This document shows, in pieces, positions 1 through 64,000 of a stretch of DNA of 64,000 bases. Numbering within the stretch: the first letter of the stretch is position 1; each line of letters starts with the position of its first letter. Origin of the DNA: Methanomicrobium antiquum (GTDB lineage: Archaea > Halobacteriota > Methanomicrobia > Methanomicrobiales > Methanomicrobiaceae); assembly GCF_029633915.1 (NCBI RefSeq), contig NZ_CP091092.1, forward strand, positions 744,001 through 808,000, read 5' to 3'. Below the pieces are notes generated by a model. That model saw only the letters and a program-made list of their open reading frames with translations, had not been told where the DNA came from and made no database searches. Both the position numbers and the translations under genes were made by a program.

Positions 1-211
1 GGATGGCGGTGATGAAAACTACATCGAGGCAGTCTGCACGGTAAAAACCTATGGAAAAACAGGTGTTGAGATGGAAGCTCTGACAGGTGCATCAATTGCT
101 CTTCTTACAATATGGGATATGGTAAAATCAGCTGAGAAAGATGAAGAAGGGCAGTACCCGGAAACCGGAATTGAAGATATTCATGTTGTAAAGAAAGAAA
201 AGTTTGTCTGA
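1..211 (+). CDS. moaC: MoaC, cyclic pyranopterin monophosphate synthase (C-terminal part)
   Basis: Only the last 69 residues are present. The frame is open at the left edge and ends in TGA at 209-211. MoaC makes cyclic pyranopterin monophosphate from the cyclic GTP-derived intermediate, an early step of molybdenum/tungsten cofactor synthesis. The family signature [11 protein letters not shown] followed by a TIWDM helix is read directly. A MobB-MoaE fusion at 57.6-58.3 kb belongs to the same pathway but is not linked to it. The gene is cut by the window, so start and length cannot be judged. Confidence 0.9.
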
Positions 212-506
212 CCTGAATGTTTTTGATATTAAAACCGGATATCTGATTTGACTTGTGGAAATAGAAATCAGAAACCAAATTAAAAACCGAATTAAAAATC
301 AAAATAGTGAGCAAATAAAATAACAAAAAAGGAGAATAAAGAATCCTGTTCTATTTTTTTGAATGTATTAATTTTGTTCTTTGTAAAAACCTTTTTTTTG
401 TCAAAGATACAATATGTAAAGAACCTCAGGGATACCTTTCCCTTTTGGTTATAAAAGGAATGTGGCCAATAGGAAATTCTTAGGCTGAACCTTTCAGGTG
501 AAAACC
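212..506. other. AT-rich intergenic stretch before the ribosomal operon
   Basis: AT-rich stretch between moaC and the L15e gene. No convincing reading frame or RNA was seen. It must contain the operon promoter, but no single TATA box stands out. A Shine-Dalgarno-like AGGTG lies at 496-500, just before the L15e ATG. Confidence 0.5.
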
Positions 507-1097
507 ATGTCAAAATCAATGTACAGCTATGTCCGTGACGCATGGAAATGCCCGGACCAAACTGAAGTAAAAAGCCTTCTCTGGCACCGTATGCAGGGAT
601 GGCGTAAAGAAGGAAGCGTTGTCCGTATCGAAAGACCGACAAGAATCGATCGTGCAAGAAGTCTTGGATATCGTGCAAAGCAGGGTATTATTGTAGCACG
701 TGTAAAAGTCCGCCGTGGTGGACTTAGAAAAGCACGCTACATTCGTGGACGTCGTACAGCCCGTATGGGAATGCGCAAAAAAACAATGGGAAAGAGCATT
801 CAGAGAATTGCAGAGGAGCGTGCTTCACGCAAATTTGTGAATATGGAAGCTTTAAACTCCTACTGGGTCGGTGAAGACGGCAGATCAAAATGGTTTGAAG
901 TCATTCTTGTTGACGGCAATCATCCTGCAATCAAAAGCGATGCACATCTCTCATGGATGTCAAGTCCAAAACACAGAGGACGTGCAGAACGTGGTCTTAC
1001 AAGTGCAGGTCTGAAAGGCCGTGGTATGAGCAAGAGAGGCAAGGGTACAGAACACACCCGTCCAAGTATCCGTTCAAATCAGAACAGAGGAAAATAA
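507..1097 (+). CDS. rpl15e: 50S ribosomal protein L15e
   Basis: A 196-residue, very basic protein matching the archaeal/eukaryotic L15e family, a structural component of the large ribosomal subunit. It begins [13 protein letters not shown] and carries runs such as [12 protein letters not shown] and the L15e-like tail with [10 protein letters not shown] and [13 protein letters not shown] at 507 is chosen over an in-frame GTG at 498, because AGGTG at 496-500 is well placed as a ribosome binding site for 507 and would overlap the GTG. It is the first gene of the information-processing operon and lies 30 bases upstream of rnp3. Confidence 0.95.
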
Positions 1098-1127
1098 TTT
1101 CTTCTTTTTTTTCTAATAATAAATACG

Positions 1128-1769
1128 ATGGTATTTTCTGACGCCTGCGTATTTGTATATCCTGCAGGCAATACTTCACTTAGACGAATGGCGCTTGAAG
1201 CAAAGTACCTGGGTCTAAAAAGGCTTGTTTGTGCAGGCTCAAATATATCTGGCAGTTACTTTGGAGTGGAGGTTTTATCCGGGTTAAATTTGCGCCCCGG
1301 AGACTTTCGGGATTTTTCAAGACAGGTTAAATCTGCAAAAAAATCAGATATTGTAATGGCGCATGCAGGAGATGCCGGATTAAACCGATCTCTTCTCACA
1401 TCCGGAAAGCTTCAAATCCTCCGCGGGCTTGAATGCGCACCCAAAAAAGCTTTTGATGATGTCTGCGCAAAATCTGCATATGAAAAGGACGTTGCAATAG
1501 ATATAGATCTTTCTGCAATCACAAGGAAAAGAGAGATATCAAGGCAAAAAGCACTCATATCATTTGAGGAGATACTTAAATTTCAGCGAAAATATGGATT
1601 TTCACTAACAATATCGTCAGGTGCACATTCGTACATTGAACTTTTGTCAGTCTGTGATATTGAGAATTTATGTGGTCTTTTTGGAATGGAAAAAGATGAG
1701 GTCCGGGGGGCTTTAAATACAATAGATGGTATTTTAAGTCCGTATAGTCCTGTAGAGGTGATTAATTAG
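1128..1769 (+). CDS. rnp3: RNase P protein component 3 (Rpp30 family)
   Basis: A 213-residue protein of the Rpp30/Rnp3 family, a PHP-like TIM-barrel subunit of archaeal RNase P that helps mature tRNA 5' ends. Visible family features are an N-terminal MVFSDACVF strand, MAHAGDAGLNRSLL in the middle, and SSGAHSYIELLSV near the C-terminus. It is followed without any gap by rnp2, whose product is a second RNase P protein, so co-translation is likely. The order L15e-Rnp3-Rnp2-PsmA is common in archaea. Confidence 0.93.
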   Translation: MVFSDACVFVYPAGNTSLRRMALEAKYLGLKRLVCAGSNISGSYFGVEVLSGLNLRPGDFRDFSRQVKSAKKSDIVMAHAGDAGLNRSLLTSGKLQILRGLECAPKKAFDDVCAKSAYEKDVAIDIDLSAITRKREISRQKALISFEEILKFQRKYGFSLTISSGAHSYIELLSVCDIENLCGLFGMEKDEVRGALNTIDGILSPYSPVEVIN

Positions 1770-2252
1770 ATGAAACCGCTTCCAAAAAGTCTCAGGGGGA
1801 GCAAAAGATATGTTCTTGGAAGAATCGTTCCGTCAAACATATCTGCGGACGGAAAAGAGATTTATTATGCAATCTATGATGCAATAGCATCCCTATACGG
1901 CGACTATGGTGCTGCAAAAATAAGCATGAGTGTTGTTTTTTCAGAAGATGACCGGGTTATAATAAAATGCAGCAGAGGCTTTGAAGATAAACTCAGAACT
2001 GCTGTTGCAACCGTAAACAGAATTGGGAAAAAAAACTGTGCAATACGCTGTATTTCAACATCAGGAACTATTGCATGTTTAAAAAGGAAAATTCCCAAAC
2101 AATATACTTATGAAACAACAAAAGATGTAAACATTGGAGAAATCCATTATTTAGTCTGTCCTGTATCACAGGAAAAGGTTGATTTATATAAAGAGGGAAT
2201 TAAACACCAAGATACATTTTATTTTACAAGAGAAGATCTCGAGGAATTATAA
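1770..2252 (+). CDS. rnp2: RNase P protein component 2 (Pop5 family)
   Basis: A 160-residue Pop5/Rnp2 family protein that pairs with Rpp30 in archaeal RNase P and supports the catalytic RNA. The N-terminus [14 protein letters not shown] and the segment [17 protein letters not shown] are typical. The ATG follows the rnp3 stop codon directly, and its Shine-Dalgarno GAGGTG (1755-1760) lies inside rnp3. The last base of its stop codon is the first base of the psmA start. The C-terminal 40 residues extend beyond the usual Pop5 core and are less conserved in appearance. Confidence 0.9.
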
Positions 2253-3019
2253 TGCAACCAATGAATGCTCAAATGGGAGGATATGACAGGGCAATTACTG
2301 TTTTCAGCCCTGACGGACGCCTATACCAGGTAGAATATGCCCGAGAGGCAGTTAAGAGAGGAACAACAGCGGTCGGAATCAAATGTCTGGATGGTGTTGT
2401 TTTAATTGTTGACAAGCGTGTAAGCTCCAGGCTTTTGGAGCAGTCTTCAATAGAGAAGATTTTTAAGATAGACGATCACATCGGCGTTGCTTCTTCAGGA
2501 CTTGTAGGAGATGCAAGGGCACTTGTAGACAGGGCAAGAGTTGAAAGTCAGATAAACCGTGTTTCATATAATGAAGCTATAGAAATTGAAACACTTTCAA
2601 AAAAGCTCTGTGATCATATGCAGACACTGACTCAGTATGGTGGTGCAAGGCCTTACGGAACAGCGCTTTTAATTGCAGGTGTAAGTGAAGAGCAGACACG
2701 TCTTTTTGAGACAGATCCTTCAGGCACACTTTTGGAATACAAAGCAACAGCAATAGGTACAGGAAGACCTGCTGTAATGAAAGTCTTTGAAGAGGACTAC
2801 AAAGATGATATGAAAATATCTGAGGCAATTCCAATGGGCCTAAAGGCGCTTCATGCGGCAACAGAAGGTAAATTCGATGTAAACACCGTTGAGATAGGTG
2901 TGGTTGTCCTTGAAAACTCACTCTTTAAGAAGATGAGCAGAGACGAAATTAAAGAATATGTTGACAGGTTTGAAGAAGATTATTCTTCTGAAAACAAAGA
3001 AAAATCAAGTGAAGAATAG
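2252..3019 (+). CDS. psmA: Proteasome subunit alpha
   Basis: A 255-residue alpha subunit of the 20S proteasome, the outer-ring subunit that gates substrate entry and docks the PAN/Cdc48 unfoldases. The N-terminal H0-helix signature [12 protein letters not shown] followed by [13 protein letters not shown] is unmistakable. As expected for an alpha subunit there is no exposed N-terminal catalytic threonine. The C-terminus ends in a Glu/Ser-rich tail. Its ATG overlaps the rnp2 stop by one base. No beta subunit gene lies in the window. Confidence 0.96.
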
Positions 3020-3030
3020 GAGTTTAATCG

Positions 3031-3732
3031 ATGATATCTCTTGAGCAGGCAGTAGTGGCAAGGCTTGAGAGCCACGGGGAGAGATTTGAAATTCTTGTGG
3101 ATCCCGATGCCGCAGCGCGCATTCGTCAGGGAGAGGATGTAAATATTGAGGATGTAGTAGCCGCTTTGTTTGTATTTGAAAATGCATCCAAGACTGACAA
3201 GGCATCAGAAGAATCCTTAAAGAAGGTCTTTGAGACAACAGATTTCGCAGAAATTGCAGAGCGGATAATAAAGAAGGGTGAAATTCACTTAACATCTGAT
3301 CAGAGAAAGCAGATGACTGAGGCAAAAAGAGCCCAGGTTATAACCTTTATTTCAAGAAATGCAATAAATCCCCAGACAAAACTTCCTCATCCTCCAAAAA
3401 GAATAGAAATGGCAATGGAGGAGGCAAGAGTTAGCATCGATCCGTTCAGACATCTTGATGAACAGGTAAAAGATGTTATAAAGGCTTTAAGACCAATTCT
3501 TCCCATTAAATTTGCTGAGATGCGTTTTGCAGTTAAAATTCCTGCAGATTATGCACCAAAAGCATATGGTGAGATTTCATCCTCAACGACTCTTGAAAGG
3601 GAAGAGTGGCAAAAAGACGGTTCTTGGATCTGTGTCTGTAAAATACCGGCAGGTATCCAGGAAGAATTTTATAACATGATAAACCGCCTTACCAAAGGTG
3701 ACGGAGAAGTCAGGATTCTCAGTGAGGATTAG
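3031..3732 (+). CDS. sdo1: Ribosome maturation protein Sdo1 (SBDS homologue)
   Basis: A 233-residue SBDS/Sdo1 protein, predicted to act in late 60S-type subunit maturation. The N-terminal domain carries GERFEILVDPDAA, and the middle domain carries RKQMTEAKRAQVITFISRNA followed by NPQTKLPHPP. It lies 11 bases after psmA. In many archaea the exosome genes rrp4, rrp41 and rrp42 come next. Here the next gene is rpl37ae after 61 bases, with no exosome genes between. Confidence 0.95.
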   Translation: MISLEQAVVARLESHGERFEILVDPDAAARIRQGEDVNIEDVVAALFVFENASKTDKASEESLKKVFETTDFAEIAERIIKKGEIHLTSDQRKQMTEAKRAQVITFISRNAINPQTKLPHPPKRIEMAMEEARVSIDPFRHLDEQVKDVIKALRPILPIKFAEMRFAVKIPADYAPKAYGEISSSTTLEREEWQKDGSWICVCKIPAGIQEEFYNMINRLTKGDGEVRILSED

Positions 3733-3754
3733 TCACCATTAATAAGGTTGTAGA

Positions 3755-3765
3755 AATAATATATA
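3755..3765 (+). promoter_or_regulatory. Possible archaeal TATA box upstream of rpl37ae
   Basis: The AT-only run AATAATATATA sits about 30 bases before the L37Ae ATG, in the only sizeable gap of the operon after sdo1. The spacing fits a TATA box with a start site just upstream of the ATG. This is inferred from position and composition only. Confidence 0.35.
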
Positions 3766-3793
3766 CAGACCTAAATTTCGGGGCTTAATTAAT

Positions 3794-4084
3794 ATGGCAA
3801 AATCAAGCAAACAAAGAGCAAAAGGAAGGGTAACCGGTAGCGCAGGAAGATTTGGTCCAAGATACGGACGTTTCCTGAGAAAACGTGTTAACGAAATCGA
3901 AAAAATTACAAATGCAAAGCACCTGTGCCCAAAATGTGATACAGAAGCTGTCTCAAGAAAGGGTACAGGTATCTGGGAATGCAAAAAGTGCGGTTTCAAG
4001 TACGCCGGCGGTGCATATGTTCCACAGACTCCAAACCTTAAAGTTGCACTCCGTACCATTGAGCGTTCATTAATCAAAGAGTAA
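3794..4084 (+). CDS. rpl37ae: 50S ribosomal protein L37Ae
   Basis: A 96-residue zinc-ribbon protein of the large ribosomal subunit. The ribbon is formed by CPKC (around residue 40) and CKKC (around residue 60), followed by GFKYAGGAYVPQTP, which is typical of L37Ae. The basic N-terminus AKSSKQRAKGRVTGSAGRFG is also characteristic. It lies 14 bases before rpoP. Confidence 0.95.
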   Translation: MAKSSKQRAKGRVTGSAGRFGPRYGRFLRKRVNEIEKITNAKHLCPKCDTEAVSRKGTGIWECKKCGFKYAGGAYVPQTPNLKVALRTIERSLIKE

Positions 4085-4098
4085 TGAGGTCTTGATTT

Positions 4099-4230
4099 AT
4101 GTCAGGTTACAAGTGCGCAAGGTGCAAGCAGAAAGTGGAGATTGACATAAATGTCCGCTGTCCATACTGCGGCCACCGTATTCTTTTCAAGGAGCGCGGG
4201 GCAGGCATTAAAACTGTTAAAGCCAGATAA
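4099..4230 (+). CDS. rpoP: RNA polymerase subunit P (Rpb12-like)
   Basis: A 43-residue zinc-binding subunit of archaeal RNA polymerase. The translation starts [16 protein letters not shown] and continues with [15 protein letters not shown]. CxxC pairs at both ends of the ribbon bind zinc, and the GHRILFKER motif is diagnostic of RpoP/Rpb12. It sits between L37Ae and the Brix gene, a conserved archaeal order, and its stop codon shares one base with the Brix start. Confidence 0.95.
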
Positions 4231-4631
4231 TGGAAGTAACTACTTCGCGCAAACCTGCACCGCCTCTGAGAACTTTCTCAAAAGACCTTGCCTTTTCTAT
4301 TGGTGAACACTATTCACCAAGAGGAAAAGCAGGTATTGGCGATATTTTAGAAAAATTTGGCAATTTAATTATTTTTTCTAAAGCAGGCAGGAATTTTTTA
4401 ATTGAAGTTTATCATGACGGTGAACCGGTCTTTGACTTTACCTTTTCTTCGTATTCTGTAATTGAACGCGAAGATAATCTAGTGAAAGGACTGACGACCG
4501 GCAACCAAACTGTTTATGATAATCTGGTGCAATATCTGAATATTGCAAAGACAGACCAAAACCATGACAGAATAATCTTTGACGGTGCGCAGAGACGAAG
4601 ATATGTCCTTAAACTCAAAGCAGAAGAATAA
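4230..4631 (+). CDS. Brix-domain rRNA-processing protein
   Basis: A 133-residue protein resembling the short archaeal Brix/Imp4-like family implicated in ribosomal RNA processing and subunit assembly. The N-terminus TTSRKPAPPLRTFSKDL followed by SPRGKAGIGDILE matches the start of the Brix domain. The rest is a compact alpha/beta fold ending in RRRYVLKLKAEE. It overlaps rpoP by one base and the next gene by about 29 bases, so translational coupling is likely. The family is known from sequence similarity; the exact archaeal role is less well defined. Confidence 0.8.
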   Translation: MEVTTSRKPAPPLRTFSKDLAFSIGEHYSPRGKAGIGDILEKFGNLIIFSKAGRNFLIEVYHDGEPVFDFTFSSYSVIEREDNLVKGLTTGNQTVYDNLVQYLNIAKTDQNHDRIIFDGAQRRRYVLKLKAEE

Positions 4632-4860
4632 GGCGGTTTTTGTTTTTGAAACACCTTATGCAGAGCAGATTTTTGAATCTGTCAGGCCTGAAGATGATGA
4701 TATGGGCCGTTCATGCTCTAAAGTTTCATTAAAAGATGAAAATTCGATTGCTTTGACGGTTGAGGCAGATGATGTTTCTGCCCTTCGTGCGGCATTAAAT
4801 ACATGGTTAAGACTGATTATTATTGCAGAAGAGATGCAGGAGGTAATAAAAGATGAATAA
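4603..4860 (+). CDS. pcc1: KEOPS complex subunit Pcc1
   Basis: An 85-residue protein matching the small Pcc1 family. Pcc1 is the dimerising subunit of KEOPS, which makes the t6A base at position 37 of ANN-decoding tRNAs. The layout is a first beta-hairpin with FETPYAEQIFESVRPE, an acidic loop, the strand SIALTVEADDVSALRAALNTW and a final helix. ATG at 4603 gives the usual family length; an in-frame TTG at 4579 would add eight unlikely residues. The gene overlaps its neighbours on both sides. Confidence 0.85.
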   Translation: MSLNSKQKNKAVFVFETPYAEQIFESVRPEDDDMGRSCSKVSLKDENSIALTVEADDVSALRAALNTWLRLIIIAEEMQEVIKDE

Positions 4861-5224
4861 TATTCCACCAAAAGTTCAGAATCAGCTGGCAATGCTTCAG
4901 CAGGTACAGCAACAGTTGCAGACTATAATGCAGCAGAAAGCAAGCTTTGAGATGGCGGCCAAAGAGGCAAAAAAGGCCAGGGAAGAACTTTCCAATGTTA
5001 AAGATGATGCCGGTGTATACGTTACAATAGGCACAGTTATGATGCAGAAAGACAAGGAATCTGTCGCATCAGATCTTGATGACAAGGCTGATACACTTGA
5101 GCTTCGTGTAAAGTCACTTGAAAAGCAGGAAAAGGCTCTTCAGACAAAATTTGAACAGCTACAACAGCAGATTCAGAGTGCCATGCAGTCACAGGGTGCA
5201 GGCGCTCCTCCTTCTGCAAACTAA
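4853..5224 (+). CDS. pfdB: Prefoldin subunit beta
   Basis: A 123-residue beta-prefoldin, part of the hexameric archaeal chaperone that hands unfolded proteins to the thermosome. Two long coiled-coil helices (about residues 5-45 and 70-112, rich in Q, K and E) flank a beta-hairpin with GVYVTIGTVMMQKD, the usual prefoldin-beta pattern. It starts 8 bases inside pcc1 and closes the operon. The last residues are a short Gly/Ala/Pro tail. Confidence 0.92.
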   Translation: MNNIPPKVQNQLAMLQQVQQQLQTIMQQKASFEMAAKEAKKAREELSNVKDDAGVYVTIGTVMMQKDKESVASDLDDKADTLELRVKSLEKQEKALQTKFEQLQQQIQSAMQSQGAGAPPSAN

Positions 5225-5585
5225 TTTTTTTCAGGTAAATTTTCTAATTAATTCAATGTTTCATTTTATTCAGTTTTTATCTTTTATTCAGCTTTTCACT
5301 CAATTTTTTATTCAGCTATGTCTTTAGTTATGTCTTTCGTTATGAGTGTCCTATTATGTACTAATCTTTCATTGGTGGTTAATAATCACAAAAAGTCTTT
5401 TTTAATCAAAGAATTTATAAAATTGAGGGTTAAATGCTATCTGCTGGTTTTTATAGATGTTCTTATTGACACCGTACAATTTATTAATTTAAAACACAGT
5501 ATTTCTTTCATAATAAAAAACAGGTTTTACAACCGTTCATTAATACGTTTTATGTTTTCTCAGATATTTTGGAAGTGGTGAATTA
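5225..5585. other. AT-rich intergenic region with three TTTATTCAG repeats
   Basis: No gene seen. The start is T-rich, as expected for termination of the upstream operon, and contains TTTATTCAG three times (5265-5273, 5283-5291, 5307-5315). The rest leads to the membrane protein gene at 5586, which has a GGTG ribosome-binding element at 5576-5579. Confidence 0.5.
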
Positions 5586-7517
5586 ATGGAAAATTACGAA
5601 AACACAGACCTTGAAGGTGGTCCACAGACACTTGAGGAGATTGGCAGGGTCTTAATAACAGGGATGGTGAAGAATTTCAAAAAAATGATTCCTGTTATGC
5701 TGGCTGTATTTATTGGTGTCTGGCTTATTCACACATATGTTCTGGTATGGTTAAATGAGGGATTCAATCCTGGAGGAACAATCTATGTATATATTCTTGC
5801 CCTGTCTGGCAGTGAACTTACAGGAACACTTTTCTGGATGATTCTTGCTTTTATTCTAACTGCAACAATAGTAAAAATTAAAAAGAAAGGGCCTGGCGGG
5901 TTTATTGGAGACTTTAAGGATATATCCGGGATGTTTTCCTCGTCTAAGGATTCAGTTTCAGAAGAGTTTCAGGCGCTTATGGCGGCAGGAATCGGAATTT
6001 GTCTATTTGTCGGATGGTTCCTGGGAAATTTTTTAGTTTCTTTTATGCTGGCGATTGTTCTCTTGTTTTCTCTTTCTGCCAAAAATGAAAGTCTTTTGGT
6101 ACTATGCACAAGAATTGGTTACTCAGACATAAAGAGAAATTCTTCTGGTGAAAAAGAATTCTGCCCGCTTGATATGCAAAGAACAGTGCTTCTTTTTACA
6201 GGTGGTGTAGCAGGATTTGTTATCTCAGGAATACTGCCATACATTATAACACTGATTCTTGCTGTACTGGCAATTGGATATAGTGCATACTGGTATTACA
6301 ATAAAAACAATCAGGGTAAAAATCCGCCTGGAACTGTTGTTGCAGCCGGTATTTTGTTTGTAATCCTCCTTTCTCTCTTTACAGTTATTCCGGTAGCGGC
6401 AGATGACGGCGGTTTTGAAGAGGCCGGAGGCACATTTGAAAGCTGGGTTGTCAGTGAGGGTGCAGCAATCGCGGTTATAATGGGTCTTCCTCCTGCACTG
6501 GGTTCTGTTATAGGTATTCTTACAGGAATAATTGGAGTGGAAGGCGCTTCAGCAATTGTTTCATCCGGTGGATATAGTACAGGTATGGCAGGTGGAACAG
6601 GCTCTGGCGGTACACCCAAAACACCTCCTGAAAGCACAATTTATGGAACAGGTACTCCTGACGATCCATTCAGAGATAAAGGAACTGTTGGGAAAACCAA
6701 AGATGATGGAAGTATTGAGCCATATCCTGAAAACAAGGATGAGCCACGGGAAATATGGGGGAAGGGAACAAAAGACGATCCATACAGAGATTACCCCGGA
6801 GATGAAGCATCTGTGCCTGAGGAGCCTGTTATTGAAAAAACACCACAAGCACCTCCAAAAGAGCCTGTCCAGCCAGAGCCGGAACCTCCGGCTGAAGAAC
6901 CGCCTGTGGCTCCACCAGCTGAGCCTCCAAAACCTCAGAAACCTCCCGAAGTTCAGCCTCCAGAGCAGCCACTCCCTCCTGAGCCTGAACCTCCAAAACC
7001 TCCGGAACCTCCTGTTGCTCCGCCTGTTGAGCCTCCAAAACCTCCGGAACCTCCCGAAGTTCAGCCTCCTGAGGATATTATAATTCTAAAGGAGAAACTG
7101 GAGAGACTTGAGCGGGAAATGCAGGAATTAAGAGAGACCAAGCAGAAAAGAAACGAGATTGAAAAGAAGAAAATTGAAGCCTACAGGCAGTATGTAAAGC
7201 ATGGTTTCAGAGGGATGTTCAAAGGCGGAAAAGAGATTTTTGAAGCGGTATCTGATCCTAAAGACAAAATATGGGAAGGCGTCAAGAAAAAAATGGATGT
7301 AGAAACACCTCTTGACAAGGCAAAAGAGAAAGCTTTTGGAAAAGAGGTTGAGATGAAGGATATTGCTGAGGATATGAAGAAAACAAAAGCAAAATATGAT
7401 GAAATAAAACAAGAACTTGACAAAATGCCTTCAGCAGAGGATCTCTACAAGCAGGGGCATGATAAGATGGAAGAGATAAGAAGGCTTAAAAGACAAATCA
7501 AAAACGGAGGATTCTAA
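5586..7517 (+). CDS. Large membrane protein with proline-rich stalk and coiled coil, function unknown
   Basis: A 643-residue protein I do not recognise. Residues 35-55, 65-95, 130-165, 200-240 and 250-275 are hydrophobic and likely span the membrane. VIPVAADDGG resembles a signal-peptide end inside the chain, and another hydrophobic glycine-rich stretch follows at about 290-330. Two related motifs, GTGTPDDPFRD and GKGTKDDPYRD, come next. Residues about 420-495 are an almost pure PPEP/PPKP repeat, likely an extended stalk. The last 145 residues are Lys/Glu-rich coiled coil. The next gene overlaps by one base, so the two form a unit. Confidence 0.85.
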   Translation: MENYENTDLEGGPQTLEEIGRVLITGMVKNFKKMIPVMLAVFIGVWLIHTYVLVWLNEGFNPGGTIYVYILALSGSELTGTLFWMILAFILTATIVKIKKKGPGGFIGDFKDISGMFSSSKDSVSEEFQALMAAGIGICLFVGWFLGNFLVSFMLAIVLLFSLSAKNESLLVLCTRIGYSDIKRNSSGEKEFCPLDMQRTVLLFTGGVAGFVISGILPYIITLILAVLAIGYSAYWYYNKNNQGKNPPGTVVAAGILFVILLSLFTVIPVAADDGGFEEAGGTFESWVVSEGAAIAVIMGLPPALGSVIGILTGIIGVEGASAIVSSGGYSTGMAGGTGSGGTPKTPPESTIYGTGTPDDPFRDKGTVGKTKDDGSIEPYPENKDEPREIWGKGTKDDPYRDYPGDEASVPEEPVIEKTPQAPPKEPVQPEPEPPAEEPPVAPPAEPPKPQKPPEVQPPEQPLPPEPEPPKPPEPPVAPPVEPPKPPEPPEVQPPEDIIILKEKLERLEREMQELRETKQKRNEIEKKKIEAYRQYVKHGFRGMFKGGKEIFEAVSDPKDKIWEGVKKKMDVETPLDKAKEKAFGKEVEMKDIAEDMKKTKAKYDEIKQELDKMPSAEDLYKQGHDKMEEIRRLKRQIKNGGF

Positions 7518-8854
7518 TGTCTGACAAAATATCCTATACACTCACAGGCAGGCAGATTTCAGATCTCGGGATTTTATGGAAAGAAGACTTAACACCACTT
7601 TCCCCTCTTGATTTCCAAAGTAATTATCCTGAAGGAAAAAATTATCCTGATTACTTTTTAAAGGAAGGAATATGTGATGAATCCGGAAGTGTCGGGGATA
7701 GCTTTAAGGAGATTTTGGAGGTTTTTGCACTTCCGACATCATATGTCAACATTGTTTTTTTAAGCGATACAAAGGAGAATAATATCTCTAAATATTATTC
7801 TGATTCTCTTTCCCGTTCTATTACAATGCTTGAAGGTGAAGATGATTCTTTTGCTGTAGGGGCGTCTCTTAAAACATCATGGATTACATCGGCTTACGGG
7901 CTTGACACCGGGGCAAATGAGATTGAGATAAAGCCACTGGCTATAGAATTAAACATCAAAGAAGCGGTTGTTTTTCTTGCTCTTTGTGATCTTGAAAGAG
8001 AACTTTTCCTTGTGTCAAAGATACCTGATTATTCTAATGATAAATTTCTGTCAGGATTTGGAAAGGAGGCAATAAAGAAGGTATTTTCCGATGTGATTGA
8101 AATACCCGGATATTCCCTCTTCTCAGAAGTATTCAGAATTTTAATGACCGATGATGCATTTAAATCTGATGTATCGGATGAGGCGTTAAATTCACTGTCA
8201 AAAAAAGGCATTATCAGGGATATGGGAAATTCATATCACTTAAATCCACTTTACCGCGAATCTGTTGTAAAATATTTGGTTCCTGATGTAGCTCTTGACA
8301 TAACTCATCTGAAGACAGTTGAAAATGACAGAGTTCTTGAGAAAAGAATTTCTGGAATTGTTTCAAAAGACAGTTTTTATTCAGTTATGAAATCATCAGA
8401 TTATCCGGAAAAAGTATCTTTGTTCTGGCTTAAAAGAAGCGATGCTTTCCTTTTGACAGACGGACTTCTAAAAAACCCAAAAACAGATCCTGAATCACTC
8501 TTTAAAGCCGATCTGCAAAAATCAGACAATTCAGATGCAGAATCCAAGTTTGAAAATGTGGTTGAGGCTAAAGAGGATATTGGAATTAAAGATGAAACAG
8601 AAGCTGCAGAAGTTTTAAAAGTAGAAGAATCTAAAGAATTTAAAGATACTAATGACTCTACAGAAGTTTTAGAAGCTGAAGATGATATAAAAGCTACAGA
8701 AGCAGTTGTCGTTTTGGATGATCAGAAATCCGGGCAGTTTCAAACCAGTGAGAAGAAAGAATCAGGCAAAAAAAAGAATTTTTGTCCTGAATGCGGCTCT
8801 CCCTTAAAAGAAGGTGCAAAGTTCTGTTCAGAATGCGGGAATAAAATAGCCTGA
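7517..8854 (+). CDS. Zinc-ribbon protein paired with the membrane protein, function unknown
   Basis: A 445-residue soluble protein whose ATG overlaps the stop of the preceding membrane protein gene by one base. The first 320 residues are a mixed alpha/beta region without a motif I can name. Residues about 200-260 (FSEVFRILMTDD through NSYHLNP) could form a winged helix. A Glu/Asp/Val-rich low-complexity linker with repeated EVLEAE-like units follows at about 340-415. The protein ends in a double zinc ribbon, FCPECGSPLKEGAKFCSECG. Such C-terminal ribbons are common in archaeal regulatory or scaffold proteins. Confidence 0.85.
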   Translation: MSDKISYTLTGRQISDLGILWKEDLTPLSPLDFQSNYPEGKNYPDYFLKEGICDESGSVGDSFKEILEVFALPTSYVNIVFLSDTKENNISKYYSDSLSRSITMLEGEDDSFAVGASLKTSWITSAYGLDTGANEIEIKPLAIELNIKEAVVFLALCDLERELFLVSKIPDYSNDKFLSGFGKEAIKKVFSDVIEIPGYSLFSEVFRILMTDDAFKSDVSDEALNSLSKKGIIRDMGNSYHLNPLYRESVVKYLVPDVALDITHLKTVENDRVLEKRISGIVSKDSFYSVMKSSDYPEKVSLFWLKRSDAFLLTDGLLKNPKTDPESLFKADLQKSDNSDAESKFENVVEAKEDIGIKDETEAAEVLKVEESKEFKDTNDSTEVLEAEDDIKATEAVVVLDDQKSGQFQTSEKKESGKKKNFCPECGSPLKEGAKFCSECGNKIA

Positions 8855-8991
8855 AATTCCCACATCCCAAAAAAATAAAAAAAATCTTTTTTTAGGGTGT
8901 TTATTTAAGTTTTAAAGGGACTCTTAAAAAACAATGAATATTAATTTAAATAAGAGTTAAACAAAAATAAAAATTAAGAGGATTATAATTT

Positions 8992-10044
8992 ATGTCTGAC
9001 AAATTTAATTTCAAATCATTAATTGCAGTATTTGCAGTAATTGTAATTGCAATTTTTTTATTTTTTGTTTTAACCGGTCAAAACACTCCTTCAGATGAAA
9101 GAAAAGTAGTTGTCTACACATCTGTCGATCAGATATTTTCAGAACCGGTTTTAAAGGAATATGAAGCTGAAACAGGAGTGAAAGTACTTGCAGTATATGA
9201 TGTTGAGGCCGCAAAGACAACCGGTCTTTCAAACAGACTGCTTGCTGAAAAAGATAATCCTGTTGCAGATGTTTTCTGGAATGGTGAATTTTCAAAGACA
9301 CTTTTACTAAGAGATGAAGGTGTTTTTGAACCATATTTCAGCAACAATTCAAAGGATATTCCTGACGAATACCGTGATAAAGACGGTTACTGGACAGGAT
9401 TTGGAGGACGTGCAAGAATTATTCTTGTAAACACTGACAGATTAAGCCCTGAGGATTATCCTGATTCAATATTTGATCTGTTAGATGAGAAGTACAAAGC
9501 TGAGGAAATTGCAATCGCATACCCTATGTTTGGAACAACAGCAACACATGCATCTGCCCTTTATGCTTATCTTGGAGATGAGAAAGCAAAAGAATATTTC
9601 AAATCCCTTTATTCAAAAGGTGTTCGGGTAGTTGACGGCAATTCCGTTGTAAGAGATTTGGTTGCAGACGGTTCTGTCTCTATAGGACTTACAGACACAG
9701 ATGATGCACTGGGCGCTGTGGAACGCGGGCTTCCTGTGTCTATAATCGTTCCTGATCAGGGTGAAGATCAGATAGGAACACTTGTTATTCCAAATACAAT
9801 TGCTCTTGTTAAAGATGCACCTAATAAAAATGAAGGCCGGAAACTGATTGATTACCTTCTCTCAAAAGAGATGGAATCAAAGCTTGTTAAATCCGGATGG
9901 TTCCAGACTACTCTGAGAGATACCGGTGAGGTTTTTGATTCCCCTATTAGCAAGACAATAAAGGGAATGACTGTTAGTCCTGATGAGATCAACCTTTATC
10001 AGAAAAATGCCTCTCTGGATATGAAGGTAATTTTCATCCGCTAA
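8992..10044 (+). CDS. ABC transporter substrate-binding protein, iron(III) type
   Basis: A 350-residue extracellular solute-binding protein of the FbpA-like class. The N-terminus has one hydrophobic segment (about residues 8-28) without a lipobox cysteine, so it is probably membrane-anchored. The mature part opens with VVVYTSVDQIFSEPVLKEYE, the usual start of this family, and contains DVFWNGEF, GRARIILVNTDRL and GLTDTDDALGA. A GAGGA ribosome-binding element precedes the ATG. It lies 8 bases before its permease. Iron as substrate is inferred from family resemblance; another metal or anion is possible. Confidence 0.85.
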   Translation: MSDKFNFKSLIAVFAVIVIAIFLFFVLTGQNTPSDERKVVVYTSVDQIFSEPVLKEYEAETGVKVLAVYDVEAAKTTGLSNRLLAEKDNPVADVFWNGEFSKTLLLRDEGVFEPYFSNNSKDIPDEYRDKDGYWTGFGGRARIILVNTDRLSPEDYPDSIFDLLDEKYKAEEIAIAYPMFGTTATHASALYAYLGDEKAKEYFKSLYSKGVRVVDGNSVVRDLVADGSVSIGLTDTDDALGAVERGLPVSIIVPDQGEDQIGTLVIPNTIALVKDAPNKNEGRKLIDYLLSKEMESKLVKSGWFQTTLRDTGEVFDSPISKTIKGMTVSPDEINLYQKNASLDMKVIFIR

Positions 10045-10052
10045 ATTTTTAT

Positions 10053-11648
10053 ATGACAGCCCCCTGCCCTGGAAAAAAAGGGATATTTTCCCTTTCAGTT
10101 GAAGACATAATTCATACCGGAGGACTTATTTTGTACCTTGCAGTAGTTTTTCTTCCGGCAGGAGCACTATTTTGTTTATCCTTTCTCTCTTATGTACAGG
10201 ACCCTTTTTATTATCTTGAATACCTGATTCCGGATATAAGACAGTTTTCTCTTTTTTTTACAAGTATATTCCTTTCATTTGCTGTTTCTGCTGGAACAAT
10301 GGCAACCGGTTTTTTTGCCGCTGTATTTCTCTGGAGAACAAAAATAAAGATATTAGCAAATCTAAAATGGTTGATATTCATCCTGATACCTGTTCCACCT
10401 TATGTGTATGCACTTTCCTGCTCTTCAGCCGCCGGTGTTGCAGGAGTATCATTTACAGGATGGACTGCTGTGTACTTTGTTTATCTGATATCCTTTCTGC
10501 CTTTTTCAATACTCATATGCCTGTTGGGACTTGCAAGTGTAAAGTCTGATTTCATTGATGCAGGCAGAATTTTTTCACCTGATGGAGAGGTATTTTCAAA
10601 AATTATTGCAGGGCTTTCAAAGCCTTTTTTAATTGCAGGCGGAATCATCATATTTCTTCTTTGTTTGATGGATTACAGCGTCCCTTCACTTTATTCTAGG
10701 AGTGTATATCCACTTGAGATATTTGCGGAATACAGTTCTTCAGGCGATACTTCCGGTGCATTTCTAATGGCTCTGCCTCTTGTTTTTATATCAGTTTTAC
10801 TGGTTTTAACTGCTGTCAGGTACATAAAAGAGATCTCCTGGGAATTTTCAAAGAATCCTGATCACTCAATAAATCAGCTGAAATTTCCCGGATATGTTAA
10901 TTATATTAAAATTACAGCATTTTTGATTGCATTTGCCGGCGTTTTTGTTCTTTTTATAACCCTCATTTCAGAGACAGGCTCTGCTGGATTATTTTTCTCA
11001 TCTGTAACAAATGCCATGGACAATATAAGGACAACCATTGTAATCTGTCTTATATCATCAGTTGTTTGTATTCCTGCGGCTTTGGCGGTTTCAAAAGAGC
11101 TTATAAAAAACCACAAATACTCAAATTTGTGGTGGATACTGGTTCTTTTTCCGCTTGTTCTTCCGCCGCCCCTTACAGGTATGGGTCTTATCTCCCTTTG
11201 GAACGGTTTTATGCCTTTTGTTTTACATGGAACCCTTATAGTACCTGTATTTGCTCTGTTATCCAGATTTACGTCATTTGCAGTAATTATTCTGTTTGTC
11301 TTTTCAAAAAGCGGTGATACTCTTCTTATTGATGCGGCACAGATATTTTCCAGAGGATATTTGGATTCATTAAAGGGCATAATTCTGCCGCTATTGATGC
11401 CAGGGATTGCAGGTGCCTCTGCTCTTTTTTTTGCACTCGGTTTAGGTGAGCTTGGTGCAACATTAATAGTGATGCCACCCGGAGAGGCAACCCTTACTAT
11501 GAGAATATATAATTATTTACATTATGGAGGTTCAGAGACGGTTGCCGGGCTTTGTCTTTTTATGACACTTCTGACAGCCGCCGCCGGCTTAATTGTTCTT
11601 ATTGCAATTAAAAGAGACAATCATTCGGAGAGATATGCAGATGATTAA
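10053..11648 (+). CDS. ABC transporter permease, fused two-domain type
   Basis: A 531-residue protein with about twelve membrane spans arranged as two homologous halves, as in FbpB/ThiP-type permeases. The first half carries GLASVKSDFIDAGRIFSPDG and the second DTLLIDAAQIFSRGYLDSLK. Both are versions of the EAA loop that contacts the ATPase. It lies between the binding protein and the ATPase genes, overlaps the ATPase start by a few bases, and should form the membrane channel of the same importer. Confidence 0.88.
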   Translation: MTAPCPGKKGIFSLSVEDIIHTGGLILYLAVVFLPAGALFCLSFLSYVQDPFYYLEYLIPDIRQFSLFFTSIFLSFAVSAGTMATGFFAAVFLWRTKIKILANLKWLIFILIPVPPYVYALSCSSAAGVAGVSFTGWTAVYFVYLISFLPFSILICLLGLASVKSDFIDAGRIFSPDGEVFSKIIAGLSKPFLIAGGIIIFLLCLMDYSVPSLYSRSVYPLEIFAEYSSSGDTSGAFLMALPLVFISVLLVLTAVRYIKEISWEFSKNPDHSINQLKFPGYVNYIKITAFLIAFAGVFVLFITLISETGSAGLFFSSVTNAMDNIRTTIVICLISSVVCIPAALAVSKELIKNHKYSNLWWILVLFPLVLPPPLTGMGLISLWNGFMPFVLHGTLIVPVFALLSRFTSFAVIILFVFSKSGDTLLIDAAQIFSRGYLDSLKGIILPLLMPGIAGASALFFALGLGELGATLIVMPPGEATLTMRIYNYLHYGGSETVAGLCLFMTLLTAAAGLIVLIAIKRDNHSERYADD

Positions 11649-12294
11649 AATTTCAGGACTGTCAAAGTCCTATGACAAAAGGTATGTTCTTGAAAATATT
11701 TCAGCTGAAATATCTGATAATTCCTCTGTTGTAATTACAGGCCCGTCAGGTTGTGGCAAATCAACACTTTTACGGCTGATTGCAGGCCTTGAAATTCCCT
11801 GTGCAGGAACAATTGAGATAAACAAAGAGTGTGCAAGTTCAAAAAAAGGAATTATTATACCTCCGTATCTTCGCAGAATTGGTTATATGTTTCAGTCTCC
11901 TGCATTATGGCCGCACATGACAGTTATGGAAAATATTACATTTGGTATTCATGATGTTTCAAAAAGTGAGGCTGAATTAAGATGCAGTGAACTTATGGAT
12001 ATTTTGTCTGTGTCAGCATTAAAAGACAGATACCCCTCAAAAATATCCGGTGGAGAGGCCAGAAGAATTGCTCTTGCACGTGCACTTGCTCCACGTCCGC
12101 AAATTCTTCTTTTGGATGAGCCTCTTGTAAATCTCAATCCTTCTCTTAAGGAGGATATGATTGAGCTTATTATTGACTGGCAAAAAGAGACAAAATGCAC
12201 TCTAGTTTATGTGACACATGAGGAAAAAGAAGCTGAGATGATATCAAAAACAAGATTCAGAATAGAATCCGGGCAATTTGTATCTCCTGACTGA
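11635..12294 (+). CDS. ABC transporter ATP-binding protein
   Basis: An approximately 219-residue ABC ATPase completing the importer. Walker A is GPSGCGKST, the Q-loop follows in MFQSPALWP, the signature reads ISGGEARR and Walker B is ILLLDEPL followed by VTHEEKEAE. The start is placed at ATG 11635, with ATG 11641 nearly as good; GGAG at 11627-11630 could serve either. An in-frame start at 11593 would add residues that overlap the permease end and look non-homologous. It lacks the C-terminal regulatory extension of longer FbpC/PotA proteins. Confidence 0.9.
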   Translation: MQMIKISGLSKSYDKRYVLENISAEISDNSSVVITGPSGCGKSTLLRLIAGLEIPCAGTIEINKECASSKKGIIIPPYLRRIGYMFQSPALWPHMTVMENITFGIHDVSKSEAELRCSELMDILSVSALKDRYPSKISGGEARRIALARALAPRPQILLLDEPLVNLNPSLKEDMIELIIDWQKETKCTLVYVTHEEKEAEMISKTRFRIESGQFVSPD

Positions 12295-12329
12295 CAGATT
12301 CCCGGATAAAAAAGTTATGGATAAAAAAT

Positions 12330-13343
12330 ATGAAACAGTATAGGAAACTCCTGATTTTAGGATTTATTTTTTCCCTGGCATTGCTTTCAGCCGGATGCAC
12401 AGAATTTGGGATGGACAACACTCCCGTTCTTAAAGATGGGTGGACCATAATCCGGCCTCCGTCAGATGTCGAATCACTTGCTGAAGATAAAGAGTTCATA
12501 TGGGCAGGGGGAAAGGACGGGATATACAAAATAAACCGGCACACATTTGAGGTGGTGGATGGAATTGACTGCTGTCCGGATATGAATTATGTGGATTTTG
12601 TTCTTGTTGACAAAAACGGGTACCTCTGGGCCGGGTTTAATGAGGGTGCTGTCAGGTATGATGGCAAAGAATGCATTTTGTTTGATGAGAAAAACGGTCT
12701 GTCGGACAGACGTGTGAAGGTATTGTATGAGGATGATGAGGGAAGAATTCTCATCGGAACGTGGGGAGGTGTTTCTGTTTATGACAATGGCTCATGGACA
12801 TATATCACATCAGAGGATGGTCTTTTAGAGGATATGGTAAATGTCATTTATCAGGACGATGACAAAGGGATGTGGTATGGGTCGTATGTCGCGCCAAAAG
12901 GCGGAGTCAGCTACTTTAAAGATGGCCGCTGGCAGTATTTCACAATCTCTGATGTTTTAATGCACAACAACATAAATGCAATAACGCAGGACTTAAACGG
13001 TGGAATCTGGATAGGAACCGGCCTTTACGACAGAGGCGGAGCAGTAAGACTTGTTTTAGAAAATGGTGAGTGGATATCGGATAAAAGACTCTCAAAAGAA
13101 AGCGGTCTTTCAGGAAATAAAGTTCGTTCATTGTTTGTTGATGATAAAGGGAATGTATGGTTCGGGTCAGAATATGATGGTCTGGCAGTAAAAAAAGGAG
13201 ATATTTTCAGGGTACTTGCCAGACAGGACGGACTTTCAGATATGGAGGTCAAGTGTTTTCTGATGGATTCTGACAACAATCTCTGGATTGGGACATATAA
13301 TGGAATTACAGTAATTTCAGGCAGTGCACTGGATTATATCTGA
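12330..13343 (+). CDS. Exported lipoprotein with beta-propeller (two-component-regulator type) repeats
   Basis: A 337-residue protein with a signal peptide ending in the lipobox LLSAGC, so it is probably lipid-anchored outside the cell. The rest is about six repeats of the pattern D-x-x-G-x-[IL]-W-[IAF]-G followed by a short strand, for example NGYLWAGFNEGA, GGIWIGTGLYD, GNVWFGSEYDG and NNLWIGTYNG. These are typical of the Reg_prop propeller of periplasmic sensors. There is no histidine kinase part. It lies 35 bases after the ABC ATPase and may be co-transcribed, but no link to transport is visible. Confidence 0.85.
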   Translation: MKQYRKLLILGFIFSLALLSAGCTEFGMDNTPVLKDGWTIIRPPSDVESLAEDKEFIWAGGKDGIYKINRHTFEVVDGIDCCPDMNYVDFVLVDKNGYLWAGFNEGAVRYDGKECILFDEKNGLSDRRVKVLYEDDEGRILIGTWGGVSVYDNGSWTYITSEDGLLEDMVNVIYQDDDKGMWYGSYVAPKGGVSYFKDGRWQYFTISDVLMHNNINAITQDLNGGIWIGTGLYDRGGAVRLVLENGEWISDKRLSKESGLSGNKVRSLFVDDKGNVWFGSEYDGLAVKKGDIFRVLARQDGLSDMEVKCFLMDSDNNLWIGTYNGITVISGSALDYI

Positions 13344-13653
13344 AATAATGAATTAGGGATATAGAAATTATCTAAAAAGGATCTCTCTAAAATACGTAAA
13401 AATCTCTGAAACGAATTTATCAAAAATATAGAAATTATCTAAAAGGTATACCCTGAAATCCGGGGATTATATGAAATAAAGAAGATGTCTGAAATAAAGA
13501 ATTAATCTGAAATTTGAAAAATATCTAAAATATTGAAATATAACAGTCTAAACTTATTTTTGTTCAATATTTTCAATTTATTTGTAAATTTAAACGCCAG
13601 TTCAAAAAGGCAAGTTTTAAACCATTGTCCATCAAATATAGTAGAGCACCAGA
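13344..13653. other. AT-rich intergenic region before tRNA-Tyr
   Basis: No gene seen. It contains a short direct repeat (ATAGAAATTATCTAAAA at about 13364 and 13429) and several ATCTGAAAT-like words. It must hold the tRNA-Tyr promoter; AAATATA at 13634-13640 seems too close to the tRNA to be the TATA box. Confidence 0.45.
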
Positions 13654-13767
13654 CCCGCCTTAACTCAGACTGGTAGAGTGCGCGGCTGTAGTTTGGTTTA
13701 CCCGATAAGCTTGTCGAGTAACTGCGCGGCTACCGCGATGTCCCCGGTTCGAATCCGGGAGGCGGGA
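13654..13767 (+). tRNA. tRNA-Tyr (GTA) with intron
   Basis: The acceptor stem CCCGCCT (13654-13660) pairs with AGGCGGG (13760-13766). The D-stem is ACTC/GAGT. The anticodon stem CGCGG (13681-13685) pairs with CCGCG (13733-13737). The T-arm is CCCGG-TTCGAAT-CCGGG. The anticodon GTA is at 13688-13690. An insert of about 40 bases follows position 37, the canonical archaeal intron site. The discriminator base is A. Confidence 0.93.
13692..13731 (+). other. tRNA-Tyr intron at position 37/38
   Basis: The insert lies between G37 and A38 of tRNA-Tyr. It folds into an imperfect hairpin with arms around GTTTAC-CCGA and TCGA-GTAAC, as needed for a bulge-helix-bulge cut by the archaeal splicing endonuclease. 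The exact ends can shift by a base or two. Confidence 0.8.
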
Positions 13768-13827
13768 TCTGTTTGAAACAGCTGCGGGCTGGTGTAATAA
13801 TCTTAAAAAAATCATAATCTCAAATTT

Positions 13828-13900
13828 GCCCAGTTAGTGTAGTGGCCTATCATGCAGCCCTGTCACGGCTGCGACACGGATTCGAATTCCGTACTGGGCG
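13828..13900 (+). tRNA. tRNA-Asp (GTC), copy 1
   Basis: A 73-base cloverleaf: acceptor GCCCAGT/ACTGGGC, anticodon stem CAGCC/GGCTG with loop CTGTCAC (anticodon GTC), and T-loop TTCGAAT. The discriminator is G, as usual for tRNA-Asp. It lies 60 bases after tRNA-Tyr and may share its transcript. Confidence 0.95.
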
Positions 13901-14124
13901 TTTATTCTTTTTTATGAAATTTGTTTGAGATTTTTGAAAATATGATAAATTCATATGAATCCTAAATTCATAATATTATTCAGTAGGATTTAGAATATCC
14001 GGTGTGATTTATAATTATGTCTGAATCTGATTTATGTTCGTTCATCTGCTTTTGGCTTTTCCCGAATTAAATCGAAGAGTTAAAAAATAAGAGATTCCAA
14101 TATAGTATGTTAATTTTAGTAATT

Positions 14125-14197
14125 GCCCAGTTAGTGTAGTGGCCTATCATGCAGCCCTGTCACGGCTGCGACACGGATTCGAATTCCGTACTGGGCG
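14125..14197 (+). tRNA. tRNA-Asp (GTC), copy 2
   Basis: Identical over all 73 bases to the copy at 13828, and followed by the same GTTTATTCTT. The upstream flanks differ, with an AATATAG TATA-like word about 20 bases before this copy. A recent duplication is the simplest explanation. Confidence 0.95.
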
Positions 14198-14845
14198 TTT
14201 ATTCTTATTGTGAGTTTATTTTAGATTTTTTTTTCTAAGAATATTTCCATTAAATCTTGTTGATTTTTTAGCGTTAAATTTTAAATTTTTCTCAGTTTAG
14301 TTTCTGCTTATTTTCGTTTTTATTTTTTGTTTTCTTGTTTTTTTGTTTCCGCTGACATTTTTTTGGACTTTCATTTTTGAAAACATTCTGGTTTTTCTCC
14401 ATTTTTCTGAAAGTTAGGACTATCCAAAAAGAGAAACAACTTAGAGAATAACCTCCAAATATGATGATATGTCCAATAAACATTACAAATGGAGGGAATG
14501 CATTTCTGCATTCACATCTATGTTCTCATTTGTGGGCTTTTAAGATTATTGATATGGAAGATTTCATCAGTTTCTTAGGTTACTGGCCTTGACTGGAAGA
14601 CAATCAAAGACAATCGATTATTAGCAAGGGAGGGGACAGGCCCCTCCCTTAAACCCACCCCGCTTACGATAGGTCACCGGAGGGGGGCTAGGCCCCTCCG
14701 GTTCCCGGGGATATTGTGTACATCGCGACAAATCAATTCCAAATTAGGGTGATCAGAAATATGGAGAAGAGTCAACATTCTTTTGAAAAATCCACTCTTT
14801 AATAGCAGATAAAAGAGAATAGATATTACAACCAGGTGATAATTT
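14198..14845. other. Long intergenic region holding two GC-rich hairpins
   Basis: No protein gene is supported. The first half is AT-rich. A minus-strand frame at 14292-14483 is low-complexity Lys/Asn and is not believed. The second half contains the GC-rich hairpin pair at 14626-14702, listed separately. An ATG with AGGTG upstream at 14834-14838 opens the next small gene. Confidence 0.5.
14626..14702. repeat. Two tandem GC-rich hairpins, possible structured RNA or repeat element
   Basis: Hairpin 1: AAGGGAGGGG (14626-14635) pairs perfectly with CCCCTCCCTT (14641-14650) around the loop ACAGG. Hairpin 2: CCGGAGGGG (14677-14685) pairs perfectly with CCCCTCCGG (14693-14701), with a flanking A-T pair. 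The two share the AGGGG/CCCCT core and stand out strongly from the AT-rich surroundings. Confidence 0.7.
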
Positions 14846-15025
14846 ATGTCCCAGAGGGGAGTTGACGCAGTTTTCCAGGCAATGTTTTTGTTAACAGATA
14901 TGAGAGAGCTTTTTAGAAAAAACGCACCATTTCCGGATTTTGAGGAAGAGGATAAAGCACAGGCTGAAAAAATAATTGAAAAATTAAAAAAGCAGATATC
15001 AGTTATTGAACAGGAGGTGCTTTAA
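14846..15025 (+). CDS. Small helical protein upstream of SepCysS
   Basis: A 59-residue protein starting MSQRGVDAVFQAMFLL. It is predicted almost wholly helical: an amphipathic N-terminal helix, an acidic linker with FPDFEEEDKA, then a Lys/Glu coiled-coil helix to the end. AGGTG at 14834-14838 is a good ribosome binding site. It ends 3 bases before the SepCysS ATG and supplies GGAGGTG (15013-15019) for it, so the two are surely co-translated. I do not recognise the family. A helper that docks the Sep-tRNA enzymes, like SepCysE, is only a guess from position. Confidence 0.75.
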   Translation: MSQRGVDAVFQAMFLLTDMRELFRKNAPFPDFEEEDKAQAEKIIEKLKKQISVIEQEVL

Positions 15026-15028
15026 AAA

Positions 15029-16210
15029 ATGCTTTGCGCAGATAAAATTGAGGCGCGCTCTGTAGAAGAGATGTTCATAAACATCGATCCGATACAGGCC
15101 GGCGGAAGGCTGACTCCTGAGGCTCAGAAAGCAGTTTTAGCATATTCTGACGGGTATTCTGTATGCGATAACTGCCTAAAACCCTTCAGGCTTGACTACA
15201 TAAAAAAGCCGCCCCTCTCTGAGTTTCACGAAGATTGTGCCAAATGGCTCAATATGGATGCTGTCAGGGTAGTTCCGGGCGCAAGAAGAGGTTTTCAGGC
15301 CGTTGCATCAACCCTTGTTGAAAAAGGCGATCCTGTAATCTTAACTGCACTTTCTCACTACACCGAATTTGTATCTGTTGAGCAGTCCGGAGGTATCCCC
15401 TGCGAAATTCCAAAAGATGAGAACAATCATATCACAGGCGAAAATGCGGCGCAAAAGATTGAGGATGTAATAAAAGAGTACAATAAAACACCTTCACTTC
15501 TTTTTGTCGAGCATGCCGACTACCAGTTTGGAAATATACATGATATAAAAGGCGTTGTAAAAGCCGCCCATTCATATGATATACCTGTTCTTTTAAACGG
15601 TGCATACACTGTTGGAATAATGCCGGTTGACGGAAAAGATATCGGTGCTGACTTCATAATCGGTTCAGGTCATAAAAGCATGGCTGCACCGGCACCATCC
15701 GGAATTATTGCAACAACTGAGGAGTATGCCCAAAAGGTCTTTAGAACAACTCAGGCAAAAGGAGATGTCACCGGACGCACTTTTGGTATAAAAGAGGTTG
15801 AGATGATGGGATGCACACTTATGGGAGTTACCATGGCAGGACTTGTTGCATCATTTCCGGCTGTTAAAAAGCGTGTTGAAAACTGGGATACAGAAATTAA
15901 GCACAGCAGGATGGTTGCAGACGCACTATGCTCAATTGAAGGAACAAAGTGCTTAAGCGACATGCCAAGAGAGCATACACTCACCCGTATCAATACAATA
16001 GAGTCATTTGACAAGGTTGCAGAAACTCACAAGAAAAGAGGATACTTTTTCTCAGCCGAACTTAAAAAGAAAGGTATTTGTGGTGTTATCGCCGGTTCAA
16101 CAAAGGTATGGAAATACAATACATTCGGACTTACGGACAGACAAACAATGTATCTTTGTGACTCATTTAAAGAGATTGCCAAAGAAAACGGTCTTAATGT
16201 TAATGAATAA
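15029..16210 (+). CDS. pscS: O-phospho-L-seryl-tRNA:Cys-tRNA synthase (SepCysS)
   Basis: A 393-residue PLP-dependent enzyme that converts Sep-tRNA(Cys), made by SepRS, to Cys-tRNA(Cys). This is the methanogen route to cysteine. The N-terminus INIDPIQAGGRLTPEAQKAV and the PLP-lysine motif GSGHKSMAAPAPSG match the family. Conserved cysteines in CDNCLKPF (about residues 46-49) probably carry persulfide sulfur. It faces thiI, a tRNA sulfur-transfer gene, in convergent orientation. No SepRS gene is in the window. Confidence 0.95.
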   Translation: MLCADKIEARSVEEMFINIDPIQAGGRLTPEAQKAVLAYSDGYSVCDNCLKPFRLDYIKKPPLSEFHEDCAKWLNMDAVRVVPGARRGFQAVASTLVEKGDPVILTALSHYTEFVSVEQSGGIPCEIPKDENNHITGENAAQKIEDVIKEYNKTPSLLFVEHADYQFGNIHDIKGVVKAAHSYDIPVLLNGAYTVGIMPVDGKDIGADFIIGSGHKSMAAPAPSGIIATTEEYAQKVFRTTQAKGDVTGRTFGIKEVEMMGCTLMGVTMAGLVASFPAVKKRVENWDTEIKHSRMVADALCSIEGTKCLSDMPREHTLTRINTIESFDKVAETHKKRGYFFSAELKKKGICGVIAGSTKVWKYNTFGLTDRQTMYLCDSFKEIAKENGLNVNE

Positions 16211-16287
16211 TATCAAAAAAACGTTCCAGGAAAAAATAAATATAAAAATTTTAGAAATTTAATAAAATCAAAATTTAATTGATTTAT

Positions 16288-17481
16288 TCAACTTTCATCT
16301 GGAGATATTATCTCCCCGTTTAATGCACGATATTTTTTGACATCCAGCAGGCAGATTTTCATGAGTTCTTTTATATCAAGTTCCTTTTCATCCTCAATAA
16401 CAGATTCTGACGTTGCAGAAACCGCAGGATGTTTTGGAACAACACTGCATCCAACATCTCCTGCAAGATTGCGGAAAGTTTTTATTTTTCTTGCGATTTT
16501 TACGGTTTCCTCTTTGTCATATGTGATTAAAGGCTGAATTACCGGAATATCTGGTGGCACAACAGATTCAACAACTGATATATTGGAAAGTGTCTGCGAT
16601 GCAACCTGGCCCAGATTGTTTCCCATCACAATCGCAAGATATCCTTCTTTTCTTACAATCTCAGATGCTATTCTAAGCATAAACCTCTTGCATATAAGAC
16701 ACCGGTTCTTCTGGTTTTCTACATTTACCAGTGAATCATAGAATTTGTCAATTTTTACACAGACCATTTCAACAGAATGTCCCGGAGTCCATAAAGAGAG
16801 GTTTGCGAGGTTTTCCAGCGAGGCTTTTTTGGTATCTGCTCCCATGTATTTTTCGCTGTTAAAATGAACGTAAGATACAATACAGCCCCTTTTCATGACA
16901 AGCCATGATGCGACAGGAGAATCAATTCCGGCTGATAACAATGAAAGCACCTTGCCCTGTGTGCCAACCGGAAGGCCGCCAGGGCCTTCAATTGAATTGT
17001 CATAAATAAGGCCGCCTTCTTTTCTTGCCTCAACAAAAATTTCATAGTCAGGATCTGTTAAATTGACAGTTAAGCCCGGAACACGCTGATATATTCTGCT
17101 TCCTGTTGATGCGCCAAGTTCCTGACTTGTAAAGCCTGTTATATTTGACCTTCGCGGCCTGACAGCAAATGTCATGCCTGATTTTAGTTTCTTTGATGCA
17201 AATTCAGCAGCGGCCTCTTCTATTTCGGAGCGTTCAGGAGATGTCAAAACCGCAATACTTACTCCTACAATTCCAAAAACCTTAGATACTGTATCTGCAA
17301 TATCCTTTGTATTATCCCCGCTGATTAAAATTCTGCCTCTGTGGAGTTCGATATCTGCTTTGAGTCCCGCGGCATTAAGCGCCATCCTGATATTTTTTGT
17401 AAGTAATTTTGTATAGTAGCGCTGAACTGATTCACTTTTTAAAAAAAGCTCACCATATTTTGCCATCACCGTTTTTTTCAT
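16288..17481 (-). CDS. thiI: ThiI, tRNA 4-thiouridine synthase
   Basis: A 397-residue ThiI: an N-terminal ferredoxin-like and THUMP region (residues 1-165), then a PP-loop ATPase with SLLSAGIDSPVASWL. It adenylates and thiolates U8 of tRNAs and in many organisms also feeds thiamine thiazole synthesis. There is no C-terminal rhodanese domain. The catalytic domain carries the CxxC pair CLICKR, which in methanogen ThiI proteins is linked to an iron-sulfur cluster, and a later cysteine in DVGCSVVPKHP. The convergent neighbour is SepCysS, another sulfur-on-tRNA enzyme. Confidence 0.92.
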   Translation of the reverse strand: MKKTVMAKYGELFLKSESVQRYYTKLLTKNIRMALNAAGLKADIELHRGRILISGDNTKDIADTVSKVFGIVGVSIAVLTSPERSEIEEAAAEFASKKLKSGMTFAVRPRRSNITGFTSQELGASTGSRIYQRVPGLTVNLTDPDYEIFVEARKEGGLIYDNSIEGPGGLPVGTQGKVLSLLSAGIDSPVASWLVMKRGCIVSYVHFNSEKYMGADTKKASLENLANLSLWTPGHSVEMVCVKIDKFYDSLVNVENQKNRCLICKRFMLRIASEIVRKEGYLAIVMGNNLGQVASQTLSNISVVESVVPPDIPVIQPLITYDKEETVKIARKIKTFRNLAGDVGCSVVPKHPAVSATSESVIEDEKELDIKELMKICLLDVKKYRALNGEIISPDES

Positions 17482-17728
17482 CTGTGCCTTAATTATATGA
17501 ATCTGTTAAGTATTATTTATTGGCAGGTTCTGTATCTTTTTAGGAACTAAACAGTTTTACTTAGAAAATATTACATCTTCACAATATTTCAGGCATTAAT
17601 TATTCTATACAACAATTAAGCTGGGAACAACTAATTTGTGTTGATCTTCGTTTGGAAGTCAATGTAAATTTATCACTACATCCTGTTCTGTAATGGTTGT
17701 TAATAGAAACTTCTTTTAGTAGTCCGAG

Positions 17729-18379
17729 ATGAAATTATCAGTAACTATGGCAAAGAAAAAAGCGGAAAAATCAGAGCCAACATCAGTACTGTATTACTTT
17801 TACACACAGGAAAGATGGGATAACTGGCTAAAAACGCTTCTTGAGATGAGCTTTGAGGAAGACTCAGAATCTGATGAGATGCCCGAAGGCTTAGCAGCGC
17901 TTGACAACTTTACAAAAGACATCAACGTCTCTGTATTGAAAATAATAAAACTCTTCCAGAATAACAGCTATAATTCCAAAACAGCACTTGAAAAGCTGAA
18001 TGAAGTTGAAGCAATCATAATGGGAGAGGTTCCTGAAAATGAACTGTTCGATATTCTTCAGGGTGTCCAGATGCGCTTTTTAGTCCTCTTCCTTTCATGC
18101 AAGAAATTCTTAAACGGTGAAATCGGAGAAGGAGAAATAAAAGATCTTGTAAAAGAGGGCAGAAAAACAGGCGACAGCGATGTTGAAAAGTCACTTGAGC
18201 TTGCATCCACAATCGGCGCAAAAGTACTCAATGGAGAATCCTGCTGTGGAAAATATCTGCGCTCGGATTCTGATGACGAGCCCATACTCTTTGACGACTG
18301 GCTTGTAGAAGTCGATGATATGGGCGAGGCGTTAAAATCTCTTAAGAAATTCGATGAGGAATTTGGAGTAGGAATTTGA
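17729..18379 (+). CDS. DUF2150 family protein
   Basis: A 216-residue acidic soluble protein resembling the methanogen family DUF2150, of unknown function. It opens with PTSVLYYFYTQERWDNWL, continues as mostly helical sequence, and has a Cys pair in GESCCGKYL near residue 175. No catalytic motif is visible. The start could be ATG 17729 or ATG 17747 (MAKKKAEKS); neither has a clear ribosome binding site. It overlaps the next gene by 4 bases, and both are likely one transcript. Confidence 0.75.
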   Translation: MKLSVTMAKKKAEKSEPTSVLYYFYTQERWDNWLKTLLEMSFEEDSESDEMPEGLAALDNFTKDINVSVLKIIKLFQNNSYNSKTALEKLNEVEAIIMGEVPENELFDILQGVQMRFLVLFLSCKKFLNGEIGEGEIKDLVKEGRKTGDSDVEKSLELASTIGAKVLNGESCCGKYLRSDSDDEPILFDDWLVEVDDMGEALKSLKKFDEEFGVGI

Positions 18380-18828
18380 TTGCATCAAAGGCGCGTTTTA
18401 AGGCGGCAAAGAAACTGCAGAATATTGTGGGATACCGTGTCCCGGAGTTTGCCTTTAAAGGACAGTTTCTCGAAGCTGTCTGCGCCTGTGCTGATTATCC
18501 GCGAATGGAAAAGCGGCTTAGACAGCAGATTATAAATTTTTTTAAAACTTTTTTAAACTGCAGATGCAAAACAAACCCTTTGTGCGGGTGTGCTGAGAGA
18601 AAATTTGCCGCAGAAATTCTTGAGCTTAGAATGACCGGAATGGATCATAAGCAGATTTCAGATTTTTTCCTCGATGAGTATGGAATATCTCTTTTTCCAA
18701 CTGATATACTTAGTTTTCTTGAAGAGTCAGTGCATGTTCTCGAGGCTGTCAGGGATGTTGCAGAAATTGAAGGGGACTCTGATATGATTGCACTTGCAGA
18801 CAAAACAATTCAGAATGTTGAAAGATAG
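18376..18828 (+). CDS. Cysteine-cluster protein resembling the DUF5814 region of archaeal helicases
   Basis: A 150-residue protein starting at a TTG that overlaps the upstream stop, with GGAG at 18365-18368. A cysteine cluster CRCKTNPLCGC (around residue 56) is followed by helices with LELRMTGMDHKQISDF. I associate this pattern with the C-terminal part of archaeal superfamily II helicases (DUF5814), but no helicase motifs are present here. A stand-alone version of that module, probably metal- or nucleic-acid-binding, is the best reading. Confidence 0.65.
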   Translation: MIASKARFKAAKKLQNIVGYRVPEFAFKGQFLEAVCACADYPRMEKRLRQQIINFFKTFLNCRCKTNPLCGCAERKFAAEILELRMTGMDHKQISDFFLDEYGISLFPTDILSFLEESVHVLEAVRDVAEIEGDSDMIALADKTIQNVER

Positions 18829-18873
18829 ATATTAAAAAATTGTATGGGCATTCACTATTTTTTAAGGATTGTA

Positions 18874-18940
18874 TAAAAACGTCCATGATAATTTTTTTCA
18901 TGCACCGGTTTCATGTAAGTTACGAAGTAACTTTCATGTA
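18874..18940 (-). repeat. Dispersed double-hairpin repeat, copy 1 (inverted)
   Basis: On the minus strand it reads as a hairpin with arms AAGTTAC/GTAACTT around TTC, bracketed by CATG, then a second CATGA...TCATG block and GGACGTTTTT. The same unit occurs at 24682, 41662 and 49943. A separate perfect 9-base hairpin, TTTCATCAC/GTGATGAAA (18961-18985), lies alongside. The site is between convergent genes. Confidence 0.8.
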
Positions 18941-19068
18941 AAAGCCCCATGATGAGCTTTTTTCATCACACAAAAAGTGATGAAAAGTTTATCAGGAATT
19001 TTGACTTTCATACCAAAATCTTCAGTATTTTAGGATCTGGTTTTAATCTGCAATGAAAGTCAGAAATC

Positions 19069-19109
19069 AAAAAAAGAAAAAAAGAAAAAAAGAAAAAAAG
19101 AAAAAAAAA
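19069..19109. repeat. Tandem octamer repeat (GAAAAAAA)
   Basis: G bases at 19076, 19084, 19092 and 19100 are separated by runs of seven A, giving four perfect GAAAAAAA units. They are followed by TAAAAAAAAT-like units. The tract lies in the convergent gap before the flippase stop. Confidence 0.85.
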
Positions 19110-19135
19110 TTAAAAAAAATTAAAAAATTTAAGGC

Positions 19136-20602
19136 TCATATTCTGATTCCAATATCCAAAAGGATTTTTTTCAGGTTATTTTTTAGATTTTTATCTGCTT
19201 TTAAAAGAATAATAAAATACAAAATTCCGCCTGCCAAAACAAGGATTATTGTTTTGTACCATGTATCAGGCAGAAATATTTCTTTTGATATAAGCAAAAA
19301 GACTGTCATAAGAACAGATGACAGAATTATATTTCTGATCTGAATTTTTTGGTACCTGATTTTTGCAAACTGACCGGCATACCATAACGATATTGCGGCA
19401 CCTGAAATGTTTGCAATCATTACAGCTAGTGCAGCACCTGAAATTCCAATCAAAGGAATCAGATAAAAACTTAAAACCAGAATTAAAAACGACTGTACTG
19501 CATAGACTCTAAATGTCCATCCGGGATGTCCTGCAGAGTTTACTGTCATAAGTGCCGCTATTACAAAAATCTGTGCAAATTGTGCGGCAAATAAAAATAA
19601 AAGTGCAGAATATCCTATGGCAAAATCAGCACCGTATAAATAATACAAAATCTCTTTTCCCAGTATGATTCCGCCGCAAACAGCAGGAAGCGCAAGCAAA
19701 AATGAATATGTAAATATTCCCGAAAGAGCGTTTTCAATAAAATCAGTTTTTTGTTCTGCATACCATCGGCAGAATTTAGGATAAAGAGCAGTATTTAAAG
19801 CAGAAGCTGAAAAAATAACAACTGATGTCAAAGCAAGTGTGGTTGTATATACTCCTGCATCTGAACTTTTCATGAAGTATCCGATAAGAATTGTTCCTGC
19901 ATATGCTGTTACACAGATAAAAGCCGATGACAAAAATGTCCAGAAAGAAAATCCAAAAAGATTTTTGATGTGTTTTTTGCTGAATCCCTTAAAAGTTATC
20001 TTTAGATACTTTATATTTATCAAAATTGCGACTGTAATGCCTGCGATAAAACCTGCCGCAAGTCCGCCAGTTCTAAAGCCTGCATAAACAAATGCAACCT
20101 GGATTGCTATTCGGAAAAGAGAGTCTGCAAGCAATGAAATCTGGTTTATCCCAACTTTTCCCTTTGCATACACACCTGCTGAAATAACAGATGAAAATCC
20201 GGACAATATCAATGCTATAATCAGATATGGGAAAAGTCCTGTCTCGCTGAAATCGACAAACAAAAATGCTAAAAATATAATTATTGCAACAGTAACTGAA
20301 GTCAGTATAAGACGTATCAGAAGAGATGCGGTAAAATATTCATCAATATCACCCCCTTCGCTGATCTTTTTTACTGCCGCACCTGAAATTCCAAAATCAC
20401 TTATGACACTGAAAACTCCAAAATATGCAAGAAATATCCAATATTCTCCAAGAAGGCCTGCACCCAGTGAATGAGCAAAATAGGCTGTAGATAAAAATCC
20501 GACAAATGTGAGTATTATTGTTGAAGAAAAAGAAATCAGACTCTGCCTTTCAGTCTCGCCAACTCTCATTGCAATCTGTGTTATCTTCTTTTGGCCGGAC
20601 AC
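19136..20602 (-). CDS. Flippase, polysaccharide/oligosaccharide exporter (Wzx/MATE-like)
   Basis: A 488-residue integral membrane protein with about 12-14 hydrophobic spans. It resembles Wzx-type flippases that move lipid-linked sugars across the membrane. The N-terminal region with STAYFAHSLGAGLLGEYW and FGISGAAVKKISEG is typical of archaeal members. In an archaeon it could serve S-layer glycosylation or surface polysaccharide. No glycosyltransferases adjoin it, but UDP-sugar genes lie at 31-33 kb. An IS element sits 57 bases beyond its start, so its promoter region may have been altered. Confidence 0.85.
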   Translation of the reverse strand: MSGQKKITQIAMRVGETERQSLISFSSTIILTFVGFLSTAYFAHSLGAGLLGEYWIFLAYFGVFSVISDFGISGAAVKKISEGGDIDEYFTASLLIRLILTSVTVAIIIFLAFLFVDFSETGLFPYLIIALILSGFSSVISAGVYAKGKVGINQISLLADSLFRIAIQVAFVYAGFRTGGLAAGFIAGITVAILINIKYLKITFKGFSKKHIKNLFGFSFWTFLSSAFICVTAYAGTILIGYFMKSSDAGVYTTTLALTSVVIFSASALNTALYPKFCRWYAEQKTDFIENALSGIFTYSFLLALPAVCGGIILGKEILYYLYGADFAIGYSALLFLFAAQFAQIFVIAALMTVNSAGHPGWTFRVYAVQSFLILVLSFYLIPLIGISGAALAVMIANISGAAISLWYAGQFAKIRYQKIQIRNIILSSVLMTVFLLISKEIFLPDTWYKTIILVLAGGILYFIILLKADKNLKNNLKKILLDIGIRI

Positions 20603-20664
20603 ATCTAAACATATGAGAGATTGCAGAAGTTATATATTTTGAACAGAACGGTTATGTGTTCTAA

Positions 20665-22325
20665 CCTAACTTTGCCAGTTAGAGTTCAATCCCCCTCAAG
20701 ATACTGTCCACTATCTCTATTCGATTTTTTCAAATTTTTGTCAGGAAATAGAATTTGACAGTTGGCTATTTTACTACTTTAAAATCATGAAATGCCCCAG
20801 TCATAGAGTAAAATCTTCGTATTTATGGAGTCAAAATTCGAGTGAATGTACTTTTTTGTCTTTCTTTTCCACAAATCAATGGTAACTGTCAAATTCGATA
20901 ATGATTTTTTTATGAATTTTGTAGATGTATGCTTCATTTCCGGGATTTCAAATCGAATCAGTGAAATAAAAAGCTGTGCAATAAATCCGATGATTAACGC
21001 ACCATAAATGCTGTTATCTGTCCAGACTCTCAATGGTTTAATTTCAATTTCATTCTTTAAAGAGTGGAATATCTTCTCAATCGAGTCTTTTTTTCGATAT
21101 GTATTTAGGGCCTCAACAAGTGTCAAATTCTTACTTGATTTCAGACAGAAAAATCCTTCTCTGCCAGTGATTAATTTATCTTCAAGGAGTTTTACAGCTT
21201 CATCCTCTGAAATTTGAACAAGTTTTGTCTGGATGGAATAATCAACATCAACAAGCAAATTATTTATACGAAACTTCTTAGGGAGTTTTTTATTTTTTTC
21301 AATACATTCCTGAATCGTTTTTGCTTCCTTAATCTGTTTCACAACTTTTCTCGCCCTGGATTCAAGTTGTTCTTTCTGAAGTTTCTTTGAAAAATAGAAG
21401 TAATTGATGCTGTTTGGTTTCACAATTTTAATGCCGCGAATGCCGGCTTCATCATCAATAATTTCAGGACTATATTCTTCGAATTTTGCAATTATCTTAT
21501 CATCACTTTTGTTAAGCTTCTTTCCTGTGATATACTGCAGGTTATCGGAGCGAATCATCTGAGTATTATCAATGCTGTTTGCACCTTTGTCAAATATTAC
21601 TAGAGAATCTTCTTTTAATCTATCTTTTACCTGAAGATACGTCTTTTTGAAATGTTTCTGATCGTTGAGATTTCCGGGTTCAACAGTCATTCCTATCGGA
21701 ATATTGATTGGATTAGCCAGTTCAGCCAATCCAATAGTTATCTGTTTTTTGTCAGGTCTGTGATCCCGACTATATCCATATTTACCAAGTTCTGCTTTAT
21801 TTCCGTGAAGAACTATACTGGTCCAGTCCATGTTGATGTCGGTGAGATCAAAATCATACCTATCAAAGATTCTATCCTGAATATCTGAGATGATTTCTTC
21901 TCTGTTTGCTCCGATTGTTTCAAGAAGACGATAAATCGTTCTTTCACTGAAAGAAATCAGGTTAAATATCTGCAAAACCTCTAAGCGATTTATCCATCCA
22001 TGTGAGCGCTTGATGCTGAAATTATCAGTCAGCTTGTAACTGATAAGCGCGATAAGTAAATCATCGATACTTATTCCTTTTTTCTTATGCTTGCCAAAAA
22101 TTTCTGAAAAATTAAGTATTTCATATAGTGTTTTGACAAGCAGGATGATGCCAATAGGAAAGGATATATTGTCATTAGGCTCAACTACATAGGTTCTTAG
22201 TTTTGTTTGCATGTTTGATCATTTGTAACATCACTAAGAACAGTCTTATTTCTTTTTAATTGGATTTTTGAGCTATTTATTCAAATCATTTGATTGGTAC
22301 TTTATACGTAAGTGGCAAACTTAGG
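20665..22325 (-). mobile_element. Complete IS1634-type insertion sequence
   Basis: A 1661-base element with imperfect terminal repeats: CCTAACTTTGCCAGTTA at the left end and, on the opposite strand, CCTAAGTTTGCCACTTA at the right end (15 of 17 match). Both ends are flanked by the direct repeat TTCTAA (20659-20664 and 22326-22331), a 6-base target duplication. It carries one intact transposase gene and looks young and possibly active. Confidence 0.92.
20785..22212 (-). CDS. IS1634-family transposase (DDE type)
   Basis: A 475-residue transposase of the IS4/IS1634 group. Catalytic acid candidates are D in NMDWTSI, D in VIFDKGANS, and E in YRKKDSIEKIF. The last is the Y-(2)-R-(3)-E-(6)-K type signature. 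The middle carries GYSRDHRPDKKQITIGL, also typical. The frame is uninterrupted and the ATG lies 113 bases inside the right terminal repeat, so the enzyme is probably functional. Confidence 0.9.
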   Translation of the reverse strand: MQTKLRTYVVEPNDNISFPIGIILLVKTLYEILNFSEIFGKHKKKGISIDDLLIALISYKLTDNFSIKRSHGWINRLEVLQIFNLISFSERTIYRLLETIGANREEIISDIQDRIFDRYDFDLTDINMDWTSIVLHGNKAELGKYGYSRDHRPDKKQITIGLAELANPINIPIGMTVEPGNLNDQKHFKKTYLQVKDRLKEDSLVIFDKGANSIDNTQMIRSDNLQYITGKKLNKSDDKIIAKFEEYSPEIIDDEAGIRGIKIVKPNSINYFYFSKKLQKEQLESRARKVVKQIKEAKTIQECIEKNKKLPKKFRINNLLVDVDYSIQTKLVQISEDEAVKLLEDKLITGREGFFCLKSSKNLTLVEALNTYRKKDSIEKIFHSLKNEIEIKPLRVWTDNSIYGALIIGFIAQLFISLIRFEIPEMKHTSTKFIKKSLSNLTVTIDLWKRKTKKYIHSNFDSINTKILLYDWGIS

Positions 22326-22429
22326 TTCTAATCATTCTAACCTGGTTTTGATGAATTGGAAGAATAATGTGTAGATGAAAAAGTGAATAAAAAAGGATAA
22401 ATTTTTTATTTGAAAGATTCCGGAAAAAA

Positions 22430-23800
22430 TCATGAAATAATGCTGTCTACAACATCTCCACGGGTATTATAAAGAATTGCCGCATCTCCGCTGTTATCCC
22501 AGACGTCATTAATGCTTTCCCAGCAAAATACTCCTTCTTTATCAGTTTTAACGCCGGAAATGAGTTTTATTGTATCTCGTGATTGTATGTAGGAATTTTT
22601 AGGAAACACGTATGAATTTTTGGTCTTACTGCTTGAGATAACAAATCCTTCTATATCGACAGTTTCCTGCCCTGAATTTTTAATTTCTACTTCATTTGAT
22701 ATCACATCAATTGAAGTAACCTCAATATTTATACCTGTATTAAAATTTGAAAAATTATCTTCATCAGGGCTGTTGTTTGCAGTATTTTTACTCTCATCTA
22801 AAACAGATTCATTATCAGACCCAAAGATTGCATCACCTGCAGTTTTGGGAATTTCAAATAAATCGAATGTTTTGTCCTGCATTCCCTTTGAAAACATTGC
22901 ATATACAGGATAATGATCAGATACCAGTTTTGTGAAGTCATCTGTTAGTGAATATTCTGTATCAAACCTGTGGACACCTGCATCTCCAGTGTAAAAGTCA
23001 TTTCCACCTGTTATAACAATTCTATCATATGTGCAGTCAGTTGTTCCAGTTGTTGTATCAAGGATGTTATCAATAACCCATACATAGCCTTTGCTTTTCA
23101 TTGGAGTGTAGGTATTTTCATCAAAATATCTGCCATCTGCGTTGTAATCACCCATAATGACTACAGTTTCATCAACAGGCAGAACATTTTTGGCATACTC
23201 TGCTACCTGGTAGAGTCCGTCAATTTCTTCTTTTGCCTCATCGGGATCTGTATGAATTACGACAAAAGTAGCGTTGAATAAACCCTCTGAAGACTTAAAT
23301 GATCCAATAAATGGTTCTCTGTGAAATGGATCAGTGTTTTCAGGTTCAGGGTATGTGAAAGGATCTGATATAGGGTCAATAGTCTTTGTATTGTAAATAT
23401 ATGCATACTGTTCTTTGCTTGATGTTCTTCCAAGCCTTTCGCTGACAAAATATGAATACATTGATCCGTCCGAGTTTACAAGACTGATAAGTTGTGGAAG
23501 AGCTGTTCCTGAACTGTCCCTTATCTCCTGTATAGCGATTATATCATATTGTCTGATTATTTTGGATATGATATTCATGACATCACTGTTTTCAGCTTTT
23601 GTTGTACCAAAGACCTGAATATTGAATGCTCCTGCTTTAATCAGAGAACTGTCTTTATCATCGTTTAAAAATACGTTTTGAGCGGTATCAGAGATTACAT
23701 CTTTTTGCGAAACAGCAAAGATAATTAGTATAATTACAAGTGCAATTTTAAGAAAAAATGGTGCATTCTTCTTTGATGATTTTTTTCTTTTTGCGGCCAT
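22430..23800 (-). CDS. Exported endonuclease/exonuclease/phosphatase-like protein with lamin-tail domain
   Basis: A 456-residue protein with a basic N-terminus and one hydrophobic segment (about residues 14-34), so it is secreted or membrane-anchored. Residues about 58-310 form a DNase I-like fold: AFNIQVFG, IAIQEIRD, VVIHTDPDEA, VIMGDYNADG, YDRIVI and SDHYPVYA supply the metal and catalytic residues. After a polar linker, residues about 355-456 resemble a lamin-tail domain (EVEIKNSGQETVDIEGFVIS and DAAILYNTRGDVVDS). An extracellular nuclease is likely; a phosphodiesterase with another substrate is possible. Confidence 0.85.
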   Translation of the reverse strand: MAAKRKKSSKKNAPFFLKIALVIILIIFAVSQKDVISDTAQNVFLNDDKDSSLIKAGAFNIQVFGTTKAENSDVMNIISKIIRQYDIIAIQEIRDSSGTALPQLISLVNSDGSMYSYFVSERLGRTSSKEQYAYIYNTKTIDPISDPFTYPEPENTDPFHREPFIGSFKSSEGLFNATFVVIHTDPDEAKEEIDGLYQVAEYAKNVLPVDETVVIMGDYNADGRYFDENTYTPMKSKGYVWVIDNILDTTTGTTDCTYDRIVITGGNDFYTGDAGVHRFDTEYSLTDDFTKLVSDHYPVYAMFSKGMQDKTFDLFEIPKTAGDAIFGSDNESVLDESKNTANNSPDEDNFSNFNTGINIEVTSIDVISNEVEIKNSGQETVDIEGFVISSSKTKNSYVFPKNSYIQSRDTIKLISGVKTDKEGVFCWESINDVWDNSGDAAILYNTRGDVVDSIIS

Positions 23801-23854
23801 GATATCTAATTAAATAAAACCTTTCAGGCATATTTTAGTTTGGATTTCAGGTTT

Positions 23855-24607
23855 TTAAAAATCTGAAGGGTTTGTTGTGATATAGTCATCTTTTGAGATG
23901 ATATGTTTGTCAAATGATTTCCCATTGAATGCAAAAATTGTGATTTTTCCGCCGGATTTAAAAATACGCATGTTTTCATCGTATATTTTTCTAACCGGTT
24001 TTAAATTATTCTCTTTAAAATAACCAAGAAGAGTGATGTAGAAGTCCTTCTCCTGTAAAAGAAACTTTTTTTCATAATTGATTGTATCTTCTGCGTATTC
24101 CAAAGAGAGGTTTTCAGGTATTAAATTACCATATTCTCCATGCTGATCAAGACCTGAAATCTGCCGCCATTCAACGTTTCCAGTCTCATCTGCCTCGCGG
24201 TGAAGCATGTAAGGATATATTTTGCATATGGAAAATCTGTCATCATAAATTCTGCACTTTTTACTTTTATCTTCAAGAAAGACACAATCGCCGTTATTTT
24301 TTGTTTTGAGTGCATATCCGGAGACATAAAAACAGCCGTTATTGTCGCAGACCTCAAAATATGGTGCAGGAATAATCATAGAGGGATATTTTTCAACTGC
24401 ACGGACAAGATCTTCTGATAATAAAAAAACATGGTCATTAAATTCTTTTGTACAGCATCTGCCGCAAAGGGTGCATGAAAAACCTACATCCGAGATTATT
24501 CTGGCAAGTTCTTCTTTTGGATAGTCAAGAAGAGCAGATAATTCTGCATCCAAATCTGAAATTGCCTTTGATATTGAATTAATTGTGTTAATTGAGATTT
24601 TTCTCAC
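23855..24607 (-). CDS. YkgJ-family cysteine cluster protein
   Basis: A 250-residue protein with the YkgJ/Fe-S type zinc- or iron-chelating pattern: CTLCGRCCTKEF (about residue 46), then CVFLEDKSKKCRIYDDRFSI and CKIYPYML. The family is widespread and mostly unassigned, with roles in metal binding or maturation suggested. The upstream side is a long intergenic region with a copy of the dispersed repeat. It is separated from the nuclease-like gene by about 55 bases and may share a transcript with it. Confidence 0.82.
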   Translation of the reverse strand: MRKISINTINSISKAISDLDAELSALLDYPKEELARIISDVGFSCTLCGRCCTKEFNDHVFLLSEDLVRAVEKYPSMIIPAPYFEVCDNNGCFYVSGYALKTKNNGDCVFLEDKSKKCRIYDDRFSICKIYPYMLHREADETGNVEWRQISGLDQHGEYGNLIPENLSLEYAEDTINYEKKFLLQEKDFYITLLGYFKENNLKPVRKIYDENMRIFKSGGKITIFAFNGKSFDKHIISKDDYITTNPSDF

Positions 24608-25144
24608 CTTATATTGATCTTATTTGACAGGCTAAATTTGCTGGCACGAAATATAATAATATTCACTTTTGTTTTAATTTTGACATGAAAATTATTTTGT
24701 AACTTACATGAAATTGTGCATGAAATATAATTTCACGAGCGGTTGTTATGAAAGTCAAAATCCCAAACAAACTTAATAATTGATTATTTTTGGTGAAACC
24801 GCCAATCATATGGATTTTTTCATAAAAATATATATATTTGATGTTTTAACTTTGCGGGGTCTTATTAATCAAAAATTAAAATTCTCTTAGAATTTCTTAG
24901 AAATATACCTGAATGTCTCTTTAGAAATTCTCTTAAAAGTCCTTTTAGAAATTTTCCTAGTAATTTTATTTCTAACCAGCTTAGAATTTATGCTCTATTT
25001 GTTTATGCTTTATGAGTGTATCCAGTTATCCCCTATCCTATCTGGACGGGTTTATCTAAAACCTGGTCAAACTCTATGAAATTATCAGATATTTAGGTGA
25101 CCCTCTAAATGTTTAAGGGCAGATCAATCATAGATATTCAAAAA
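24608..25144. other. Intergenic region between YkgJ gene and second IS
   Basis: No gene seen. It holds a copy of the dispersed repeat (24682-24747) and then short repeats around CTCTTAGAAATT and TTTTAGAAATTTTCC (about 24880-24960). TATATATTTG near 24825 is TATA-like, but no gene follows on that strand. Confidence 0.5.
24682..24747 (+). repeat. Dispersed double-hairpin repeat, copy 2 (divergent)
   Basis: It reads GACATGAAAATTATTTTGTA and continues through ACTTACATGAAATTGTG to a second hairpin ATGAAAT-ATA-ATTTCA. It aligns end to end with copies 3 and 4, but the first palindrome has lost several pairs. Confidence 0.7.
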
Positions 25145-26378
25145 ATGACACTCTTTTACTTAAAAATAGTATAATCCTACATAGCTAACGCTAGTGACAT
25201 GGCATTTTTTCTGATGAAATTTACCTAATAATAACGCGAAAACCTGGATTTTTCCATGCCGGATTGTATCCTTGCAAGATCAAGTATCTGAAATGCAACG
25301 AAATTTAAAAGGACATTAAATTCCCTGTTATCCTCCTGATATCCTTTCACATCAAACTTAACCGTTTTTTTGATATGTGCATGTTTTCTTTCACAGTTGC
25401 TCCTGCTTTTTAATTTCTTATTAAATTCGGGATTATCCATATTTTTGTTTCTCAGGTATTTTCCTACGATTTTTTTATGACCATTTTCATATAGGAACCT
25501 GAGTTTGTCCTGCATCTTCGAATGGACATCTCCACCTTTCTTCCACATTTTATTGACTAATTCATCAATTTTTTTGGATGTTGCTTCTTCATGGTAAGTT
25601 GCATTCTCAGGAAGAGTGATTATTGGGTGGACACCTAAAATATACCATGCGTCTCCATGAGTGTCGAAGCTCTTATAGCCCGCATCAAGTGAAAATTTAG
25701 TTATATTAGGTTTTATTTCTTCAACAGATTTTAATAAGGAATAGCTATGCTTTTCGTCATGTTCTGTTGCATTCGAAAATTCCATGAATAAGACACTGTT
25801 TTCGTAATGGAATATGTGCGCCTTGTCCATGTAAATTTTATAATGCGGATTAAATTTTGAACATTTGCTGTATCTTGAAGCTTCCAGAGGAGTTGAATCA
25901 ATGATTCCCTCACCGTTAGGAATCAGTCTCATTATCTTTTCAGCCAAAAATTTCATCAGTTTAATGACTCCATTCTTTCCAACTCGTGAACTTGCAAAAT
26001 AGTGTAAGGTTGATTTTGAAGGGCGTAAATATGATTTTGTTTCAGGATCATAAGGTAATGAGAGCAATCTGCATTCTTCATCTGTTAAGGAAGTTACAAC
26101 CTGCAGGTACGATTGCCTTCTGAATGATTTTACGGCGAGTAACTTTAGAAGTGCAACTACAGGAAAATGTTTTCTCCATTTATCCTGGGAATAACTGTCC
26201 CTTTCCAGATCAATTATTATCTCATTGAAGTTGAGTTCGCTAAGGAGTTTGCAGATTGACTCTGGCCTTATTATTCCATTTTCATAAAAATCAGGTTCAA
26301 ATTGGGTTTATTCACTGAATTCCATGAACCATCACAGTTCAAATATATAAAGGCATGTATTAATTGCCTGAGTGTCAT
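25145..26378 (-). mobile_element. Second insertion sequence, probably decayed
   Basis: This element encloses a DDE transposase gene. Candidate terminal repeats are ATGACACTC at 25145-25153 and its complement GAGTGTCAT at 26370-26378, with A-rich flanks that could be a duplication but are too simple to prove it. A second inverted pair, TTTTACTTAAAAA at 25154-25166 and its complement at 26395-26407, makes the right boundary uncertain. Confidence 0.55.
25225..26325 (-). pseudogene. DDE transposase with in-frame stop at codon 6
   Basis: From ATG 26323-26325 the frame reads MEFSE, then TAA (26308-26310), then TQFEPDFYENGIIRPE and on without a break for about 360 codons. The N-terminal region (about residues 7-80) is clearly homologous-looking transposase sequence, so the stop is a likely nonsense mutation. 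Catalytic residues remain: D in IIDSTPLEASRYS, D in FSLDAGYKS and E in RSNCERKHAH. A shortened product starting at the internal TTG 26065-26067 would lack about 85 residues. I place it in the IS4/IS5-like DDE group without a firm family. Confidence 0.75.
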
Positions 26379-26544
26379 AAAAAATGGCAATAAGTTTTTA
26401 AGTAAAAAAGCTGTCTGGATGAGCTCTTTATTGGAAATCAATAAGATAAAAAGAAAGGATATGAGAATTTTTTTAGTTCAATCATTTTTTAGCTGATTGC
26501 AGAAAAAAAAAGAGTATCGGAAGTTTTTAGTTATTCATATTTTT

Positions 26545-27036
26545 TCAGATATTATGGATTGTCTGTGGAATATTTGCCTCGTTATAGTACTTTTGGATGA
26601 ATCCGTCAGGAAAAATAATTTCTGTTTCTGAAGGTGACAGATCAAAGCTTGTAATTTTAGCAACCCAGTGATCTTTTAAAATATCTTCAGCCTTCAGCAG
26701 ATTGAGCGAAGGAACAGTATATGTTGTACTTCCGTCTTTTTCAATTATATCTGTGTAATTGTAAATCTTAAAAACCGCTTTTTTATCGTCTGTGCTAATA
26801 ACATCAATAGGTTGTGATGTTCTTGCGTCAATTTCATCCCTGATTATAGCAGGAGCACTGGCAATATTTGTGTAATATCCGATTAGCTCAAAAAAAGACA
26901 TGCTGTAATCAAATTCAGAGATACAATCTCCGTTTTCCTCAACAGTTACTTTGTAAGTGTTCAGAGTAAATGCCTGAACTGAAACTGAAAGAGATGCAAG
27001 TAAAAGTACCAGCAAAAAAATTTTAAATATCTTCAT
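26545..27036 (-). CDS. Small exported protein of unknown function
   Basis: A 163-residue protein with a clear signal peptide (MKIFKIFLLVLLLASLSVSV, then QAF) and a mature part of mostly beta strands. There are no cysteines that suggest a lipobox or disulfides beyond a single Cys near residue 38. It lies 54 bases downstream of the kinase gene of the VWA/PP2C/kinase triad on the same strand, so it may be the last gene of that operon. I do not recognise the family. Confidence 0.75.
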   Translation of the reverse strand: MKIFKIFLLVLLLASLSVSVQAFTLNTYKVTVEENGDCISEFDYSMSFFELIGYYTNIASAPAIIRDEIDARTSQPIDVISTDDKKAVFKIYNYTDIIEKDGSTTYTVPSLNLLKAEDILKDHWVAKITSFDLSPSETEIIFPDGFIQKYYNEANIPQTIHNI

Positions 27037-27090
27037 ATCAAATCACTCCTTTAATCTGGTATTTAAGTTACGCATTGAATAAAAATATTG

Positions 27091-28902
27091 TCACTGACTT
27101 TTATTATCTGTTGAATCTTTTTTTAAAACCGTTATCCCGACAGGAATATAAAATGAGCCTCCGTTTGTTGATATTTCAACCTTTCCAAGTACAAGAATTT
27201 TATTTCCGGCCTTATTTGTGTCAATTATAATTTCTATTATCTGCTCTGAACCAGTACTGAAAGAATCAGGTAATACACTAATCCAGTCTCTGTCTGAACT
27301 TACAGAGCCTTTTAAAATTCCGTCACCCTTATTTGATAAAACTGCATTTACCTGCACGATATCTCCTGCATTTACATCTTTCAGCATAATTTTTTTTGGT
27401 GAAATCTCTGCACAGGGAGCTTTTCCTGCGGCAACTGTGACTGGAATTTTAAAATTTCCGCTGTTTGACAAAAAATATATATTTCCTGCAAATTTTAATC
27501 CCTCAAAATCAGAAGGAATTATTGATTTGTCGATTGATATTTCAACATCTGCTTTTTTTGCAGTCGAAAAGTCTTTATTTTTTATTATTATCCATTTTCT
27601 GTCTGAGCTTAATTTTCCTGATAATATACCGTCTCCTGCATTTTCAATTTCAAGCTTGAAACTGAGGCTTTTATCCTTTGATTCACTTTTTATGGAATCA
27701 TTTTCAAGCAATCTGAAATCAATATGCCGGGTAGAAAATTTAGCGAGAGGCGTAAAAATCTTCGCAGGCCTGGACTCGTCTGCAAAAGGCTTTTTGCTGA
27801 TAAAAGGAGATTTTTTTGCATTATTTTTTTCCGGAGGAAAAATATCGCAGTTATTTTTTCCGGAAGCTTTTATTCTGCACCACGGGCAGAAGTCAAGATG
27901 GCCTGAGTACCAGTGGTTGGAGTTTACCTTGCACTGCCGGATCTGGTTGAGCTCTTCTCTTAGTATCTCTGCCCACTCTAAAGCAGACGGCCTTAAATTT
28001 TTATTCTTATGTCCTGATACAAAACAGCGGCTGAACAAATCTCTTACAGCCGGAGGGATTATCGAATATGACGGAGCATGTTTTGGAGGAAAGATATCAG
28101 GGGATCTTCTGACATACGGAAAAAAGCCAAACATAATCTTCTGTTCTGTTGTTGGATACTTTGAAATGCCGTTTCCCCTTGCCTGAAATGGATGATAACC
28201 ATTCATTAAAAGCTTAAATATTATAACCCCAAGCGCAAAGAGATCGGAATAATATCTGTCAATATTTTCGTCCCTGAAATTTCTGCCCATTAGTTCCGGC
28301 GGCAGGAAATCACCTGTTGCGACTTTTGTATAATAGATTTGTTTCTTTTCCTTATCCTCAATCTGAAAGGAGTCACAGTCAATAATTGAAACTGCTGAAG
28401 TCCTTGCAACCAGAATGTTACTTGCGCTTATATCCCCGATTCTGTGCCCTTTTTCGTGAATAGCGGCGATAACAAATGATATGTTGAATGCCGCTGTTAA
28501 AAGATAAAGCCATGAAAATGAACCACCCATAAGTTTTAGTCTGTCTTCAGGGTCATAGTAACGATGAACCTCCTTAAAAAGCGAGGTATCAACAAAAGGC
28601 ATTACAAATCCGATAAATTTCGTATTTTTTTTATCTGAGTCATATAATAATGAAACAGGCCATGCAATGGAGCTTGTCCGAAGACCAAATCTTTGACCTG
28701 TCAGATTATCACCCGGAGGATTTTTTAGCATGGCGGAAATTTTATCCTTAAGTTCCGGAGTTAACTTGTCCTTAAAATAAATCTTTGCGCAAAGCCCGGG
28801 TTCATTTTCTATGGCATATATTGCACCCTCACCTCCGGTCTTAACCGGCCCTGAAAGTGTTATTCTTTTTTTGTCTTCGGAAAAAACAGTCAGCTTCTGC
28901 AT
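27091..28902 (-). CDS. Protein kinase-like protein of a TerY-P triad, with tandem Ig-like C-terminal domains
   Basis: A 603-residue protein. Residues about 12-310 are a divergent protein kinase: glycine loop KTGGEGAIY, lysine in CAKIYF, catalytic loop HRIGDISASNILV and metal-binding IIDCDSF, then DRYYSDLFALGVIIFKLL. Residues about 325-345 hold a small metal-binding motif, HWYSGHLDFCPWC. Residues about 385-600 are two tandem beta-rich repeats, each with GDGIL-G and SSDR-WI, resembling BACON-like domains. Its start overlaps the stop of the PP2C gene by one base. Kinase plus PP2C plus a TerY-like VWA protein forms the known TerY-P triad, a proposed stress-signalling unit. Confidence 0.85.
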   Translation of the reverse strand: MQKLTVFSEDKKRITLSGPVKTGGEGAIYAIENEPGLCAKIYFKDKLTPELKDKISAMLKNPPGDNLTGQRFGLRTSSIAWPVSLLYDSDKKNTKFIGFVMPFVDTSLFKEVHRYYDPEDRLKLMGGSFSWLYLLTAAFNISFVIAAIHEKGHRIGDISASNILVARTSAVSIIDCDSFQIEDKEKKQIYYTKVATGDFLPPELMGRNFRDENIDRYYSDLFALGVIIFKLLMNGYHPFQARGNGISKYPTTEQKIMFGFFPYVRRSPDIFPPKHAPSYSIIPPAVRDLFSRCFVSGHKNKNLRPSALEWAEILREELNQIRQCKVNSNHWYSGHLDFCPWCRIKASGKNNCDIFPPEKNNAKKSPFISKKPFADESRPAKIFTPLAKFSTRHIDFRLLENDSIKSESKDKSLSFKLEIENAGDGILSGKLSSDRKWIIIKNKDFSTAKKADVEISIDKSIIPSDFEGLKFAGNIYFLSNSGNFKIPVTVAAGKAPCAEISPKKIMLKDVNAGDIVQVNAVLSNKGDGILKGSVSSDRDWISVLPDSFSTGSEQIIEIIIDTNKAGNKILVLGKVEISTNGGSFYIPVGITVLKKDSTDNKSQ

Positions 28903-29831
28903 CAGAACTCTCTTGTAGTATTCTTTTTTATTGCAGATATTACAAGGGTTTTGTCATCATCAGACACTTCATTTAATTTTTCAGACAAAAGAAGTGATTC
29001 AACATCAAGACAGGATTTTGATTCATCTTCTGTAGAATGTGAATAAGAAAAGAGCGGTTTAAAAAAAGGGATAAATGGTATGTATTTTGCATCTTCTTTT
29101 ACTAAAATTGCCCTCTGGCATCCGTCTGTGAATACGGCAACAGAGTCTGCGCCTGATATATTTTCATTTATCCTTAAATTTAAAGACCAGTTTTCAGAAG
29201 TTATTGGAGTAACCTCATTTATGTATTCTGACTCTGCAGGCTCCATTATAATTTCAACATCACCGTTTTTAAACCGCCCGACAACCCCGCCGTCTCCAAT
29301 TTGTCCTGCATTTACTGAATTTTTGTAGATAAAAACGACAATTAAGGTGCATGCAAGCTCATTTATTGGGATTTCCCTTTCTGCTGAATATTCTTTTATT
29401 TCTGAAACAGCAGATTCAAAGCATTCTTTTATTATCTGACAATTTTTTGTAATGTCCGCAGATGTGCTGTTGTCACTATATTTTACAGAGAAGTGCCTCC
29501 TTGCCGTCTCTGCCGCAGCATTTACTGCAATTGATGCTCCAGTGTCAGAGTGTACTGCGCTTCCAAGTCCGTCTGATACTGCAATTACAGCAGAATCATC
29601 TCCAAATTTTAGATATTTAAAAGCATCCTGGCATACAATATTCCTTTTGATATGAGAACTCCCGGTTGCTTTTGCACCAAAGATAAATATCCTGTTCTTC
29701 TCGATTATTTTTTGATTTTTTGGATATTTGGAAGACTCTGAAATTATTTTAGAATTTATATTTTTTGAAATTTTTAAATTGTCCAAATCTCTTAAATTCT
29801 TAGAATCTTTTTTAATTTCTGGCTTTGACAT
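28902..29831 (-). CDS. PP2C-family protein phosphatase of the TerY-P triad
   Basis: A 309-residue metal-dependent serine/threonine phosphatase. After a polar N-terminal 50 residues, the PP2C motifs appear in order: CQDAF, VIAVSDGLGSAVHSD, GQIGDGGVVGRF, VAVFTDGCQ and SDDDKTLVI. These supply the acidic metal ligands. The gene overlaps the kinase downstream by one base and lies 194 bases after the VWA gene. It is expected to oppose the kinase by dephosphorylating the VWA protein or another partner. Confidence 0.88.
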   Translation of the reverse strand: MSKPEIKKDSKNLRDLDNLKISKNINSKIISESSKYPKNQKIIEKNRIFIFGAKATGSSHIKRNIVCQDAFKYLKFGDDSAVIAVSDGLGSAVHSDTGASIAVNAAAETARRHFSVKYSDNSTSADITKNCQIIKECFESAVSEIKEYSAEREIPINELACTLIVVFIYKNSVNAGQIGDGGVVGRFKNGDVEIIMEPAESEYINEVTPITSENWSLNLRINENISGADSVAVFTDGCQRAILVKEDAKYIPFIPFFKPLFSYSHSTEDESKSCLDVESLLLSEKLNEVSDDDKTLVISAIKKNTTREF

Positions 29832-30025
29832 GGAATACTCCTGAATATTATCTTAAATATGTCTGAAATTCTCCTAAAAAATTAGTCTGGAAAACAGTAA
29901 ATTTCCGGATATAAAAGATTGATTTTAAAATCACCAAAATCACCTGAATTTATGCTTATTTTGTGTTTTGATTACAAATCAAAATTTATTTGAATGGATT
30001 TGATTTAAATTTCTTTTTGAGAAGA

Positions 30026-30736
30026 TTAAATTGAAGGGATTTCTCCCCATCCATTTGTTCCAAAAGGATCATCGAGGATTACCTGTTCACCCATTGTTGA
30101 TGCAGAGACCTTTGTCTGGCTCTTAGAAAGCCACAAAAACATCTCTTTGAAATGGTTTTCTTTTAATTTTATTGGTGTTCTTGCAGGCGGTGATATTTTT
30201 TTAAGGGTCTCCATATCGGCTGAGTCAACGCCGACTGCGAAGAACAAAAACCTTCCCTCATCCTCGCCTTTGTGAATCTCTGATACAATTTCATTCCATT
30301 TATCATCCCCTTCAGACATGTCGGTCGGCTCACCGTCTGTTATTAAAAATATCCAGGGGCGGTAGTAATCAATTCCCTCTTTTTTGTATTCGTTTTTCCT
30401 CTTTTCAAGAATATCAAGAGTCTTTTTGATGGCATCCCCCATAGGTGTCAGGCCGTCTGCAATAAGTTCAGGCGGGTTGAAATCCTCTACTGATGAAAAA
30501 TCATGTGCAACCTCAACTTTGCTTCCAAAGGTTATTACAGATACATCAACTCTTTTTCTTGCCAGTTCGTCCTGCTCAATCTCTTCTTTGAAAATCCTTA
30601 TCCCTTCATTGAGCTGAGAAATTTTATCTCCGATAACCATTGAGCCGGATACATCAAGGAGAAGTATTGTCGGGCAGTGCGGCTGTTGAGGATAAGCTAT
30701 CTCTACAATATCTTCAAGTGTCATATTAAACCTCAT
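30026..30736 (-). CDS. TerY-like von Willebrand factor A domain protein
   Basis: A 236-residue single-domain VWA protein. The MIDAS metal site is visible as DVSGSM, then a threonine in GLTPMGDA and an aspartate in ITDGEPTD. The C-terminal segment with KISPPARTPIKLKENHFKEMFLWLSKS matches TerY proteins of tellurite-resistance-type clusters. It stands first in the strand order of the VWA-PP2C-kinase triad. In related systems the VWA protein is the presumed phosphorylation target or scaffold. It is cytosolic, with no signal peptide. Confidence 0.88.
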   Translation of the reverse strand: MRFNMTLEDIVEIAYPQQPHCPTILLLDVSGSMVIGDKISQLNEGIRIFKEEIEQDELARKRVDVSVITFGSKVEVAHDFSSVEDFNPPELIADGLTPMGDAIKKTLDILEKRKNEYKKEGIDYYRPWIFLITDGEPTDMSEGDDKWNEIVSEIHKGEDEGRFLFFAVGVDSADMETLKKISPPARTPIKLKENHFKEMFLWLSKSQTKVSASTMGEQVILDDPFGTNGWGEIPSI

Positions 30737-30981
30737 TTTGCTTGAAATAAGCTCTGATGCTTTGATATTAGGGCGAATGATATAAATAGATAATTGATTT
30801 AAAAAAAGGGCTGGATTAGAAATTTTACTCTGCAGTCAGTTATCCGGATAAAGTCAATCCATCAGTTGATTAAAACTGATTTGAATTGAATTTTATAGAT
30901 TTAAATTGACTTAAACACACAGAATTACACGCATGATTTCTGTGTTTTTTTGTGATTATTTTTGATTATTACTGACTGTTT

Positions 30982-31161
30982 TTAATCTTTGATTGTCAGG
31001 ATTCCGACTACAAGAAGCATTACTCCAACCAAAGCCACAACAAGCCCTAATAGACCTTTAATGACAAATATTAATTCATCCAGGAAATAATAAGCCCCGT
31101 ATACTCCTGCTATCAGAAGGATGAGTCCTAAAATTAACATTCCAAGTGCTGTTTTATCCAT
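30982..31161 (-). CDS. Small two-span membrane protein
   Basis: A 59-residue protein starting MDKTALGMLILGLILL and ending VVGILTIKD. Two hydrophobic spans (about residues 6-27 and 36-56) are joined by a short loop with YYFLDEL. It lies upstream of the VWA gene on the same strand, but with a gap of about 245 bases that includes a hairpin (ACACAGAA/TTCTGTGT near 30914-30943), so it is probably a separate transcript. Small archaeal membrane proteins of this type have no assigned function. Confidence 0.7.
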   Translation of the reverse strand: MDKTALGMLILGLILLIAGVYGAYYFLDELIFVIKGLLGLVVALVGVMLLVVGILTIKD

Positions 31162-31320
31162 AATTATGACCTCGTTTAATTTGCAATAGATGTATTTTTA
31201 TCAGCATTACATTTTAAAGCTATCCGATAATTTAAGAAAAATCTGATATTATAATTACAGATTTAGGTTATCTTTTTACTGTTGTGGTCAAATATTATTT
31301 TACAGCATTTTGGGGAAAGA

Positions 31321-32595
31321 ATGAAAATAACCGTAGTCGGTGGAGGATATGTCGGTCTTGTTTCAGGTGCATGCCTTGCAGATTTGGGACATGATGTTAC
31401 AATTATAGATACAGTCTCTGCCAAAGTTGATATGATTAATTCAAAAAAGCCTCCGATTTATGAAAAGGGGCTTTTGGATATTTTAAAACGAACAGTTGGC
31501 AAAAATCTCACTGCATCAACAAAGTATGAAAATGTGTCAGAATCAGACGTATCATTGATTTGTGTCGGAACACCTCCAAAAAAAGACGGGTCTGCAAATC
31601 TTGATTATATCAAATCTGCCGCGGCCTCAATTGGAGAAGAGCTGAAAAAGAAAAGTGAAAAATACCACGTTGTAGCTGTTAAAAGCACAGTTCCTCCCGG
31701 AACCACTGAAGGTATAGTTAAAACAACAGTTCTTGAATATTCAGGAAGAAATGATGAGGATGTCGGTTTTTCCATGAATCCTGAGTTTTTAAGAGAGGGC
31801 CTCGCAGTGGAGGATTTCATGCACCCTGACAGAATTGTCATAGGAAGCAGTGATAAACGGGCAGGAGATGTGATAGAACAGATGTATGAAAAATTAAACG
31901 GAGATGTCCTGCACACCGGAATAACTGCCGCTGAGATGATAAAATATACATCTAATGCATTTCTGGCGACAAAGATATCCTTTTCAAACGAGATTGGAAA
32001 CATCTGCAAAAGTCTTTCTATAGATGTATATGAGGTGATGAAGGGAGTCGGGATGGATCACAGAATTTCACCGTATTTTTTAAATGCCGGTGCAGGATTT
32101 GGTGGAAGTTGTTTTCCAAAGGATGTATCCGCGCTTGTATCTTTGGCAGAAGAAAAAGATCAGAATCCAATTTTGCTTAAATCAGTTCTTGATGTGAACA
32201 AAACACAGCCTCTAAAGATGACTGAAATTTTAAAAAGTCGTCTTTGTTCATTAAAAAATAAAAAAATTGCAGTCTTAGGGCTTGCATTCAAGGATAATAC
32301 CGATGATATCCGAGATTCGCGCTCAATTCCTGTAATTGAAGCACTTATTTTGGAAGAAGCAGATGTTTTTGCATTTGATCCTATGGCATCAGACAATATG
32401 AAAAATATATATCCTGAAATAAACTACTGCAAAACAGCGTTAGAAGCCCTAAAAGATGCAGAAGGATGCCTTGTTATGACAGAGTGGCCGGAATTTTCAA
32501 AACTAAATGATGAGTTTAACCAAATGAAGTCAAAAATAATAATCGAAGGAAGACACATTCTAACAATTGATGAAAAGGAGGGCATATGCTGGTAA
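31321..32595 (+). CDS. Nucleotide-sugar dehydrogenase (UDP-glucose 6-dehydrogenase type)
   Basis: A 424-residue NAD-dependent enzyme that oxidises a UDP-sugar at C6, most likely UDP-glucose to UDP-glucuronate. The Rossmann start is MKITVVGGGYVGLVSG, the catalytic cysteine lies in GFGGSCFPKD, and the central helix with EMIKYTSNAFLATKI is conserved. ATG 31321 is used because GGGGA lies just upstream and the Rossmann strand starts there; ATG 31282 would add 13 residues. It overlaps the next gene, a sugar nucleotidyltransferase, by 10 bases. Together they could make UDP-glucuronate for surface glycans. Confidence 0.9.
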   Translation: MKITVVGGGYVGLVSGACLADLGHDVTIIDTVSAKVDMINSKKPPIYEKGLLDILKRTVGKNLTASTKYENVSESDVSLICVGTPPKKDGSANLDYIKSAAASIGEELKKKSEKYHVVAVKSTVPPGTTEGIVKTTVLEYSGRNDEDVGFSMNPEFLREGLAVEDFMHPDRIVIGSSDKRAGDVIEQMYEKLNGDVLHTGITAAEMIKYTSNAFLATKISFSNEIGNICKSLSIDVYEVMKGVGMDHRISPYFLNAGAGFGGSCFPKDVSALVSLAEEKDQNPILLKSVLDVNKTQPLKMTEILKSRLCSLKNKKIAVLGLAFKDNTDDIRDSRSIPVIEALILEEADVFAFDPMASDNMKNIYPEINYCKTALEALKDAEGCLVMTEWPEFSKLNDEFNQMKSKIIIEGRHILTIDEKEGICW

Positions 32596-33338
32596 AACAG
32601 GGCCTGATTCCTGCCGCAGGTTCCGGAACAAGGCTTGGTCCGTTTACAAACGCAATTCCAAAGGAGCTTTTGCCTGTCGGCGACAAGGCTGTAATTGAGC
32701 ATGTAGTCTGCGCAATGCATCTTGCAGGAATAGAAGAGATTGTTATTGTTACAAGCCCTCATAAACACGGCCTTTCTGATTATTTCGGCTCCGGGAAGAA
32801 GTTTGGCGTTGATTTCACATATGTTGTCCAGGATGAAAGAAAAGGTCTTGGCGATGCTGTACTTTCCGGCGAGCATGTAATCGATGGAAATTTCACTGTT
32901 GTTTTGGGGGATAACTATTTTTCACCCAAGACTTTCCTAAAAGATCTGATTGATTTTCACATTGAGAAGAAAGGGGAGACGACTGTTGGTGTCGCTGAAG
33001 TTGAGGATGTAACACGGCATGGAATAATTACTCCTGATGGTTTCAGAGTTTTGGATATGGTTGAAAAACCACCAAAAGAGGAGGCAAAAAGCAGTCTTGG
33101 TGCACTTGGTGCCTACGTGTTCAGCACTGGCATTTTTGATGCAATAAAAGATACAAAGCCCGGTTACAAAGGTGAAATTCAGCTTACTGATTCTATCAGA
33201 CTTCAGATTGAACAGGGCAGAAATGTTCTCTACAAAAAAATTGACGGAATACACATAGATGTCGGGACACCGCGTGATCTGATGAGGGCAAATGAATGGT
33301 ACTTAAGCCATGATGAAAATGGAAATTGCAAAAAATAA
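32586..33338 (+). CDS. Sugar-1-phosphate nucleotidyltransferase (UTP-glucose-1-phosphate uridylyltransferase type)
   Basis: A 250-residue nucleotidyltransferase with the GxGTRL signature in IPAAGSGTRLGPF, the lysine in IPKELLPV, VVLGDNYF and VEKPPKEE. It makes an NDP-sugar from NTP and sugar-1-phosphate. Coupling by overlap to the UDP-sugar dehydrogenase favours UDP-glucose as product. Thymidylyltransferases share the same motifs, so dTDP-glucose cannot be excluded. The protein ends soon after HIDVGTPRDLMRANEWYL, without a C-terminal repeat domain. Confidence 0.85.
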   Translation: MLVKQGLIPAAGSGTRLGPFTNAIPKELLPVGDKAVIEHVVCAMHLAGIEEIVIVTSPHKHGLSDYFGSGKKFGVDFTYVVQDERKGLGDAVLSGEHVIDGNFTVVLGDNYFSPKTFLKDLIDFHIEKKGETTVGVAEVEDVTRHGIITPDGFRVLDMVEKPPKEEAKSSLGALGAYVFSTGIFDAIKDTKPGYKGEIQLTDSIRLQIEQGRNVLYKKIDGIHIDVGTPRDLMRANEWYLSHDENGNCKK

Positions 33339-33497
33339 TTTTTCAATCAGGGATTTTGGTTCTCATTAAAGATCAGCCTTTCAGATTATTTTTTTTATTA
33401 TCAAAATTTTCAAAACAATCTGCAAACGCGAAAAAACCATGACCCGGGGGAGAGAAATACCCATTTTATTTTAATGGATAGAATATGGTGATGTAAT

Positions 33498-34346
33498 ATG
33501 CCTGCCGGAAAAATGACCATAGGAAGCTTTTCGCACATGACATATCTGTCACAGAAGGCTCTTCGTCTCTATGATAAAAAGGGTGTCCTTGTCCCCGGAT
33601 TTAAAGACAGATTTACAGGGTACCGCTATTACACAATCGACCAGATAGAGGATGCTCTAAAAATAAAAGTTCTTTCAAAACTCGGATTCGGGCTTTTGGA
33701 GATATCTGAAATTTTAAGGGCTGTCGGAGATGGCGATGACAAAACGGTAAGCCTTCTCATATCCAAAAAGCACAGGGAGACTATGGAAGAGATAGGCAGG
33801 CTTGAGAAAATTGAGTCTCTTTTAAATCAAAAAAGAGATTTTATGGAGTTATTTGAGATGAATGTATCAAAACCCGTAGTAAAGGATTCTCCTGCATTAA
33901 GGATACTCTCAGCCCGCAGAACCGGAACTTATGAGCAGATATGCTCTGAAATTTCAGAGGAGTTAATCAGGATTATAAACAGCCCTGAAAACCGGGAAAA
34001 AGGTGTCAGGATAACAGGGCCCTGCATGTCGCTATGCTATGACGAGGAGTACCGTGAAAATGATGCTGATATTGAGATGGCCATTCCTGTCCGAGGACAG
34101 GTGGTATCTGACAATCCTGCATATTCTGTGAGGACAATTCCTGCATGCACTGTTGTATCAGTAATCTACAAAGGGCCTTATGAGCACGAGGGATTTTCTG
34201 CTGCATTTGGAAATGCGTTTAAATTCATTGCAGAAAATAATCTTGAGTCTTTTGGCCCTGACAGACAAATATATCTTAACGACCCTTCTGAGACAGACTC
34301 AAAGGATCTTTTAACAGAAGTCCAGATACCTGTCAAAAAATTCTGA
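33498..34346 (+). CDS. MerR-family regulator with GyrI-like effector domain
   Basis: A 282-residue transcription regulator of the BmrR type. Residues 5-75 form the MerR winged helix (SHMTYLSQKALRLYDKKGVL and GYRYYTIDQIEDALKI). A dimerising coiled coil follows to about residue 120. The rest is a GyrI-like effector-binding domain with VVSVIYKGPYEHEGFSAAF. Such proteins bind drugs or other small ligands and activate transporters. No efflux gene is next to it, so the target is not visible. The upstream 159 bases contain a GC patch near 33442-33454 that could be an operator, but it shows no clear dyad. Confidence 0.88.
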   Translation: MPAGKMTIGSFSHMTYLSQKALRLYDKKGVLVPGFKDRFTGYRYYTIDQIEDALKIKVLSKLGFGLLEISEILRAVGDGDDKTVSLLISKKHRETMEEIGRLEKIESLLNQKRDFMELFEMNVSKPVVKDSPALRILSARRTGTYEQICSEISEELIRIINSPENREKGVRITGPCMSLCYDEEYRENDADIEMAIPVRGQVVSDNPAYSVRTIPACTVVSVIYKGPYEHEGFSAAFGNAFKFIAENNLESFGPDRQIYLNDPSETDSKDLLTEVQIPVKKF

Positions 34347-34385
34347 TTAAAGAAGAATAATCAGTATTTTTTTATTTTGTAACTT

Positions 34386-34898
34386 TTAATTTGTAACTAA
34401 AGAGTAAATCAAAAGGTCGGTTTCACTGTCAAATCCAAAGAGGGAGAATCCGCTCTTTTCTAGAACCCTTACTGATGCGATGTTCTTCTTTTTTGTTTTT
34501 GCAGTAATCCGGATGTTATTTTTAAAACCATTGACGTTTTTTATTATTGCACTAACTGCCTCTGATGCAAAGCCATTATCCTCAAACTGCTTTAAGACTG
34601 AATATCCAAGCTCTAAAGTGCCGTCATCCTGTACAATAAATCCGCCGCTTCCAATTAGAATATCTTTTTTTGACTCTTCATTTAAAATCCAGTAATAGTT
34701 GTAAAGTTTATTTTCCCTAAATAGGGTTAAAAAAATTTCAGACACCCCCCGGCTTACAGATTCATGCGGCCAGTTTTTTGGAACAGTGATTCCAAAAAGG
34801 CTTTTTGGAAAATTATTTCTGTTTATTTCATATTCAAGCATGCTTAAATCCGCCGGAATTAATGTAAGCCTGGCTGTTTTTAGTGGTTTAAAATTCAT
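34386..34898 (-). CDS. GNAT-family N-acetyltransferase (RimJ/RimL type)
   Basis: A 170-residue GNAT protein of the ribosomal-protein/antibiotic acetyltransferase subgroup. It has KTARLTLIPADL at the N-terminus, ELGYSVLKQFEDNGFASEA for acetyl-CoA binding, and SVRVLEKSGFSLFG at the C-terminus. The start is ATG at 34898, because AGGAG lies about 6 bases upstream; a longer frame from 34931 would include the ribosome binding site. The substrate is unknown. It is convergent with the MerR gene. Confidence 0.85.
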   Translation of the reverse strand: MNFKPLKTARLTLIPADLSMLEYEINRNNFPKSLFGITVPKNWPHESVSRGVSEIFLTLFRENKLYNYYWILNEESKKDILIGSGGFIVQDDGTLELGYSVLKQFEDNGFASEAVSAIIKNVNGFKNNIRITAKTKKKNIASVRVLEKSGFSLFGFDSETDLLIYSLVTN

Positions 34899-34999
34899 AT
34901 CGGCTCCTAATTTTTTTTGCAATTTTTTCATTTAGCATTATCTGATTTTGTTAAACAGTGCATGAAAAAAATACACTATTTAAATATCTTATTTTGAAT

Positions 35000-36112
35000 T
35001 TATGAATCAGCCAGATATTCATATACTCCTTTTCTGTCGTATCTGTGCTCTGCTATGTAATTGTAAATGTTTACAAAATTATTGTATTGGTTTACGAGCG
35101 CTTCAAGAGAAGATGATTTTTTGTTGTATTCAGATATCATACTGTTGTAGGAAGATACATTGCGGTTGTATTCAGCGATATTCCCGCTGTCTTTAAGAAT
35201 TTTCATCTTTTCTTTGAATGCGGAGATTTGATCTGCCATTCTTTCAGCCTCGGCCTTATCCTCAATTATCTGCTTTTCAGTATCATATGTAAATTTTAGC
35301 GCTTCATTCATCTTTTGATAGATGAATAAAACATCCCCGCAACTTTGATACGCAATTGTGCCTTTTCCTGCCGAAATAATATACGGGTCTGATTTTATAG
35401 AAGCATTATCATCAGTCTTAATTTCAGGCCAGCCGATGTAACTGTAGCCTGTTACTTCAGCGTATGCATACCCTGTGTTTTTGTATGTGCAGATATCAGA
35501 TTTTATACCTACAGCCATATGCTCTTCTGCCTCAAATTCAAAAAGTGCGACATCATACCCTTCTTTTGCAAGAAGTGCCGCCGCAAGAATACTTTTGTCA
35601 TCGCAGTCACCTGAGTTTTCATAAATGGTTTCAACTGGAAATTTCGGCTGTTTTCTTGTATCGTCAGTCCTGTAGGGAATTGACTGTGCATAGGCAAAAA
35701 TAAGTTCTGCATACCTGTCAGAATCAAGAGACATCTTCTGCTTTATTTTTTGAAATTCTTCAAGAATTGGAATGTAAACCATATCCATTGCAGGAGAAAT
35801 CATAAATGAACTGTAATATTCATCATACCATTCGTTTGAAGATAATTTTTCGGGGTTTAAGTATGCAGACTTATCTGAGTTATATGCGGCAGAATAAATT
35901 CCCATATCGATCGGAACTGTAAGGTTAATCTTTCTGTTCTCAAAATTAAAGGAATGAGTGATATAATTATAATCTCCTGTTACAGAGGAAGTCCCGACAT
36001 GAGGAAACCTGTCAGTTTTTGCAGGCAGAAATTCTCCTGTGCATCCGGCTGAAAGAACAAAGAGCAGAATTAAAATTGCGCTTAATAAAAGGAGTGAAAT
36101 TTTTGCCGGCAT
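35000..36112 (-). CDS. Lipoprotein with transglutaminase-like domain
   Basis: A 370-residue exported protein with a lipobox (VLSAGC, about residue 24). Residues about 125-240 resemble the transglutaminase-like cysteine protease fold: the cysteine in NSGDCDDKSILAAALL, the histidine in EEHMAVGI and an acidic residue in the following ATGYSYIGWPE-like region. The last 100 residues are a long coiled coil rich in Asn, Tyr and Lys. It probably acts at the cell surface as a peptidase-like or purely binding protein; substrate unknown. Confidence 0.8.
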   Translation of the reverse strand: MPAKISLLLLSAILILLFVLSAGCTGEFLPAKTDRFPHVGTSSVTGDYNYITHSFNFENRKINLTVPIDMGIYSAAYNSDKSAYLNPEKLSSNEWYDEYYSSFMISPAMDMVYIPILEEFQKIKQKMSLDSDRYAELIFAYAQSIPYRTDDTRKQPKFPVETIYENSGDCDDKSILAAALLAKEGYDVALFEFEAEEHMAVGIKSDICTYKNTGYAYAEVTGYSYIGWPEIKTDDNASIKSDPYIISAGKGTIAYQSCGDVLFIYQKMNEALKFTYDTEKQIIEDKAEAERMADQISAFKEKMKILKDSGNIAEYNRNVSSYNSMISEYNKKSSSLEALVNQYNNFVNIYNYIAEHRYDRKGVYEYLADS

Positions 36113-36148
36113 TTGATATCACTTTATTTTATTAGTTCTACAATAAAT

Positions 36149-36388
36149 ATGATTGTCAGAGACAAACACTCTTCCAGAGCCTGGATAAATCCTAAAGTAG
36201 ATGACAGTTCAGGTGTTTATGGTGCAGGTGTTTATGTTTCGCAATACACTTTAGCATCCCGGCAGAACTGCGTACAACTGCTAAGCATCACCCGGGAATT
36301 TTACAGAGATATTGTTGGTCTTATTTTTATTGAACCTGAGGTTACTGAGTTTGCAGATTTTATAAGCGAAAGTGTAATCGCAGGTTAA
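36149..36388 (+). CDS. Small hypothetical protein
   Basis: A 79-residue frame beginning MIVRDKHSSRAWINPKVDD. The amino-acid balance is plausible (glycine/valine-rich middle, hydrophobic IVGLIFIEPEV near the end). No motif is recognised, and there is no convincing ribosome binding site. It starts 36 bases from the divergent lipoprotein start. It could be a chance frame. Confidence 0.4.
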   Translation: MIVRDKHSSRAWINPKVDDSSGVYGAGVYVSQYTLASRQNCVQLLSITREFYRDIVGLIFIEPEVTEFADFISESVIAG

Positions 36389-36515
36389 GACAGACTGATT
36401 TGTGCGGTAAAAAAAGCGTAAATCAGATTCCTGTGGTGTAGATAAACGCCTATCTTCCTGTTGAATTAAAATATTATTAAAACTGAGGCATATATTAAAA
36501 CAGAGCCGGATTATT

Positions 36516-36815
36516 ATGAGCAGGAAAAAATTCAAATCAAAAAGCCTTCATTGTCCTGTGTGTGATTCTCCTGAGATATTTACTGTCGTAGGAGGATATG
36601 CAGGAAATATTTACAGGTGCAAAAGCTGTGGCTATCAGGGTGCACTTGTTGTTGAGCATGACAATGATTTATCTGATGAGTTCGAAGAGGCTTTATCCTA
36701 CAATACAAAAGAAGAAGACGAAAATCTTTTGGATTCAAAAGAAAAAACTGCCCTTGAAGTTCTGCTCATGGTTATTATTATTATGGGATTATATTTGATT
36801 TACATACGATTCTGA
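36516..36815 (+). CDS. Zinc-ribbon protein with C-terminal membrane span
   Basis: A 99-residue protein. A zinc ribbon is formed by CPVC (residue 13) and CKSC (residue 35), in HCPVCDSPEIF and YRCKSCGYQG. An acidic linker follows (residues 50-70), and a single hydrophobic span with VLLMVIIIMGLYLIYI closes the protein, so it is tail-anchored with the ribbon in the cytosol. Function unknown; related small proteins occur in many methanogens. Confidence 0.8.
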   Translation: MSRKKFKSKSLHCPVCDSPEIFTVVGGYAGNIYRCKSCGYQGALVVEHDNDLSDEFEEALSYNTKEEDENLLDSKEKTALEVLLMVIIIMGLYLIYIRF

Positions 36816-36843
36816 TGGCAGTAACAGTTCATAGTGATTTAGT

Positions 36844-37494
36844 TCATATAGATTTTTTTTCTGCCGGGTTGTCTTTAAATCCCGGAAGTTTTCTTATATG
36901 ACGGACAAGAAAGCCTATTGAGAGTGCCGCGGCAATTGTTCCTTCTCTTACACCAAAGAGATTGCCCATCAGGGCAAATGAGAGTATGACTGCCAGTATT
37001 ACCATTGAGCTGTCAGTCACGATTTTGACTTTTCCAAATTCAATCCGAAAGATGCCTGATATTACAAGAACAAGTGAATCAACCGCCATCATTAAAACAT
37101 TCGCCTTTAAAACCATTGCAAGACCTAATGCAATTGCAAAAAAGCTTAGAATACAAAATATCCACTGCATCAGGTATCCTGATATAGGAATAAATGAGAC
37201 AAAGAACATGTTGATATCGGTAAAAAGGCTGAATACAAAGATGACCAGTATTTCAAGCCACTTGTAAACTGAAAAATCACTTCTTAAAAGCAGGTACTGA
37301 ATAATTACAAAAAGAAGATTCATCAAAAAAGTCCATCCTCCGATTGTCAGCGGAAGAGCCAGACTTAAAACGTAAGGGATGCAGGATATCGGAGATGTGC
37401 CGAGTTCGGCTTTTGTTGAGAGTGCAACCCCAAATGTCATAATATACAGACCGGCTGTCATTAAAATCCATCTCAGCACCTGTTGTCTTCTCAT
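36844..37494 (-). CDS. YczE-like membrane protein
   Basis: A 216-residue integral membrane protein with five to six spans. It resembles the YczE/YitT-like family: a start of LMTAGLYIMTFGVALSTKAELGTSPIS, then GWTFLMNLLFVIIQYLLL, and a conserved later segment with GLAMVLKANVLMMAVDSLV. The family has no established transport substrate. It is flanked by the zinc-ribbon gene (convergent) and an intergenic region of 237 bases. Confidence 0.78.
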   Translation of the reverse strand: MRRQQVLRWILMTAGLYIMTFGVALSTKAELGTSPISCIPYVLSLALPLTIGGWTFLMNLLFVIIQYLLLRSDFSVYKWLEILVIFVFSLFTDINMFFVSFIPISGYLMQWIFCILSFFAIALGLAMVLKANVLMMAVDSLVLVISGIFRIEFGKVKIVTDSSMVILAVILSFALMGNLFGVREGTIAAALSIGFLVRHIRKLPGFKDNPAEKKSI

Positions 37495-37731
37495 AATCCG
37501 GATATATCATTTGAGTTTAATGCATACAAACACTCTGTTTTTTTTATTTTTTTAACTCTTTCATTATCTTTTTGTCTCGTATATTTTTTCTGTATATTTT
37601 TTGTTCTGGTTTCAGATTTTTGGATTTACCACGAAAAGCAACTCTGATTTTCATGATAACAGTTTATGAAAAATTAGTTTCATGAATGTTTTGACAAAGA
37701 CGGGTTTGATTACACAAATATTTATCCGATT

Positions 37732-39159
37732 ATGCCAGATAATATTAAACAAATGTCAAAGGCTTTTTTGGGAAAACTTGTTTTAAACTGGTGTGATGAA
37801 TGTCACACTCCTGTACTTGGTAAAAAATGCTCATGTGGTTCTAAGACCAGAGCTGTTCTGCTCACACCTCCTGGAGACATACGACCTGCATTTAAAGCTG
37901 ATATCGATCATATAAACAGCCTTTATGAGAATCAGTTTGGAAAAAAGCTTATTCCAAAAGGGCATATTGTAATTTTAAATAAAATACCTGATGTTGACAG
38001 GATGGAAGAGGTTGTGATGGGAGGCGCAGTTATCTGCGCATACAGGTATATCCCATCTGAGAAAAGATGGGAGCTATTGCCCCGCGTTCATGCCTCTAAA
38101 TATGCAATTCCTAAAAGAAAATTTGTTGTTGCAGATGATGGCGCAATTGATTCAATTAAGACCGGTTCAAGTGTTCTTGCACCAGGACTGGTTGATATAG
38201 AAGAAAGCGTTTTAAAAGACGATGAAGTATTTATTCTTTCAAAGGCGGGTGAGTGCATCGCCGTTGGGCGTGCACGTGAGAATGCATCTGATGCAAAATT
38301 AATGGAAAGAGGCTCTATTGTCAGGACAAGAAAGACAAAGCCCGATATATGCATACCGGGAGAGGCTTCATGGGAAAAGGCAATAGAAGCAAATCGTATA
38401 ATACTTGAAAATGTGGAGACAGAGGCTGTCGGATTTGTAAAGTCGGTTGTCAGCAAAAATCCTGATCTTCTCTGCAATGTTTCATACTCCGGTGGAAAAG
38501 ACAGCCTTGCAACTCTGCTTATAGTTTTAAAGGCAATTGGAAAAGTGCCGGTATTATTCTCTGATACCGGACTTGAATTTCCGGAAACATACAAAAATAT
38601 CGAAGATGTTGTAGAAAAGTACGGGCTTGAGATTATAAAAACAGGTGCAGGAGAAAAATTCTGGGAGACTTTTGAGGTTGAAGGGCCTCCGGCCGTTGAT
38701 GTGAGATGGTGCTGTAGTGTATGTAAGCTTATGCCTGTAAAGGAGATTATAACTGAAAAATGGGGTGAGTGCCTCTCATTTATAGGACAGAGAAAATATG
38801 AATCTCTTGCAAGAATGAAAAGCCCGCGTGTGTGGAGAAATTTTAAAGTTCAGGTTCAGCTTTCAGCTGCGCCAATCCAGCACTGGACTGCGCTTCATGT
38901 GTTTTTATATCTTTTTAAGGAAAATGCTCCTTATAATGTTTTGTATGAGCAAAGAATTGACAGAATCGGATGCTTTATGTGCCCGTCAAGTGATCTTGCC
39001 TCATTTGAAATTATAAAAGCAGAATATCCTGATCTCTGGGAAATATGGGAGAAAAAACTACAAATCTGGGCGGAGAAAAACAATCTCTCTGAAGAATGGA
39101 TAAAGAATGCTGAGTGGAGGAAAAGAGGCGGAGAGGATGACACGAGTAATTATTCTTGA
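37732..39159 (+). CDS. PP-loop (PAPS reductase-like) protein with zinc ribbon and PUA-like domain
   Basis: A 475-residue archaeal protein. The N-terminus has a zinc ribbon (WCDECHTPVLGKKCSCG). Residues about 45-205 include a PUA-like region with HASKYAIPKRKFVV and GSSVLAPGLVDIE, which in other proteins binds RNA. Residues about 215-440 are an ATP-pyrophosphatase domain with YSGGKDSLATLL and the cysteine-containing WCCSVCK and GCFMCPSSD. Such proteins are often annotated as PAPS reductases. The PUA region and CxxC motifs suggest instead a tRNA or RNA sulfur-transfer or modification role, which is inference. The hisH start lies inside its last codons. Confidence 0.85.
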   Translation: MPDNIKQMSKAFLGKLVLNWCDECHTPVLGKKCSCGSKTRAVLLTPPGDIRPAFKADIDHINSLYENQFGKKLIPKGHIVILNKIPDVDRMEEVVMGGAVICAYRYIPSEKRWELLPRVHASKYAIPKRKFVVADDGAIDSIKTGSSVLAPGLVDIEESVLKDDEVFILSKAGECIAVGRARENASDAKLMERGSIVRTRKTKPDICIPGEASWEKAIEANRIILENVETEAVGFVKSVVSKNPDLLCNVSYSGGKDSLATLLIVLKAIGKVPVLFSDTGLEFPETYKNIEDVVEKYGLEIIKTGAGEKFWETFEVEGPPAVDVRWCCSVCKLMPVKEIITEKWGECLSFIGQRKYESLARMKSPRVWRNFKVQVQLSAAPIQHWTALHVFLYLFKENAPYNVLYEQRIDRIGCFMCPSSDLASFEIIKAEYPDLWEIWEKKLQIWAEKNNLSEEWIKNAEWRKRGGEDDTSNYS

Positions 39160-39739
39160 TTACGGGCTTGGAAATCTAAGAAGCGTAAAAAAAGGTCTTG
39201 AGAAGGCAGGTGCAGAGGCGCAAATATCATCAGATCTTGATGTAATGGCATCCGCTGACGGGGTAGTGCTTCCGGGAGTTGGTGCGTTTTCAGAAGGTAT
39301 GGAAAAGCTTGAGAAGATGAAGTCTGCACTTTATGAGTATGTAAAAGACAGACCTGTTCTTGGAATCTGCCTTGGTATGCAGATGCTTTTGGATGTTGGA
39401 GAAGAATATGGAGTACATGAAGGTTTAAAGCTTGTTCCTGGCGCAGTCAGGCATTTTCCGGTAAATGATTCCTTTAAGATTCCTCATATGGGATGGAATA
39501 ATATTGAAATAACCCAAAAAAGTCCGCTTTTTGAGGGAATTGAGAATCAAAGTTATGTTTATTTTGTCCATTCCTATTATGCAGATACAAAACCGCAATA
39601 CACACTTACAAAAACAGACTATATTTGTCCTTTTGCCTCATCCATCAGAAACAAAAACGCATATGGAACACAGTTTCATCCGGAAAAAAGCGGCACAACC
39701 GGACTTAAAATTCTTGAGAATTTCATAAATCTTTTATAG
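39137..39739 (+). CDS. hisH: Imidazole glycerol phosphate synthase subunit HisH
   Basis: A 200-residue class I glutamine amidotransferase that supplies ammonia to HisF in histidine synthesis. The nucleophile cysteine lies in GICLGMQMLLD, and the catalytic histidine and glutamate in QFHPEKSG. The oxyanion segment PGVGAF is also present. The start is ATG 39137 (MTRVIILDYGLGNLRS) with GGAG just upstream; a start at 39107 would add ten unlikely residues. It overlaps the PP-loop gene by 23 bases. No other his genes are in the window. Confidence 0.95.
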   Translation: MTRVIILDYGLGNLRSVKKGLEKAGAEAQISSDLDVMASADGVVLPGVGAFSEGMEKLEKMKSALYEYVKDRPVLGICLGMQMLLDVGEEYGVHEGLKLVPGAVRHFPVNDSFKIPHMGWNNIEITQKSPLFEGIENQSYVYFVHSYYADTKPQYTLTKTDYICPFASSIRNKNAYGTQFHPEKSGTTGLKILENFINLL

Positions 39740-40202
39740 ATTTATAGATTTACCGATTTATCAGCACAATTTTTTGTAAACAGGGATTTTGAAACAAAGG
39801 TTTCAAGAAAAATTACTGCATAATAAAACGAAAATATGTAACTCAAAAGATTTTAACAAAAAAAATTTGAAAGAAATATGATTTTATTTTTTTTATGGTA
39901 GAGGTAATAATGTTGTTAGTATTATCTTTTCTATTCAGTCGTTCAGATATAGACGATTTAGTGTTTCTAAAAAACTGTCGTATGCGTTATAGCAATGGTA
40001 AACTGTCATAAAAACATCACCAAATTATTATTCGCTTTAAAATAATATAAGAATATTTGATAATATTTGATAATTATAATTATTTAATATGTAAAATCAA
40101 TTGTGATTTCTACAGGTGAAACTGAGAGAATTATAATTGTAAAAATGAAAATCAAGCGTTTTTTAATTATCTTGTAAGATAATTAGTTACTTTAAAGAAT
40201 AA
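39740..40202. other. Long AT-rich intergenic region before tRNA-Pro
   Basis: It ends at the tRNA-Pro 3' end, which is on the opposite strand. No known gene or RNA is seen apart from a possible 33-codon frame (39910-40011). Short palindromic runs such as TTATCTTGTAAGATAA near 40166 and TTGATAATATTTGATAATTA near 40055 are present. Confidence 0.45.
39910..40011 (+). CDS. Possible small protein (33 residues)
   Basis: The frame MLLVLSFLFSRSDIDDLVF and so on ends at TAA 40009-40011. GAGGT at 39901-39905, four bases before the ATG, is a plausible ribosome binding site, which is unusual for a chance frame here. The N-terminus is hydrophobic. No homology can be claimed. Confidence 0.25.
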   Translation: MLLVLSFLFSRSDIDDLVFLKNCRMRYSNGKLS

Positions 40203-40277
40203 TGGGGCCACCGCGATTTGAACGCGGGTCAGAAGACCCCCAGCCTCCTAGGATGGTCCAGGCTACCCTATGGCCCC
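40203..40277 (-). tRNA. tRNA-Pro (GGG)
   Basis: On the minus strand: acceptor GGGGCCA/TGGCCCC with discriminator A, D-arm GGGT...ATCC with the archaeal Pro-like GTAGCCTGG, anticodon loop CTGGGGG (anticodon GGG) on a stem GGAGG/TCTTC that includes G-U pairs, and T-arm CCGCG-TTCAAAT-CGCGG. No intron. The anticodon stem is unusually rich in wobble pairs. Confidence 0.9.
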
Positions 40278-40413
40278 GATAAAAATACCATAGTATATTT
40301 GAAACACTTGTTTATTTAATTTCTCTTTTAAACCTGAAAAATTCATGAAACAATTATTTTACATAATGTTATTGTTTAAATCATTACATTGCTGTGTAAA
40401 TTATTCTGTTAAA

Positions 40414-40620
40414 TTAGATTTTTATTTTTTTAAATTCCTCAACATTTTTTGTCAGTTCTGAAAGTTCCGAACAGGTAATATTCATTGTACTGTTGAGATC
40501 ATCTACTTCATCAAGAAGCTGACTTACTCTTCTTTGCATCAAATAAAGAAGAAACAACAGGAAAATAATAACCAGACCAAATAATACTATTATAAAAAAT
40601 TCTGCACCAAAATGAAACAT
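40414..40620 (-). CDS. Small membrane protein with coiled coil, partner of MinD-like ATPase
   Basis: A 68-residue protein. One hydrophobic span (about residues 7-28, with FIIVLFGLVIIFLLFLLYLM) is followed by a short coiled coil with regular hydrophobic spacing (VSQLLDEVDDLNSTM to FKKIKI). It begins 2 bases after the MinD-like gene on the same strand, so co-translation is expected. A membrane anchor or regulator for the ATPase is a reasonable inference. I do not recognise a family. Confidence 0.75.
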   Translation of the reverse strand: MFHFGAEFFIIVLFGLVIIFLLFLLYLMQRRVSQLLDEVDDLNSTMNITCSELSELTKNVEEFKKIKI

Positions 40621-40622
40621 TT

Positions 40623-41414
40623 TTACTTCCTCCTTTTAATTATAGAGCTTGTAAGGCGATCAAGGAATTTTTCATTTGAATCCTTGTTTAACTCCTTTTC
40701 CTTAACATCCACTCCTGCAATTTCTGCTGCTATTTTTTTGATTTCAACTGCCGCAGGTGAATTTGGGTATTTAACAACCACCGGTGTTTTATAAGCGGAA
40801 GCTCTTCTGACATTTGGGTCATCCGGAATAATGCCTATTACTTTCACTCCTAAAACTTCCTCTATCTTATGGATGCTAATATCAGTTTTTTCAAGCGTTG
40901 CTCTGTTTAAAATTGCTCCTTTTATTTTACCACCCACCAGTTCCGTTAAAATTTTTGTTTTAAGAGCGTCTACCATAGATGAAATTTCAGGGTTTACAAC
41001 TAAAATAACTTCATCAGCAATTGCAAGGGGTATAACACCATCTCTGCTGATTCCTGCAGGAGCGTCTAATATAAGAATATCACATTGCTGAATAATCTCT
41101 TTCATCACATCATGCAGGTGTTCAGGATCAGCATTCTGAAAGCCCTGAAGTGAAATTCCGCTTGGTATTACCTTAACGCCGAATGGGCCTTCATAAATGG
41201 CTTCTGATATTGAGGCCTTTCCTGCCAGAACTTCATGCAGAGTTACAGGAACATTTTCAAGACCAAGGACTATTCCAATATTTGCCATGCCCATATCAGT
41301 GTCCATAATGTATGTCTCTTTTCCATAATGAGCCAGCATTGTACCAAGATTTACTGATAATGTAGTTTTTCCGGTACCGCCTTTCCCAGAAGCAATTGTA
41401 TATGTAACAACCAT
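40623..41414 (-). CDS. MinD/ParA-family ATPase
   Basis: A 263-residue deviant Walker ATPase. The P-loop reads SGKGGTGKTTLSVN, the switch regions are MDTDMGMANI and ILDAPAGI, and ILNRA follows. It resembles archaeal MinD rather than plasmid ParA. The last residues KFLDRLTSSIIKRRK form an amphipathic basic helix like the membrane-targeting sequence of MinD. Several MinD paralogues are usual in archaea and their cargo is mostly unknown. It is paired with the small membrane protein downstream. Confidence 0.88.
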   Translation of the reverse strand: MVVTYTIASGKGGTGKTTLSVNLGTMLAHYGKETYIMDTDMGMANIGIVLGLENVPVTLHEVLAGKASISEAIYEGPFGVKVIPSGISLQGFQNADPEHLHDVMKEIIQQCDILILDAPAGISRDGVIPLAIADEVILVVNPEISSMVDALKTKILTELVGGKIKGAILNRATLEKTDISIHKIEEVLGVKVIGIIPDDPNVRRASAYKTPVVVKYPNSPAAVEIKKIAAEIAGVDVKEKELNKDSNEKFLDRLTSSIIKRRK

Positions 41415-41768
41415 AATGATCTTAAAAATTAATTTATACTATTCGTAATCAAATTCCTGATTATTTATATTGTTCGAACATTAGTCAGAATAACTAATAC
41501 TCTAATCTGATATACCTTTTTTGTTGCAATTATTTCTAATTTTTAAAAATATTGTAATAATATTTCCATTTTAACTTTTAAAAGTAATTGAAAAAATGAA
41601 GTTTTTGATTTACATGAAAAAGTTACATCAAAAAAGAGTTATTTGAATATTGTATGAATTTTCACATGAAAGTTACTTCGTAACTTACATGAAACCATAC
41701 ATGAGATGATAATTTCATGAAATATAATTTCATGGATGTTTTTATAGAAAAATGTGTTATATGGGAAA
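41415..41768. other. Intergenic region with a dispersed repeat copy
   Basis: It lies between two minus-strand genes. It contains the best-preserved copy of the double-hairpin repeat (41662-41747). Nothing else is recognised; the rest is AT-rich and must include the promoter for the MinD-like gene. Confidence 0.5.
41662..41747 (+). repeat. Dispersed double-hairpin repeat, copy 3
   Basis: CATG (41665-41668), then AAGTTAC-TTC-GTAACTT (41670-41686), then CATG (41688-41691) forms a near-perfect palindrome. A second hairpin ATGAAAT-ATA-ATTTCAT and GGATGTTTTTATA follow. It aligns with copies 1, 2 and 4. Confidence 0.85.
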
Positions 41769-42722
41769 TTATTCAAGCATTGTATAATTGTTATCCAACA
41801 ATCCTAAAACATTTAAGGAATAATATCTGCCAAATGTAATAAAAGGAACACTTATCAAAAGAGATATTGGAATCATGCACAGAATGAATAATATCAGCAG
41901 AATAATAAATGCAATAGCAAAGCTGCCAGGATTTAATCCAACTGCAATTAATCCGACAATAAAAAAGGGAATTGCCAGAACAAGTGCGGCAATCATAATT
42001 GCAATAAACATTAGAATGAAAACAACAATTCCAATTATAATTCTCATAATAAGATAAATTATTGTCTGACTCCAGTCTGTTTTTATAACTCCCCAGCACT
42101 TTTTCCATCCTTCAATCAGTTTGCAGTTTTCCTTAATCATTATTGGAACGACAAAATCTACTGTAAAGAGCATTATAATGCCTATTGGAATACTTAATAA
42201 AAGAACCAAAAGGAAAATAGAGATAAAAAATCCCACTTTTTGCATAGAGTCGATAGATACTGAGGCAAAACCCATAATCATCATAAATACTGCGATCATG
42301 ATGACTGCAATCAATAATCCTCCAATAACAAGTTCAAAACCAAAAAGTCTTGCGCCTCTTTTAGTATTAGTTTTAAAATATTTTCGAATAGCAAATTCAT
42401 TCTTTGAAAGACACTCAACAAACAGGTATTGAAAAACACATGATATGTATCCGAAAATCAAAGCAAGTATGATAATTACAGCAACCACTCCCAAAATAAC
42501 AGGCAGTTGATCCATAAAAAGATCCGAACCTGCAAAAGAAGAAGGCATTTCAGTCGAATCCGTTCCTGAAGTGAACTGGAAAGGATTGAATGAAGTAAAT
42601 CCGCCGATAAACAAAGATATTAAAGCAATTCTCAACCATATGCCTTTATTAAAAGGCCACAGAAGTCTTTTTGTCCTCTCTATTGCCGGATCAATGCTAC
42701 TGAATGCATAATAGTCAGACAT
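41769..42722 (-). CDS. Multispanning membrane protein (DUF7544-like)
   Basis: A 317-residue integral membrane protein. The N-terminus MSDYYAFSSIDPAIERTKRL and then WPFNKGIWLRIALISLFIGG resembles an archaeal membrane family also known from haloarchaea (DUF7544). About six to seven very hydrophobic spans follow, with one polar loop carrying ECLSKNEFAIRKYFKTN and KCWGVIKTDW. No catalytic motif is visible. It lies 38 bases beyond cofD on the same strand and may share its transcript. Confidence 0.75.
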   Translation of the reverse strand: MSDYYAFSSIDPAIERTKRLLWPFNKGIWLRIALISLFIGGFTSFNPFQFTSGTDSTEMPSSFAGSDLFMDQLPVILGVVAVIIILALIFGYISCVFQYLFVECLSKNEFAIRKYFKTNTKRGARLFGFELVIGGLLIAVIMIAVFMMIMGFASVSIDSMQKVGFFISIFLLVLLLSIPIGIIMLFTVDFVVPIMIKENCKLIEGWKKCWGVIKTDWSQTIIYLIMRIIIGIVVFILMFIAIMIAALVLAIPFFIVGLIAVGLNPGSFAIAFIILLILFILCMIPISLLISVPFITFGRYYSLNVLGLLDNNYTMLE

Positions 42723-42760
42723 AATTATACCTGATTAGAAGTAGGATATAAATATGGAGG

Positions 42761-43669
42761 TCAGATAAATTCCCTGACCTCATCTAAAATATTTCCTGCA
42801 AGCTGTGTGCTCACTTCTTCATTTACCATAAGAGTGTCAAATTTCAATGCACCGTTAATTATTTCCTCATCTCTGATATCCTGTATAAAGATATCAGTGA
42901 ATTCACGGTAAAGTGAATATGTGCCCTTTGATGACGGCTCTATATTCCAGGCCTCCATTAATTCTTTCGCAGGGCCGCTTATGGGATTTTTGCTTATAAA
43001 AGGACTTACTGAAACAACAATTTTTTCATTCAAAGCTTCTTTTATTCCTTCACATTCAAGAATAGGAGATATACTTGTTACAGGATTGGATGGCCCCAGA
43101 ATGACAACATCTGCATTTTCTATTGCATTAAGACACTCTTTGGTTGCTGATGGTTTTATATTAAAAGTTCTTACAACATCTTTTATTGAAACATTTCCTC
43201 TGTGTCTGACCCAGTATTCCTGAAAATGTATAAGACCATTCTTTGTAAGAACATTCGTTGTAACTTCTGTGTCGGTCATCGGCAGAATATTTGCCGATAC
43301 GCCAAGTTTTAAAGAAAGATTTTTAGTAGCTTTAGTGAGTGTAAATCCCTCTTTTAGCATCCTTGCACGTGCTATATTAACAGCCCTGTCTTTATCTCCA
43401 AGGGTGAGATAGATATCCTCACCAATATCTTTTAAAAAATCATTAGTAATCGTAGTGTCTCCTTTAATACCCCACCATGTTTCAGTATTCAAAAGTCCGG
43501 AAAAAAGGTATAGCAATGTGTCAATATCCGGAGAAAGATGGCTTCCGTAAATCCACATATCTTCTGCAGTATTTACTATAACAGAGATATCTTCGTCAGG
43601 TATTATTTTCCTAAATCCTCTGATTAGTTTAGGAGTTCCAGTCCCGCCGGAAAGGAATGTAATTTTCAT
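42761..43669 (-). CDS. cofD: 2-phospho-L-lactate transferase CofD
   Basis: A 302-residue enzyme of coenzyme F420 synthesis. It transfers the phospholactyl group from its guanylyl donor to the deazaflavin FO, giving F420-0. F420 is the hydride carrier of methanogenesis. The N-terminus ITFLSGGTGTPKLIRGF, the motifs VIVNTAEDMWIYGSHLSPD and LGDKDRAVNIARARML, and ILGPSNPVTSISPIL are characteristic. CofC and CofE genes are not in the window. Confidence 0.95.
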   Translation of the reverse strand: MKITFLSGGTGTPKLIRGFRKIIPDEDISVIVNTAEDMWIYGSHLSPDIDTLLYLFSGLLNTETWWGIKGDTTITNDFLKDIGEDIYLTLGDKDRAVNIARARMLKEGFTLTKATKNLSLKLGVSANILPMTDTEVTTNVLTKNGLIHFQEYWVRHRGNVSIKDVVRTFNIKPSATKECLNAIENADVVILGPSNPVTSISPILECEGIKEALNEKIVVSVSPFISKNPISGPAKELMEAWNIEPSSKGTYSLYREFTDIFIQDIRDEEIINGALKFDTLMVNEEVSTQLAGNILDEVREFI

Positions 43670-44036
43670 TAAAAATCATATGCAGTTTATTGTAGATATA
43701 ATAAGCTAAAATGAAAGCCAATGGATAAGAAAAATCAGTAAAAGGTGTTGTAAAAAATCAGATGAAAATAAAAAATGGAAAAACCTGGGTTAAATTTTTT
43801 TCGTGTATTATTTTTTCTTATATTATTATATGAATAGTTTTTTTATTCTTTATAGCTGAATCATTAATGATTAAGAAATCCGTATAATAGAATTTTGAAT
43901 AGAAAATTGTTCCTGAAACTGTATGTGAGAAATTAAAATCAGCAGAATTTTTATTGGAATCAGATACACAAACAAGGGAAGTGATTTTTCTTAACTTTCA
44001 TATTTTTTTATCCGGAGATTGCAGGGAATCAGACCA
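43670..44036. other. Divergent intergenic region between cofD and HD hydrolase
   Basis: AT-rich, with no gene seen. It must contain promoters in both directions. TTATATTATTATATG near 43818-43832 is TATA-like. GGAGA at 44014-44018 and AGGGA at 44023-44027 precede the HD gene start at 44037. Confidence 0.45.
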
Positions 44037-45242
44037 ATGAAAATAATACAGGATCCTGTTCACGGTTATGTGGAAGTGGATGAAAAAATACTTCCTCTTC
44101 TGGATTCACCGGCAGTTCAGCGGTTAAGGTACATAAAACAGCTTGGATTTTCAAATCTTGTATATCCGGGAGCAAACCACACTCGTTTTGAGCACTCGCT
44201 TGGTGCGATGCATCTTGCAAGACTTATGAGTCTGAATCTTGGATTAAGCAGTCAGGATGTTTTGCTGGTTACTGTATCTGCTCTTTTGCATGACACAGGT
44301 CATGGGCCGTACTCTCATGCAACTGAACCGCTGATGCAACAGTATCTTGGGAAAAATCATCAGGATATTGAGTATTTAGTATTAAAGGGTCCTCTTGCAG
44401 ATGAACTTTTGGCTCTTAACTTAAATCCTGAAGATGTATGTGAAATGGTCAATGGAAAACATCCTCTTGCAGGAATAATCCATGGTGATTTGGATGTAGA
44501 CAGAATGGATTACCTGTTGAGGGATGCCCACTACACAGGTGTCCCATACGGCACTGTTGATGCACACCGCCTGATTCGCAGTACAAATCTCACCGATAAA
44601 GGACTTGTATTGAAGGAAAACGGGATAAATGCCGCTGAATCATTACTTATTGCAAGAACACTCATGCGTCCGGCGGTATATTTTCATCATGTCAGCAGAA
44701 TTGCTGAATCCATGATTAAATTTGCGGCCCATGAACATTTGAAGGAATCAGGCTTTGAAAAAACTGCTGAACTTTTACTGATGGATGACGGACAGTTTTA
44801 CAATGAGATATCCAAATCGCCCTCAGATAATGCAAGAAAGATAATTAAAGATCTTCATTTGAGAAAACTTTACAAAAGAGCGTTGTTTGTTGGAATGGAT
44901 CAGGTAAGATTTTCTTCACTTCTGAAGATGATTTCTCTAAAGGATGAGAGAAGTGTTGCAAAAACCGTGTGCGAAGCCGCTGGTATAGACGATTCTGAGG
45001 TGCTTGTAGACATTCCTTCAATTCCCTCTCCAATGTCTATTGAAGTTTCGGTTAAAAACCATAATTTATTGCTGTCATTAGAAGAACTTTCACCTCTTAT
45101 GTCAACACTGAATGAGACAAGAAAGAGCCAGTGGAGAATGGGCATATATACAACTCCTGAAAACAGAAAAATTGTAGAACAGACAGCTTATGAAGTTCTT
45201 AATATTGAAAAAGTTACAAAACAGGACAAACTAATAATATAA
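44037..45242 (+). CDS. HD-domain phosphohydrolase (dGTPase-like)
   Basis: A 401-residue metal-dependent phosphohydrolase of the HD superfamily, close to the dGTPase/SAMHD1-like group. It starts MKIIQDPVHGYVEVDE. The metal site is formed by the histidine in NHTRFEHSLGAMHLA, by HD in LLHDTGHGPYSHATE, and by the aspartate in GDLDVDRMDYLLRDA. The substrate may be dNTPs, but members also act on other phosphates. ATG 44037 is chosen over an in-frame TTG at 44019, because the family N-terminus starts there. Confidence 0.9.
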   Translation: MKIIQDPVHGYVEVDEKILPLLDSPAVQRLRYIKQLGFSNLVYPGANHTRFEHSLGAMHLARLMSLNLGLSSQDVLLVTVSALLHDTGHGPYSHATEPLMQQYLGKNHQDIEYLVLKGPLADELLALNLNPEDVCEMVNGKHPLAGIIHGDLDVDRMDYLLRDAHYTGVPYGTVDAHRLIRSTNLTDKGLVLKENGINAAESLLIARTLMRPAVYFHHVSRIAESMIKFAAHEHLKESGFEKTAELLLMDDGQFYNEISKSPSDNARKIIKDLHLRKLYKRALFVGMDQVRFSSLLKMISLKDERSVAKTVCEAAGIDDSEVLVDIPSIPSPMSIEVSVKNHNLLLSLEELSPLMSTLNETRKSQWRMGIYTTPENRKIVEQTAYEVLNIEKVTKQDKLII

Positions 45243-45535
45243 TACACTGTTTAATAATCCATAATATGGTTTACATGATTTGAATATTATTTGTATGTAA
45301 GAAATGAATGATAAGCGCTTTTCATCACAAAAAAATCGCCATCACACAAAAACCACTGATTAAGTCTTTCCGGGATTTAGACCCTCATAGAAAATACGTA
45401 ACTTCCTGATTTGTAAAAAAAATTTAAAAAGCAAATAAATTAAAAAGCAAATAAATTAAAAAGTAAAAAAATAGGTAAAAAAGTGCCCTAAAAAATTAAT
45501 TATTATTGATTTTTTAATTACCGGTGATATAAAAA

Positions 45536-46081
45536 ATGAAAAAATATGTTGTTGCAGTAACTGGTGCAAGTGGAATAATATATGCCCAAAGACTCCTTGA
45601 AGTTTTGTCAAAGCAGGCAGAAGTGTATGTGATTATCACAAAGATTGCCAAAAAAATAGCTGAGTATGAAATGGTAAATCTTGATGGGTTTGATGCAGTA
45701 TATGTCGATGAGGATGATATGTTTGCCGGAGTTGCAAGCGGTTCATTCAGATATGACGGCATGGTTGTAATTCCATGCAGTATGAAAACGCTTTCTGCTA
45801 TAAATTCCGGCTTTTCAGATAATCTTATAACACGTGCGGCTGATGTCTGTTTAAAAGAGGGAAGAAAATGCATTCTAATGCCCAGAGAAATGCCACTTTC
45901 AAGAATCCATCTTAAAAATATGCTCTCTTTAAATGAAGCAGGTGCAACTATTATGGTAATGAGTCCGGGTTTTTATAACAGACCTGAAACAATTGCAGAT
46001 CTTGTTGATATGGTTGTTGCAAGAGCGCTTGACAATCTTGGAGAAGAACATGATATCGGGAAAAGATGGAGTTGTGACTGA
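45536..46081 (+). CDS. ubiX: UbiX-family flavin prenyltransferase
   Basis: A 181-residue flavoprotein with the FMN-binding start VVAVTGASGIIYAQRLLE, then IPCSMKTLSAINSGFSDNL and ILMPREMPLSRIHLKNMLSL. UbiX makes prenylated FMN, the cofactor of UbiD decarboxylases. It overlaps the UbiD gene by one base, so it surely supplies that enzyme. It lacks a signal peptide and is cytosolic. Confidence 0.93.
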   Translation: MKKYVVAVTGASGIIYAQRLLEVLSKQAEVYVIITKIAKKIAEYEMVNLDGFDAVYVDEDDMFAGVASGSFRYDGMVVIPCSMKTLSAINSGFSDNLITRAADVCLKEGRKCILMPREMPLSRIHLKNMLSLNEAGATIMVMSPGFYNRPETIADLVDMVVARALDNLGEEHDIGKRWSCD

Positions 46082-47325
46082 TGCGTGAATTCATAAAAAA
46101 AATGAGAGATGCAGGTCTTGTTGATGATATATACGAAGAAGTATCTTCTGTATACCAGGCTCCAAAGATTGCATCAAAGACTAATAAACTGGTTTTTTTC
46201 CACAAACTTGATGGTGATAAAAAGAGTGTGATGAATGTAACTTCTATTAGAAAGTCACTTTCCATTGCACTTGGGTACCCGGAAGAAGATATAGTAAAAA
46301 ACCTGTCCAAAGCTGAATACAATGGAAATGTTGTAAACAGAGGCAAACTGTACATGATTCAGCCTGATCTTTTGTCTCTTCCGATAATGAAGCATTATCC
46401 AAAGGATGCCGGTCGATACTTAACATCAGCAATAGTTTTTTCAGAGTACGGCAACATTTCAAATGCATCAATACACAGGATGCTTGTTCTTGACAAAAAT
46501 CATCTTGCGGCAAGGCTTGTGGAAGGAAGGCACACTCATAATCTCTTAAAAAGTGCCCTTTCGAATAATGAAAAGCTTCCTGTTGCAATTACAATAGGAA
46601 CACACCCTCTTGTTACATTTGCTTCATGTACAAGAGTGCCTGAAGGAAAGGAGATGCCTTTTGCCGCTGAGCTCATGGGAGGGGAAATATCAGTTTTCGA
46701 ATGTCCCAATGGTGTAAAAGTTCCTGATGCAGAAATTGTTCTTGAAGGATATATCACAGGAGAAAAAGCTACTGAAGGTCCTTTTGTAGATATAACAGGA
46801 ACATATGATCCGGTAAGACAGGGTCCTGTAATTGAGATTACAGGAATGCACATTAAAGATGACCCGATATATCATGGAATATTGCCCGGAGGAAATGAAC
46901 ATAAGCTATTAATGGGAATGCCATATGAACCCAAAATTTATCGCTATGTATCAGGAGTAACAACGGTTAGAAATGTATCTCTTACAACAGGAGGATGCGG
47001 ATATCTTCATGGTGTCGTACAGATTAGAAAAAACACTCAGGGGGATGCAAAGAATGCTATAATGGCCGCTTTTGCCGCCCATACATCATTAAAACATGTA
47101 GTAGTTGTTGATGAAGATATTGATATCTACAATATGGAGGATGTGGAATATGCTATTGCAACGCGTGTCAGGGGAGATGAAGATATAATGGTTATAAAAG
47201 GTGTAAGAGGCTCTTCGCTTGATCCCTGTCGTATTGGTGATGGAATGAATGTTAAGGTTGGTGTGGATGCAACTATGGTAATGGGAAAAGAAGACGAATT
47301 TATAAGAGCAGAATGGGATGACTGA
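46081..47325 (+). CDS. UbiD-family decarboxylase (probable anhydromevalonate phosphate decarboxylase)
   Basis: A 414-residue UbiD-like enzyme using prenyl-FMN. Typical segments include HRMLVLDKNHLAARLVEGRH, IGTHPLVTFASCT and EGPFVDITGTYD, which holds the metal- and cofactor-binding region, and GRVRGDEDIMV-like residues near the end. In archaea a UbiD next to an aconitase-X protein marks the modified mevalonate pathway, where it decarboxylates trans-anhydromevalonate 5-phosphate to isopentenyl phosphate. That substrate is inferred from the gene order UbiX-UbiD-AcnX here. Confidence 0.87.
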   Translation: MREFIKKMRDAGLVDDIYEEVSSVYQAPKIASKTNKLVFFHKLDGDKKSVMNVTSIRKSLSIALGYPEEDIVKNLSKAEYNGNVVNRGKLYMIQPDLLSLPIMKHYPKDAGRYLTSAIVFSEYGNISNASIHRMLVLDKNHLAARLVEGRHTHNLLKSALSNNEKLPVAITIGTHPLVTFASCTRVPEGKEMPFAAELMGGEISVFECPNGVKVPDAEIVLEGYITGEKATEGPFVDITGTYDPVRQGPVIEITGMHIKDDPIYHGILPGGNEHKLLMGMPYEPKIYRYVSGVTTVRNVSLTTGGCGYLHGVVQIRKNTQGDAKNAIMAAFAAHTSLKHVVVVDEDIDIYNMEDVEYAIATRVRGDEDIMVIKGVRGSSLDPCRIGDGMNVKVGVDATMVMGKEDEFIRAEWDD

Positions 47326-47327
47326 CA

Positions 47328-48488
47328 ATGTATCTTGATAGTGAAGATGAAAGTATTTTAAATGGTGAATATGGAGAGACAAGGCAGAAGATGATGGAAA
47401 TTCTTCTTGCACTTGGAAAAGTATTCAATGCAGAAAATCTTGTACCCATAACAAGTGCACAGATTAGTGGTGCATCCTATAAGACTATAGGAGAATGGGG
47501 GCTTGAATGGCTAAATAACCTTGATGCACGTGTTGCTGTTCCTTCAATTTTAAATCCAATCGGAATGCCGCGTGAAAGCTGGAGGGATATTGGAATATCA
47601 ACAGAGTTTGCAGAAAACCAGAATAAGGTAATAAAAGCCTACAAGCGTCTTGGAATAAAAATGGAGTGTACATGCACTCCATATTATCTTAATATTACAA
47701 ATTATGGAGATCATCTGGCATGGTCAGAGTCATCTGCTGTATCATATGCCAATTCAGTGATTGGAGCAAGAACCAATAGAGAGGGAGGCCCTTCTGCACT
47801 TGCGGCCGCAATGATTGGTAAAACACCCAATTATGGTCTTCATCTCTTCAAAAACAGAATGCCTGAAATTACAATTGAGGTTGAATCCGGCAGTGGTGTT
47901 CACAGCGGGCATTATGGCGCAATAGGTTATCTTGCAGGAAAAATAGCAGGAAATAAAATTCCCTTTTTGACAAACATCCGTCCGTCAAGAGATCAGCTAA
48001 AAGCCCTTGGTGCAGCTATGGCGGCATCCGGAGCTGTTGCACTATACCATGTAAAGGGCATCACTCCTGAAACAAAGCTTCCTACATTTAAAACAGAACC
48101 TGTTGAGAAGGTTGTTATTGAACAGTCCGAAATTGAAAGTCTTTTTGAGAAGTCTGATGTTGATGCTGTTGCAGTTGGATGTCCGCACTGTTCACCTGAT
48201 GAGTTATCCCGTCTTGCATCTCTTCTTGAAGGCAAAAAAACTACGAAAACCTTCTTTGTCTTTGTAGCTAAGGGAGTGAAGGATTCAAACATGGGATATG
48301 TCAGTAAAATCGAAAAGAGTGGTGCAAAGGTTGTTGAAGACACCTGCATTGTAGTATCTCCGGCGATGGATGTATTTGACACAGTAATGGTTGATTCAGG
48401 AAAAGCATTCGCATATGTTCCAAATATGTGTGGATGCAATGTAAGAATAGGAACACTTGAAGAGTGTGTTTTAGCCGCAACAAGTTAA
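47328..48488 (+). CDS. Aconitase-X large subunit (probable phosphomevalonate dehydratase large subunit)
   Basis: A 386-residue member of the DUF521/aconitase X family. Cysteines for an iron-sulfur cluster are plausible in MECTCTPYYL, VGCPHCSP and NMCGCNVRI. Other marks are SQISGASYKTIGEWGLEWL-like residues near the start, and SYANSVIGARTNREGGPSAL. Together with UbiD it fits the archaeal mevalonate pathway step that dehydrates 5-phosphomevalonate. The small subunit (DUF126 family) is not encoded next to it or elsewhere in the window. It starts 3 bases after the UbiD stop. Confidence 0.87.
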   Translation: MYLDSEDESILNGEYGETRQKMMEILLALGKVFNAENLVPITSAQISGASYKTIGEWGLEWLNNLDARVAVPSILNPIGMPRESWRDIGISTEFAENQNKVIKAYKRLGIKMECTCTPYYLNITNYGDHLAWSESSAVSYANSVIGARTNREGGPSALAAAMIGKTPNYGLHLFKNRMPEITIEVESGSGVHSGHYGAIGYLAGKIAGNKIPFLTNIRPSRDQLKALGAAMAASGAVALYHVKGITPETKLPTFKTEPVEKVVIEQSEIESLFEKSDVDAVAVGCPHCSPDELSRLASLLEGKKTTKTFFVFVAKGVKDSNMGYVSKIEKSGAKVVEDTCIVVSPAMDVFDTVMVDSGKAFAYVPNMCGCNVRIGTLEECVLAATS

Positions 48489-48559
48489 AAAAATATGAAA
48501 AATTAAAAATTTATAAATTCAAAATTAAAAAATAATATTTAAAGTAAGCTATCCCAAAA

Positions 48560-49465
48560 TTAAATCTCCGGAATATCGTTTGCATCAATATTGTATACTT
48601 TTGCAAAGAATTCCGGATAATAACGCATTTTTGCAATTCTTAAGCCATCAATCCCAAGATCTGATTCTCTGTTTATGTAATCATATTTGCCTGAAACAAG
48701 TCTGGCAACCTCATTGTTAATAACCTTATAATTTCCTTCACAGTCAGGCAGGCCTTTTTCATAATGAATTACTATTGTATCTTTGTTTAATTCTTCATAT
48801 ATTGAAATAGCACTTATTTCGTTTTCGTTTTTTAAAAGCAATCCACAAAGGCCAAGCTGTTCAAAATGTTTTACTGAATAAATGGTTGCATTTTTTTCAT
48901 AATTCATAATAGGGTTTTTTTTGCACTCTTTCCATTCACACCATTTAAAAAAAAAATCAATGACATCCTGAACGGATTCTGAGGTCATAGGTTCGGTTGT
49001 ATAATTGCATCTCTTTTTAAAGCTGTTTATGTGTTTTCTGATATTTAGAAATTTTTTTCCGGGGAGTTTTGATAAAATATCTGTTTTATAAACGTAATCA
49101 TAGTAATCCCTATCTGATGAAAGATTAATATCCGGATATAAAGCGAGGATTCGGGCTTTTGTTTCTTCGTCAAATATCTGATATGCAAGCGGGTGATTTG
49201 TTTTTTTTGCAAGTTTTAGAACCTCTTTTAAAAGATTATCATCATAAATTCCAAAAGGACCTCGAAAAGAGGTTTTATTTTCTATTGTACTTGAAATAAC
49301 CAGTGCGTCATTATTGGTATAGTATTCATATTGTGCATAGTCATTCCAACACACCATATTTGTAAAGGTGTTGTCGCTGTGCTGTATTGGAAATCTTTCA
49401 TAAAAGGATTTAAAAAAATTTCTGTCATCCAGTGTTACCGGTTTAAAATCACTTATATCAAGCAT
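48560..49465 (-). CDS. DUF2156 family protein
   Basis: A 301-residue protein that fits DUF2156, whose members share the double GNAT-like fold of the C-terminal domain of lysyl-phosphatidylglycerol synthases. It has FTNMVCWNDYAQYEYYTNND, YDYVYKTDILSKLPGKKFL, and a C-terminal part with YINRESDLGIDGLRIAKMRYYPE. An aminoacyl or acyl transferase role is possible but not shown. It lies 6 bases after the GNAT gene on the same strand, so these two form an operon. Confidence 0.82.
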   Translation of the reverse strand: MLDISDFKPVTLDDRNFFKSFYERFPIQHSDNTFTNMVCWNDYAQYEYYTNNDALVISSTIENKTSFRGPFGIYDDNLLKEVLKLAKKTNHPLAYQIFDEETKARILALYPDINLSSDRDYYDYVYKTDILSKLPGKKFLNIRKHINSFKKRCNYTTEPMTSESVQDVIDFFFKWCEWKECKKNPIMNYEKNATIYSVKHFEQLGLCGLLLKNENEISAISIYEELNKDTIVIHYEKGLPDCEGNYKVINNEVARLVSGKYDYINRESDLGIDGLRIAKMRYYPEFFAKVYNIDANDIPEI

Positions 49466-49471
49466 GCTGTT

Positions 49472-49897
49472 TCATTTCCTGTATATCATAGGGATATAAT
49501 TCTCCATAACAAAAAAACCTTCAGATTTATAAAATCCGGACGTTTCAGGCTCAGCTATTAATCCTATCCATGTAAGTCCTTTTGATTGAGCCTCTTTAAC
49601 AAGAGTGTTCAGGATACATTTCCCAATTCCAAGTTTTCTGTAATCTTTTTTGACAACAAGGTCCTGTATGTATCCGTCTGAGACTCCGTCAGATATTATT
49701 CTTCCCATACCTATTGCCGAATTTGTTGATTTATCTACAGCCACTGCAAATATAAAGCTCCCCTTAATTAAACTTCCAATTTCTTCAGGATTCCAGGATT
49801 CATCCCACCAGTTGCCATCCCTGTAGAGTTCAACAATCTCTGTTTTATCCCATTTATTAACAATTGTTATCTCAAAATCTACATATTTTAAATTCAT
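49472..49897 (-). CDS. GNAT-family N-acetyltransferase
   Basis: A 141-residue acetyltransferase of the small single-domain type. The acetyl-CoA binding loop is in LVVKKDYRKLGIGKCILNTLV, and the last strands read GLIAEPETSGFYKSEGFFV. The substrate is unknown. It is the upstream gene of a pair with the DUF2156 gene. Confidence 0.87.
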   Translation of the reverse strand: MNLKYVDFEITIVNKWDKTEIVELYRDGNWWDESWNPEEIGSLIKGSFIFAVAVDKSTNSAIGMGRIISDGVSDGYIQDLVVKKDYRKLGIGKCILNTLVKEAQSKGLTWIGLIAEPETSGFYKSEGFFVMENYIPMIYRK

Positions 49898-50246
49898 TAT
49901 TTCCAGCCTGCATTTCCTGATTAAATATGATTATCTTTGAATTTACATGAAAGTCACTTCGTAACTTACATGAGACCGTGTATGAAATATAATTTCATGG
50001 ACGTTTTTAATTAATAACTTAGAGATTAAGTCTTATTTTTAATTATTATCTTTTTTCATTCCCTTTCTTATCATTTGTTCAATATTTGTTTGAAATTTTC
50101 TGAATTTTAATTCATAATGTCCTTTTAATCACTGATATTATATGAATAATTACATGTAACAGGTAAATTCTGATGGCCTTTTAAAGGTCATCAATAACTA
50201 TTATAGAAAATATATTGTATTGTATCTTTGAAGGTTCAGTGATAGT
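49898..50246. other. Divergent intergenic region with a dispersed repeat copy
   Basis: It contains the double-hairpin repeat (49943-50010). Otherwise it is AT-rich with no gene seen. AATATATTGTATTG near 50207 and TTATATGAATAA near 50138 could serve the DUF1890 promoter. Confidence 0.45.
49943..50010 (+). repeat. Dispersed double-hairpin repeat, copy 4
   Basis: It reads CATGAAAGTCAC-TTC-GTAACTTACATG, then a second hairpin ATGAAAT-ATA-ATTTCAT and GGACGTTTTT. It differs from copy 3 by a few bases. It lies between divergent genes, which argues against a simple terminator role. Confidence 0.85.
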
Positions 50247-50714
50247 ATGGAAATTTTAAACAATTCAGGCTCAGCGCTATTGGTTCTTGGATGTCCTCAG
50301 GTTCCTGTTCAGACGACATCTGTTTTGTATATTGCCGCAAAGCTAAAAAAAGCCGGTATAAAGACCGTTGTTGCAGGAACCCCTGCCGCCAGACTGCTTA
50401 TCAAATATGCTGATTTTGACGGACATTATATAGACGAGATAAAGGATTTGGATTTTATAATCGATGCAATAATAGAAAAAGGAGAGAAATATCCTTTATG
50501 CTTTGTTTTCATTCACAATGATGCAGGTGTATCATATGCCGCAACAATGGATTCCATAATGAAATCTGTTTTATATCCTGTTATTTTTGGAAGTGATGCC
50601 GATGAACTGTCTACTCAGATTACATTTGAATGCGAAAAGATATCTGTGCCGGCAACTCACAATCCAAAACCTCTGATAAATGAAATAAACAAGGTGATAA
50701 AATGGGATGCCTAG
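50247..50714 (+). CDS. DUF1890 family protein
   Basis: A 155-residue protein of a methanogen-associated family without known function. It has LLVLGCPQVPVQTTSVLYIA near the start, then KKAGIKTVVAGTPAARLLI, suggesting a Rossmann-like alpha/beta fold that might bind a nucleotide or cofactor. It overlaps the DUF1894 gene by 13 bases, and the two often occur together. A final MntP gene is in the same overlapping series. Confidence 0.8.
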   Translation: MEILNNSGSALLVLGCPQVPVQTTSVLYIAAKLKKAGIKTVVAGTPAARLLIKYADFDGHYIDEIKDLDFIIDAIIEKGEKYPLCFVFIHNDAGVSYAATMDSIMKSVLYPVIFGSDADELSTQITFECEKISVPATHNPKPLINEINKVIKWDA

Positions 50715-50983
50715 ATAAGCTTCCGTATGAGGTAATTTTGAGAAACGTAAGTTTTTCCGAGTGCAGAGAATATCTTAAGAAAAATTACAAGGAAGTCTAT
50801 ACAGTCTCTCCCGGTTACAAAATATTTGATGTGCATATAATAGGTGTACCTCCTGTAACAATTGCTCTTGATGATGACATAGTTATATTTCCATATACAA
50901 AGCCTTGTCATGGAACCTTTCTGGTAAAAGTTTCAAGTGAAGAGGAATCAGTAAAAATTAGAAAAAATCAGATTAAAAAATGA
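50702..50983 (+). CDS. DUF1894 family protein
   Basis: A 93-residue protein starting MGCLDKLPYEVILRNVSF and continuing ECREYLKKNY, then GYKIFDVHIIGVPPVTI. It matches the methanogen family DUF1894, of unknown role. It overlaps DUF1890 upstream and shares a 4-base overlap with mntP downstream, so all three are translated as a unit. The C-terminus is basic. Confidence 0.8.
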   Translation: MGCLDKLPYEVILRNVSFSECREYLKKNYKEVYTVSPGYKIFDVHIIGVPPVTIALDDDIVIFPYTKPCHGTFLVKVSSEEESVKIRKNQIKK

Positions 50984-51522
50984 ATTTAATCTCTGTTTTT
51001 GCCATAGCGGCAGGACTTGCAATGGATTCATTTGCAGTTTCTGTGTCATCCGGAACAACAAAGATTAAAGGCAAATTTAGAGCGGCTGTCGTAATTGGTC
51101 TTGTTTTTGGATTTTTTCAGGGCTTCATGCCGGTATTGGGGTGGGTTTTAGGGATTAATTTTACTGGATTTATTCTGGATTATGCTCACTGGATAGCTTT
51201 TTTTCTTCTCTTCATAATTGGAATTAAAATGATTGAGGAGAGTGATGAAAAATTAATAGATATCCAAAATCCCTATGTTCTTTTGCTTCTTGGAATCGCA
51301 ACAAGTATTGATGCTTTGGCAGTTGGTCTTTCATTTGCATTTTTAAATGAATCTGTATTATTCCCTGCATTTATTATTGGCATATTTACATTTGTTATCT
51401 CATTTTTTGGAGTATATCTTGGTGATAAACTCCAAAGTTCGACAGGAAGATATGCGACTTTCATAGGCGGGATTATTCTGATATTAATTGGGGTTAAAAT
51501 AGTTCTTGAAAATAGCCTATAA
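50980..51522 (+). CDS. mntP: Manganese efflux pump MntP
   Basis: A 180-residue membrane protein with six spans, matching MntP: AGLAMDSFAVSVSSGT in the first span and TSIDALAVGLSFAFL in the fourth, each with the conserved aspartate. GVYLGDKLQSS follows. It exports Mn2+ across the membrane. Coupling to the DUF1890/DUF1894 genes is notable, since no metal sensor or metal-binding motif is obvious in them. Confidence 0.92.
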   Translation: MNLISVFAIAAGLAMDSFAVSVSSGTTKIKGKFRAAVVIGLVFGFFQGFMPVLGWVLGINFTGFILDYAHWIAFFLLFIIGIKMIEESDEKLIDIQNPYVLLLLGIATSIDALAVGLSFAFLNESVLFPAFIIGIFTFVISFFGVYLGDKLQSSTGRYATFIGGIILILIGVKIVLENSL

Positions 51523-51742
51523 TATCCCTGAAACTTCATTAAATTCATGCTATTTTATGTTGTGCATTTTTTTCAGGATTGCAACGGAAATTCATTTAAA
51601 AGTAAAAAAGTATCTCATAACATATATCTAGCATGTCATTTATGATTAAAATCAAATATGATTTTTAAAATAAAGTGAATAAAAAATTAATTTCAGAAAG
51701 ATCTTTAAGAACAGAATTGGTCTTATATTGAACATAAAAATT

Positions 51743-52570
51743 TCATATGACGGATCCTGAGAAAAGATAAGAAACTATTGGTATTACTATTACAAGCATC
51801 AGAGAAAAAGATAAGAATTTGATTTCTCCCGGTTTTAATTTCTTTTTTCCAACATGAAGAAAAGAGTCTTTACTATACCCTCTGCATAGCATACTTGTAT
51901 AGGTACGTTCACCCTGTTCGTATGATCTGATAAATATTGTTCCAACTGTATATGCAAGAGTCCTTAGACGATAACTATATGGAAGCGATCTATTAAATGA
52001 ATTAAAACATCTTGTATCAAATGAGTTTTTTACTTTTTCAAAAATGTCTGCAAATACAAAGAGGTACCTTATCATAAGACCTGTAATTAAAGCAAACTCA
52101 GAAGGAAGTCCGAGTCTTCTTGCACCTGTTAGCATGTCCTGCATAGTAGTTGTTGAAGATAAAAGTACTATGAAAGATATACAGACTATGAACTTTACAA
52201 GTAAAATTAAAGCAAATTCAACCGATTCCAAATAAATATGAATGTCGAGGGGAAGATCTATTATCGGTGTGAATATATCATAATAACGGTTTTTAAAAAA
52301 AATCTGAAAAATAATTATGAATATCCCAAATGGAAGAATCATAAGAATTCTTTTCAGATATGAGAAAAAACTTAATTTTGATAATATCCACAGTGTTAAA
52401 AAGAAAAAATAGAAAAAAATCCCTGGAATAATTATATCTTTGGAATATGGATATGCTACCATTGCAATTATTACAGAAAATACAATTATTATTTTTATCC
52501 GGGCATCCATATTGTGAATATAGCTGTTTCCCATCGCCTGGCGTTCTATAGAATACAGCTCTTCAATCAT
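51743..52570 (-). CDS. cbiQ: Cobalt/nickel ECF transporter T component CbiQ
   Basis: A 275-residue membrane component of an energy-coupling-factor metal importer. It has about five to six spans, a long cytosolic loop with ARRLGLPSEFALITGLMIRY, and SYEQGERTYTSMLCRGYSKD, a variant of the A-R-G motif that contacts the ATPase. ATG 52570 is used; it overlaps the end of cbiO by 8 bases. An in-frame TTG at 52582 is less likely. Confidence 0.9.
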   Translation of the reverse strand: MIEELYSIERQAMGNSYIHNMDARIKIIIVFSVIIAMVAYPYSKDIIIPGIFFYFFFLTLWILSKLSFFSYLKRILMILPFGIFIIIFQIFFKNRYYDIFTPIIDLPLDIHIYLESVEFALILLVKFIVCISFIVLLSSTTTMQDMLTGARRLGLPSEFALITGLMIRYLFVFADIFEKVKNSFDTRCFNSFNRSLPYSYRLRTLAYTVGTIFIRSYEQGERTYTSMLCRGYSKDSFLHVGKKKLKPGEIKFLSFSLMLVIVIPIVSYLFSGSVI

Positions 52571-53399
52571 ATTTTTTACCAAATGCTTTTAAAAAGGATT
52601 TTTCTGAGCTTTCGTAATTATAAGCCATTTTTATATCAATTCCATGCATTTGAAGGTTTTTTATTAACTTTGGAAGAACCGGGATATCCAGCCTTAAATC
52701 AGATAGTAACTCCTGCTGTGTAAAAATTTCTTCCATACTTCCCTGTGCGACAATCTGCCCTTTATCCATGACATAAATATAATCTGCAATCTCTGAAACA
52801 ATGTCTATATGGTGAGTGGAGAAAATAACAGTCATTCCATATTCTTCAGGAAGACGGTTTACAAACTGTGTAAGGTCTGCAACACCTCTTGGATCAAGTC
52901 CTGCTGTTGGTTCATCCAGAATCAGTATCTGAGGTTCCATTGCAAGAACACCTGCAATTGCAACCCTTTTTTTCTCACCTCCGCTCAGGTGGTGCGGTGG
53001 TCTGTTTCGTAAATCCTCTATATCCAGAATTCTTAGGACTTCATTGACCCTGTGTTCAATAGTATGTTCATCCAGACCCAGATTTGTCGGTCCAAATGCA
53101 ATATCTTGTTCTACTGTTGGAGAAAAAACCTGATCATCAGAGTTTTGAAATACAATTCCTACTAATTTTCTGATTTCTTTGATGTTTGATTTTGTTATCG
53201 GCTCTCCTCTGATTAATATTTCTCCTGAAGTGGGTTTAAGGATGCCATTAAAATGTTTAAAAAGAGTACTTTTTCCCGCACCGTTTGCACCAATTATTGC
53301 TATACGCTGTTTTCTGCCTGCAATAAAGTTTACATTTTTCAATGCATCTATATTTTTATTATAGGTATGTGTGAGGTTTCGTGTTTCAATCAGGTGCAT
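52563..53399 (-). CDS. cbiO: Cobalt/nickel ECF transporter ATP-binding protein CbiO
   Basis: A 278-residue ABC ATPase. Walker A is GANGAGKST, Q-loop FQNSDDQVFSPTVEQD (typical of the CbiO/EcfA group), signature LSGGEKKR, Walker B ILILDEPTAG, and H-loop FSTHHID. It powers uptake through CbiQ and CbiM. The last 50 residues form a variable domain with LPKLIKNLQMHGIDI. It stands between the PDGLE-type gene and cbiQ. Confidence 0.92.
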   Translation of the reverse strand: MHLIETRNLTHTYNKNIDALKNVNFIAGRKQRIAIIGANGAGKSTLFKHFNGILKPTSGEILIRGEPITKSNIKEIRKLVGIVFQNSDDQVFSPTVEQDIAFGPTNLGLDEHTIEHRVNEVLRILDIEDLRNRPPHHLSGGEKKRVAIAGVLAMEPQILILDEPTAGLDPRGVADLTQFVNRLPEEYGMTVIFSTHHIDIVSEIADYIYVMDKGQIVAQGSMEEIFTQQELLSDLRLDIPVLPKLIKNLQMHGIDIKMAYNYESSEKSFLKAFGKKYD

Positions 53400-53419
53400 A
53401 ATATAAAAAAGTTGGTTTT

Positions 53420-53758
53420 TTAAGATTTTGAGGCTTTTGATGTGAGTGCCCAGGTTGCCCCAAGAACAAGTGCGAATGTAATGAGGACACCAATGATAAG
53501 TGCAATTATATCACCTATTTTCCCTGCGCCTTCCATTGAATAGTCAGGAAGCGGGGATTCATACTCAAATGTTCCTGAGCCTATTGCCTCTGCATCCCCG
53601 TCTTCAGGAGAAGCACCTGTTAGTGTTTTTTCGCCCTGTACTACAAAGGCTGTGCTTTCAAGACCGTCCGGGTCACCCGACGCCAGGAAAACTGCCAAAA
53701 CTCCAATAACAATTGCAAGAATAATTCCTGCTATCATAAATGTTTTATTGTCAATCAT
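53420..53758 (-). CDS. PDGLE/CbiN-type small subunit of the metal transporter
   Basis: A 112-residue protein with two membrane spans (about residues 8-27 and 82-104) and an extracellular loop carrying [13 protein letters not shown]. The PDGLE motif marks the N-subunit-like partner of CbiM/NikM in nickel or cobalt transporters. It overlaps cbiM upstream by 4 bases and is followed by cbiO. The metal, Co or Ni, cannot be told from the sequence. Confidence 0.88.
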
Positions 53759-54399
53759 GCGGCAACCCCTCCTGCTGTTTCAGCTTCCATAAGATCTGGT
53801 CTTGTGGTATGAATGAGGTATATAGCGCCGGCTGTGATACTTCCTTCAATTATTCCTATTAATGCATGGTATGTACCCATTGCAATAATACCCGGGACCA
53901 GAGGGAAAGTACCTGCAATGAACATCTCAATAGCGCATGCAAGCGCCGGGATTAAACATGCCATCCATGCTGCAATTCCGGCAGATGCGTAACAGTTTCC
54001 AATTGCTGCTTTAATCCCTTTAAATGAGTAATAACCAACAAATCCACCAATGACTCCCATATTTATGATATTGGCGCCCATTGTTGTAATTCCACCATCA
54101 CCGAATATTACTCCCTGAATTATAAGAACTATTGAAAGTATGAATACTGCCGCATAAGGTGAACCTAATACTATAGCTGCAAGTGCACCTCCGACAAGAT
54201 GTCCGGAAGTGCCCATTCCGACTGGCAGATTGAATGCCTGAATGGCAAAGATGCCTGCCGCAAGTACTGCTATTAATGGCATTTTTTCTTCATTCAGCTC
54301 AGTTCTTGCCCATTTTAGAGCAAGTGCGACAAATATTATCGCAATAATCCAGTATACCGCTGCCTGTGGTAGCGGAATAAAAGCATCAGGTATGTGCAT
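53755..54399 (-). CDS. cbiM: Cobalt/nickel substrate-binding membrane component CbiM
   Basis: A 214-residue S-component with about seven spans. The N-terminus MHIPDAFI is essential in this family, since residues near Met1-His2 coordinate the metal. [23 protein letters not shown] carries a further conserved histidine. First gene of the cbiM-PDGLE-cbiO-cbiQ operon. Methanogens need both Ni (F430, hydrogenases) and Co (corrinoids), so either metal is plausible. No cobalamin riboswitch is seen upstream. Confidence 0.92.
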
Positions 54400-54708
54400 A
54401 ATCCATCAACATTTTATGGTGTGATATTTATGAATATAAGTGTTACTAATTGTGATGTTCAAAAAATCATTTTAGATTAAATTTGTATATTTGACAAGTT
54501 TTTAAAAAATCAAGTGAAATAATTATTAATTCATCAAATTTATTAGAAAAGTTACCGAAAAATCCTAACAATTACTCCATAATTGAAAAAGTAAAAGAAA
54601 AAAAATATTAGGCGGATATTTTTCATAAAAACACTCTTGGAATATTTTTTTATTTTTTCATGTGAATGAGAACGTAATTTTCTGTGAAAACTTTTTTTTG
54701 TGTAATAT
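54400..54708. other. Divergent intergenic region between cbiM and the MITE
   Basis: AT-rich with no gene seen. It holds the promoter of the metal transporter operon. No NikR-type or other clear operator dyad was found. The right part runs into the MITE at 54709, with its target duplication at 54703-54708. Confidence 0.45.
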
Positions 54709-54957
54709 CCTGTCTTTGCCAGTTAATCTTTCGAAGTGCATTATTACCCAATAAATATCAAAAATAATCATTATAGAATTTTACAGTTGGGACATATTTG
54801 TATGCAAAACATCAGTTTTATTTTTTTAATGCCAGAGTCATTTAGAATTTAAGCTCAGAATGAAGTTAATTTTGGAAATATTTTCAAAAATTCCTGGAAC
54901 TGTCAAATTTAATTCTTGCACAATACAATATATTTGATGGATGTGGCAAATTTTAGG
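54709..54957. mobile_element. MITE-like element with IS1634-type ends
   Basis: A 249-base non-coding element. The left end CCTGTCTTTGCCAGTTA and the right end, read on the other strand as CCTAAAATTTGCCAC, match the ends of the IS1634-type element at 20665-22325. Identical TAATAT flanks (54703-54708 and 54958-54963) are a 6-base target duplication, the same length as for that IS. The subterminal AGAATTTTACAGTTGG also resembles AGAATTTGACAGTTGG in that IS. Confidence 0.85.
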
Positions 54958-54996
54958 TAATATGTTTTTTGAATATTGAAAACAAATGATCTCTTA

Positions 54997-55848
54997 ATGG
55001 CAAAGTTCGATGTAATTGAGCTGGATTCTAATCAGCCATTCAGTCTTGATAAAACATTATCCTGTGGGCAGGCTCCCCGATGGTTTTTTGATAATGGCTG
55101 GTGGTATGGGATAATAAGGGAATCTGTTGTTAAAATACGGCAGGAAGAAAATGAATTGCATTTTACTGGAGCAGACGCTGAATTCATATATGATTATTTT
55201 TGTCTTGATTTAAATTTAGAAAATGTCTATACAAGACTTAAAGGTGATAATTACGGAAAAGAGGCAATTGAAAAAAATTACGGGCTTAGACTGGTAAATC
55301 AGGATGCATGGGAATGTCTGGTTTTTCAGATGACTGTAAATAAAATTCGTACAAAATCATCAAGTGACAGGATAACAAGAGTCTCTTCAAAACTTGGAAA
55401 AGAAATTGAATTTGAAGGAAAAAAATTCTTTTCTTTTCCAAGACCTCAGGAGATTTTAGAGGCAGGCCTTCCTGCGCTTAAATCCTGCAACATCAGTTAC
55501 TTTGCTGATAATATCCTGATGGCCTCAAGAAAAGTCGTTGAAAACCCATTGTGGGAAAATGAAATTTATTCGGCGGATTATGAAGCAGCTGTTGGTATTC
55601 TTACGGATTTTAAGGGCATCAAACACAGGGTTGCCGAGTGGATACTTCTTTTTGCATTTAAAAAATACGAAGCATTTCCTGTTGATGCACATATAAGAAA
55701 AATATTTGCAGCCAATTACTTAAAAAATGTAAATCTTGGAACTCCAAAGGATGATAAGTTTGATGATACAATAAAAGAGGTTGCTAAACGAAATTTCGGC
55801 GAATACCGAGGATATGCCCTGGAATATATTTTTTGCTCACAGGATTAA
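54997..55848 (+). CDS. OGG1-type 8-oxoguanine DNA glycosylase/lyase
   Basis: A 283-residue HhH-GPD base-excision enzyme. The N-terminal half has FSLDKTLSCGQAPRW, as in OGG1 proteins, then WECLVFQMTVNKIRT. The active site follows in FKGIKHRVAEWILLFAF (candidate catalytic Lys) and FPVDAHIRKIF (catalytic Asp). It probably removes 8-oxoguanine, but other oxidised bases are possible. ATG 54997 is chosen over a TTG at 54976. The ATG lies only 39 bases from the end of the MITE, whose right end probably carries part of its promoter. Confidence 0.88.
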   Translation: MAKFDVIELDSNQPFSLDKTLSCGQAPRWFFDNGWWYGIIRESVVKIRQEENELHFTGADAEFIYDYFCLDLNLENVYTRLKGDNYGKEAIEKNYGLRLVNQDAWECLVFQMTVNKIRTKSSSDRITRVSSKLGKEIEFEGKKFFSFPRPQEILEAGLPALKSCNISYFADNILMASRKVVENPLWENEIYSADYEAAVGILTDFKGIKHRVAEWILLFAFKKYEAFPVDAHIRKIFAANYLKNVNLGTPKDDKFDDTIKEVAKRNFGEYRGYALEYIFCSQD

Positions 55849-55937
55849 TAAAAAAAATCAGAAAAAACTATCTTTTTAGATTTAACTTAAATCTAAAAAT
55901 TCTGCGACAGAATTTGATATTTTAAAAATTATATGAT

Positions 55938-57293
55938 TTAAAATGAAATTGAATTTTTTATTTCATTGCAAAATTTTTCTGCTTTTTCTTTGTCATTTGC
56001 TTCAACAAACAGTCTCATAAAAGGTTCTGTTCCGGAAGGTCTTAAGAGTGCCCAGGAATCATCTCTGTTGATTCTGATTCCGTCTGTTTCATCAACCATT
56101 TCATTTGAAAAGACAGATTTTATCTTTTTTAAGACACCTTCCGGATTTTCAGTGAATACCTTATCTCTAAGCATATGTCTTTTTGGAAGTTCTTTTCTCA
56201 ATTCAGAGAGTTTTTTTCCTTCAGATGTCAAAAGTGCAACCATTGCGGCCGCAGACATACCTCCGTCACGGCAATGCTGGAAATTTGGAAAGATCAATCC
56301 TCCGTTTCCCTCTCCTCCGAATAAGACATTTTCACCTTTTGCTTTTAGTTCCAGCATTTTACGTGCAACATAAATGCTTCCAACCTTTGTATAAACCACT
56401 CTGCAGTTTGTCTCTTTTGCAATATCTTCTACAATACGTGATGTGCTTACAGGAGTTACTACAACTCCGTTTACAGAATCTTTGCAGAAATATCTCTGCA
56501 TCAAAGCAAATTCATCATTTTCTTCCAGATATTCCCCATTATCATCGACAAATACAGCCCTGTCCGCATCTCCGTCATGTGCAACACCAAATGCAGAGTT
56601 TGTTGATATAACAAGTTCTGATAAACCCTTCAATCCTTCAACTGAAGGTTCCGGAAGTCTGCCCGGAAAAGTCCCGTCACAGCGGCCGTTTATAGTGTGG
56701 ACTTTACATCCGAGTTTTGAGAGAATTAAAGGGGTTGTAAGGCAGGCAGGACCGCTTCCGGGGTCGGCGGATATTGTCATATCAGAAATTAAAGAGGGAT
56801 ATTGTGCGGCAACTTCGTCTATATATTCATTGATCATGCCATGAGACTGAGTTTCTGTTCCGGCATTTGACCATTCCTGTACTTTAAATGATTCTGAAAA
56901 GAGAATATTTTCAAGCATTATTGTCTGCTCATCATCCATCTCTGTTCCGTCTGTATCAATTAATTTCACACCGTTGTATTCAGGAGGATTATGTGATGCT
57001 GTAATCATTGCGCCGGCGTCAAAGTGTTTTTTTACAAGATACTGAAGAGCAGGTGTTGGAAGTATGCCTACGTCTACAACATTACATCCGGCAGAGATGA
57101 GTCCTGATTTTAAGGCATTAATGAGAGCAGGGCCTGATGTCCTTGTATCCATCCCGACAGCGACAGTCCCCTGTCTCATTGCCCCAAGAGAAAGACCAAT
57201 TTTTAAGACGAGTTGCGGATTCATGGATTCTCCAATAACTCCGCGAACACCGTTTGTACCAAAAAGCTGTTTTTTTAATTGTTTTTCAGACAT
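55938..57293 (-). CDS. glmM: Phosphoglucosamine mutase (phosphohexomutase family)
   Basis: A 451-residue alpha-D-phosphohexomutase. The serine of the phosphoserine loop lies in TASHNPPEYNG, the metal loop is HDGDADRAVFVDD, the sugar-specificity loop is FGGEGNGGLIFP, and the phosphate-binding loop is RPSGTEPFMRLFVEA. The start reads QLFGTNGVRGVIG. The loop pattern fits archaeal GlmM, which converts glucosamine-6-P to glucosamine-1-P for UDP-GlcNAc. A phosphomannomutase role cannot be excluded. Confidence 0.9.
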   Translation of the reverse strand: MSEKQLKKQLFGTNGVRGVIGESMNPQLVLKIGLSLGAMRQGTVAVGMDTRTSGPALINALKSGLISAGCNVVDVGILPTPALQYLVKKHFDAGAMITASHNPPEYNGVKLIDTDGTEMDDEQTIMLENILFSESFKVQEWSNAGTETQSHGMINEYIDEVAAQYPSLISDMTISADPGSGPACLTTPLILSKLGCKVHTINGRCDGTFPGRLPEPSVEGLKGLSELVISTNSAFGVAHDGDADRAVFVDDNGEYLEENDEFALMQRYFCKDSVNGVVVTPVSTSRIVEDIAKETNCRVVYTKVGSIYVARKMLELKAKGENVLFGGEGNGGLIFPNFQHCRDGGMSAAAMVALLTSEGKKLSELRKELPKRHMLRDKVFTENPEGVLKKIKSVFSNEMVDETDGIRINRDDSWALLRPSGTEPFMRLFVEANDKEKAEKFCNEIKNSISF

Positions 57294-57557
57294 TAATACA
57301 CCAATTTTCTGTTTGAAAGTAATTTGGTTTCAATGAAGATATTTTATTTGTTCCTGATGTTCTTTTGTTTGTTGATAATGTGGCAGGTTAAGTGCTCGAG
57401 TTCTTTTACTGTATCTTAGATATTGCATTATAGAGTTTATATGAAAATTAAGAAAACAAAATAAGGCAGGGAAAAGGAAAAAGGAAAAGAACAAAAAAAA
57501 TGAAATCAAAAATAAGAATACTGAACAAAAATGGGAAAATTCAGGTTGAAAAAGGGG

Positions 57558-58337
57558 TTATTCAACAAGTTCTTTTCCGGCATCGTGAAGTTCAGCTTTA
57601 AGTCTGTCAATTGCATTCATCATTGCCAGAAATGCTTCCTGCCTGTGAGAAGATATTATTACAAGATAAGTTAAATCCCCCCCGGCGTTAATTCTTCCAG
57701 TACTGTGATGGAATTTGGCGTTTAAAACTCCGGGTACTTCTTTTACTTCCTTTTCAATATCACTTATTATCTTTTCAACACTTTTTTTGTCATTAAAGTC
57801 AAGGTGTGTTGTCCTTGTATCTTTTGTATATTCCCTTACAATTCCATTAAATGAGAGGATTGCACCGGCATGAGGCATATCTGTTTCTGATTTGATTTTT
57901 TTGATAATTCCCTGCATAGTATAGTAATCATCAAATTTTTCAAGTGAATTTATTATCTCATCAACATCCGGGTTTTTCATGATAACGTTATCTAATTCAA
58001 GTTCTCCAAGAACAATTTTTTTGAACCCCTCGTCTTTGAATCCTTCAATAATAGCATATTCAATACCTGCGTCTGAAAACAAATCCAGAATGTCTGAAAG
58101 TTCATTGCTATTTATAGCAACCATTGATTTATTGGAATCAAGACCGCCGACAACATAGGCACCATGTTCATAGTGGGTGGTTGTATCTTTTCCCTTTGGC
58201 ATCTCAAAATTATGATGGCCCATATGTTTTATGACGCCTACTTTTTTTGGAAACATCAGGACCATTTTATCCAGAAGTTTGTGAATCAGAGTTGTTTTGC
58301 CTGAATTTGAATGCCCTGTCAGATGAATAATTTTCAT
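57558..58337 (-). CDS. MobB-MoaE fusion protein (molybdopterin synthesis)
   Basis: A 259-residue fusion. Residues 1-130 are a MobB-type GTPase: P-loop LTGHSNSGKTTLIHKL, then KVGVIKHMGHHNFEMPKGKDT and the switch-like YAIIEGFKDEGF. Residues about 140-259 match MoaE, the large subunit of molybdopterin synthase: GAILSFNGIVREYTKDTRT, then VLNAKFHHSTGRINAGG and LVIISSHRQEAFLAM. MoaE carries the sulfur-transfer reaction on precursor Z. The fusion unites an early and a late step of Mo/W cofactor synthesis in one chain. It lies 14 bases from the DUF5806 gene, same strand. Confidence 0.88.
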   Translation of the reverse strand: MKIIHLTGHSNSGKTTLIHKLLDKMVLMFPKKVGVIKHMGHHNFEMPKGKDTTTHYEHGAYVVGGLDSNKSMVAINSNELSDILDLFSDAGIEYAIIEGFKDEGFKKIVLGELELDNVIMKNPDVDEIINSLEKFDDYYTMQGIIKKIKSETDMPHAGAILSFNGIVREYTKDTRTTHLDFNDKKSVEKIISDIEKEVKEVPGVLNAKFHHSTGRINAGGDLTYLVIISSHRQEAFLAMMNAIDRLKAELHDAGKELVE

Positions 58338-58351
58338 TTTTGTATCTCCTT

Positions 58352-59206
58352 TTACAATTCGCTTTGTTGACTTTTATTTTCTTCAGCTTCACTTTTATTA
58401 TCTTTAGTTATTTCGTCTTTATTATCAGATGTTTGTATATTATCGGGTGGGTGTGTATTGTCAGATGAATCAGATGATTGTCGCGGTTGTCTTATCATTG
58501 ATGCGGCTTCTGCAACACTTCTCATTACATCAGTTATTCTGTCCTCAGTTTCGATTTCGTCATCAATATCTACAGATGTTCCTTCAATTTCCAGAAGGAA
58601 TCTTGCAACTTCACTTGATTCAAATAGTATGTCATCAAGTTCATCTGCTGTAAAAAAACCACATAGTGCACCGTAAAAAAAAGTTGCACCTGATTTTTTA
58701 ACTTTTTTCTTAAAGGAGCTTCTTGCCTGGTTTACTGCCTGCGGAGAATATGTGTCTGTCATAAATGGAACAAGTTCGGGGAGGTTTTCTCCGATAAATG
58801 TCATTTCTGCGCCTCCACGTGTTGAAAAATCAGCGCAAAGCCGGGCAATGGCCCATTCTCTTGCAGTAATATATGTATGTTTTCTCAGAAATGTATTGAT
58901 TCTTTTGTATGCGGCACCATCAACTTTTTTGAATTTTTTATATTTGTTTATTCGCTCCTTTTCTTCTTCTGTAAGCTTTCTGGGGAGAGGGGGTGCGATA
59001 TATGTCTGATTATTATTGATTTCAGAATCATAGGTATCATCTGAATTTGGAGTGTTATTTATATCTGGAGTAATGTCCATATCTGGTTTTAAATTACCAT
59101 AACTTTCTGCTTCATCGGCAATTACAGGTTTATTAATTTCAAATTCTTCGTTTAAATTCACATCTGTATTTCCTTTAGAATCATCATCATCGTCATTTTT
59201 GTTCAT
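58352..59206 (-). CDS. DUF5806 family protein
   Basis: A 284-residue cytosolic protein. The first 90 and last 60 residues are acidic, Asn/Asp-rich and likely disordered. The core (about residues 85-225) matches the archaeal family DUF5806: YKKFKKVDGAAYKRINTFL, then HTYITAREWAIARLCADF and GAEMTFIGENLPELVPFM, with FFYGALCGFFTADELDDIL. It is highly conserved in euryarchaea and of unknown function. Upstream gene of the pair with MobB-MoaE. Confidence 0.82.
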   Translation of the reverse strand: MNKNDDDDDSKGNTDVNLNEEFEINKPVIADEAESYGNLKPDMDITPDINNTPNSDDTYDSEINNNQTYIAPPLPRKLTEEEKERINKYKKFKKVDGAAYKRINTFLRKHTYITAREWAIARLCADFSTRGGAEMTFIGENLPELVPFMTDTYSPQAVNQARSSFKKKVKKSGATFFYGALCGFFTADELDDILFESSEVARFLLEIEGTSVDIDDEIETEDRITDVMRSVAEAASMIRQPRQSSDSSDNTHPPDNIQTSDNKDEITKDNKSEAEENKSQQSEL

Positions 59207-59654
59207 TTTAGTCCTCTTATATCATCTTAATAAAGTATATTTGTTAATTCTGTAAATGTTATTTCTTTATTTTATCATTTAATTGCATTTTAAACCAGTA
59301 TTAAATTTATTAATTTTGGATAATTTTAATTATAGATTATGATTCAATTCAGTTTCTTATGTATAGCATCATATGGTTTATACAATTATTGTTATGAAAT
59401 TTTCCCGGACAATTTATGAGAAAAATAATGAAAGTCTGGATTTTTTTCTCTTTAAAATAGAATCTGATTAAGAAAAGAGACTATTATATCTCATTATTTT
59501 CTCTCATAAATGAATCCAAAAAAGAATCTGCTATAAAAAATAATAATTTGCTATAATATTCACATCTCAGGTGTGTTATTGAGGGCACTAATAAACAATA
59601 AGAGTGATTTTAGAGTGATTAAGGAATAAAAAAAGAGTATTTTTTTGTTTTTTA

Positions 59655-59765
59655 ATGATGAAAGAGCTGATAATGGTAAATGAGGGGGAACCTGTGTGCG
59701 CAGATATTATGCGGACAGAACGTAGACCTAATAAAGAAGAAATCCTCAAAGTTCTTAATCGGTGA
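59655..59765 (+). CDS. Possible small protein (36 residues)
   Basis: MMKELIMVNEGEPVCADIMR and so on, rich in charged residues. It ends at TGA 59763-59765. There is no clear ribosome binding site and no known family. It could be the tail of a decayed gene. Confidence 0.25.
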   Translation: MMKELIMVNEGEPVCADIMRTERRPNKEEILKVLNR

Positions 59766-59824
59766 ATTAATGGAATTTCTGAACTTTTTTGTATGCTCTA
59801 AAAAATTTTTTATTGCAGATTTAC

Positions 59825-59917
59825 ATGCAAATATGTCCCAAATGTCAAATTCAATAACGATTATTTTTGATATTTTTGGGAATAATGCACTTCAAAAGAC
59901 CAAGTGGCAAAGTCAGG
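59825..59917 (-). mobile_element. Solo end of an IS1634-type element
   Basis: On the minus strand it starts CCTGACTTTGCCACTT and continues with GAAGTGCATTATT and ATATCAAAAATAATC up to GGGACATATTTGCATG. This follows the first ninety-odd bases of the MITE at 54709 closely, with a fair number of substitutions. No matching opposite end was found nearby, so it is a remnant. Confidence 0.75.
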
Positions 59918-60124
59918 TTATAATCCTCTCTAATTTTGGAATCGGCCTCATTATGTTATTTTTTTGATAATTGATCTGGAATCAGCACAATAACAGCTGC
60001 ACAATAATAACAGTCTATATTTTCATTAAATAAAAGAGATGAAATTTCCAGGCAGGCTTTATGAATAAAGATGTGAAATGATTCAGGACAAAATGTAAAA
60101 AATAATGAATCAGAAAAAAAGTTT

Positions 60125-60292
60125 GGCTCTTCGTCAGATCGTGTGGGTAGTTATTACAACTTCTACTGAATCATCCGGGTTTTCAGCAGGATTATAACAC
60201 ATTCCTTAATCTAACTGATCAATTCCTGAGATTTCTGGCTGAATTGCTGATCCAACTGATTAAATTTCACCCATTCAAAACAGCGAAGAGCC
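60125..60292. mobile_element. MITE-like element with ISL3-type ends
   Basis: A 168-base non-coding element. The left end GGCTCTTCG (60125-60133) and its complement CGAAGAGCC (60284-60292) are perfect terminal repeats, with further weak matches such as TGGGT inside. Identical 8-base flanks AAAAGTTT (60117-60124 and 60293-60300) fit the 8-base target duplication typical of the ISL3 family. It lies just beyond the xerA stop codon. Confidence 0.88.
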
Positions 60293-60311
60293 AAAAGTTT
60301 GTTTGAATGGT

Positions 60312-61229
60312 TTATTGCTCTTTATTGTTTGAAAGGGGGAAATACCTGTTGTAAACCTGTTTTCTTTCATCAATGTCTGTATGAAGATAAATTTCAGTGG
60401 TCTGAATTGAACTGTGTCCCAGATTTTCCTGAACAACACGAAGGTTTTTTGACCTTTTATAGAGTTCACTTGCATAACTATGACGTATTTTATGAGGTGT
60501 TATTCCCTGTGGTGCGTACTTAGTGAATATGTGTTGAACAGTTCTTGGTGAGAGATTATTGCCCATCTGCCCTTTAAATAAAGGTCCTTCAATCTCTCCT
60601 TTTGAGTATTCCTCAATTTCTCTTAGAGTTTCATCGTCAACAAAAACAATTCGTATTTTACCTCCCTTTCCTCTGACTTTAATTGTGTGATCCTCACAAT
60701 CAATATCTTCTATATTTATAGAACACAACTCTGAAACCCTGACGCCTGTTGCATAGATTGTTCTAATTATTAGTCTGTCTCTTATATTTGAGATGGAATC
60801 AAGGAGTTTTAGCACCTGATTGTGTTTTAGATACCTGATTTCTTTGTCTTTTATCTTTGGCCTGTCTATTCCAAGCATTGGATTTGCGTCAATTGCATCC
60901 TGAGTATAGCAAAACCGATAAAATGAGCTTAATGAAGATATTACTCTCTGAAGTGTTGCAGGTTTATAATTTTTTTGCGATGAAATAAACAAGAGAAAAT
61001 CATTGATAATAATCGGAGCTGAATCAATTTCTGTATCCAGTCTTGCGTTTTTTAAATCACTCCAGTAGATAACAAGTTTATCAGGACCTCTGTTTCTTCT
61101 AATCCATAGATAATAACCAAATTTTCTTATCACTTCTTCATAGCTTTTGATTGTCCTGGGAGAATAATTCCTCATTTTGAGGTGGTAAACAAAACGCTTC
61201 AGCCATTCTGAGAAATAATCGCCCTGCAT
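60312..61229 (-). CDS. xerA: Tyrosine recombinase XerA
   Basis: A 305-residue XerC/D-like tyrosine recombinase. Residues 1-110 are the SAM-like core-binding domain (RNYSPRTIKSYEEVIRKFG). The catalytic residues are R in GVRVSE, K in VRGKGGK, H and R in THKIRHSYA-like residues, H in LGHSS and the nucleophile Y in TEIYLH. In archaea XerA resolves chromosome dimers at a dif-like site. The size, full catalytic set and lack of an integrase arm domain favour XerA over a phage integrase, though the neighbourhood is rich in mobile DNA. Confidence 0.85.
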   Translation of the reverse strand: MQGDYFSEWLKRFVYHLKMRNYSPRTIKSYEEVIRKFGYYLWIRRNRGPDKLVIYWSDLKNARLDTEIDSAPIIINDFLLFISSQKNYKPATLQRVISSLSSFYRFCYTQDAIDANPMLGIDRPKIKDKEIRYLKHNQVLKLLDSISNIRDRLIIRTIYATGVRVSELCSINIEDIDCEDHTIKVRGKGGKIRIVFVDDETLREIEEYSKGEIEGPLFKGQMGNNLSPRTVQHIFTKYAPQGITPHKIRHSYASELYKRSKNLRVVQENLGHSSIQTTEIYLHTDIDERKQVYNRYFPLSNNKEQ

Positions 61230-61266
61230 GCTTTATTCTTTAATATCTCTTTATAAATAATCTTTA

Positions 61267-61286
61267 CGCAGAATATACATTCTGCG
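61267..61286. promoter_or_regulatory. 20-base palindrome upstream of xerA
   Basis: CGCAGAAT (61267-61274), ATAC, then ATTCTGCG (61279-61286) is a perfect inverted repeat of 8-base arms. It lies 38 bases before the XerA start, just outside the TATA-like TTTATAAA at about 61250. An operator for xerA is the simplest reading. Confidence 0.55.
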
Positions 61287-61505
61287 CAAAAATTGGATTT
61301 TAGAAAAATTAATAATTTATCATCAGAAGTTCAGGTAATATTCAGAAAAATTTTCATTTCTTTTTGTTGAATGAAAAAAATGACAAAAAATGTCTGATAA
61401 AAATTATCCCGTATTACATTATATCAGATAGACAAAAACTGCAGCCATCTTAACAAATTTAGTTATTGATAGTAACTGATTCGTTGTTAGTGCGGCCGAC
61501 TTTAC

Positions 61506-61871
61506 CTAAAGCCCATACTTATCAGATATATTGAATAATGATGAAAAATATTCATAACCTGTATTAAGAACCTTAATTGAATTTTGATTTAAAAAATATC
61601 TCAAATTTATAGAGCAAATCAGTTCAGTTACATCTCCTGTTTTATCAGGTTGTCTATAATGATTGTAACAATCTACAAAATGAGAGGTTTGTTTATCTAC
61701 ATAAAAAAAAGCTCTTATACATTTCCAGGATTTACCTCTCGCTTTATTCTTCTTTAATCTCTTTAGAAATCGAAGTTTTTTTTTGTTCCTGGTAATATCC
61801 TGGTCAGACGGTCTTAATTTTTGACCTTTCCCTGACGTAACACAAAAAAATCTTTCATTATCGCTTTTATT
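61506..61871 (-). pseudogene. Open frame without a start codon, likely gene remnant
   Basis: A minus-strand frame open for 121 codons between stops at 61872-61874 and 61506-61508. It reads DNERFFCVTSGKGQKLRPSD and then a Lys/Arg-rich helix (KKKLRFLKRLKKNKARGKSW), ending in NISDKYGL. Its composition looks protein-like, but there is no ATG, GTG or TTG near its beginning. A decayed gene is likelier than a chance frame or a rare start codon. I do not recognise the family. Confidence 0.4.
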
Positions 61872-62052
61872 CTATTTATGGTCCTTTAAAGTCCTTATCA
61901 GGAAGGACTGATTTTTTTTATTATGTTTTTTTATCTGCGTTGGAAGAACTGTGGTTTTTTATAAGGAAAAACAGTGTATTGTATGCAAATTTCACAATTG
62001 CAAAATAAATTCCTGGTATTGCGCATAAATTCTCAGATAAAAAAAAGTACTC

Positions 62053-62164
62053 ATAAATCGTATGATGCTATATATTGAGTGTTGGCATAGTATCTGAAAA
62101 ACCGATGGTATGAGTCAGTATTGAAATCTCAGTTTTTTATTTAAGTTAGCATCATATGGTTTAT
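62053..62164. repeat. Inverted repeat pair flanking 76 bases, upstream of mutS
   Basis: ATAAATCGTATGATGCTA (62053-62070) and the complement of TAGCATCATATGGTTTAT (62147-62164) agree at 16 of 18 bases. The right arm occurs again, exactly, at 59364-59381. Confidence 0.65.
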
Positions 62165-62238
62165 TGGCAAAGTGACGGCAACAAAAAATGTCAGTCTCAA
62201 AACAAGTATATTGCAAAGAAAACAAAGATAATAATAGG

Positions 62239-64000
62239 ATGAGCAAAGAAGGACCAACACCTGCAATGAGGCAGTTTTACGAAATAAAGAAGAAATATCC
62301 GGGAACTGTTCTTTTTTTTCAGATGGGTGACTTCTATGAAACTTTTGGCGAAGATGCAGAAGTAGTTTCAAGAGAACTGGAAATTACCTTAACATCCAGA
62401 GGAAGGGATTTGAATGGTGAAAAAATGCCTCTCGCAGGTGTTCCCATTCATGCCGGAGAATCCTATATTGCACGCCTTGTTCGAAAAGGTTACAGAGTTG
62501 CCGTATGCGACCAGATAGAGGATCCTAAAAAAGCCAAAGGAATTGTAAAACGTGATGTTGTCCGTATCATAACTCCCGGAACAATAATTGATTCCGGAAT
62601 GCTTGGAGATTCAGGCCCGTCATATCTGATGTCGATATTTCCTGACAAAAAAAGGGAAGAATATGGAATTGCTTTTCTGGACATATCAACAGGAGAATTT
62701 TTTATAACATCCTGTGACTCCTCTTTTGGATTATCAGATTTAAATTCAGAAATTGTAAAGTACCGTCCTTCTGAGTGTATTGTTCCTTCTTTTTCATCTG
62801 ATGATTTAACCGGCAATCTCGAAAATTATGGAATTATAGTAACAAAATGTGCTGACTCTTCATTTGAACTTGAAAACGCAGAAAATTACCTTAAAAATCA
62901 GTTCAAAGTTTCATCCCTAGAGGGTTATGGATGTATCGGAATGGATAATGCAGTTCGTGCGGCAGGTTCATGTCTGCTTTATGCCTGTGAAACCCAGATG
63001 ACAGAACTTGACCACATCAGGGGTTTCTCCACAAAAATAACATCAGGAAATATGTTTCTTGATGCAATAACACTCAGAAACCTGGAGGTTTTGGAAAACA
63101 TCAGATCAAAAGGTGTTGATACATCATTATTTGGAATACTAAATGAGACAAAAACACCGATGGGGAGCAGAATATTACGAAAATTCCTGACTGCTCCTTT
63201 AATTGATAAAGAAGAAATAGAAAATCGTCTTGATGCAGTTTCATATTTTATCAACCTCCCTCTGCTTCGTGATTCTGTAAGATCAGGCCTTAATAGATTT
63301 TCAGATATTGAAAGAATTGCTGGCAGAATATCATATGGAAATGCAGGACCGCGTGATCTTCTGGCACTAAAAAATTCACTTGAAAAAGCATCTTATGTAA
63401 AAGAGTCATTTTTGTTATCTGAATTAAAAAAACCTCAGCTGATTACAAAATCACTTGAAAACATAAGTGATATGGAAAACCTTCGTTCATTAATTGAAAG
63501 TGCAATCTGTGATGAGCCTCCAGTTTTAGCAAGAAACGGTGGAGTGATAAAAGAAGGTTATGATAAATCACTTGATAATTTAAGAAATATCTCTATATCC
63601 GGAAAAGACTGGATTGCCTCATTTCAACAGACAGAACGTGAAAGGACAGGAATAAAATCATTGAAAGTCGGCTACAATAAAGTTTTTGGCTATTTTATTG
63701 AAGTAACAAAATCAAATATCAGACAGGTGCCGCCTGAATACATAAGAAAACAGACAACTGCGAATGGTGAGAGATATACAATTCCAAAATTACAGGAAAA
63801 AGAATCTTTGATTACAAATGCAGAAGAAAAATTAACAGCCCTTGAATATGAGCTTTATCAGAATTTAATTGAAAAACTTAAGGTTCACATAGATACAATT
63901 CAGAAAACTGCGAGAAACATAGGTCTGATTGATGTTTATTGCACTCTTGCAGGGATTTCTCATTCAAACAATTATGTTCGTCCGGTAATTGAGGATTCAA
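62239..64000 (+). CDS. mutS: DNA mismatch repair protein MutS (N-terminal part)
   Basis: The first 587 residues of MutS; the frame runs off the right edge. MutS recognises mismatches and small loops and recruits MutL. The mismatch-binding motif is visible as QMGDFYETFGEDA near the N-terminus. Then come LTSRGRDLNGEKMPLAGVP, the connector domain with DISTGEFF, the lever region with LRNLEVLENIRSKG, and VGYNKVFGYFIEVTKSN in the core/clamp part. The ATPase domain is beyond the window. ATG 62239 is used; an in-frame ATG at 62188 would add 17 residues. MutS in archaea is patchy and often thought to come from bacteria. Confidence 0.95.
   Translation, partial: MSKEGPTPAMRQFYEIKKKYPGTVLFFQMGDFYETFGEDAEVVSRELEITLTSRGRDLNGEKMPLAGVPIHAGESYIARLVRKGYRVAVCDQIEDPKKAKGIVKRDVVRIITPGTIIDSGMLGDSGPSYLMSIFPDKKREEYGIAFLDISTGEFFITSCDSSFGLSDLNSEIVKYRPSECIVPSFSSDDLTGNLENYGIIVTKCADSSFELENAENYLKNQFKVSSLEGYGCIGMDNAVRAAGSCLLYACETQMTELDHIRGFSTKITSGNMFLDAITLRNLEVLENIRSKGVDTSLFGILNETKTPMGSRILRKFLTAPLIDKEEIENRLDAVSYFINLPLLRDSVRSGLNRFSDIERIAGRISYGNAGPRDLLALKNSLEKASYVKESFLLSELKKPQLITKSLENISDMENLRSLIESAICDEPPVLARNGGVIKEGYDKSLDNLRNISISGKDWIASFQQTERERTGIKSLKVGYNKVFGYFIEVTKSNIRQVPPEYIRKQTTANGERYTIPKLQEKESLITNAEEKLTALEYELYQNLIEKLKVHIDTIQKTARNIGLIDVYCTLAGISHSNNYVRPVIEDS

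Follow-up and report, generated by a model that had tools for sequence, protein, structure and literature searches.

Results

Gene content of the locus

The window analysed here is the 64,000-nucleotide stretch of the Methanomicrobium antiquum chromosome between positions 744,001 and 808,000 of NZ_CP091092.1, and all coordinates below are given within it. Four open reading frames were found on the minus strand at the coordinates where the original prediction had placed them, transcribed in the order VWA, PP2C, kinase and exported gene. The PP2C and kinase genes overlap by a single base, the VWA and PP2C genes are separated by 194 bp, and 54 bp lie between the kinase and the exported gene. The features of these genes and of their neighbourhood are as follows.

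30026..30736, minus strand: VWA protein, YegL/TerY-like, 236 aa (Pfam VWA, 3.2e-10; DVSGS of MIDAS type, with the T and D of ITDG present)
28902..29831, minus strand: PP2C phosphatase, PphC-like, 309 aa (Pfam PP2C_2, 5.1e-43; metal-site type motifs SDG, GDG, TDG and DDDK)
27091..28902, minus strand: Ser/Thr-type protein kinase, YegI-like, 603 aa (Pfam Pkinase, 8.9e-11)
27958..28866, minus strand: kinase domain, approximately residues 13-315 (GGEG loop, K40, HRIGD(157)xSxxN(162), D(175)CDSFQ)
27877..27933, minus strand: metal-binding-type motif C-x5-H-x8-C-P-W-C, residues 324-342, invariant in the alignment of relatives
27427..27744, minus strand: first Ig-like domain of the kinase, approximately residues 387-492 (AlphaFold2 pLDDT 85; Foldseek; 39% identity to the second repeat)
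27124..27411, minus strand: second Ig-like domain of the kinase, approximately residues 498-593 (Pfam DUF5717_N, 3.3e-9 at 496-598; AlphaFold2 model)
26545..27036, minus strand: exported protein, 163 aa, of an unnamed family of the order (signal peptide; relatives in the order)
26971..27036, minus strand: Sec-type signal peptide ending in VQA, residues 1-22 (sequence; hydropathy maximum at residues 3-25)
25225..26067, minus strand: DDE transposase (Pfam DDE_Tnp_1, 1.2e-9), where relatives have STAS, SpoIIE phosphatase and HATPase genes
23855..24607, minus strand: CxxCxxCC protein, context gene (Pfam PF03692)
22430..23800, minus strand: exported endonuclease/exonuclease/phosphatase with a lamin-tail domain, context gene (Pfam Exo_endo_phos and LTD)

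The first three genes were correctly recognised in the original prediction as a triad of the TerY-P type, as indicated by their Pfam matches, their Escherichia coli homologues and their adjacent order. Over 216 aa, the VWA protein shares 49% identity with E. coli YegL; the phosphatase is 29% identical to PphC, and the kinase 31% identical to YegI over 361 aa, with the CPWC motif inside the aligned stretch. In E. coli K-12, yegL, pphC and yegI lie in one place with no Ter genes beside them. A search of genome contigs with the single kinase sequence gave no match, and an alignment-based query returned 80 kinase loci from archaea, Nitrospirae, Actinomycetota, Planctomycetota, Bacteroidota, Proteobacteria and others. 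All three triad genes stand together in at least 57 of these 80 loci, a minimum count since loci may be cut off at contig ends. Kinase domains 48-51% identical to that of the window occur in triads of Nitrospirae, Actinomycetota and Candidatus Aquicultor. Within the order, the kinase is present in 70 of 232 genomes, and the triad in 45 of 135 good genomes and 17 of 40 genera. Judged by gene families and gene order, the three-gene set is thus an already known and widespread phosphorylation module of the TerY-P type.

The genome containing the window is a single contig of 2.44 Mb with one copy of the kinase, and no match to TerD (PF02342) was obtained anywhere in it, although the positive control in Bacillus subtilis was matched. 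The predicted lack of nearby TerD genes therefore holds for the entire genome. This agrees with the further suggestion that the triad may act alone, but such an arrangement is not new, because the E. coli triad also lies without adjacent Ter genes and stand-alone TerY-P modules have already been reported.

Neighbouring genes

The six triad-bearing genera of the family are labelled g1 and g5 to g9, g6 and g9 being Methanogenium and relatives. The location of the triad beside UDP-glucose dehydrogenase is constant in g1, g5 and g7. The CxxCxxCC gene is found near the triad in g1, g5, g6, g8 and g9, and the exported endonuclease/exonuclease/phosphatase gene in g1, g6, g7, g8 and g9. The CxxCxxCC and lamin-tail genes are recurrent neighbours of the triad in the family, and the CxxCxxCC gene is not part of the module. 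In g6 and g9, an N6/N4 DNA methylase and a permease-like gene stand between the triad and the CxxCxxCC gene.

Genes for a STAS protein, a 5TM-5TMR_LYT-SpoIIE phosphatase and an HATPase_c_2 protein, resembling RsbV, RsbU and RsbW, are convergent beside the triad in two g1 genomes and in g5 and g8. Their site, 24608-26544 of the window, is taken by the transposase in the window strain, and no remnant of the STAS, SpoIIE-phosphatase or HATPase genes was detected in the window. A second DDE transposase gene, encoding 475 aa, lies a few kilobases from the triad at 20785-22212. The gene at 35000-36112 encodes an exported protein that matches a transglutaminase-like family only weakly (Pfam 0.01, below the cut-off).

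The kinase and its C-terminal Ig-like domains

In an alignment with 15 relatives including YegI, the core residues of the kinase are invariant or nearly so, with conservation of K40, D157, N162 and D175, on which ATP binding and catalysis should depend. A lack of activity-type residues had been named in the original prediction as a ground against it, and the alignment returned the opposite, with the catalytic-type residues kept. We infer from the intact active-site residues that the protein would be a catalytically active kinase. The CPWC motif is present as predicted, with the spacing H-x8-CPWC, but it had been regarded as something additionally carried by this kinase. The four-ligand pattern C-x5-H-x8-CPWC was found in 74 of the 80 kinases, from both bacteria and archaea, and the motif is therefore a mark belonging to the core of the kinase family and not a local addition.

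Residues 380-603 of the kinase consist of two tandem repeats, 39% identical over 74 residues, each of which contains GDGIL and SSDR.WI. The repeats had thus been noticed correctly, together with their motifs, whereas their designation as BACON-like is not supported by the profile scores. The BACON and BACON_2 models reached 14.2 and 16.8 bits, below the Pfam cut-off of 25, and DUF5717_N passed its own cut-off with 35.6 against 25 bits, so that Ig-like is the safer name. Structure prediction of the C-terminus, a check proposed with the original prediction, gave two all-beta domains in the AlphaFold2 model with a mean pLDDT of 85, their mutual placement not being fixed by the low pTM of 0.57. 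Foldseek found 580 PDB matches at E <= 0.001 for the tail, the best at 1.1e-11, with TM-scores below 0.5 over the two-domain chain. The top matches were Ig-like domains of the ciliary central pair, CEP192 and titin.

The number of Ig-like domains per kinase is two in g1, g5, g7 and, by alignment, g8, and one in g6 and g9. Throughout the 80-locus set they were matched in only 11 kinases, all from this archaeal order. Hydropathy analysis indicated neither a signal peptide nor a transmembrane segment outside the kinase fold, and the Ig-like tail should therefore sit inside the cell.

The exported protein and its family

The 163-residue protein encoded after the kinase on the same strand was identified as exported in the original prediction, and both the open reading frame and a signal peptide are evident in its sequence: MKIFKIFLLVLLLASLSVSVQA. 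Neither a lipobox nor a C-terminal anchor was seen in the sequence and its hydropathy. The protein matched no Pfam or NCBIfam family above cut-off. Searches with 22 members of its family gave nothing usable; a weak NCBIfam match to a MiiA motif appeared in six of the 22 (best 1.6e-5). The family alignment was too variable for a pattern scan. The structural model, built from five sequences, has a mean pLDDT of 80 and no PDB match at E <= 0.001. The folds that came closest, a chain of the Sec61-TRAP-OST translocon (0.005) and LppM of Mycobacterium (0.023), serve only as leads. We also considered that the neighbouring transposase had shortened the gene, and rejected this explanation, as the relatives stop at the same residue.

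The family is present in 171 of the 232 genomes of the order, including 112 of the 135 good ones, and is nearly confined to it, with a single match in the genomes sampled from the rest of the phylum. Among 19 sampled copies unlinked to the triad, 16 are divergent from a MoxR-DUF58-DUF4350-DUF4129 operon. The window genome itself has a second, diverged copy of the exported gene (27% identity) at such an operon, at about 607 kb. MoxR-type genes beside triads elsewhere were also looked for, and this connection was rejected because none was found in the 80 loci.

Linkage of the exported gene to the triad

The exported gene follows the kinase on the same strand after 32-109 bp in all nine readable triad loci of g1, g5 and g7. 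In one further genome (G116), the kinase and the exported gene each end at contig breaks. The triads of g6, g8 and g9 have no linked exported gene, which is unlinked or absent there, so that linkage to the kinase occurs in only three of the six triad-bearing genera of the family. The four-gene order, which the original prediction had proposed to seek in other methanogens, is hence seen in g1, g5 and g7 and not in g6, g8 and g9. The same prediction had taken an unlinked gene in other genomes as evidence against it, and the outcome is mixed: the exported gene adjoins the kinase in three genera, and it is unlinked or absent in the other three and in most of the order.

The genes beyond the exported gene vary by genus, comprising RsbUVW-like genes, a response regulator or a transposase, and the kinase-exported gene pair stays constant. 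This constancy amid changing outer genes favours an operon, without being proof of one. In g5, g7 and three g1 genomes, the copy at the triad is the sole copy of the exported gene, and no DUF4129-type gene of a MoxR operon was found in these genomes. The linked copies fall in one or two clusters of the tree, a single clade not being rejected (pAU 0.22), and the linkage therefore counts as one or two events. This amounts to one or two relocations of the exported gene, followed by retention.

Discussion

One of the closest known counterparts of the triad is YegL-PphC-YegI of E. coli, in which YegI is reported to autophosphorylate and PphC to dephosphorylate YegI (PMC13232886). Both systems consist of the same three families, have the C-x5-H-x8-CPWC motif in the kinase and lack adjacent Ter genes. 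YegI differs in its other, longer C-terminus and is reported to be a membrane protein (PMC13232886), whereas the tail of the window's kinase consists of two Ig-like domains and no membrane segment was seen. Unlike in the window, no exported gene follows the kinase in E. coli. TerY-P triads (Anantharaman et al. 2012, according to PMC11090510) likewise combine a TerY-like VWA protein, a PP2C phosphatase and a kinase with a C-terminal zinc-ribbon-type motif, but the window's triad has no TerD or other Ter partner in its genome. Nor was a CoCoNuT or any other effector operon seen next to it: the Pfam-scanned open reading frames around the triad include no McrB-like or helicase/nuclease gene as in CoCoNuT type II or III-A systems. 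In this lineage the module has been elaborated by the Ig-like kinase tail and the exported neighbour, the two parts that are new.

Two more distant systems share elements of this architecture. The actinobacterial genes linked to a GAP1-N2 GTPase (PMC7159879) include a kinase-zinc ribbon-beta-rich fusion with PP2C and VWA neighbours; the window has no such GTPase system, and the beta-rich domains are likened by architecture only. In the bifidobacterial PFNA operon (PMC8430577), a MoxR-DUF58-transglutaminase set is joined by a kinase and a phosphatase and by an exported protein of Ig-fold type, and this operon offers a parallel because the MoxR-DUF58 set is the other context of the exported family. 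Its kinase has a different architecture and no VWA gene is named, making this a parallel only.

We favour, with somewhat more than even confidence, the interpretation that the locus encodes a YegL-PphC-YegI (TerY-P) type of phosphorylation switch that stands alone at a fixed chromosomal place, with the exported protein as its likely envelope-side output. The cytosolic kinase would autophosphorylate and then phosphorylate its partners, and the PP2C phosphatase would undo this phosphorylation. The VWA protein might bind a metal or a peptide via its MIDAS site and thereby assemble or gate the kinase/PP2C pair, and the Ig-like tail most likely serves as an intracellular docking site for a substrate or for the VWA/PP2C partners. 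The exported protein would most likely be made from the transcript of the triad and act on the envelope side. Once exported, the protein cannot be a direct substrate of the kinase, which lacks a signal peptide and a membrane segment; as it leaves the compartment of the kinase, it could at best be an output made along with the switch. The analysis shows the gene order, the homology, the intact active-site residues, the fold of the repeats, the signal peptide and the linkage in three genera; catalysis, the role of the VWA protein, the co-transcription and any functional tie of the exported protein are what we infer. The partnership of the exported gene and the triad is a lineage-specific relocation, probably co-transcribed, its function being unproven. 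Against a partnership, the exported family extends well beyond the triad (112 versus 45 of the 135 good genomes) and is usually located elsewhere.

The strongest rival, which concerns the exported gene alone, is an accidental neighbourhood, in which an order-wide housekeeping surface protein was relocated next to the triad without any functional tie. The common position of unlinked copies divergent from the MoxR-DUF58-DUF4350-DUF4129 operon (16 of 19 sampled) and the general synteny of the region are in line with it, and a single move would suffice, given that one clade of linked copies was not rejected. Accident does not readily account for a short same-strand gap kept over three genera in which the kinases are merely 45-61% identical to that of the window and the outer genes change, nor for the triad copy being the sole one, with no MoxR-DUF4129 operon found, in g5, g7 and three g1 genomes. 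We regard it as a serious possibility, a little short of an even chance; this estimate and those for the other alternatives are not mutually exclusive with the reading of the triad as a switch.

Alternatively, the triad might be an antiphage defence module, with the exported gene as a passenger or an anti-infection surface factor. Stand-alone TerY-P-like modules (Gao et al. 2020), in which the triad acts alone as in the window, are reported as antiphage in PMC11090510 and PMC7699616, the latter naming T7-like phages. A patchy distribution over 17 of the 40 genera of the order and the DNA methylase adjoining the triad in g6 and g9 would suit such a role. So would the bacterial kinase domains of about 50% identity, as in Nitrospirae and Candidatus Aquicultor, which suggest transfer between bacteria and archaea. 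However, the triad keeps a single chromosomal site over g1, g5 and g7, among metabolic neighbours and with no other defence genes recognised there, and PADLOC recognised no complete system, with TerY matched only weakly (6e-4). The reported defensive kinases moreover carry an OB-fold, according to PMC11090510, whereas the C-terminus of the window's kinase is modelled as Ig-like domains. We consider a defence role unlikely, though deserving attention. A stress circuit joining the triad and the exported protein to the STAS, SpoIIE-phosphatase and HATPase partner-switch genes, subsequently lost in the window strain, is quite improbable: these three genes do lie next to the triad in two g1 genomes and in g5 and g8, but they are on the opposite strand and missing from g6, g7 and g9, and the triad is retained without them in the window genome.

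Returning to the phosphorylation switch with an envelope-side output, the two genomic contexts of the exported family invite a broader and more speculative proposal, which we think rather doubtful at present. The exported protein might be a regulated component of the envelope, driven by the MoxR-DUF58-DUF4129 membrane operon or, where this operon has been lost, by the kinase-phosphatase-VWA switch. If true, two unrelated control modules would swap the same surface output.

In summary, the triad occurs widely in bacteria and archaea but has yet to be assigned either a signal or an output. Through the unnamed exported family it is connected to the MoxR-DUF58 operons, which are widespread but poorly understood. 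A lineage in which the exported gene follows the kinase on the same strand after a short gap, and in which the kinase has a defined Ig-like tail that would serve docking, may provide a testable candidate output for the triad.
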